This document shows, piece by piece, positions 1-26,816 of a stretch of DNA of 26,816 bases (positions within the stretch are counted from its first letter, which is position 1; every line of letters begins with the position of its first letter). Both the position numbers and the translations under genes were made by a program. Location of the stretch: positions 1 through 26,816 of the IMG/VR virus record IMGVR_UViG_3300025072_000038. One strand, given 5' to 3'. This DNA is from a virus. A model generated the notes under the pieces. The model did no database searches and was not told the DNA's origin. It saw only the letters and a program-made list of their open reading frames with translations.

Positions 1-172
1 CACTGTCCTTGGATACAACTGAAAGTACAAGTTCTCCCTCACCCACATCACTTGTTTTTACACTACCGTTTATTATCCGGATCTTTTGCTGCATACCTCC
101 CATAGCCCGGTTAATATTACCAAAAATCTTATCTTGCTTTTTATTGCCTGTTTTTACTGGTATAAATGTCAT
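1..172 (-). CDS. N-terminus of tail fibre-like protein, cut by window edge
   Basis: The reading frame starts at ATG 172-170, overlapping the stop of the upstream gene as ATGA, and runs off the left edge after 57 codons. The visible protein begins MTFIPVKTGNKKQDKIF and continues with a GEGELVLS stretch. Phage tail-fibre N-termini often start this way, with a short polar segment (xGxxKQDKxFxxIN) before a shaft. It is the last visible gene of the late operon and follows the receptor-binding-like cluster. The function is inferred from position and style, not from a diagnostic domain. It may be the start of the same gene whose C-terminal part enters from the right end of the window. Confidence 0.6.
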   Translation of the reverse strand, partial: MTFIPVKTGNKKQDKIFGNINRAMGGMQQKIRIINGSVKTSDVGEGELVLSVVSKDS

Positions 173-732
173 TCGTATTCAATCTCCAATCTGGATATTT
201 CACATGGATTAGTTGTTTGTGATGTTGATAGTTGGACCCGTGCATACTTGGCACGGTTACCAATTTTAAAACTACCAAATTGATAGTTAGCATAAACAAT
301 ACTATCAGTATTTAGATGAGCAGCTGCACTGGTCCCACGCATACCACGCTGGACAGTATGAGATGTTGTACCAGCCTCAATTACTTTCATTATTTCAGAA
401 TTGACTTTTATCCAATCACCGCTTCTTAATTTCGCAGTGCTTGATGTTGGCAGTGTTGTTGTTGTATCATCAATACCAGCAGATAGTATTGCACCAGTCG
501 CACCATCGTTGGCCCTAAATGTGCCTGTAAATGATTCATTATCAGAATCACCGTCAGTATACAAATTAAATGTTATATCGTCTGGACTCGAATATGTTGC
601 ATTTATACGTCTTACAAAAACCTTCCTGGCCAGATCCGTAAACTGAAACCAACCAGATTGCCTGTTCGTGGACAAGGCTTCTGTAGAATTAACAGGGCTT
701 AATTCATATACTATTCCATCATTTAAAGGCAT
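169..732 (-). CDS. Virion structural protein, RTGW-type module with an inserted domain
   Basis: This 187-residue protein starts at ATG 732, sharing a TAATG overlap with the stop of the repeat protein upstream. Residues about 10-70 (RQSGWFQFTDLARKVFVRRI) and about 150-187 (KIGNRAKYARVQLST) together match the C-terminal 116 residues of the 787-aa neighbour (RRTGW, ILRRLNVEY, RIGRRARN, VEVST). Between the halves sits an extra stretch of about 75 residues with TTTTLPTSSTAKLRSGDWIK and VQRGMRGTSAAAH. That pattern is common in phage structural proteins as a small beta domain. It therefore looks like a duplicated terminal module that gained a nested domain. A role in tail tip or fibre attachment is inferred from position. 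Confidence 0.75.
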   Translation of the reverse strand: MPLNDGIVYELSPVNSTEALSTNRQSGWFQFTDLARKVFVRRINATYSSPDDITFNLYTDGDSDNESFTGTFRANDGATGAILSAGIDDTTTTLPTSSTAKLRSGDWIKVNSEIMKVIEAGTTSHTVQRGMRGTSAAAHLNTDSIVYANYQFGSFKIGNRAKYARVQLSTSQTTNPCEISRLEIEYE

Positions 733-3095
733 TACGCATCTACCTCCACACCTAAATTTTCGATTGTAACATTAGCATTTGAACTTGGATCCGTTGATAC
801 TTCCACCATAAAGTTTCTTGCTCTCCTACCTATTCTCACGCTTTTATTTATTGTTTCCGGGGTAACACCAGCAGCCAATGTATAAGAATAAATTTCATTT
901 ACATCGTCACCATCTGCAAAGATCTTGACATCCACGGGATCCGCAGAATTGTATTCGACATTTAACCTTCGCAGTATAGTAGCACGACTTAAATTTTCTG
1001 ATGCTTTAATCCAACCGGTCCTTCGGCTGGTCCCGAAAACTTCTGTTGGGTTATCCTCAAATGGCAGCACTCTAGCATTGATAATCAGACCAATTTCAGC
1101 CACTACATCTTCAACAAATCCAACAGTATCTGAAGCCGCAATTTTTATTGGGGAAACGCTTATGCTTTCAGCAAAAGCAACAACTTCAGATATCACAAAC
1201 AAATGTTTCCAAACCGTAATAATCGGGGTTACTACTTCTGAAAATACTGGAGTCTCTGATAGATTATCATAATTGTGGAACCACAAGCTTGTTGCAGCAA
1301 TAATCTCTTCTGAAAAACCAACATCCTCTGATAACGAATATATGTGTTTCCAAGTCCTGGTGACTGGAGTTACGTCTTCTGAAAATGCTGTAAATTCACC
1401 TTTTTCAAATGGAGTTAATACCCAATGCCCAACAGAATCAGCCGAAAACTGGGTTGAATCCGATACGCTAAATATATGTTTCCAAGTTCTTACAGCATCT
1501 GTCACACTTTCACTAAACGCAACAGTATCACTTGGACTAAATATATGTTTCCATGTTCTTACAACATCCGTCACACTTTCACTAAACGCAACAGTATCAC
1601 TTGAACTAAATATATGTTTCCATGTACTTACAACATCCGTCACACTTTCACTAAAGCCAACAGTATCAACTGAAATCTTCCCACTTATTATTTCAGATTC
1701 AGTACCCTCACTAAACACAACAGTCTCACTTGGACTAAATATGTGTTTCCAAGTTCTTACAACATCCGTCACACTTTCACTTAAACCGACAGAGTCACTG
1801 GCCGGCTTAATATGTTTCCATGTTCTTACAACATCCGTCACACTTTCACTTAAACCAACAGTATCAACTGAAATCTTCCCACTTATTATTTCAGATTCAG
1901 TACCTTCACTAAAGCCAGTAGTGTCACTTGGACTAAATATATGGATCCAAGTTCTTGTGCTTTTACTAACAACATCACTTAAACCGACAGAGTCACTGGC
2001 CGGCTTAATATGTTTCCATGTTCTTACAGCATCCGTCACACCTTCACTAAAGCCAGCAGTGTCATGAGTATATTTTGTGCTTATTATTCCAGTAATATGA
2101 CCTTCTGTAAATCCAACAGTATCTGATGGACTATAATCATGGATCCAAGTCCTAACTGACTTTGATACTGATTCACTAAAGCCAACAGTGTCACTTGGAC
2201 TATAATCATGGATCCAGGTCCTAACTGACTTTGATACTGATTCACTAAAGCCAACAGTATCACTTGAAAGTTTGGTGGAGGTGATCCAAGAAACACATTT
2301 GTCTTCAACAAAGCCAACAGTATCTGATGGACTATAAGCATGGATCCAAGTTCTTATGCTTTTACTAACAACTTCATTTATTCCAAGCTGCCATACAGAG
2401 TCACTTGCCGGCTTGATATGTTTCCAGGTTCTTGTTGACTTTGATACTGATTCAACAAAACCAGAGGTGTCTATTGTTCTTTTTGAACTTACTATTCCAG
2501 CAAGAAATTTTTCTTTCCATTTGACAGAATCTGATGGACTATAATCGTGGATCCAAGTTCTTGTGCTTTTACTAACACTTTCACTTAAACCAACAGAATC
2601 ACTGGCCGGCTTAATATACCTCCAAATACTTACTGATTTACTAACCTGCTCGGAAATGAGATTAGTATCAGCTGGGGATTTGACTATCTTATATTCTTCT
2701 ACTGTTTTGGTAATAGATTCATTAAAACCAACAGAATCACTTGCGGTTTTGATGGTGGGTGGATAAGTAGCATGTATTTCAAATGCGGGACTATAATCAA
2801 CAGCACTCCCAGTTATCCCCGAAATCTTTATTTTATAATCTGTACCACTACCACTTAAATCACCACCGGCTACCGTCCAGTTAAAAGATCCATCACAAGG
2901 GGTAGAGTTGGTAAGAACTGCTGACCCGGAGGATCCCTTGAATAGTTGTATTTTTACATTTGGTACGCTACCACCCCAGGTCCAAGTAATATTAATACTA
3001 TCAGAAATATATAACTCGGTATTAGCAGTCGGGTTTGTTACCGTTATGGTCCCCGGTTGTGTTATGGTAAATGTGCTTGATGTTATAATCGCCAC
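732..3095 (-). CDS. Repeat-rich tail fibre/adhesin-like structural protein
   Basis: This 787-residue protein starts at GTG 3095, overlapping the previous stop as TAGTG. Residues about 15-110 form an Ig-like domain of the Kre9/KNH (Ser-Thr-rich anchor) type, with VTNPTANTELYISDSINITW, VKIQLFKG, GTDYKIKI and DYSPAFEI. Residues about 115-671 are about 25 degenerate tandem repeats of 20-23 residues (consensus FSPSDTVGFSESVTDVVRTW then KHI). Residues 672-787 are a module shared with the next gene downstream (RRTGWIKASENLSRATILRR). The N-terminal Ig domain, repeat stalk and C-terminal head suggest a fibre or adhesin on the virion. No chaperone, enzyme or signal peptide is seen. The structural role is inferred from late-operon position. 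Confidence 0.8.
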   Translation of the reverse strand: MAIITSSTFTITQPGTITVTNPTANTELYISDSINITWTWGGSVPNVKIQLFKGSSGSAVLTNSTPCDGSFNWTVAGGDLSGSGTDYKIKISGITGSAVDYSPAFEIHATYPPTIKTASDSVGFNESITKTVEEYKIVKSPADTNLISEQVSKSVSIWRYIKPASDSVGLSESVSKSTRTWIHDYSPSDSVKWKEKFLAGIVSSKRTIDTSGFVESVSKSTRTWKHIKPASDSVWQLGINEVVSKSIRTWIHAYSPSDTVGFVEDKCVSWITSTKLSSDTVGFSESVSKSVRTWIHDYSPSDTVGFSESVSKSVRTWIHDYSPSDTVGFTEGHITGIISTKYTHDTAGFSEGVTDAVRTWKHIKPASDSVGLSDVVSKSTRTWIHIFSPSDTTGFSEGTESEIISGKISVDTVGLSESVTDVVRTWKHIKPASDSVGLSESVTDVVRTWKHIFSPSETVVFSEGTESEIISGKISVDTVGFSESVTDVVSTWKHIFSSSDTVAFSESVTDVVRTWKHIFSPSDTVAFSESVTDAVRTWKHIFSVSDSTQFSADSVGHWVLTPFEKGEFTAFSEDVTPVTRTWKHIYSLSEDVGFSEEIIAATSLWFHNYDNLSETPVFSEVVTPIITVWKHLFVISEVVAFAESISVSPIKIAASDTVGFVEDVVAEIGLIINARVLPFEDNPTEVFGTSRRTGWIKASENLSRATILRRLNVEYNSADPVDVKIFADGDDVNEIYSYTLAAGVTPETINKSVRIGRRARNFMVEVSTDPSSNANVTIENLGVEVDA
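1083..2753 (-). repeat. About 25 tandem repeats of roughly 60-69 bp within the fibre gene
   Basis: The coding DNA for residues 115-671 is an array of units encoding SDTVGFSES-x-RTWKHI-like segments. Several neighbouring units are nearly identical at DNA level: the plus-strand string tgtttccatgttcttacaac recurs around 1545-1565 and 1815-1835, and near-copies lie between. Two unit families alternate, one ending RTW(K/I)H and one ending IISGKI or IISTKY. High DNA identity between units implies recent duplication and potential for recombinational length change. Confidence 0.9.
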
Positions 3096-3379
3096 TAGGC
3101 CACACCATATGTAATTTTTATTGTATATATATCACCATAAGTCAAATTTGTAGATGGCAGCGTAACCGTTTTATGCAGATCGGTAACATTCATTGATCCA
3201 CTCCACAAAGTTGAATGATATGATCCAGATTCATATAACTTAATAGAGTTCACCTCCCAGAGCATACAATAAAACATTGAATTTATGGTCCAGGTAACAT
3301 CTACAGATTTACCATGTTCAAAGCTGTCGGTTGCAGATGGTTCTGTTATTGTACTAATGGTACAGTCTGGAACTGGCAT
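3095..3379 (-). CDS. Small Ig-like (Kre9/KNH-type) structural protein
   Basis: This 94-residue protein starts at ATG 3379 and ends in a TAGTG overlap with the repeat protein. It carries one Ig-like module: TITEPSATDSFEHGKSVDVT leading into TWTI, a central LWSGSM strand and a final GDIYTIKITYG. This parallels the N-terminal domain of the 787-aa protein (ISDSINITWTW ... TDYKIKISG). The two could be a split pair or products of duplication. It has two Cys residues and no signal peptide or membrane segment. A virion role is inferred from its place between structural genes. Confidence 0.65.
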   Translation of the reverse strand: MPVPDCTISTITEPSATDSFEHGKSVDVTWTINSMFYCMLWEVNSIKLYESGSYHSTLWSGSMNVTDLHKTVTLPSTNLTYGDIYTIKITYGVA

Positions 3380-3385
3380 GATTCA

Positions 3386-3982
3386 TCATCCAACAGTAAT
3401 GGTCCAGGTGACCCGAAGAATATCACTTGATTGCATACTAAAATCTGGAACATTATAAGTTGCTACATCATCCTCAAATGTTCCAGTAGGGTCTTGCGAA
3501 TTGGTCATCAAATCTTTACCTATTTCAAATGAAGTTATGGTAGTGGTGGCCAGGTTCCATACAGATTCAGCAGTCCATTCAGATGCATTGTTAACATTTG
3601 ATGTTGATTTATTTTGATGTAGAAAAAACATATGAAGCAGTTCAGTGCCATTCCCGCTGGCACTATCAATATAGCCAGTAGATACAGTGGATATTGCCAG
3701 AATACCATCCTTCCCATCCTGTTCGGTTACATTTGCGTTTGAATCCTCTCCAGGATATCTTTGGGTGAACCAGTTAGATGCTGTATTTATATGATAGGAA
3801 GTATTACCGCTACTTGAATGCATTTGATCAATAAACTCCCCCATAAGGAAAGTTCCTGTAGTATTATGATCCTCTATAGAAACCTTTGGCTCCATTCGCC
3901 TTAGATCTTCTGTATCGTATACCTTGATATCAATATCGCCAGTAACCAGAATTTTTGTTTGTAAGGTATTTATATTTATCAT
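3386..3982 (-). CDS. Virion-associated protein, DILRVTWTI type
   Basis: This 198-residue protein starts at ATG 3982 behind a good ribosome site (AGGAGAAAC). It has an N-terminal TKILVTGDIDIKVYDTEDLR segment and ends SMQSSDILRVTWTITVG. That final strand pattern (S-S-D-x-L-x-V-T-W-x-I-x) is frequent in phage minor structural proteins and recurs at the end of the next protein upstream (EDGDQLNVTWEITIADS). The middle is Asn/Ser/Thr rich, as in tail proteins. Its function is unknown beyond a probable virion component. It forms a pair of distant paralogues with the 162-aa neighbour. Confidence 0.65.
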   Translation of the reverse strand: MININTLQTKILVTGDIDIKVYDTEDLRRMEPKVSIEDHNTTGTFLMGEFIDQMHSSSGNTSYHINTASNWFTQRYPGEDSNANVTEQDGKDGILAISTVSTGYIDSASGNGTELLHMFFLHQNKSTSNVNNASEWTAESVWNLATTTITSFEIGKDLMTNSQDPTGTFEDDVATYNVPDFSMQSSDILRVTWTITVG

Positions 3983-3990
3983 TGTTTCTC

Positions 3991-4479
3991 CTATGAGTCT
4001 GCTATTGTGATTTCCCAGGTAACATTTAATTGATCTCCATCTTCAAGTACGACATCTGGGCTAAAGTTATATGAACTGAACGCAACATCGAAATCGTTGG
4101 TGCCGGTGTTCCAGGAATGACCTAGATATCCATCCGTAATAGTATAGTCATCTTCAGACCTTAAAATACCTTTGAGAGTAAATGTTAAACCCCCTGTACT
4201 CTCTAATGAGGTTTCCATTCCGTAGAATAATGGGTCATCATCTTTCATAACAAGTCCGGAGTTACCCGAGGTTGCTTCAGTGAAATCATCATCCAAAAAC
4301 GGACTATTCATACATCCAAAATTGGATTGTTGTGCGATCATACTGGCACCAAGACTATTCTTTATATCGGCATGGATTGTGTTATCATCAGGTTCGTGAA
4401 CAGTTGCGGTTCCATCGGCTTTTATTATTTCCCATTTTACAGTTCCTTTTGGGAATATGCTTTCTGTTAATTTGCTCAT
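3991..4479 (-). CDS. Virion-associated protein, paralogue of the 198-aa neighbour
   Basis: This 162-residue protein starts at ATG 4479 with GAGG about ten bases upstream. It begins MSKLTESIFPKGTVKWEIIK and includes a motif with NSLGASMIAQQSN, then closes with LEDGDQLNVTWEITI. The closing strand matches the end of the next protein, and both have an internal F(S/D)xxNFxPD-like segment before it. It follows six bases after the hub gene. No enzyme motif is visible. I call it a minor tail or fibre-associated protein from context only. Confidence 0.65.
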   Translation of the reverse strand: MSKLTESIFPKGTVKWEIIKADGTATVHEPDDNTIHADIKNSLGASMIAQQSNFGCMNSPFLDDDFTEATSGNSGLVMKDDDPLFYGMETSLESTGGLTFTLKGILRSEDDYTITDGYLGHSWNTGTNDFDVAFSSYNFSPDVVLEDGDQLNVTWEITIADS

Positions 4480-4485
4480 GTCGGG

Positions 4486-6516
4486 TTATTCCTCGTTAGT
4501 TATTGAAAATACATTTAAGTTTTCATCTATTGCAAAAAGGTCTGCTCCATATGTGGAGCCAAGATCTAATTGATACCATACAGACTCACCTTGCCTTGCT
4601 TTGATAATATCAAAACAATAAATGTTTTGGGTATCATCTCCAAACCGGCAAAGAAGTCTAGCCTTCTTTGGATCATAAAAGAATCTTGATTGTTCTAAAT
4701 TTGAAGCTGCCAGGTAAATGTCTTTTATGGGTTCAGATATCGGAGAAATATTAAAACCTGTATCTATCACATAAGCATTATCTTGACCCGCAAAAAAGGT
4801 CTGACCGGCTACAGTAATAATTGAGTTTGGAGCAATGCAGCCAAGATTTTCCTCGGATTCAATCAAGGCAAAATGTCTTGGGTCAGATGCCACATCTAAA
4901 CGATATATGCCACGTTCCATAAATACCACCAAGGAACCCAGGTGTTTCCCCAGGCCAGTGATCTGGCCACCTTGAGTATCTTTGATCTGAATATAATTTG
5001 TAATTGGTAATACATCCGGTTGGCCCAACTCTGAAAAGATTATCCAGTCTCCATGATCCTCGGCTTCGGAATCTGGATCCAATCGTACATTCCCCACAAA
5101 ATTTCGGCCAGAAGCATATGCTGAATACTTATAATTAACAACAGCTTTGTCCTTTGTACCCAATGGATGTAGGGATCTGTCCGTATGTGCATAATCATAA
5201 AAATATATATCTACATCATCACCATCGACAACGATACGATATCCATCTGATATATCTATATCAAAATTAGACGTTTGAGATAAAGCTGCGGCCAACTTTA
5301 TACATCTTTCTGCACTATCTGCTGCTACTGTATCAAGATTTTCTGCATCACTATAAACAATCCAACCATCAGCTTCACCAGAATACCAAACCCAGTCAGC
5401 ATTATATATACACTTCTTACCCCCATATCCTCCCATTTGTTTATCTACAATATCTTCATAATACCATGTATTTGGGCCTGGGTCGTACTCGCCTACTCTC
5501 AATTTCCATGCATCATTAAATATATTTATACCACCCCAATCCCCGGTGTCCAGAGTTAGGAATTCGGGATTGTAACTAGAGGTATCTAATTCATAGTTCA
5601 AATTGTTGTATCTAATATAATAGCTGTAATATGGCTCACCCCAATGGTCCGGCTCTACTGATGGGATATCATCTGACCAGAATTGATCGTCTAATGGCCT
5701 AACTGTTGCAGATTGAATGATATCATCATGGTCTGATTTTGTATTTATAGGAATTGTATGAACATGATAATATACTGGTTCAGTATTTCCAACAACTGTA
5801 TCAGCCCAAGATCTATATACCTTTAGGGAAGTAATCCTGGGATTAAAATCTCCATCACCTATATCCATGTGAAAACGAACCTTTAAGATCTTGTCATCAC
5901 CACCCATTTCATAATATTTATATCCCTCCGGCATCGGTGGTTCCTGGGTGCCATCAAATACTGGACAGAATTTATAATAGTAGTGGCCTGATTGTTTAAA
6001 CCCCCCTTCTAACTTTTCAATGCTTACAATATCCCAGGTGGCTGGTAATTCCATCATTCCATTATCATAATGCAAGGCATTAAAAACATGTGCTCCAAAG
6101 AAAAACTCACGATCTATATGCTGATATATGCCAGCCTTCTGATCTAATCCGTTAGCAAATCTTAACTTACGGCCAAAGTTGCTTATTTCAACTGCTGTTG
6201 AGGGTGTCCCAGAAGACAAATCTTTTATCTGGTCAATATTGGTGAAATCACCATCACATTTAGATATGGTGTGGTTTTGAGTTTCAAAATAAACCCATAT
6301 TGGATCGTCCAGATCTTCATGGGTCCATTTTACTATTTGACCAACATGATTTGCAGTAAGAGTGGATGGATTACCCCGGCCCTGGCGTTTGATTAACTTT
6401 CCTGGAACATCAGTCTCAAAGTTGATGCTTGTAGTTGCGGATGTATGTTTGATGTCTTCGGGATCTGCATGTGTTACTAACCCCCCATCAAATACTGGTA
6501 TGTTTAATATTGCCAT
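4486..6516 (-). CDS. Large tail hub/stabilisation protein (gp10-like)
   Basis: This 676-residue protein starts at ATG 6516 with AGG seven bases upstream. It begins MAILNIPVFDGGLVTHADPE, a start style common in the large beta-rich tail proteins of podoviruses and related phages. Near residues 545-620 it has the recognisable run GSLVVFMERGIYRLD ... ESEENLGCIAPNSIITVAGQ ... FFAGQDNAYVID ... ISEPI, which in that family forms propeller-like repeats. It sits just downstream of two adaptor genes, matching the neck-to-tail order. It probably seals the portal channel and carries fibres. Assignment to P22 gp10 type rather than another hub family is inference. Confidence 0.75.
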   Translation of the reverse strand: MAILNIPVFDGGLVTHADPEDIKHTSATTSINFETDVPGKLIKRQGRGNPSTLTANHVGQIVKWTHEDLDDPIWVYFETQNHTISKCDGDFTNIDQIKDLSSGTPSTAVEISNFGRKLRFANGLDQKAGIYQHIDREFFFGAHVFNALHYDNGMMELPATWDIVSIEKLEGGFKQSGHYYYKFCPVFDGTQEPPMPEGYKYYEMGGDDKILKVRFHMDIGDGDFNPRITSLKVYRSWADTVVGNTEPVYYHVHTIPINTKSDHDDIIQSATVRPLDDQFWSDDIPSVEPDHWGEPYYSYYIRYNNLNYELDTSSYNPEFLTLDTGDWGGINIFNDAWKLRVGEYDPGPNTWYYEDIVDKQMGGYGGKKCIYNADWVWYSGEADGWIVYSDAENLDTVAADSAERCIKLAAALSQTSNFDIDISDGYRIVVDGDDVDIYFYDYAHTDRSLHPLGTKDKAVVNYKYSAYASGRNFVGNVRLDPDSEAEDHGDWIIFSELGQPDVLPITNYIQIKDTQGGQITGLGKHLGSLVVFMERGIYRLDVASDPRHFALIESEENLGCIAPNSIITVAGQTFFAGQDNAYVIDTGFNISPISEPIKDIYLAASNLEQSRFFYDPKKARLLCRFGDDTQNIYCFDIIKARQGESVWYQLDLGSTYGADLFAIDENLNVFSITNEE

Positions 6517-6519
6517 TAT

Positions 6520-7455
6520 TTACCTAAACATTGTATCAATTATCTGGTTTGGCCCACTATAGCCTTTCATCGGTAACTGAATATCAGCTTCTTGTTTATT
6601 GGTTTCGTATATTGTTTTTGACTGTAGGGATCTTTGATCATCGCCCTGATCTGCGTATAGTGCTGATCTTGCGTAATGAATTAGATCTCCATGATACACA
6701 TCTGGTATTACTGGACTAACACCAGGATCAGAATAATCATATTCAATACCCCTGGCATTTGCAACACCACCAAGACCTAATGATGCCCAGTCATCTAGCA
6801 AGTCTTCCCAGGAAGCGTATATGTTGCTCCACATCTCTTCCTCTTCACTTGCTTTGTATATTTGCTCACCATCTTGGAAATCTGTCTCGTTCCAATTTTT
6901 TAAGACCAAATATCCATGGTCCTGGTAAACATTAACTACATCAACCACTTCCGCTGTAGCACCAGAGGTAAAACCCTCAATAGAATCGCCACTATAAAAC
7001 TGTTCATAGGTTAGATCCTTGAACCGTAGCCATTCATATCCTGGATCCGCTAGAAGAGGATCTAGATGTGTTGGCATAGCAGCATAGGAGAAAGTAACAA
7101 GACCAGTACCAGAAACCGGATATATAAACATTTTGTCACCCCTAACATAATAAGATTGGGGTGTTCCGGTTTTTAACTGATTGTTCTTTTTGAAGCGAGA
7201 ACTTACTTTAAAATCTCTACGATGATCTAATATAGCAGTATCGTATTCAACTTGGCCAACGACTTCTACAAAATCATTTGGCAGCGGAATAGAGATGCTG
7301 CCAGACTTGTGCATGTAGGACCAGTCCTTAACGTAGCATTTTGTTCCTAAAGCAAAATCTACCTCGGCTTCTTCCAGGTACTTTCTGACTTTAACTCTAG
7401 GCGTTCCAGCATCAAAGGACGTTAATGTCCTATCGATAAGGGATTCCCAGACCAC
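6520..7455 (-). CDS. Head-tail adaptor-like protein with an inserted domain
   Basis: This 311-residue protein starts at GTG 7455, seven bases after an AAGGAAGGGG ribosome site that also contains the end of the previous gene. The N-terminal half has GSISIPLPNDFVEV, RGDKMFIYPVSGTG and VTFSYAAMPTHL. The last residues, about 250-300 (VYHGDLIHYARSALYADQGD), form a helical part. This is the layout of phage adaptor proteins of the gp4/gp6 kind. Between the halves, residues about 175-225 carry GDSIEGFTSGATAEVVDVVN and DFQDGEQIY, an SGATA-type small domain found inserted in many phage structural proteins. The adaptor role rests on position between capsid and hub genes and on this fold style. Confidence 0.7.
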   Translation of the reverse strand: MVWESLIDRTLTSFDAGTPRVKVRKYLEEAEVDFALGTKCYVKDWSYMHKSGSISIPLPNDFVEVVGQVEYDTAILDHRRDFKVSSRFKKNNQLKTGTPQSYYVRGDKMFIYPVSGTGLVTFSYAAMPTHLDPLLADPGYEWLRFKDLTYEQFYSGDSIEGFTSGATAEVVDVVNVYQDHGYLVLKNWNETDFQDGEQIYKASEEEEMWSNIYASWEDLLDDWASLGLGGVANARGIEYDYSDPGVSPVIPDVYHGDLIHYARSALYADQGDDQRSLQSKTIYETNKQEADIQLPMKGYSGPNQIIDTMFR

Positions 7456-7458
7456 GGG

Positions 7459-8103
7459 TTAACCCCTTCCTTTAGTACCTATACCTGTTGGGGCTTCTGT
7501 TGGATATCTTGCGTTTAGTGAATCAATTTGTCCCTTGCCATTTGCGTATGCCGCTGTTGCACGATCATTTTTTGCATCCATTTTCCACAGCTGAGATTCA
7601 GCCATATCTACAACAGATTCATGCAGTGCAACATTTAATGAACATTCATTACCATCAGCTTCAATATCTGCTGGGGACCGTAAGAACCACACATCAACAT
7701 CAGATGTAGATAAAGGGCCATCAACAAATAGTTTATCGGAAAAAACATACGCAACCGGATTAGTCGTGCTACCCGCAAGGTAAGAATTTTCCAATCGTTT
7801 CTGATCGCCTGGATCTATCATTGTACACCATACATCATCAGTTGAATCATAGACCGCAATGATTCCATTACGCATTACTTCTTCTGATAAATCACCACCG
7901 ATAGAAATATCGATAGCGTTGGCCGTCATCGTTTTAGATTCATCGATCACTTGTAATTCGCCCAAGTATGCATTGTGAATTAAGTTCACTACACTTTTCT
8001 GTGCAATATTCAAAGCATCTAGCTTTGCAGCTTGCGTGAATGAAGATTCTGAAGGATCTTCTAATCGCAAACCTAGGGTTGATAACATTTCGTTACCTGT
8101 CAT
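7459..8103 (-). CDS. Head-tail adaptor/connector protein
   Basis: This 214-residue protein starts at ATG 8103 behind AAGGAG. It begins MTGNEMLSTLGLRLEDPSES, then has a helix with AAKLDALNIAQKSVVNLIHN, a beta centre (WFLRSPADIEAD) and a C-terminal helical part LHESVVDMAESQLWKMDAKN. This N-terminal helix, beta body and C-terminal helix pattern is typical of phage adaptor proteins that bind under the portal ring. It lies between the capsid genes and the second adaptor, three bases from the latter. A connector role is established for the family; which of the two adaptors contacts the portal cannot be told. Confidence 0.75.
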   Translation of the reverse strand: MTGNEMLSTLGLRLEDPSESSFTQAAKLDALNIAQKSVVNLIHNAYLGELQVIDESKTMTANAIDISIGGDLSEEVMRNGIIAVYDSTDDVWCTMIDPGDQKRLENSYLAGSTTNPVAYVFSDKLFVDGPLSTSDVDVWFLRSPADIEADGNECSLNVALHESVVDMAESQLWKMDAKNDRATAAYANGKGQIDSLNARYPTEAPTGIGTKGRG

Positions 8104-8124
8104 TTCTGACTCCTTTTTTTAATT

Positions 8125-8162
8125 GTTGGGCCGACCCGGCTCACAGACCAGGCCAACCCAAC
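8125..8162 (-). other. Intergenic mRNA hairpin between decoration and adaptor genes
   Basis: Arms 8125-8136 and 8151-8162 can form a 12-bp stem (GTTGGG pairing with CCCAAC, then six pairs including G-T wobbles) around a 14-base loop. On the minus strand it is followed by AATTAAAAAAAGGAG, the next ribosome site, and not by a T-run. It is therefore not a standard intrinsic terminator. It may set mRNA stability or expression steps between capsid and neck genes. Confidence 0.6.
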
Positions 8163-8192
8163 GTTAGTTAATAAGATTGTTTGAAGGTCAGT

Positions 8193-8423
8193 TTATGATT
8201 GGGATCCAATCAATACCCATGTCCCTGATGCAACCGTACATATGTACGCTTCTGCACCTTCAACATCGATAAAGATAGAGCCTTTTCGTGCTGCATGATT
8301 GGGTTCACCTTCTCCTGTATAGAAGTCGCATGAACCAATCGATGTATACACAAAACCCCCAGCATCACGCTCACCGAGCATCCCAACTTTCTTCTTATCT
8401 GCTGCTGTTTGACTAGTAGCCAT
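8193..8423 (-). CDS. Small capsid decoration or head-fibre-like protein
   Basis: This 76-residue protein starts at ATG 8423 behind a near-perfect AGGAGGT site, so it is probably made in large amounts. The N-terminus MATSQTAADKKKVGMLGERD is polar. The C-terminal half (GEPNHAARKGSIFIDVEGAE then AYICTV and GTWVLIG) is a beta module (KGSxYI ... AxxYxxT ... TWxxx) often seen at the tips of phage head or tail fibres. It lies 11 bases after the capsid gene. Decoration of the capsid surface is inferred from size, position and the strong ribosome site. Confidence 0.65.
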   Translation of the reverse strand: MATSQTAADKKKVGMLGERDAGGFVYTSIGSCDFYTGEGEPNHAARKGSIFIDVEGAEAYICTVASGTWVLIGSQS

Positions 8424-8434
8424 AATAATACCTC

Positions 8435-9406
8435 CTAGGTATAGTTAGTAGACAGGCCTGTAATAACACCCTGTCTAGAAGCGTTGGAACAAGTCAGGGC
8501 ACCGAGCCACATAATTTTGGCTACGGATGCATCCTGATTGACCGGTTTAACGAATTTCTCAAAAGCGAAATTTCGTTTACGATGATGACGGAAACCCAGA
8601 TATTTCTCATTAAGGAAGAACATCAAACCATCCGGACAATGATCATCCACAACCACAGGGGTACCACGATAAAGTAAGTTCGTGAAACCAGCATCGGCCA
8701 ATGACTTCGATGAAGCACCAAACCGCTTTTGAGCAGTTAGGGATTCTTCGTAGGCATCAAAAACTACTTGCGTTGTAACGATGATGGACGGCTTGTCATT
8801 ATCAACCGTACAGCCACCATACATTTCACGAATTTGTTTTTGGATGAAATCAGCATGATCAGAATCTACCATATTCGCATATGAAGCAGATCCACTAGCA
8901 ACAGATTGTGCATCCCACCAAGTGTATGTGTTTGAATCAATTCCACCAAGTGTACGGTCTTCTGCGATGATATGTTGTAACCCGATGAACTCATCACCGG
9001 AATCATCAGTTGAACCGTACAGGGTGCTACCGAATAGATCCTTTAGAGATTTCTCTGCGTTTTTGACCTTGGCCTCCAATAAATCGATTACACGCTCCGG
9101 GCCATCATTGAGCATTTCCTCTTTACCGGAAATACTAATTGTGGCATAAGCCTGTTTCCATTGATACTCCGCATCCGTGAATACTTCCGTAGGACTAGTG
9201 TCCAGGACATCGTATCCACTAAAGAAGCCTTTAGCATCTGCCTTACCATATTCAAGAGGTTGTAACACCTTGTTTCCGGAGGCGGCTGCTTTCGACTTTC
9301 TTAACATGCGATGCGTAAGAATATTGGAATCGAAAATATTATCGACCAAAAGGGGAATATACTTATCCTTCGTTAACGCACTTAAATTGTCATAATTTAA
9401 AGCCAT
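8435..9406 (-). CDS. Major capsid protein (HK97 fold)
   Basis: This 323-residue protein starts at ATG 9406 behind AAAGGAG. It has the typical order of an HK97-fold coat protein without a protease domain: N-arm (MALNYDNLSALTKDKYIPLL, IFDSNILTHRML), E-loop region (VLQPLEYGKADAKGFFSGYD), spine helix (GPERVIDLLEAKVKNAEKSL), and P/A domains with PSIIVTTQVVFDAYEESL and LLYRGTPVVVDDHCPDG. It ends in a strand containing IMWLGALTCSNASRQGVITG. Its place between the scaffold gene and the adaptors agrees. The presence of a separate scaffold and the P22-like portal suggest assembly like that of P22. This is among the safest calls in the window. Confidence 0.92.
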   Translation of the reverse strand: MALNYDNLSALTKDKYIPLLVDNIFDSNILTHRMLRKSKAAASGNKVLQPLEYGKADAKGFFSGYDVLDTSPTEVFTDAEYQWKQAYATISISGKEEMLNDGPERVIDLLEAKVKNAEKSLKDLFGSTLYGSTDDSGDEFIGLQHIIAEDRTLGGIDSNTYTWWDAQSVASGSASYANMVDSDHADFIQKQIREMYGGCTVDNDKPSIIVTTQVVFDAYEESLTAQKRFGASSKSLADAGFTNLLYRGTPVVVDDHCPDGLMFFLNEKYLGFRHHRKRNFAFEKFVKPVNQDASVAKIMWLGALTCSNASRQGVITGLSTNYT

Positions 9407-9427
9407 TGTTAACTCCTTTGTTTGAGT

Positions 9428-10294
9428 TTACTCATATAGGTCGTATTTTAAAGCCTGTGCTCTTGCTTCGTCAAAATTTCCCGGCTTCACATTAGACAAA
9501 GATTTAGAACCTTTGTGTTTAACGGATGCTTCGGGGATTGACTTGCTGGCACTGGCTTTCTTTAACGTCTTAACCGCCTTTGAGAATGAACTATCTACAG
9601 CAGCCTTATGATAAGTGAGCACGAATGCATCTTCTAGATTTGTCATCCCTTTATTAATCGCAGTATTCAAAACTTCTCTAACAGCATTATCTTGGCCATC
9701 AAGTTCTGGATGGTTTTTGATCAATACTTGGATGTCATGTTCAACCGCTTGCTGGGCTTCTTGCATCTCTAGCTTATCTTCCAACTCCTGGATCCGACTA
9801 TCTGTTGGATCCTTTGTGTCCTGTGTTTGAGCATTTTCATTAGGCTCATCAGTTTCCTGGAATAGAGCGTGGTCCTCACCAAGGTAATCCTTGAGAGTCT
9901 CCATAAGGTCATCATCCTTCTTTAGAGCATCAAACTTTTCCTGGGTTACAGTCAAAGCCTTCCGATCATCTGAAAGTTGTTGTGCCTTTTGGGTATTGGA
10001 TCTCTGCCAATCGCTTCTGTTCTGGCTATCATCTATTGCTAGTCTGATATCCTCAAGCGAATAACTTTTTCCATCCACGTCTATTGAGGTTTCTACTGGT
10101 GGGTTTTCTGTTATAGGTTCAGTCAGTTGCTCAATCTCTTGAGTCTGGCCTTCTACGGTGGCTTCCTCACCGTTGGGTTCACTAGGGGCTTCTGTAGGCT
10201 CTGCTGCTACTTCTGCTTCTTCGACCACAAGCGAAGCTGCAACGTCTGCTTCAACTTCAGCACCATAGATCCCGCCTTCAATATTGTCACTCAT
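9428..10294 (-). CDS. Capsid scaffold protein
   Basis: I choose ATG 10294 because GGAGG lies at 10303-10307, an ideal distance. An upstream TTG codon in frame would place the ribosome site inside the gene. The protein is 288 residues, very acidic and Gln-rich, with repeated EVAAEPTEAPSEPNGEEA-like low complexity, a conserved VDGKSYSLEDIRLAIDDSQN segment and a coiled coil (IQELEDKLEMQEAQQAVEHD). The basic C-terminal end (AVKTLKKASASKSIP ... KHKGSKSLSN) resembles the coat-binding end of scaffolds. It sits between portal and capsid, the classic scaffold slot. It should chaperone coat assembly and leave the procapsid. Confidence 0.85.
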   Translation of the reverse strand: MSDNIEGGIYGAEVEADVAASLVVEEAEVAAEPTEAPSEPNGEEATVEGQTQEIEQLTEPITENPPVETSIDVDGKSYSLEDIRLAIDDSQNRSDWQRSNTQKAQQLSDDRKALTVTQEKFDALKKDDDLMETLKDYLGEDHALFQETDEPNENAQTQDTKDPTDSRIQELEDKLEMQEAQQAVEHDIQVLIKNHPELDGQDNAVREVLNTAINKGMTNLEDAFVLTYHKAAVDSSFSKAVKTLKKASASKSIPEASVKHKGSKSLSNVKPGNFDEARAQALKYDLYE

Positions 10295-10395
10295 GTTGTT
10301 TTCCTCCAACAAAAGTTAATTTTTCATTGTTCATTTGGTAGACAAAATCCACCATATTTACATACTATCCAAATTTATCTGATCATTTTCTTTTT

Positions 10396-12213
10396 TTACG
10401 ATCTTGATCTCATATTATCTGGTAGTCTATCCATTAATGATGGATCTTTCTCAAACTTTCTCATAATCGCATCCTCATCGGTCCCCAGTGCTGCCATTTC
10501 TTCTGCTGCCATTGGTTCAGCATTACCTGTATCCTGTTGCTGTTGGTCCATTAAGGATCTCATAAGTCTTTCTTTTCCTGGTAGTTCTATGTTCTCCAGG
10601 ATATACATCGGATCCGTAACAAGACCCATCTGCATAAGCTGCATGATTTTCTGTTCAATCCACTCTCTGTTCTCCGGTAACATTGATCCAGATCTGGCTC
10701 TAACTTCAAAGTCCATCCCTTGGAGCATAGCACCTATATATCTTCGTTCTTCCATACCCTTATCCGTTTCAACGCTTGTTAAATGTTCTTCTGTTCCAAG
10801 ATTTACAATCATAGCTATCCACATACTGCCAAGAGTTTGAATTGCTTGGTCCACAGACCTTGCCTTGAAATCAATCTTGGTAGTGGAAGCCTGGCGATAG
10901 ATCTGTGCCTGGACACCACTTGTTACATTAGCATCAGCTTTACCCTGGGTTGCCTTGTTAACCCCACTAATGGTTTCAAACATATCTCCTAGCAGCGAAT
11001 AAAAATTGAATACATAACCTGGCATACCAGCTGGTTGCAGCATGGTCACTTGACCAGGTCCACGTTTCCGGATTACACTACCAGGTTTGTTATTTATTTG
11101 ATCTACAACATCTGTCGTTTCATCAGCTAGCCACATGGGGTTGGCCATTAGGTGTGTATTGTCCATCATTTGACTGGCCAAGCGATCTAAAGATAAGTTT
11201 AGAGACTTCAATCTTTTTGGTTCTGGCTTACCCCAAAAGCTGTGTGCTGATCCACCATTCTTTAATGCTATAAAAGGGAATGGATTAGATACATGATTCT
11301 CTTTAGTTAAAAATGGATACCTGGTTGGACCATCATATAATAAAACACCATTGGCAATAGTTGTCTGCCGAATTAATCCGGGATATTTATCTATCTCCTG
11401 TGGTTCTTCTTCTGGATCATCAGCTTCAACATATTCCTTTGTATAATCCCTGGCGTAGCACTCAATTAATAGTGCTCTCTCTTCTAGATCCTCCATGGCC
11501 CTGGAAGAGTTTTCATAATAGTTTGTTTCTGAACCGGTGGTATCAGTGACCTGGACAACATCATCCCCACCTACTTGAGCATCATTGATCTTTAATGCTT
11601 CATACTTTTCAAGCTTTGATTCTGACTTTACATACTTACCATCATCGTACTTTTCCCGGATCTCCCATAATGGAGTTGGTGCTGCATAAATAACATACTC
11701 TGCATTCTCCAGCTTTGTTGCGGATGGATTCACAAAGAAAGCATAGGGATCTACAACATCAGCATCTGGCAAATCATCATCCTGGAAATGAACTTTTAAG
11801 ATTCCATTACCATATACCAGGTAATCTAATAACCAATCCGGGACCAGATTCTGCATGTCCCTAATTACCCATAACTCATCTACTTGCTTTTGTAATATCT
11901 CTGCTGCTTTTGTAGATGTGTCATCTCCACCCACAGCAATTATATCAATTCGGGGTGGTCGGTTAGAAAGAATTGGGACCATTGTATCTATAGCACTAGC
12001 AATAAGATCTAGCGTAACCTGGTTCTTAAATGCTGGCATATTCATGTTGGTCCAGTGATCACCCATATATAACCGTTCAGCTTCACGCCAAACATTGGTT
12101 GTATTTTCCCTGGCTCGAAAACACATATCAAACATAGCTTCGATCTTCTTTATTACTTTTTCGTGCTTACGGCTTGGTTTATATGCATCTTCTGCTTTTT
12201 TATTCTTTGCCAT
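10396..12213 (-). CDS. Portal protein (P22-like)
   Basis: This 605-residue protein starts at ATG 12213, overlapping the preceding stop as TAATG. Conserved portal segments include MYMGDHW-like RLYMGDHWTNMN, SNRPPRIDIIAVGGDD, DWLLDYLVYGNGILKVHFQD, VDPYAFFVNPSATKLENAEY, the wing/stem part NPFPFIALKNGGSAHSFWGK, ISGVNKATQGKADANVTSGV and a C-terminal QMGLVTDPMYILENI. The C-terminal tail is Gln/Met-rich (MDQQQQDTGNAEPMAAEEMA). This is the length and order of P22-type portals in short-tailed and related phages. It forms the dodecameric ring for DNA entry and docks the terminase. The 83 bases after it (10313-10395) are AT-rich and hold no gene. Confidence 0.9.
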   Translation of the reverse strand: MAKNKKAEDAYKPSRKHEKVIKKIEAMFDMCFRARENTTNVWREAERLYMGDHWTNMNMPAFKNQVTLDLIASAIDTMVPILSNRPPRIDIIAVGGDDTSTKAAEILQKQVDELWVIRDMQNLVPDWLLDYLVYGNGILKVHFQDDDLPDADVVDPYAFFVNPSATKLENAEYVIYAAPTPLWEIREKYDDGKYVKSESKLEKYEALKINDAQVGGDDVVQVTDTTGSETNYYENSSRAMEDLEERALLIECYARDYTKEYVEADDPEEEPQEIDKYPGLIRQTTIANGVLLYDGPTRYPFLTKENHVSNPFPFIALKNGGSAHSFWGKPEPKRLKSLNLSLDRLASQMMDNTHLMANPMWLADETTDVVDQINNKPGSVIRKRGPGQVTMLQPAGMPGYVFNFYSLLGDMFETISGVNKATQGKADANVTSGVQAQIYRQASTTKIDFKARSVDQAIQTLGSMWIAMIVNLGTEEHLTSVETDKGMEERRYIGAMLQGMDFEVRARSGSMLPENREWIEQKIMQLMQMGLVTDPMYILENIELPGKERLMRSLMDQQQQDTGNAEPMAAEEMAALGTDEDAIMRKFEKDPSLMDRLPDNMRSRS

Positions 12214-12425
12214 TAGTTTGCCTCTATTTCAATTCCATTTAAACTTTGTTCCGTTACCTGATTAACGATAGTAATAAGTGCCTGTCTATAATCAAAAGAT
12301 ATGGCACCCAATGCTTCTATACGTTCTATTTCTCGGATTACATTACCTATTGCTGGGATCTCTTTCTCTTCCCATTCTCCAGTCTCTGGATTAAACCATT
12401 GCAGATTTATAGGTCTAATTATCAT
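12213..12425 (-). CDS. Small protein between terminase and portal, unknown function
   Basis: This 70-residue protein starts at ATG 12425, overlapping the terminase stop as ATGA, and ends in TAATG with the portal start. It has an N-terminal beta part with QWFNPETGEWEEKEIPAIGN and a helical C-terminal half (REIERIEALGAISFDYRQAL). No known domain is recognised. The tight coupling on both sides suggests it is made in step with the packaging proteins. Confidence 0.7.
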   Translation of the reverse strand: MIIRPINLQWFNPETGEWEEKEIPAIGNVIREIERIEALGAISFDYRQALITIVNQVTEQSLNGIEIEAN

Positions 12426-13795
12426 GCTCTGACTCCTGTATAATCCGTTTCTTCTGATAATAATTTATCTAATTCCTTCTGTAACCATGGCTTCTGTACT
12501 ACCTTGGTTGGAGATCCTACATAATGTAAAAAATACCTCATTTGATCAGCATGGTGGTCCTCACCCTTTGTGTTTAGATCCTCCGGCCTTTTCTCATCGT
12601 GGACTAGGGTTGGTATTGTTCTTATGAAATTTGGACAGGTTGAAAATACTTTTAACTTTGGCGGCTGCTCTGCATAGTGATCTATGTACTGACGGCATAG
12701 GTTCCAACCATTAACTCTTTCATTATTAGCTTTAAATAGATTGACTCCAGCACGATTTAAAATATCAGCAATGCTCATATTACTTGGTGCTACTATATCG
12801 CTCCTATTTGTGTTCTGTGGATTACGGATCCACATACTAGGATCTCCTACTGACATCATATATTCTTCTTGACCACTTAATTCTAATATCCTATCTATGT
12901 GGTGACTTAACTCTTGGCCAGCTTCGTAATGCTCACGATATAAGTAAACATTCCCGAAAAAGTCTACAGCCCACCAACCACAGGCAAATGGTGCTGCAAA
13001 ACCATAGTCAATAGATCTATACCGGTACCACTCATGTGGTATGTCGAAAGGCTCTACTACATGAATGTCATGCCGCCACTTTTGAAAGAACTGTCCAGAG
13101 AATACATCCCAATCTCCATCTAACCAGGCACGCCTTAATTCATCCGGTAATGCCTTCAAACTCTCAATATACTCCGGATCTTCACGCATAATAGTAGGGT
13201 TATCTGTTACCTTACTGGGTATAAAAATCCGTGATTTTCTGCTTTTCTTGTCAAAGTGTGTTTTGTTCTTGGCACTATCTACAAACCTGGCCTTCACCCA
13301 ACCATGGCCAGGACCCCCGGGGTTTGTTGTCGCAAATACCTGGGACGAGATCCCTGGAATTGTACTTCGTGCTGATGAGATTAATCTTAAATAATCTAAC
13401 TCATTAGGGATTAGAGTTAACTCCTCAATTGCAATTTTCTGGTACTCCTGGCCAAGATACTTTGTCCAGGCATCTTCATTACTCAAGTGACCGGTCCAGA
13501 TCTTGGCTCCAGATGGAAATTCAAACTGGGCTGGATTACCGGTTACCTTTACTCCCATATAACGGTACATATGCTTGGCACGATCTATCCAGTCCTTCAG
13601 ATCATCGTAATTACGCCTGATTACTAAACCCCTGTATCTAGGACTCTTTATATACTCCGGATCTACCATCCAGACAGTCATCGCTTCAGTCTTGCCACCA
13701 CCCCTGGATCCACCAAATAAGATCTCACTCTCCTGTCTGGTTAATACTTTAGTCTGGGGACCCGGATGGGGCTGCCATATGACTCGCTCTTCCAT
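12422..13795 (-). CDS. terL: Terminase large subunit (packaging ATPase and nuclease)
   Basis: This 457-residue protein starts at ATG 13795 in a TAATG overlap. Walker A is GGSRGGGKT (residues 28-36). The Walker B acidic pair is IAIEEL (121-126), and a coupling motif is ATTNP (155-159). The nuclease domain shows Asp263 in SIDYGF, Asp318 in SVGDPSMW and a late acidic site in EDHHADQMRY. This is a complete two-domain motor that hydrolyses ATP to pump DNA into the procapsid and then cuts it. Flanking genes (DUF5681 protein upstream, portal downstream) fit. Its first codons (ATGGAAGAGCG) are duplicated 253 bp upstream. Confidence 0.95.
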   Translation of the reverse strand: MEERVIWQPHPGPQTKVLTRQESEILFGGSRGGGKTEAMTVWMVDPEYIKSPRYRGLVIRRNYDDLKDWIDRAKHMYRYMGVKVTGNPAQFEFPSGAKIWTGHLSNEDAWTKYLGQEYQKIAIEELTLIPNELDYLRLISSARSTIPGISSQVFATTNPGGPGHGWVKARFVDSAKNKTHFDKKSRKSRIFIPSKVTDNPTIMREDPEYIESLKALPDELRRAWLDGDWDVFSGQFFQKWRHDIHVVEPFDIPHEWYRYRSIDYGFAAPFACGWWAVDFFGNVYLYREHYEAGQELSHHIDRILELSGQEEYMMSVGDPSMWIRNPQNTNRSDIVAPSNMSIADILNRAGVNLFKANNERVNGWNLCRQYIDHYAEQPPKLKVFSTCPNFIRTIPTLVHDEKRPEDLNTKGEDHHADQMRYFLHYVGSPTKVVQKPWLQKELDKLLSEETDYTGVRA

Positions 13796-14031
13796 TACCG
13801 TTTACTCTTAAAAAACTCTACTAGTAGTTTAATGTCTGATTTAATTTCTGCCATAGACTCCTTCAAATCAGTCATTGCCTTAGCGTTGTCTTCGTGTCTT
13901 TTACCAAATTCATTCTTTACCTCATACAAACTAAACACCAAAAATCTGTATAGTGCATAAATGGCTCCGAGTAATAAAATTAACGGTAAACCATATTGTT
14001 CAATCAATGCAATAATTTTGTTGAGTTCCAT
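13795..14031 (-). CDS. Small membrane protein with coiled coil (holin-like candidate)
   Basis: This 78-residue protein starts at ATG 14031 in TAATG with a five-codon mini-ORF and ends in TAATG with terL. Residues about 14-36 (YGLPLILLLGAIYALYRFLV) are one transmembrane segment. The rest is a charged amphipathic helix (HEDNAKAMTDLKESMAEIKS). One membrane span followed by a cytoplasmic coiled coil resembles BhlA/XhlA-like holin accessory proteins, but a holin beside terL and away from the lysis cassette would be unusual. The direct repeats around it suggest a late arrival. The function is not known. Confidence 0.7.
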   Translation of the reverse strand: MELNKIIALIEQYGLPLILLLGAIYALYRFLVFSLYEVKNEFGKRHEDNAKAMTDLKESMAEIKSDIKLLVEFFKSKR

Positions 14032-14048
14032 TACTTACGCTCTTCCAT
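14031..14048 (-). other. Five-codon mini-ORF (MEERK), apparent remnant of a terL start
   Basis: ATG 14048-14046 overlaps the stop of the 43-aa ORF (TAATG), and its own stop TAA 14033-14031 overlaps the ATG of the 78-aa gene (TAATG). The encoded MEERK shares MEER with the terL N-terminus (MEERV). It probably works only as a translational relay, if at all. Confidence 0.55.
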
Positions 14049-14179
14049 TATTCATGTAAAACTCTACTAATCTCTCTAACATTGAACTTTTGAACTTTGA
14101 GAGGGTGAAAGTTCAATAGTTCAATTCCTCTGATATAAGGGATTCTAAGGTTTCCCTGTTGCTTTGTTATATATTTCAT
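14048..14179 (-). CDS. 43-codon ORF containing the terS-terL hairpin
   Basis: ATG 14179 to TAA 14050-14048 encodes 43 residues beginning MKYITKQQGNLRIPYIRG. It is basic and has no recognised motif. Its stop overlaps the next start as TAATG, the coupling used throughout this operon, which favours translation. Against this, an 18-bp inverted repeat covers 45 of its bases, and its own ribosome site is weak. The stretch could instead be non-coding with a structural role. Confidence 0.4.
   Translation of the reverse strand: MKYITKQQGNLRIPYIRGIELLNFHPLKVQKFNVREISRVLHE
14081..14125 (-). repeat. 18-bp inverted repeat (stem-loop) between small and large terminase genes
   Basis: Arms 14081-14098 (ATTGAACTTTTGAACTTT) and 14108-14125 (AAAGTTCAATAGTTCAAT) pair over 18 bp with a single mismatch around the 9-base loop GAGAGGGTG. 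Each arm also contains a tandem TTGAACT(T/A)TTGAACTTT pattern, so it can be read as two nested repeats. No T-run follows on the minus strand. Candidate roles are a packaging-recognition (pac/cos) element, an RNA processing site or a protein-binding site. Confidence 0.85.
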
Positions 14180-14194
14180 TCTGGTACCATAATC

Positions 14195-14683
14195 CTAATC
14201 CGGGACTCCTACTTCCGAAGGTGGGGGGGGGTCTTTTTCCTGGACGACTTCTGCTGGGGATGAGTAATTTGACTGGCTGTCTCTTACCCCACCCTCGCTA
14301 TATAGGGGAACATGGGTGGGGGTGGGGGGGGTCCTCGCCTGGTCATTATCATCACCTGGCAGCACCTCCAGGTCTGTCAGATCTATAGGCACCTTGCCAG
14401 GCATCATTATTACCCCTATATGGTTCTGCACATCAGTCTTTATTTCCTGTGCTTTCAGGTCAGGTGCTATCTTGTTGGCCACTATTTTCCAGGCATCCTT
14501 CTGTCTTGGATCATTATCATCTAGTGCAGCAGCCAATATCTTCTCTATCACTAGAGGCACAGATGGGTGCTCCCTCAAGTACTTGCCAAAGTGACTAGGC
14601 TTACGGCCACCAGGGTTACCGCTTACACCTGGCACCCAGTTGGGGTTGCCACCCTTACGCTTCATCTTGCCGTTCTTCTTCAT
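14195..14683 (-). CDS. DUF5681-type protein, putative terminase small subunit
   Basis: I start at ATG 14683 (162 residues). An in-frame TTG lies six codons upstream at 14701, but the -10 box at 14706-14711 would put transcription start at about that TTG. The N-terminus is very basic (MKKNGKMKRKGGNPNWVPG) and then shows the DUF5681 signature VPGVSGNPGGRKPS, followed by helices (PLVIEKILAAALDDNDPRQK, AWKIVANKIAPDLKAQ). Proteins of this type often stand next to terL and are taken as small terminases, which bind the packaging site. The C-terminal 50 residues are Pro/Ser-rich low complexity (ARTPPTPTHVPL, KDPPPPSEVG), written with long C runs. First gene of the late operon. Confidence 0.6.
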   Translation of the reverse strand: MKKNGKMKRKGGNPNWVPGVSGNPGGRKPSHFGKYLREHPSVPLVIEKILAAALDDNDPRQKDAWKIVANKIAPDLKAQEIKTDVQNHIGVIMMPGKVPIDLTDLEVLPGDDNDQARTPPTPTHVPLYSEGGVRDSQSNYSSPAEVVQEKDPPPPSEVGVPD

Positions 14684-14689
14684 AGTACT

Positions 14690-14706
14690 ACTACGTTCCA
14701 ACTACA
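14690..14706 (-). promoter_or_regulatory. Operator-like pair TGTAGT-N5-CGTAGT at the late transcription start
   Basis: On the minus strand TGTAGTTGGAACGTAGT starts on the last base of the late -10 box and covers the expected transcription start. It matches TGTAGTTGGAATGTAGT at 23546-23562 at 16 of 17 bases and TGTAGTTGGATTGTAGT at 23346-23362 at 15 of 17. The 11-bp box spacing is identical. A protein bound here would block or modulate late transcription. Confidence 0.6.
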
Positions 14707-14714
14707 TTATACCA
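14706..14714 (-). promoter_or_regulatory. Extended -10 promoter of the late operon
   Basis: The minus strand reads TGGTATAAT (14714 to 14706), a perfect TATAAT with the upstream TGn extension. No good -35 is seen 17 bp away, which is common for extended -10 promoters and for activator-dependent ones. Expected start is near 14699-14701, just before the DUF5681 gene. Confidence 0.6.
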
Positions 14715-14815
14715 ATTGCAATAGGGTTCTCCCGGTGGACATACGCCTAATGAGCCAATGATACTGCTTTCCACAATAAGACCCCTTAATTAGTGGTCCT
14801 TAATGTTCATTGACA

Positions 14816-14862
14816 ATGATCCAGGATCCGGCAGCATGATCCAGGATCCGGCAGCATGATCC
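14816..14862. repeat. Tandem 20-bp direct repeats in the divergent control region
   Basis: ATGATCCAGGATCCGGCAGC occurs at 14816-14835 and 14836-14855 without a change, followed by a partial third copy (ATGATCC). Each unit holds the palindrome GGATCC. Placed between the late promoter and the integrase gene, it could be a protein-binding array or part of an attachment site. The rest of 14715-15060 holds promoter-like elements and no convincing gene. Confidence 0.85.
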
Positions 14863-14916
14863 CGATTCCTGGGGATTGCCAGCGTGGCTGATTAAACTAA
14901 TTTTTACTTTATTCAC

Positions 14917-14927
14917 ACTACATTATA
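14917..14927 (-). promoter_or_regulatory. Second TATAATGTAGT element beside the integrase promoter
   Basis: The minus strand reads TATAATGTAGT, the same 11 bases as at the late promoter (14701-14711). It contains one TGTAGT box (14917-14922). The position 11 bp on reads TAAAGT, four of six matches. The box touches the -10 of the proposed rightward integrase promoter. Confidence 0.45.
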
Positions 14928-14929
14928 AT
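14924..14929 (+). promoter_or_regulatory. Candidate rightward promoter for the integrase operon
   Basis: A perfect TATAAT at 14924-14929 lies about 130 bases before the integrase ATG. The best -35 (TTTACT, 14903-14908) is weak and the spacer is only 15 bp. The long leader includes an 18-codon ORF from 14974 of uncertain meaning. The integrase itself has a clear AAGGAG at 15047-15052. Confidence 0.4.
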
Positions 14930-15060
14930 ATGACCGATTTATCTTCAGCAAACACAATCGAAGAAAATCATTTATGAAACTTTCCCTTGCTTTTAAAGTT
15001 ATACTTGTATACCTTTATTGTAGATTATGAATCAATTAAACAACATAAGGAGACTAAATC

Positions 15061-16203
15061 ATGGCTAGTGTTTATAAAAGGGGAGACATTTACTGGGCTA
15101 ATTTCAGCACAGCAGATGGATCTCAAAACGCTGTCAGTACCAAGATTCGGATTTCAGTTTATGGTCCTAGGAAAGCCAGGCAATTAGCTTTAGAACAGGC
15201 TATCAAATGGGAGCGTAATGAAGTTGACAAACGAGTCAGTGGTATTGATTTTGCTAGTTTAGTGGATTCCATTTCTACACTGGATCCATCTGACAAGACC
15301 AAACTAGCACTCGTTCTGGTCGATCACCTACCAGACAGTTATCAAACAAATGGTGATACTCTCACATCAACAATAACATATAGTGATTGCCGTGACAAAT
15401 GGCTTTCCAAGGTAAGCAGCCGGAAATCAGCTGACTGGATAAAACGAGAAATCGTATGCCATAGATTCTTTATTGAATTCGTTGGTGGTGATACTCTCAT
15501 AAGTTCAGTTACAACAGAGAATGTTGATGATTTCATCGTCAGCCGGGAAGGACTAGGCAAGGCAGCCAACACGATTAACAACTACCTCAAACCGGTATCG
15601 CAGCTATTCAATTATGCAGTTGCGAATGACCTGGTCACGAAGAATCCTGTTAAGTATGCACAGAAGCCTGGTACGGCAACTGTTGTAGAATGGGATTACA
15701 TTCCTGACGATGCATTTGATATAGTAATCAACGATGCTAACGATTCAGATAAAATCTTCTGGACCTGGTTGCGGTACACCGCTTTGAACCCTAAAGATGT
15801 AAGTGCCTTAACTCCCACCAGCATCGAAGCTGACAACAAGGGTAACGGCAGACACATAAATGGGAAAAGAGCGAAGAACGGCAGACTGGCCAGGATCCCG
15901 GTTCATCCCAATATTGAGAAGGCTATCTCAACTTATGGTGATGATTGTTTTGGGATATATCCTAGCAAGAGTGCCAGGGACAAATCGAACAAGAGATTCA
16001 AGGCAGCACTCGCCAGCCAGGGGATCTATAGTGTGATTGCAGCAATCAGACACACCTGTGCTACCAACCTTCTAGAATCAGGATTAAGTCTAGATGACGT
16101 TGCACTGATCATGGGTCACAGTGATACCACAATGCTCAAAAAGATCTATGTCAAGCATGTGGATCAGGTTAAGGCATACGAAGCCGTTAAGCGGCTGAAG
16201 TAA
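15061..16203 (+). CDS. int: Tyrosine recombinase/integrase with altered catalytic residues
   Basis: This 380-residue protein starts at ATG 15061, eight bases after AAGGAG. The N-terminus MASVYKRGDIYWANFS is the arm-binding SVYKRG style. Residues about 105-185 form the SAM-like core-binding domain (SADWIKREIVCHRFFIEFVG). The catalytic domain ends with IRHTCATNLLESGLSLDDVA, MGHSDTTM and KKIYVKH, giving Arg330, His353 and nucleophile Tyr363; Lys272 is in place. However, the first catalytic Arg (TGxRxxE) aligns with Asn243 in TALNPKDVSAL, and the usual box-II His (HxLR) is Ala327 in AAIR. Integration and excision role is known for the family; normal activity is doubtful for this copy. Confidence 0.85.
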   Translation: MASVYKRGDIYWANFSTADGSQNAVSTKIRISVYGPRKARQLALEQAIKWERNEVDKRVSGIDFASLVDSISTLDPSDKTKLALVLVDHLPDSYQTNGDTLTSTITYSDCRDKWLSKVSSRKSADWIKREIVCHRFFIEFVGGDTLISSVTTENVDDFIVSREGLGKAANTINNYLKPVSQLFNYAVANDLVTKNPVKYAQKPGTATVVEWDYIPDDAFDIVINDANDSDKIFWTWLRYTALNPKDVSALTPTSIEADNKGNGRHINGKRAKNGRLARIPVHPNIEKAISTYGDDCFGIYPSKSARDKSNKRFKAALASQGIYSVIAAIRHTCATNLLESGLSLDDVALIMGHSDTTMLKKIYVKHVDQVKAYEAVKRLK

Positions 16204-16385
16204 TGTCCGTCAAAAAGCGAAGTGAAGTTGAAGGCCTGGACGAAGAAATCCAGGCCTTTGATATTATAGAAGATGTCCGGTGGCTAGAAGTAGGCAAGTC
16301 GTTGGCAATGTCTTATTTCGCCTGGGTATATTATCAATGGGCAATATATGATTTCAAACAATTTATTGAATACCTAACAAGATAA
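16203..16385 (+). CDS. Small protein coupled to the integrase
   Basis: This 60-residue protein starts at ATG 16203, overlapping the integrase stop as TAATG. The N-terminal half is charged (SVKKRSEVEGLDEEIQAFDI). The C-terminal half is aromatic and moderately hydrophobic (AMSYFAWVYYQWAIYDFKQF), perhaps membrane-associated. No known family is recognised. Tight coupling suggests it is made with the integrase. Confidence 0.6.
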   Translation: MSVKKRSEVEGLDEEIQAFDIIEDVRWLEVGKSLAMSYFAWVYYQWAIYDFKQFIEYLTR

Positions 16386-16403
16386 GATAAGGAGAAGAAG
16401 TGC

Positions 16404-16523
16404 ATGAAATTAAGTCAGGATGAGATTGATCTTATGAGAAGAATGTTTAGCACATCCATTCGTGTAGGTAAGCGGAACGGTGATAAGCTATACGTTCAGA
16501 AGGTCCAGCAGGGACCGGTTTGA
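16404..16523 (+). CDS. 39-residue hypothetical protein
   Basis: ATG 16404 follows AAGGAGAAG by five bases and the frame closes at TGA 16521-16523. The peptide MKLSQDEIDLMRRMFSTSIR is basic overall, with a helical start and a short beta-like end (GDKLYVQKVQQGPV). Its good ribosome site and its place in a tight operon support expression. The function is unknown. Confidence 0.55.
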   Translation: MKLSQDEIDLMRRMFSTSIRVGKRNGDKLYVQKVQQGPV

Positions 16524-16561
16524 AGATAACGTAATCGAAATAAACAATGAGGAGAAATCAA

Positions 16562-16708
16562 ATGATGAACCTTCTTGATATTCTTAACTACCAGCCGCTA
16601 GGTGACCATGGTGTAAATTCCCTATTAAGCATTAGGATGTTTCATATCATTTCACTAACCTTGTTGGCCTGGGTGCACAAGGTATACAAAAGGAGCGAAG
16701 AAGAATAA
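16562..16708 (+). CDS. 48-residue small membrane protein
   Basis: ATG 16562 lies behind GAGGAG (16549-16554) and the stop overlaps the next start as TAATG. The sequence starts MMNLLDILNYQPLGDHGVNS. It has one hydrophobic segment (LLSIRMFHIISLTLLAWVHK) near the C-terminus and ends in a charged KRSEEE tail. It is a probable single-span protein of unknown role. Confidence 0.55.
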   Translation: MMNLLDILNYQPLGDHGVNSLLSIRMFHIISLTLLAWVHKVYKRSEEE

Positions 16709-16914
16709 TGGCGAAGCCAGTAACAGAATATAAACTTGTTAAGATACAAATCAGTAACCAGGAACATGACCGGATCCACCAGGTGGCCAAGGAACTCAAG
16801 GTGAGTTACCAAAGCCTGGTAGGATCTATTCTACGTCAGTATCTTACTGATGTGGGTCGGCCACTGATAATCCGCAGTCTTCAAGTTGAACAGGGAGAGC
16901 CAGAATCCAGGTGA
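16708..16914 (+). CDS. Ribbon-helix-helix (Arc/CopG-like) DNA-binding protein
   Basis: This 68-residue protein starts at ATG 16708 in TAATG with the previous gene. The segment TEYKLVKIQISNQEHDRIHQ gives a short beta strand (KLVKIQIS) followed by a helix (EHDRIHQVAKEL). A tight turn (KVSYQ) and a second helix (SLVGSILRQYL) complete the pattern of the ribbon-helix-helix family, which binds DNA as dimers through the strand. It is the last gene before the terminator. As the only obvious repressor-like protein in the window it is a candidate for controlling the late, int or early promoters. That role is inference. Confidence 0.65.
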   Translation: MAKPVTEYKLVKIQISNQEHDRIHQVAKELKVSYQSLVGSILRQYLTDVGRPLIIRSLQVEQGEPESR

Positions 16915-16957
16915 TAGAGGTTCTATAAGTCTTATTCCTACCTCGCAGAAGAACAGG

Positions 16958-16984
16958 AAGGCCACTTAATTGTGGCTTTTTTGT
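16958..16984 (+). terminator. Intrinsic terminator of the integrase operon
   Basis: AAGGCCAC (16958-16965) pairs with GTGGCTTT (16972-16979) through eight base pairs including one G-T wobble, with loop TTAATT, followed by T-run TTTTTTG. It also covers the stop of the convergent gene, so it separates the rightward integrase operon from the leftward early operon. Confidence 0.85.
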
Positions 16985-17172
16985 TTTAAGCATATATATT
17001 CATTCCTGGACATTTCAATAATCTTATTTAATTCAGATCTGCTGCACTTCCACAAATACTTACGTCCCACAACAGACCGTATATTTAATAGGCTACGCTT
17101 TTCGCCTATCCCATCCGGATAATCACATTGGGATCTAGCAATAATTTTAATCAGATCATAATCATCTGCCAT
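16966..17172 (-). CDS. Hypothetical protein at the end of the early operon
   Basis: I take ATG 17172 (68 residues, MADDYDLIKIIARSQCDYPD), which overlaps the stop of the upstream membrane ORF by 11 bases. A TTG at 17184 is an alternative. The stop lies inside the terminator stem of the opposite operon. The protein is basic with three Cys, and SVVGRKYLWKCSRSELNKII suggests a short helical domain. No ribosome site is obvious, so expression would depend on coupling. No family is recognised. Confidence 0.45.
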   Translation of the reverse strand: MADDYDLIKIIARSQCDYPDGIGEKRSLLNIRSVVGRKYLWKCSRSELNKIIEMSRNEYICLKQKSHN

Positions 17173-17341
17173 GGAACTTGTCAAACATATAAGATCCCAG
17201 CATAAGCAGCGGAACAGCTATAGCCACACCAATTAGCAGCACCAACAAAGATGTGCCGTATATGAGGCAATTAGCGATGTCTATGAAGGTTTTATAGGCA
17301 CTCTTCGCACTGTCGGAACTCCTTCTACTGTATTTCCCCAT
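17162..17341 (-). CDS. 59-residue membrane protein, out-of-frame overlap with its upstream gene
   Basis: ATG 17341 follows GAAGAGG by four bases, and the frame runs to TGA 17164-17162. The N-terminus is basic (MGKYSRRSSDSAKSAYKTFI). It is followed by a long hydrophobic span, residues about 22-50 (LIYGTSLLVLLIGVAIAVPL), and a short tail KFHGR. Its first 61 bases lie inside the 64-aa gene in another frame. A basic cytoplasmic start and one span suggest N-in topology. The role is unknown; small inner-membrane superinfection or lysis-timing proteins look like this. Confidence 0.6.
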   Translation of the reverse strand: MGKYSRRSSDSAKSAYKTFIDIANCLIYGTSLLVLLIGVAIAVPLLMLGSYMFDKFHGR

Positions 17342-17475
17342 TTTTCCTCTTCCAACTCAGTTAATCTATCACGCAATACTGTAGTATCTTTATTCTCAGC
17401 AGCATGCTTCCTAATGAGATCTCGATAAACAGATCTAATCAAATAATCACTACGATTCACTCTGTTTTGTCCCAT
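17281..17475 (-). CDS. 64-residue hypothetical protein
   Basis: I start at ATG 17475 and not at the ATG two codons upstream. GGGG lies six bases before it, and the stop of the 29-codon ORF overlaps it as TAATG. The sequence MGQNRVNRSDYLIRSVYRDL is helical and basic; a second helix (DTTVLRDRLTELEEEKWGNT) follows. It may form a small helical dimer. No known domain. Its 3' third is shared with the membrane ORF in another frame. Confidence 0.6.
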   Translation of the reverse strand: MGQNRVNRSDYLIRSVYRDLIRKHAAENKDTTVLRDRLTELEEEKWGNTVEGVPTVRRVPIKPS

Positions 17476-17564
17476 TAACATCCCCAGTAGCTGAAGTAAT
17501 AGAATTCATACATTACCGTAGTTGTTGATGTTGCATACTGTACAATTATTTCATATCTAACCAT
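17475..17564 (-). CDS. 29-residue ORF linking HNH gene and downstream gene
   Basis: ATG 17564 overlaps the end of the HNH gene, with AAGG six bases upstream. The stop overlaps the next start as TAATG. The peptide MVRYEIIVQYATSTTTVMYE ends in FYYFSYWGC. It looks like two beta strands, aromatic-rich. Correct coupling at both ends is the main support. Confidence 0.5.
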   Translation of the reverse strand: MVRYEIIVQYATSTTTVMYEFYYFSYWGC

Positions 17565-18027
17565 CTTCTACCTTTTTCTTGGGACTGTACAACAGGTTCT
17601 TATTATCTGCTTCCGCTCTCTCTTTTTTTACATCATACAATAGTTGTTTGACCTTTTCTCTTGCAGCCAATTCTTTATCTAATGGGATCTTAATTTTTCT
17701 AGTTAGGTCCGACTGGCCATGCAACCATACAAACTCCTCAACGGGCATACGCTGCATAAGCAATTCAGCAGTTTTACCAGGATGTTGGCCAAGGTAGTTA
17801 TGGCAGCTTACACATAAAGCCATGCAGTTCAGTGGTTCCCATCTGGTTTTTATATTTGCTCGACCAAACCACATGTGAGCACAATGTAAACCTCTGGAAT
17901 CCACACCCTGGATGAACTTCTTACTACACCTTTGGCAGGTCCAATCGTCACGCTCTCTTATATATTCTGAAAACAGTATATCGGTTCGAGTCCGCTTTAT
18001 TTTTTCACCGCCTGGCCACATAATCAC
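17557..18027 (-). CDS. HNH/NinG-like zinc protein, putative nuclease
   Basis: This 156-residue protein starts at GTG 18027 (GTGA overlap) or ATG 18021. Zinc ligands CQRC (31-34) and CVSCH (72-76) frame a central LHCAHMW (47-53) and WEPLNCMALC, the order of HNH-type treble-clef nucleases and of the lambda NinG/Rap recombination protein. The C-terminal 60 residues are Lys-rich and helical (AAREKVKQLLYDVKKERAEA). It follows the replication genes, the position of NinG-type proteins in temperate phages. Whether it cuts recombination junctions or is an ordinary HNH nicking enzyme is open. Confidence 0.75.
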   Translation of the reverse strand: MIMWPGGEKIKRTRTDILFSEYIRERDDWTCQRCSKKFIQGVDSRGLHCAHMWFGRANIKTRWEPLNCMALCVSCHNYLGQHPGKTAELLMQRMPVEEFVWLHGQSDLTRKIKIPLDKELAAREKVKQLLYDVKKERAEADNKNLLYSPKKKVEDG

Positions 18028-18536
18028 ACATCCTTTTTTAACAGATCACCAAGTAACTTTGTTTGACCGGATCTCATGCCTACTGCCTTTTTAGTTTTAG
18101 ATCCTATCCCCAGTAACTGTTCATTAACAACGTACTTATATTTAAACCTTACTTTTTTTTCTAATATCACATCCGATAAATTACCCACACTAGTTTTACC
18201 CCCCAGTTCATTTAGGATCTGGTAGCTAACAGAATGGATCTGCGATTTATTCCATGACTCCCCAGTGGTTACCTGGATCACTTTTTTAAGATCCTTCATC
18301 ACCTGCTCAAAAGTAACAACCTTATCTTTAATCAGTTTAGTAATGTCAGCTACTTTGGGAAAGAATTCAGACTTGCTCACCCATTCCCTAACAGCGTTGG
18401 TAACAGCAGATAACTCATAGATCCCCAGCTGGTCATAGTACACTCTCATCGTACCATCACTAAATTCTTTATTGTAGGCAGTGTTTAAGTAATGCATAAC
18501 CTTTGTAAAGTCCTGTTTATTCATTGGCCCAGTCAT
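18024..18536 (-). CDS. Replicative helicase loader, G39P/G40P-loader type
   Basis: The start is uncertain. I use ATG 18536 (MTGPMNKQDFTKVMHYL), inside the end of the initiator gene; ATG 18524 and an upstream TTG are alternatives. The N-terminal 85 residues (KVMHYLNTAYNKEFSDGTMR, VYYDQLGIYELSAVTNAVRE, FFPKVADITKLI) match the helical fold of the loader and inhibitor of phage G40P family. The C-terminal part with ILNELGGKTSVGNLSDVILE is a second helical domain. It overlaps the initiator by 20 bases. In known phages such proteins deliver the host or phage DnaB-type helicase to the origin; no phage helicase is visible, so the host's is probably used. Confidence 0.75.
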   Translation of the reverse strand: MTGPMNKQDFTKVMHYLNTAYNKEFSDGTMRVYYDQLGIYELSAVTNAVREWVSKSEFFPKVADITKLIKDKVVTFEQVMKDLKKVIQVTTGESWNKSQIHSVSYQILNELGGKTSVGNLSDVILEKKVRFKYKYVVNEQLLGIGSKTKKAVGMRSGQTKLLGDLLKKDV

Positions 18537-19299
18537 CGTATTGCTTTTTATTTCTATTCCTTTCACTCGCCATTGCAATCATTCCATTCCAGGTATTTCT
18601 TAACATACCAACATTAGGATTCTTTTTCGCAAATGTATCTTTCTTGATGTATTCCTGGAAAAAGAACCCTATCCCAGCCGCTACCGGATCAAAGCCATAC
18701 TGTTTCTCCAATTCTTGGAGGATCTTCCCATCCTTCCCAAACGATGCATGATACTCTACGCCAGTATACTCTAGATAAAACCCCCCAAAGATGGACAGCA
18801 ATGTTGGAGCGGCAGCTTCAACCACACCATTCTTAACCTTCTTTACATTCTTAACCTTCTTTACCTTCTTGTCTTTCTTATCCTTCTTTAGTTGTGTCCG
18901 TTGGTTGTCCCGTTTGCTGTCCGTCAGTTGTACTGTTTGCTGTCCGTCAGTTGTACTGTCGGTTGGCCGCAGATCCTGGTAAGTCCCGTAGTTGCAGATA
19001 GTTAGGTGTGTCCATAAGTGTGTCGATTTGCGTACCACCATTGTGTCGTTTTCCAGCATAGTGATGTACCGCCTAACCTTACCACGGGACCAGCCCCATT
19101 GCTTGGCCAACTCTGCCAGGCTAGTGATTAATTCCCCCCGTTTGATCAATACCATTTGATCCTGGACCAGCCATTTTTTGGTCTTATGATTAGCCATCAT
19201 AAGCAGCTGGATCCAGGCTTTTAGATACTCTGCATTAGCAAATATCCAATGTTCTTTAATATCTCTATGGATCTTAATCCATCCATGTCCCCTATCCAT
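18517..19299 (-). CDS. Phage replication initiator (winged-helix, origin-binding type)
   Basis: This 260-residue protein starts at ATG 19299, behind GAGGGGAG. Residues 1-105 begin MDRGHGWIKIHRDIKEHWIF and continue KRGELITSLAELAKQWGWSR, GKVRRYITMLEN, the winged-helix DNA-binding domain common in phage replisome organisers. Residues about 110-160 are a linker with a repeated TDSxxDxQ-x-TQL pattern and a Lys-rich run (KKDKKDKKVKKVKNVKKVKN). Residues 165-250 (ILQELEKQYGFDPVAAGIGF, NPNVGMLRNTWNGMI) resemble the DnaD-like C-terminal domain. Iterons in its own linker DNA suggest the origin lies in this gene. It precedes the helicase loader. Confidence 0.8.
   Translation of the reverse strand: MDRGHGWIKIHRDIKEHWIFANAEYLKAWIQLLMMANHKTKKWLVQDQMVLIKRGELITSLAELAKQWGWSRGKVRRYITMLENDTMVVRKSTHLWTHLTICNYGTYQDLRPTDSTTDGQQTVQLTDSKRDNQRTQLKKDKKDKKVKKVKNVKKVKNGVVEAAAPTLLSIFGGFYLEYTGVEYHASFGKDGKILQELEKQYGFDPVAAGIGFFFQEYIKKDTFAKKNPNVGMLRNTWNGMIAMASERNRNKKQYDDWANE
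18905..18975. repeat. Iteron cluster inside the initiator gene, candidate replication origin
   Basis: A 23-bp unit, TTTGCTGTCCGTCAGTTGTA followed by CTG, is exactly repeated at 18913-18935 and 18936-18958. Degenerate partial copies flank it (TTGTGTCCGTTGGTTGTCC at about 18892-18910; TCGGTTGG after 18958). Next to it at 18830-18895 is a strongly strand-skewed pyrimidine tract of repeated TTCTTAACCTTCTTTAC. Iterons plus a skewed tract within the initiator's linker resemble the lambda-type origin. Confidence 0.6.
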
Positions 19300-19587
19300 T
19301 TAGTTATATCTCCCCTCTATACTTTTGCATTCCTGGCATTCCTGGCATTTACACCATCCATCTTCATCGAATTCCTGGCCTTCCTTTTCAAAATGTTTCA
19401 AGAATGGAAGGTGATTATGTTTAAGATGAATATTTGTAATAGCATCATCCATAGCTTCATAAAATCCAACGCATTCCAGGAATGTGTATTTCATATGACG
19501 TTTTAAAATCCTACTGCTACAATAAGGACACAATCTATGGGTTTCTTCATTGTATTCTATCTTCCGACCCTTGAGGTCCCTCGCCAT
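19300..19587 (-). CDS. Cys-rich small zinc-binding protein
   Basis: This 95-residue protein starts at ATG 19587 in TAATG with the gene upstream. It has CPYC (20-23) near the N-terminus and a cluster CKCQECQEC near residues 79-87, with several His between (IHLKHNHLPFLKHF), so it should bind one or two zinc ions. The ECQEC part is written as a DNA duplication (attcctggcattcctggc). No specific family is recognised. It lies directly before the initiator gene. Confidence 0.65.
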   Translation of the reverse strand: MARDLKGRKIEYNEETHRLCPYCSSRILKRHMKYTFLECVGFYEAMDDAITNIHLKHNHLPFLKHFEKEGQEFDEDGWCKCQECQECKSIEGRYN

Positions 19588-19811
19588 TAATCCTCCGGTT
19601 CTGTCGGTTCAAACCGTTTCCCATACTCATCTGGATCTTCCTGGTGTCCACAGTCTTCACACTTAATCCCAAGATCGGCCTCGTCTGGTGTCATGGGTCG
19701 TATGTATTCCTCAAATATAACATTCCCAGAATCACATTCCGGACAATCTATATCAACTGCATCACCACCACCCCGGATAATCCCTGTAAATCGTTTATTG
19801 AATGCTGGCAT
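19587..19811 (-). CDS. Zinc-ribbon protein
   Basis: This 74-residue protein starts at ATG 19811, right after the previous stop, with GGAGAGAG as ribosome site. CPEC (23-26) and CEDC (50-53) form a rubredoxin-like zinc ribbon (DIDCPECDSGNVIFEEYIRP, GIKCEDCGHQE). The C-terminus is acidic (DEYGKRFEPTEPED). Such ribbons mediate nucleic acid or protein contacts; the target is unknown. Confidence 0.7.
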   Translation of the reverse strand: MPAFNKRFTGIIRGGGDAVDIDCPECDSGNVIFEEYIRPMTPDEADLGIKCEDCGHQEDPDEYGKRFEPTEPED

Positions 19812-20042
19812 TTATTCTCTCTCCTGTTTTCTTGTAAGATCAATTGGGTCCATATCGTAGAATCCATCTATTCCAGAATGTTCTTTACACTCACTACATA
19901 TATCACTATCAGGCCAACCAGGCTCCATAAAATTAGCACCACAACAAATAGATTCTTTGTATTTACCCCAACCGCCCATCTTTCGGATAAAAGCCCCACT
20001 ATGCGGTGGTCGCTTAATCCTATCTCTTTTTGGCATTTTCAT
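19812..20042 (-). CDS. Small Cys-containing protein, putative zinc binder
   Basis: This 76-residue protein starts at ATG 20042, eight bases after GGAGGA. The N-terminal third is basic (MKMPKRDRIKRPPHSGAFIR), then ESICCGANFM and DICSECKEHSG supply four Cys and a His for a metal site. The C-terminus is charged. It overlaps the end of the gene upstream by 23 bases. No family is recognised. Confidence 0.6.
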   Translation of the reverse strand: MKMPKRDRIKRPPHSGAFIRKMGGWGKYKESICCGANFMEPGWPDSDICSECKEHSGIDGFYDMDPIDLTRKQERE

Positions 20043-20217
20043 CTTGAATCTCCTCCTTTTTCTTTACGGATGTTCCCACCCGTCTAGAGTGCAGGATCCT
20101 TGCCATAGCATGGCTACCTATGGGATCCTTGTCTGCATCAGCTGCTGCGATTGGAAACCATTCTGAATCCCAGGCCACAGCTTTGCTCTCAGGAAACTTT
20201 TTAACTTCGATTATCAT
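20020..20217 (-). CDS. 65-residue hypothetical protein
   Basis: ATG 20217 lies seven bases after GGAG, inside the end of the MazG-like gene. The protein begins MIIEVKKFPESKAVAWDSEW, has an Ala/Asp-rich middle (FPIAAADADKDPIGSHAMAR) and a basic tail. Overlap with genes on both sides is typical of this operon. No function can be assigned. Confidence 0.55.
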   Translation of the reverse strand: MIIEVKKFPESKAVAWDSEWFPIAAADADKDPIGSHAMARILHSRRVGTSVKKKEEIQDENAKKR

Positions 20218-20455
20218 CCTTTTTCTCCTTACGTTGTAATTGGATTATCTTACATGCGAGATAAACACATGAATCAAGTAATTCCTCTAAAGTCTCCTGG
20301 ATCATATCCCGGTCATCATCAACCAGGATCTCTTCTCCATACTTCTCCGCACCCGCTGCTAATCTATTTTTAATTAGATCTAAAACGTCTTCGTTAATTC
20401 TTTTTTCCTTAAACATATAACCACGCCTATGTATATCATTAACCTTTACTAACAT
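20201..20455 (-). CDS. MazG-like all-alpha NTP pyrophosphohydrolase candidate
   Basis: This 84-residue protein starts at ATG 20455, five bases after AAGGA. The segment LDLIKNRLAAGAEKYGEEIL followed by DRDMIQETLEELLDSCVYLA has the acidic helix pattern E-x-x-E-E-x-x-D of the MazG/dUTPase-like alpha superfamily (Glu-Glu and Asp as metal ligands). It is short for the family but similar to phage versions. It would hydrolyse non-canonical or excess NTPs in the infected cell. A related phage family without activity cannot be excluded. Confidence 0.55.
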   Translation of the reverse strand: MLVKVNDIHRRGYMFKEKRINEDVLDLIKNRLAAGAEKYGEEILVDDDRDMIQETLEELLDSCVYLACKIIQLQRKEKKDDNRS

Positions 20456-20939
20456 TATGTTCCTTATTAGGTAAAATAGTCCAAAATTTTATTGGTACAT
20501 CATAGAAATGTTCTCCTTCTGGCATAGAATTGTTTGGAACTTCAATTAAGCCGCACTTTAGAATTGTAGGTGAATCACAAACCATTAAAGTATCCCATTC
20601 CGAAGGTTTGACGGAATATTCCGAAGATACGATATGATGGATCACCACCACATAATAAATGTCTTTTGTTAAAAACTTTGTTTTGCGTTCTGGCACATGC
20701 ACTGTATCATATGGCCAGTTTTCGGAATGTATGGTCCTACGTTCTACCTCATACCTTGGTGCCATAATATCTACACCATATTTATCAGGGTTTTCGATTG
20801 CTGCTACACCACATGAACGTAGGTAATTTAGAACAACATCCTTACCGGCTGCATCATTAGCAGCATGGTTACCCGCATTGAATGGTTTGTGTTTCATATC
20901 CGAGGTGCGTAAAAGGGGAGCCAGGGCAGACCTAACCAT
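20439..20939 (-). CDS. Conserved-looking phage protein, possible nuclease fold
   Basis: Start at ATG 20939 (166 residues), or ATG 20897 (152 residues, MKHKPFNAGNHAANDAAGKD); neither has a clear ribosome site. It shows NPDKYGVDIMAPRYEVERRT then ENWPYDTVHVPERKTKFL and a beta strand KDIYYVVVIHH. The order D-(x)n-E-x-E with a following K/R and strand recalls the PD-(D/E)XK fold, but the catalytic Lys is replaced by Arg in EVERR, so this stays tentative. It lies between the SSB-like gene and the MazG-like gene, in the DNA metabolism block. Confidence 0.55.
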   Translation of the reverse strand: MVRSALAPLLRTSDMKHKPFNAGNHAANDAAGKDVVLNYLRSCGVAAIENPDKYGVDIMAPRYEVERRTIHSENWPYDTVHVPERKTKFLTKDIYYVVVIHHIVSSEYSVKPSEWDTLMVCDSPTILKCGLIEVPNNSMPEGEHFYDVPIKFWTILPNKEHNVSKG

Positions 20940-20996
20940 GAGGGAGCATGGGAGGAGACAAGGACCAGAAAAGCCTACCCCGGCTAAATTCCCTTA

Positions 20997-21248
20997 TTAA
21001 AACGGCAGATCGTCAGCCGGTTGCTGCTGGGGTTGTGCTGGTTTTGGTTCGTAAAATGATACCCGCATGTACTTCGGCTTTGACGGATCCTTGGGTGCCT
21101 TTGGATATAGCCTGGCCCGCCAGATCTTTCCCGCAACATTACAGGTCATATTTCCCCAGTAGTTATTTGAATCATCATCGCTTCCGTTTGGGTCATATTC
21201 TTCATTCTTGAATATGGTACCGGTGTTCAGCTTGTGCTCGAATGCCAT
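20997..21248 (-). CDS. Single-stranded DNA-binding-like protein with acidic tip
   Basis: This 83-residue protein starts at ATG 21248 behind AAGGAG. A compact beta-rich core (HKLNTGTIFKNEEYDPNGSD, YWGNMTCNVAGKIWRARLYP, PKYMRVSFYEPK) is followed by a Pro/Gln linker and the terminal PADDLPF. The acidic DDLPF tip is the hallmark with which bacterial and phage SSBs recruit partner proteins. The small OB-like core with aromatic residues fits. It sits next to the nuclease gene, as SSBs and exonucleases often do in recombination modules. ssDNA binding is inferred, not shown. Confidence 0.65.
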   Translation of the reverse strand: MAFEHKLNTGTIFKNEEYDPNGSDDDSNNYWGNMTCNVAGKIWRARLYPKAPKDPSKPKYMRVSFYEPKPAQPQQQPADDLPF

Positions 21249-21250
21249 GG

Positions 21251-22213
21251 TTAATTACTCCTTTTTGTTGTTTGTTTATGATAGAGATTGAATTCTTTCG
21301 GTGGTTCCTTCTTTATGGTTGGAAGTACATTTCCAGATTTGGTCTTGCTTTTCTCATGCCACAAATGACTAGCAGACAAAAACGCATCATAATTGTATGT
21401 CTGATACGTTAATGTGTAGGTGGGATCTCCCCGGTAACTATCCTTGACATACAGTCCCGCAATGTAATCAATGGGTAACTCCGGATGTTCTGTCTCCCAG
21501 CCAAGTTTATAAGCCGAATTCTGATAAGCATGGGTTGGGTAAGGTGCTCCAGTTTTTAGATCTACCAGGATAAGGCTTTCCTTCTTTGAATTTTTAGCCT
21601 TCTTGAATTTCAGCAGTAGATCCAATCTACCAGCAAAGGGTAGTTCAGGTGAATATATTGGATATTCTACTGCCACCGGTGTGGGAGTTTTGTCGTCCCA
21701 GAATGCACAAAATGAAGCCAGGTATCGCCTGATTGAATGAGCGAACTGTTCTTCTTTATCGTAAAAGTACCGCCAGGATTCATCATTGGTCTGGATAATA
21801 TGATTGAGGATCATATTTGTATTTACTGTGGATCCCGCAACTAGAGCATGCATCCAATAGTGTACATGAGATCCCCTTATCGCAGCCGCATCTCTATGCC
21901 TTGGTGCCATGTGGCCAAGATTCCTATTCCAGAGATTAAACCCAGGTCCTTTATCCAGGATACTTAACTGGGTTGTAACACTAGGCCGCCAGTTAAGTAA
22001 ATCAATATCTCCAATCTGGTGATACCAACGACCATTGGATAGATCCTTATGGGTTATTTCCATGGTAGGCCGGATTAGAGTTGGACTCGTATCCAATTCC
22101 TGGACCGGCTGTGCTATTTGATAGCCCTGCGATACAAGAAGATCCAACGCATCTTGGATACTAGTTCCTCTCTTTATCTCGTTATTACCTGATTTTGTCA
22201 TTATTGTTGTCAT
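21251..22213 (-). CDS. PD-(D/E)XK exonuclease, RecB/Cas4-like
   Basis: This 320-residue protein starts at ATG 22213 behind AAGGAG. The nuclease core follows the RecB order: RGSHVHYW (113-120) with the motif-I His, VEYPIYSPELPFAGRLDLLL with Glu183 and Asp198, LILVDLKTG with Asp218 and Lys220, then HAYQNSAYK with Gln231 and Tyr235. All key residues are present. Such phage enzymes resect DNA ends to feed single-strand annealing or recombination, with the SSB-like protein next door. The N-terminal 75 residues have no recognised domain. Confidence 0.8.
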   Translation of the reverse strand: MTTIMTKSGNNEIKRGTSIQDALDLLVSQGYQIAQPVQELDTSPTLIRPTMEITHKDLSNGRWYHQIGDIDLLNWRPSVTTQLSILDKGPGFNLWNRNLGHMAPRHRDAAAIRGSHVHYWMHALVAGSTVNTNMILNHIIQTNDESWRYFYDKEEQFAHSIRRYLASFCAFWDDKTPTPVAVEYPIYSPELPFAGRLDLLLKFKKAKNSKKESLILVDLKTGAPYPTHAYQNSAYKLGWETEHPELPIDYIAGLYVKDSYRGDPTYTLTYQTYNYDAFLSASHLWHEKSKTKSGNVLPTIKKEPPKEFNLYHKQTTKRSN

Positions 22214-22231
22214 TATTGTCTCCTTGTGACG

Positions 22232-22792
22232 TTAAAGGCAGCAACGCTTGTATTTATGGCCACTGCCACATAAGCATGCTGCATTTCTCCCAGGTGTTTT
22301 AATTATTTTGGGTTTCTTAACCTGGGTTATTGTTATTCCCCGCAAATGATCCATCTCATGTTGCATAATCACCGCAGCTTTTCCGGTGAATAATTGAGGT
22401 TTTTTAAATTCAGCACAGGTAACCACCACCTCTTCATACCGCCATTTATTTTTATAAGTGCCTGGAAATGACAAACAACCTTCGTTTTTAAATATAAACA
22501 TATTGCCTTCCATCTTGATTTCGGGATTGGTAAACATCTGGTTAGTGATACTAACCGATTCATTATTCACATAAAACACTGTTTTGGGGATCCCGATTTG
22601 GGGTGCAGCCAAAGCATAGGCACAACTAGACAAGTTGTGCTCATCCCACCAAGTTCTCAATGCTTTATGTAGTTTTCTTTTTTCTGTCCATTTAACCTTT
22701 GTGATATTATCAACAACAAGCTGGTCCCGGATATCAAATTTCATAATCTTTATGTGAGCCGCTTCTTGTCTAGTCTGCCTAGTCTGTATCAA
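22232..22792 (-). CDS. def: Peptide deformylase fused to a SEC-C zinc motif
   Basis: Start at TTG 22792 because GGGGAGG lies six bases upstream; ATG 22744 has none. The 186-residue protein has all three deformylase motifs: YALAAPQIG (59-67), EGCLSFP (104-110, metal ligand Cys106) and QHEMDH (144-149, His145, Glu146, His149). It should remove the formyl group from new proteins. After a short linker, residues 168-186 (GRNAACLCGSGHKYKRCCL) form a SEC-C motif, the zinc knuckle known from the SecA C-terminus, with Cys173, Cys175, Cys184, Cys185. Phage deformylases are known; this C-terminal knuckle is unusual and could target the enzyme to ribosomes or SecB-like partners. Confidence 0.9.
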   Translation of the reverse strand: MIQTRQTRQEAAHIKIMKFDIRDQLVVDNITKVKWTEKRKLHKALRTWWDEHNLSSCAYALAAPQIGIPKTVFYVNNESVSITNQMFTNPEIKMEGNMFIFKNEGCLSFPGTYKNKWRYEEVVVTCAEFKKPQLFTGKAAVIMQHEMDHLRGITITQVKKPKIIKTPGRNAACLCGSGHKYKRCCL

Positions 22793-22952
22793 CCAATGCC
22801 TCCCCTGGTTTTATGAAATGCCTGTAACAATACCTTGGAATAGTTTCTTTAATGAGAATCAACCTTGCTTTAATCTTTTTACCACAAACCTTACAACCAT
22901 GTTTACTTAATTTTGTATAAGGATAATGAACACCATTAAATATTTTTCTCAT
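22779..22952 (-). CDS. 57-residue zinc-binding protein between excisionase and deformylase
   Basis: ATG 22952 overlaps the upstream stop as ATGA, and the stop at 22781-22779 lies 14 bases inside the deformylase gene. It begins MRKIFNGVHYPYTKLSKHGC. CKVC (20-23) and, after a helix, YCYRHF (41-46) give a Cys2-Cys-His set for one zinc. The protein is very basic, so nucleic acid binding is plausible. Confidence 0.65.
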   Translation of the reverse strand: MRKIFNGVHYPYTKLSKHGCKVCGKKIKARLILIKETIPRYCYRHFIKPGEALVDTD

Positions 22953-23134
22953 ATACTACTGACTGTTCTCTTTTTGGTTTTAAAGTCAGCTAGATCTTTT
23001 GAGTCTATGCGGTAGGATCTATACCCCAACCGATATGCTGGCAACACTTTGTCTTTAATGAGTCTTCGCACTTGGATTACTGACACAGATAGTTGGTCTG
23101 CGACCTGTTTGATAGTGAGTAGATTTCCCGCCAT
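22949..23134 (-). CDS. xis: Excisionase-like helix-turn-helix protein
   Basis: This 61-residue protein starts at ATG 23134 behind TAGGAG. It matches the MerR/excisionase HTH fold: LTIKQVADQLSVSVIQVRRL (recognition helices), IKDKVLPAYRLGYRSYRIDS (wing) and KDLADFKTKK. It is the first gene of the early operon. In many temperate phages such a protein directs excision together with the integrase; others act as small transcription regulators. The gene symbol is tentative. The phased TGTAGT boxes lie about 190 bp upstream. Confidence 0.75.
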   Translation of the reverse strand: MAGNLLTIKQVADQLSVSVIQVRRLIKDKVLPAYRLGYRSYRIDSKDLADFKTKKRTVSSI

Positions 23135-23176
23135 TTATGCTCCTAATGTATGTGAATATATAATAAACATTACTAT

Positions 23177-23205
23177 AATATATAAAAACCCGCTGAAACA
23201 TTCAA
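23177..23205 (-). promoter_or_regulatory. Leftward early promoter
   Basis: On the minus strand TTGAAT (23205-23200), a 17-bp spacer and TATATT (23182-23177) form a sigma-70-type promoter about 45 bp before the excisionase-like gene. The spacing is ideal and only a few bases differ from consensus. It should drive the whole early block down to about 16966. Confidence 0.7.
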
Positions 23206-23561
23206 ATAATTTTCCACCAGAGTGTACCCTATCTACCCTCCACGGCCAACACTAATCAAGTGCCAGCACCAACCCCGGTGGTTTCTTGATGTCTCAAAAT
23301 GCGATATCAATATACGGTAACATTGTAGTAATAGTGTAGTATAAGTGTAGTTGGATTGTAGTAATGAACGGATACTTTCTGTATTGAATGAATACAATTA
23401 GCATACTTTTGATAGGAATAACAAGCGTGTTACCCTTCGACAAAATATCATCCGAGGGAGAATCTCCGTCACAAGCTTATCAGGCGTGTTGCACGCTTTC
23501 CAAGCCCGTGCAGAACCGTCAATAAATTGGTGCTATGTTGGTGAGTGTAGTTGGAATGTAG
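23206..23561. other. Non-coding control region between late and early operons
   Basis: No credible gene is seen on either strand in these 356 bases. They hold two sets of 11-bp phased TGTAGT boxes (entered separately), a perfect inverted repeat TGTATT-GAATG-AATACA (23380-23396) and a hairpin GCGTG-TTG-CACGC (23484-23496). The central part is a good place for a phage attachment core or operators. Confidence 0.7.
23324..23362 (+). promoter_or_regulatory. Four TGTAGT boxes phased at exactly 11 bp
   Basis: TGTAGT starts at 23324, 23335, 23346 and 23357, each followed by five variable bases. The strict 11-bp step puts each box near the same DNA face. This is the layout of operator arrays for ribbon-helix-helix repressors and of arm-type sites of tyrosine integrases. 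Confidence 0.75.
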
Positions 23562-23562
23562 T
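23546..23562 (+). promoter_or_regulatory. Pair of TGTAGT boxes at 11-bp spacing
   Basis: TGTAGTTGGAATGTAGT contains two boxes starting at 23546 and 23557, nearly identical to the pair at 23346-23362 (16 of 17) and to the one at the late promoter (16 of 17). It abuts the terminator of the lysis genes. Confidence 0.7.
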
Positions 23563-23596
23563 TAAAATGCGGGGAAGGTGAACAGCCCTCCCCCGC
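23562..23596 (-). terminator. Intrinsic terminator after the lysis genes
   Basis: On the minus strand GCGGGGGAGG (23596-23587) pairs with CCTTCCCCGC (23578-23569) over ten pairs with one G-T wobble and an 8-base loop, then ATTTTAA. It stands 12 bases after the endolysin stop and should end late transcription. Confidence 0.8.
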
Positions 23597-23607
23597 CTGG
23601 GGCCAGC

Positions 23608-24093
23608 CTATATATATTTAGATACTTGCTCGATATAGTCTTCTACTACCCCGGCACCTTCAGCAGTATTGTACCAGTGTTTCCAGTATGCCGCTTTCCC
23701 GGAAGTGGTTTCTGGCATTGGTGCTGGTGCTCTCCAGTATTTTATCCTGGCATGAACTATGCCGGCTGCAATATTCGTTTCGAGTAGAAATTCCCAGTCT
23801 TTGAGGTTGGGCTTGATCCAGTATCTTCTTGGTACCTTGGTAGCCTTAACACACTGATCTACCACTGTAGGCCTAAATTTGAGGTAATTACGGCAATTGT
23901 CTACGGCAGTGGCACCTTCAATCTGGAAAAAGCCAGATGCTGGTCCACCCCCCATCTGTTTTAAATATTTAAACCTGGATTCAATGATGCCGGTTCCCAG
24001 GATCAGATCTACAGCATCTTCACTGGCATACTTTCTCCCCAAGCTGGTAAGAACTCTTTTGGTGAGGTCCCTGGCCTGGTCTATGGAAATCAT
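23608..24093 (-). CDS. Endolysin with lysozyme/transglycosylase-like fold
   Basis: This 161-residue protein starts at ATG 24093, directly after the holin-like stop. The segment LILGTGIIESRFKYLKQMGG carries the catalytic-type Glu (GIIES, Glu38), followed by GPASGFFQIEGATAVD, the GxxQI-like substrate loop of lytic transglycosylase/lysozyme folds. The rest is helical (NIAAGIVHARIKYWRA, YWKHWYNTAEGAGVVEDYIE). No signal peptide or SAR segment is seen, so it needs a holin to reach the wall. Its place after two membrane proteins makes endolysin the best call. Confidence 0.8.
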   Translation of the reverse strand: MISIDQARDLTKRVLTSLGRKYASEDAVDLILGTGIIESRFKYLKQMGGGPASGFFQIEGATAVDNCRNYLKFRPTVVDQCVKATKVPRRYWIKPNLKDWEFLLETNIAAGIVHARIKYWRAPAPMPETTSGKAAYWKHWYNTAEGAGVVEDYIEQVSKYI

Positions 24094-24327
24094 TTAAAAT
24101 TTCCAGAAAATCTTTATACCGGCACCAGCAATGTCAAGAACTTCCTTAACAATCTTATCTCTTTCAGCCGCTGTGATTTTACCATCTTTAGCAGCTTCCC
24201 GGTAAGTTTCCAGTGCTTCTTTAATTTCTTTGAGCATCTTTTTGTACTTCGCAGCAGCAAATGTTATTCCACCACCAATAATGATAGCAGCCATGTAAGC
24301 TGCATTACTCCAATTCAACCATTCCAT
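24094..24327 (-). CDS. Putative holin, single N-terminal membrane span
   Basis: This 77-residue protein starts at ATG 24327 with AAAGGAAT upstream. Residues about 9-26 (AAYMAAIIIGGGITFAAAKY) form a membrane segment. The rest is a charged helix with TYREAAKDGKITAAERDKIV and a hydrophobic end (LDIAGAGIKIFWKF). The DGKITxxE motif is frequent in small phage holins and related proteins. Next to the endolysin it probably forms the membrane lesion. Confidence 0.65.
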   Translation of the reverse strand: MEWLNWSNAAYMAAIIIGGGITFAAAKYKKMLKEIKEALETYREAAKDGKITAAERDKIVKEVLDIAGAGIKIFWKF

Positions 24328-24341
24328 ATTCTATTCCTTTA

Positions 24342-24623
24342 TCATTTGAGTTTTCCATTAAACAACCAAGCTATAAACGACCCAAACACAACAGCCAAAA
24401 CAGATCCTATTCCCTGGATCCTTGAGATAGCCTGTTCACTATGCCTTATTCTTCCATTCTGTTCTTTCAATAAATCAGTGATGTTATCAACCGACTCTTT
24501 GATATAATAAATATCAGATCCACGTTTCGTAGAATTTATAGTTAACTCTTCCAACCTAGAATTAACAGAATCTTCAAAGTGATTATTCTTTACTTGGTTT
24601 CCCGGTGGCTTTTTCTTTTTCAT
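24342..24623 (-). CDS. XhlA-like coiled-coil membrane protein (holin accessory)
   Basis: This 93-residue protein starts at ATG 24623 with GAGAAG upstream. The first 65 residues are polar and form a coiled coil (SVNSRLEELTINSTKRGSDI, IKESVDNITDLLKEQNGRIR). Residues about 70-89 (IQGIGSVLAVVFGSFIAWLF) are a C-terminal membrane span, followed by NGKLK. This is the topology of XhlA-type haemolysin/holin accessory proteins. It overlaps the preceding gene by 41 bases. Confidence 0.65.
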   Translation of the reverse strand: MKKKKPPGNQVKNNHFEDSVNSRLEELTINSTKRGSDIYYIKESVDNITDLLKEQNGRIRHSEQAISRIQGIGSVLAVVFGSFIAWLFNGKLK

Positions 24624-24756
24624 GCTTCTCTATTATTTCCTCTAGCATCACGACTGCACCGGTTACCTGGTGGAATGCGATTTCAGTCTGAACTTTTGTG
24701 TTTTTCAATTCGTTAAGTTGTTCCTTTAGATCGTCAATTTTTACAGTGTCAGCCAT
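24583..24756 (-). CDS. 57-residue coiled-coil protein between fibre and lysis genes
   Basis: ATG 24756 overlaps the fibre stop as TAATG; the frame ends at TAA 24585-24583 inside the XhlA-like gene. MADTVKIDDLKEQLNELKNT and VTGAVVMLEEIIEKHEKEKA form a continuous amphipathic helix without a membrane span. Proteins of this size downstream of tail fibres can be fibre chaperones; others belong to lysis. Both remain possible. Confidence 0.6.
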   Translation of the reverse strand: MADTVKIDDLKEQLNELKNTKVQTEIAFHQVTGAVVMLEEIIEKHEKEKATGKPSKE

Positions 24757-26816
24757 TAGACGTTACCAGTTGTATATGTACTGTCCAGATCCATTATCCA
24801 GTGTGATGTTATGAACCAATCTTGGCTGCTACCTATTGGTGCTACATCTGCTTTGATAGTCAAATAAACCAAATCTCCAGCATCTATATCCGCAGTCATA
24901 TTGAGATCAGCCGCAGAAACAGAAAATGAACAATCGTCATCAGTATCCGTAACTGCAAATGAATAATATCCTATACCCTGATCGTCCTCATCACCCTGAT
25001 TGTGATGGTAAACCCTCAACTCCATATTGTGACTAGTGGTAATATTCTCATATCGAATATGGAATGATACAAATTCCATATCATATGGAGCCAAGAAGCC
25101 CTGCCTTCCAGTACCAGTCGCAAGTTCCGTTGTATCGGCCCAAGGTATTCTATGTTCAGATGAGCCAATATTATCCACAAAATTATGCGACCAAAAAGAA
25201 TGAGCATACCGGGCAGATTGTACACTCGTTAAATTGGATCCACCACCAATAGCAATACTGTCAGCAGTTAAAACACCACTAGTAGTTAAATCACCACTAG
25301 TAGTAATCGGTCCTAGAACATTTACGCCTCCAAACACTTCAATCTCGTCTGTAGTTAAATCAAGAGAGCGTTCAGGGTTAGAGAGTGAGTGTTGGCATAT
25401 CCACGTCTCATTGGTCATGGACCTGTTTCCGGTGCAATAGAATCTGCTGCCATCTGCCGACCACTTAAAACCGTCTACGTTGTAATAATATGTATAACTT
25501 TCAGAATCAAAATCCGTTTCTTCCAACAGTGTGACTGTAGAAGTCAAATCATATGCAACTGAAAGTGAATATATTTTTAGACCATAATTCTCGCTAGAAT
25601 TAGATGACCCAGTGAGCACCATTTTGGTTCCGCTATCGTAGACCCTAACAGATAGTTGCTGTAAGGAACTTCCTGTTTCGTCTGGCACGTCTATTTCTGC
25701 TTCTGGTTCAACATGACCAGATGATATTTCATCAAGATCATCACCAGTCATTTTAAGCATGGCAATTTTACCACCCATTCTATCCTTATTGTAGAATAAA
25801 TAACCATCTGCTCCAGCTACATTAGTATGCACCGAAAAGCCCAACCCAGGTCTGTCGTTGGTATTGTCTATCTCTACATCTTGTGCCGGTGTATCATATG
25901 TCTTCATTGTCCCACCAGGACTGGTAAGAATTGTATATGGAGCATCAACATCATACCGCTGGATCATCGTCCAGTTTTGGTCCCAGTTCCACATAATATA
26001 AAAACAAGTACCATCGTCATTCCACTCCACTCCACGGCACTTTTGGTTGCCGTAATTATTAGAGTCCCCACCCGTAATTAATCCCTCAAGAGAACCAATT
26101 GATTTTGTATTCAAATCCCAAGGTGTACTACAAGTATAGCTAAACAAACCCCATGCTAGTAGATTTAGAGGAGAGGATGTTACTCCACAACTGTGCCAAT
26201 ATTTGGTACCATCACTATTCCAAAGAATCCCTGAATTAATACCACCATCATTGTCAATGTTATAATCCACATGGGTGAAATCACCGTGAATATTTTCCAA
26301 CAGGCTGGCCGAGATGTTACTAACTTGATATGGATCAGGTACAACAGTATTAGTTATTTTATCATCAACCTTAACACCATTAGTGCAAGTAGCTATACCA
26401 TCAACTTCTAAAGCCCCCTCAATTATGACATCATCTTTAAAGGCAGCAAGGCCTGAATCATACATTGTAAATTTATCTGTACCCTCAATTCGAAGTTCTA
26501 TTTCACTTCCATCAATACGAATCGGATGATACGCTGTAATGTTACTTCCATCTCGAGTACCATTGGCAATATAACCAGTTCCATTATTGACCATTAATTC
26601 CATCCCTTGACCTGAAGTTGGCCAAACGCCAGGTGATGCTGTCAATACTCTAAAATTCCCCGTAGCATCTCCCTTACCAGGAATAGTTACTGTATCACTT
26701 GCATCCCCTATATTGGCTGCACCGCCAAGAGAGGCATTAAGTGCTGATTTTACATTTGTTGTATCGCAAGTTGCTTTGGCTGTATTGGTGGCTACATCCG
26801 CATGATCAGATCCATT
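24756..26816 (-). CDS. Tail fibre with propeller-like repeats, 5' end cut by window edge
   Basis: The frame is open from the right edge (first full codon 26816-26814) to TAA 24758-24756, 686 residues visible; a TTG at 26645 is only an internal codon. The first residues (NGSDHADVATNTAKATCDTT) are the GSDH-type repeat of fibre shafts. Residues about 190-500 hold WD-like blades (GILWNSDGTKYWHSCG, VEWNDDGTCFYIMWNWD, FKWSADGSRFYCTGNR, STPWDLNTKS), a propeller seen in phage fibres that contact surface polymers. Then comes a short shaft (GPITTSGDLTTSGVLTADSI) and a C-terminal beta domain ending HWIMDLDSTYTTGNV. It should recognise the host surface. Confidence 0.8.
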   Translation of the reverse strand, partial: NGSDHADVATNTAKATCDTTNVKSALNASLGGAANIGDASDTVTIPGKGDATGNFRVLTASPGVWPTSGQGMELMVNNGTGYIANGTRDGSNITAYHPIRIDGSEIELRIEGTDKFTMYDSGLAAFKDDVIIEGALEVDGIATCTNGVKVDDKITNTVVPDPYQVSNISASLLENIHGDFTHVDYNIDNDGGINSGILWNSDGTKYWHSCGVTSSPLNLLAWGLFSYTCSTPWDLNTKSIGSLEGLITGGDSNNYGNQKCRGVEWNDDGTCFYIMWNWDQNWTMIQRYDVDAPYTILTSPGGTMKTYDTPAQDVEIDNTNDRPGLGFSVHTNVAGADGYLFYNKDRMGGKIAMLKMTGDDLDEISSGHVEPEAEIDVPDETGSSLQQLSVRVYDSGTKMVLTGSSNSSENYGLKIYSLSVAYDLTSTVTLLEETDFDSESYTYYYNVDGFKWSADGSRFYCTGNRSMTNETWICQHSLSNPERSLDLTTDEIEVFGGVNVLGPITTSGDLTTSGVLTADSIAIGGGSNLTSVQSARYAHSFWSHNFVDNIGSSEHRIPWADTTELATGTGRQGFLAPYDMEFVSFHIRYENITTSHNMELRVYHHNQGDEDDQGIGYYSFAVTDTDDDCSFSVSAADLNMTADIDAGDLVYLTIKADVAPIGSSQDWFITSHWIMDLDSTYTTGNV

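Follow-up and report, generated by a model that had tools for sequence, protein, structure and literature searches.

Phased TGTAGT boxes beside an excisionase-like gene as the probable attP of a phage integrase, and a putative third, attL-like site at terS

Results and discussion

Phased boxes between the endolysin and excisionase-like genes

The window analysed here, i.e., the whole 26,816-nucleotide stretch of a 26.8-kb IMG/VR virus record, is part of a genome of about 42 kb, since the 141-bp ends of the near-complete relative G005 (42,073 bp) match each other at 98% and G002 bridges the two ends. Between the endolysin gene and xis, the window harbored six exact TGTAGT boxes in clusters of four and two, with every step within a cluster being 11 bp (Table 1), at the positions reported in an earlier sequence-only reading of this DNA. 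The TGGA(T/A) linker which that reading had regarded as kept in both clusters was indeed common to 23352-23356 and 23552-23556, but the first two linkers, AATAG and ATAAG, differ. The two perfect small inverted repeats described between the clusters (GTATT..AATAC and GGAGA-A-TCTCC) were likewise read from the sequence. Exactly one array of at least four identical hexamers at a fixed period was found in the window, with a period of 11, and none was obtained in 60 dinucleotide-preserving shuffles of the window when any fixed period from 7 to 30 was allowed (0/60), and a chance origin of the box array was rejected on this basis.

Conservation of the box spacing in related phages, whose absence the sequence-only reading had listed as part of what would refute it, was observed. 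The close relatives comprised seven contigs with integrases 86-100% identical, and both of those spanning the xis interval (2/2) kept the 4 + 2 array. Comparison of the window with G005 revealed identities of 97.6% for the P array, 100% for the P' pair, and 97-100% for the interval from the core to P', whereas the spacers around the P array were only 53-75% identical. In addition, a terminator-like hairpin next to the P' pair probably insulates this region from late transcription. Adjoining the early genes, the window also carries a gene for a peptide deformylase with a C-terminal SEC-C motif (22232-22792).

Table 1. Positions of the genes and sequence features discussed in the text (strand as given; a dot marks features without strand)
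Feature	Position	Strand	Evidence or remark
Large terminase gene	12422-13795		terS lies upstream of it
terS-like gene, first of the late operon	14195..14701	-	start TTG 14701 or ATG 14683; DUF5681 match weak
Third arm-type dyad, TGTAGTTGGAACGTAGT, at the terS start	14690..14706	-	kept in 7/7 close relatives beside terS; co-varies in diverged relatives
Degenerate third-site core remnant, reverse complement TGGCTCATTAGGCGTAT	14741..14757	.	alignment; relatives 13/14, window not
Putative late promoter	14922..14951	-	-10 TATAAT 14922-14927; -35-like TTGCTG 14946-14951; 5' to the third dyad
int, tyrosine recombinase with predicted N-terminal arm-binding domain	15061..16203	+	Phage_integrase Pfam/PHROG matches
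xis, 61-aa HTH_17 excisionase-like protein	22949..23134	-	Pfam HTH_17 5e-11; PHROG excisionase families; synteny kept in relatives
Four-box P-arm array, TGTAGT every 11 bp	23324..23362	+	starts 23324, 23335, 23346, 23357
IHF-like site, TATCAAAAGTATG, weak	23402..23414	-	1 mismatch to WATCAANNNNTTR
Conserved attP interior	23415..23545	.	96.9% to G005; includes the block that is a tRNA half in relatives
Second core-like palindrome, CAAGCTT-ATC-AGGCGTG, beside the core	23472..23488	.	palindrome scan
Proposed attP core, CACGCTT-TCC-AAGCCCG	23492..23508	.	12/14 positions of palindrome CACGCTTNNNAAGCGTG
P'-arm pair, two TGTAGT boxes 11 bp apart	23546..23562	+	starts 23546, 23557
Terminator-like hairpin 3' of the endolysin gene	23569..23596	-	

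Attachment-site anatomy in diverged relatives

Diverged relatives, whose integrases are 28-51% identical to that of the window, were retrieved by TerL searches. In these genomes the endolysin-xis interval, with the same gene order, harbored half a tRNA gene flanked by phased boxes, namely Ser(GGA) in G020, G022, and G015, Met in G024, and other tRNAs in G023 and G330 (identities were assigned by eye from the anticodon and T arms). Since these intervals show the anatomy of an attP, unmistakably so where the integrases are 28-48% identical, the phased boxes are interpreted as arm-type sites, and their repeated occurrence on both sides of a core is as in heterobivalent attP sites. As such, the first of the two explanations offered by the sequence-only reading, that of P and P' arm sites around an attachment core near xis, gained support from the syntenic relatives.

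The box sequences differ among these phages (GTAGTAC in G022, TATAG in G015, TTGTGAC in G020, TTGCCACTA in G023, and GGGACAT in G024), and the four-box P geometry recurs with another box sequence in G022 and G015, together with P'-equivalent pairs in G022, G020, G023, G024, and G015. Counted from the core, the boxes are located at -171/-160/-149/-138 and +51/+62 in the window and at -169/-158/-147/-136 and +50/+61 in G022, so the 4 + 2 layout is equal within 2 bp though the two integrases are only about 28% identical. G330 deviates, with its boxes at a period of 10. A small HTH repressor-like gene lies between xis and attP in G020, G023, G024, and G330, and is absent from the window.

RHH repressors such as Arc bind with an 11-bp half-site spacing, and one dyad of this phage touches a promoter region, both of which would suit the second explanation of the sequence-only reading, in which the RHH protein (16708-16914) or another dimeric lysis-lysogeny regulator uses the boxes as operators. 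This explanation is now extremely unlikely, given that no RHH homologue was detectable in G024, G023, G022, and G015, all four of which carry phased boxes at the two corresponding loci, meaning that no cognate RHH regulator is conserved with the boxes. Moreover, operator arrays would leave unexplained why the clusters flank tRNA-half cores.

For the arm-site interpretation, the proposed core of the window is its best match to the palindrome CACGCTTNNNAAGCGTG, and the central TCC equals the GGA anticodon of tRNA-Ser on the opposite strand; in the relatives with a tRNA-Ser(GGA) half, the core is the anticodon arm. Inverted repeats thus surround a short overlap, with 12/14 palindrome positions in the window and 13-14/14 in G020, G022, and G015. 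Alignment with the diverged relatives defined the window core as CACGCTTTCCAAGC (CACGCTT-TCC-AAGC, 23492-23505). Neither Rfam nor ARAGORN recognised a tRNA in the window core or on its P side, and the attB of the window is not proven because its own P side is not recognisable as a tRNA half.

A third dyad at the start of terS

A search allowing two mismatches returned a third dyad, TGTAGTTGGAACGTAGT, on the minus strand at the terS start, which the sequence-only reading did not include. A weaker dyad at 14906-14922 was considered as a fourth site and rejected, as it lies inside a -10-like element and is not conserved (lost in G007). In most relatives, the third dyad follows a promoter-like TATAAT/TATACT element by about 146 bp, and the third site shares sequence with a short leader ORF that precedes terS and has a ribosome-binding site. 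In the window, an insertion extends the spacing to about 221 bp, no clear leader ORF is seen, and the core of the third site is degenerate; a stricter promoter scan did not return the putative late promoter at 14922..14951.

A 73-bp insert (14763-14835) between the late promoter and terS is absent from L007, L010, and G007. Across its edge runs a 20-bp tandem repeat, ATGATCCAGGATCCGGCAGC, at 14816-14855. Two copies of a 42-bp repeat, CCCACAGTAAGGGTGTAGTTTTCATGGGGCTTATTGTGGAAA, were also noted at a contig end upstream of xis in G007 (L030, 1-90), with ends resembling window positions 14767-14780.

Across six box types, the third site and the attP boxes change together. When each of the attP arm dyads of six phages was matched against the terS-int regions of all of them, the pairing of own arms with own third site was the single best of 720 permutations. 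Furthermore, genome-wide scans with the attP arms placed the best match not belonging to attP at the terS start in all genomes with 11-bp dyads (7/7). In G330 the third site was not the top genome-wide match, and a 17/20 match to its own P' was present there. No third site was detected in more distant relatives (TerL about 60%). This co-change also bears on the possibility that an older attP next to int left the terS-leader site behind as a relic maintained by descent only. Such a relic would account for the position of the site next to int, the usual place of an attP, and for the degenerate core in the lineage of the window, but co-change in six box types would need repeated gene conversion, and the relic explanation is accordingly considered unlikely.

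In several relatives, the third site has a core in addition to the arm dyad. For the palindrome CACGCTTNNNAAGCGTG, the two best genome-wide sites were the attP core and the third site in G020, G022, and G015, and the third site ranked best in G016, G018, and G021. Its core-to-dyad distance about equals the distance from the attP core to P'. Wherever the third core is clear in a relative, its central triplet (CAT, AGT, ATT, or GTT) is not the TCC of the attP core, and mismatches would result from strand exchange between the two sites. With the same core arms and arm dyad in inverted orientation relative to attP, the terS-leader site could in principle serve as a second recombining site at which Int inverts the int-early region between the terS leader and attP. 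The differing triplets argue against this, and gene order was equal in all relatives, with no inverted isomer seen, making such an inversion very unlikely. From its sequence anatomy, the third site is instead inferred to be a binding-only, attL-like, non-recombining Int site in the late-operon leader.

The integrase as the likely ligand of the boxes

The AlphaFold model of Int had a mean pLDDT of 79 (83-88 in the N-terminal domain) and presented a three-stranded sheet plus a helix at the N-terminus. Its best PDB match was full-length lambda Int (1z1b), arm-binding domain included, suggesting that the phage encodes a cognate tyrosine recombinase with a predicted N-terminal arm-binding domain. 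Across phages, box similarity and Int N-terminal identity were not significantly correlated beyond close pairs (rho 0.15, p 0.25). Because box similarity does not follow the identity of the Int N-terminus, Int over Xis as the box binder is not proven by sequence alone; it is the anatomy of the sites that points to Int instead of Xis.

A further alternative is that the boxes are operators of a Xis/Cox-like protein. Such a protein, like P2 Cox or ICE RdfS, would form a filament along direct repeats and combine the excisionase function with repression of its own promoter and of late promoters. The phased direct repeats adjoin xis, whose product matches HTH_17, and winged helix-turn-helix directionality factors form oligomers in which each protomer covers about 10 bp, and they bind promoters as well as attP (PMC11963761). 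In this family, however, boxes flank the core on either side, and those at terS have a core palindrome at about the spacing seen for P'. Such an arrangement is that of Int arm and core sites, and not of a directionality factor, which would keep to a single arm. Moreover, RdfS acts without a consensus motif (PMC11963761), whereas the boxes here are exact. Operators of the Xis/Cox type are regarded as improbable, and the boxes are very probably integrase arm-type docking sites for insertion into the host.

Tyrosine recombinases usually carry the motifs TGxR, with the catalytic Arg I, and HxxR. Alignment of Int with its relatives revealed an atypical active site at residues 238-246 and 327-331, with TGLNP/TALNP (TGLSP in one) in place of TGxR and G/A/Y-x-x-R-H in place of HxxR.

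Comparison with known attachment systems

The locus resembles the heterobivalent attP of lambda in that arm boxes flank a core, the predicted integrase is arm-binding, a small excisionase gene is present, and the core (here in the relatives) is a tRNA anticodon loop. It is unlike lambda in its arms of 4 + 2 direct repeats at exactly 11 bp, in an integrase without the canonical Arg I, and in its position, since attP adjoins xis about 7.3 kb from int, which itself adjoins the terminase genes. An attP far from int is unusual.

In the cluster K mycobacteriophages CrimD and Pixie, pairs of 11-bp repeats flanking the common core have been described as putative Int arm sites, with box sequences that drift between relatives, similar to the present family; there, attP adjoins int, and the available extract of that report describes no third site outside attP (PMC3203893). 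Repression of int by its own product from att sites is also known for KplE1 IntS and P4 Int, where the att region overlaps the int promoter (PMC2951348). Int bound at an att-like site would similarly regulate a nearby promoter in the present phages. In KplE1 and P4 it is the real attL that overlaps the int promoter, whereas the third site here is an additional copy, apparently without recombination, where the late (terS) operon begins. Its dyad is located some 355 bp away from the start of int and thus does not correspond to an Int-autoregulated int promoter.

ICEMlSymR7A shares with this phage several arm-type IntS sites (five in its attP), a winged helix-turn-helix directionality factor (RdfS), and, putatively in the phage, Int-mediated feedback, but it is an ICE, its directionality factor lacks a consensus motif, and no terminase leader site is involved (PMC11963761). 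The Fionnbharth-type attP has a short core in the tRNA anticodon region and does not rebuild the tRNA (PMC10865867). By analogy, a short core of this type is one possibility for the window attP, whose core may match it, unlike in that no compensating tRNA gene was found in G005 or the window.

A possible link between integration and late functions

Taken together, it is highly likely that 23324-23562 is the attP of a lambda-type integrase and that Int also binds the third attL-like site at terS. The N-terminal domain of Int would bind the four phased boxes of the P arm and the two of the P' arm, the 11-bp steps placing neighbouring protomers on one helix face, and the C-terminal domains would bind the core around its central TCC, which matches the GGA anticodon, with Xis setting the direction. 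The same Int would bind the core palindrome and P'-type dyad of the third site about 8.8 kb away, beside terS, and, given the differing central triplet, should do so without recombining.

Plentiful Int at the third site would then most likely block or tune the expression of the late operon (terS), or packaging, by acting as a roadblock to late transcription or in packaging control. A role of the third site in late-operon control or packaging is put forward tentatively. The broader proposal, namely that a dedicated non-recombining attL-like leader site evolving with attP lets Int couple the integration state to late expression or packaging, is given slightly less than even weight. If Int does act in the terminase leader, late genes or packaging would respond directly to whether the prophage is integrated or excised, through a recombinase and not through the usual repressor circuit. 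The box array itself is an ordinary kind of attP; the family, with the arm sites of one integrase changing together at three places, is a rare natural series from which arm-site recognition can be deduced comparatively.

Searches for host junctions and other carriers of the boxes

The sequence-only reading had suggested looking for an attB-like core shared at prophage ends. Pattern scans with both attP halves returned only the two known phage contigs, and no attB, attL, or attR was found. Alignment of TerL against bacterial genomes identified one MAG contig, ending beside a TerL gene whose product is 59% identical, with neither int nor a tRNA in the part scanned. This contig (L120, DQKQ01000231.1) belongs to a Flavobacteriales MAG and may be binned wrongly. 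A tRNA-half search in 296 genomes of the phylum of this MAG yielded matches of up to 91%, which were ordinary tRNA-Ser genes.

Other viral contigs containing TGTAGTTGGAWTGTAGT were also inspected as potential carriers of the system and discarded, as 17 of the 20 had unrelated single dyads, a number near our chance expectation. In two other phage contigs, the exact dyad TGTAGTTGGATTGTAGT (L044, 3832-3848; L051, 8021-8037) directly follows a TTGACA promoter-like element and precedes a gene start, possibly by chance. Finally, internal DNA repeats of the window at 732-3095 reflect a gene for a tail-like protein made of many diverged repeats (SDTVGFSESVTDVVRTWKHIF...).
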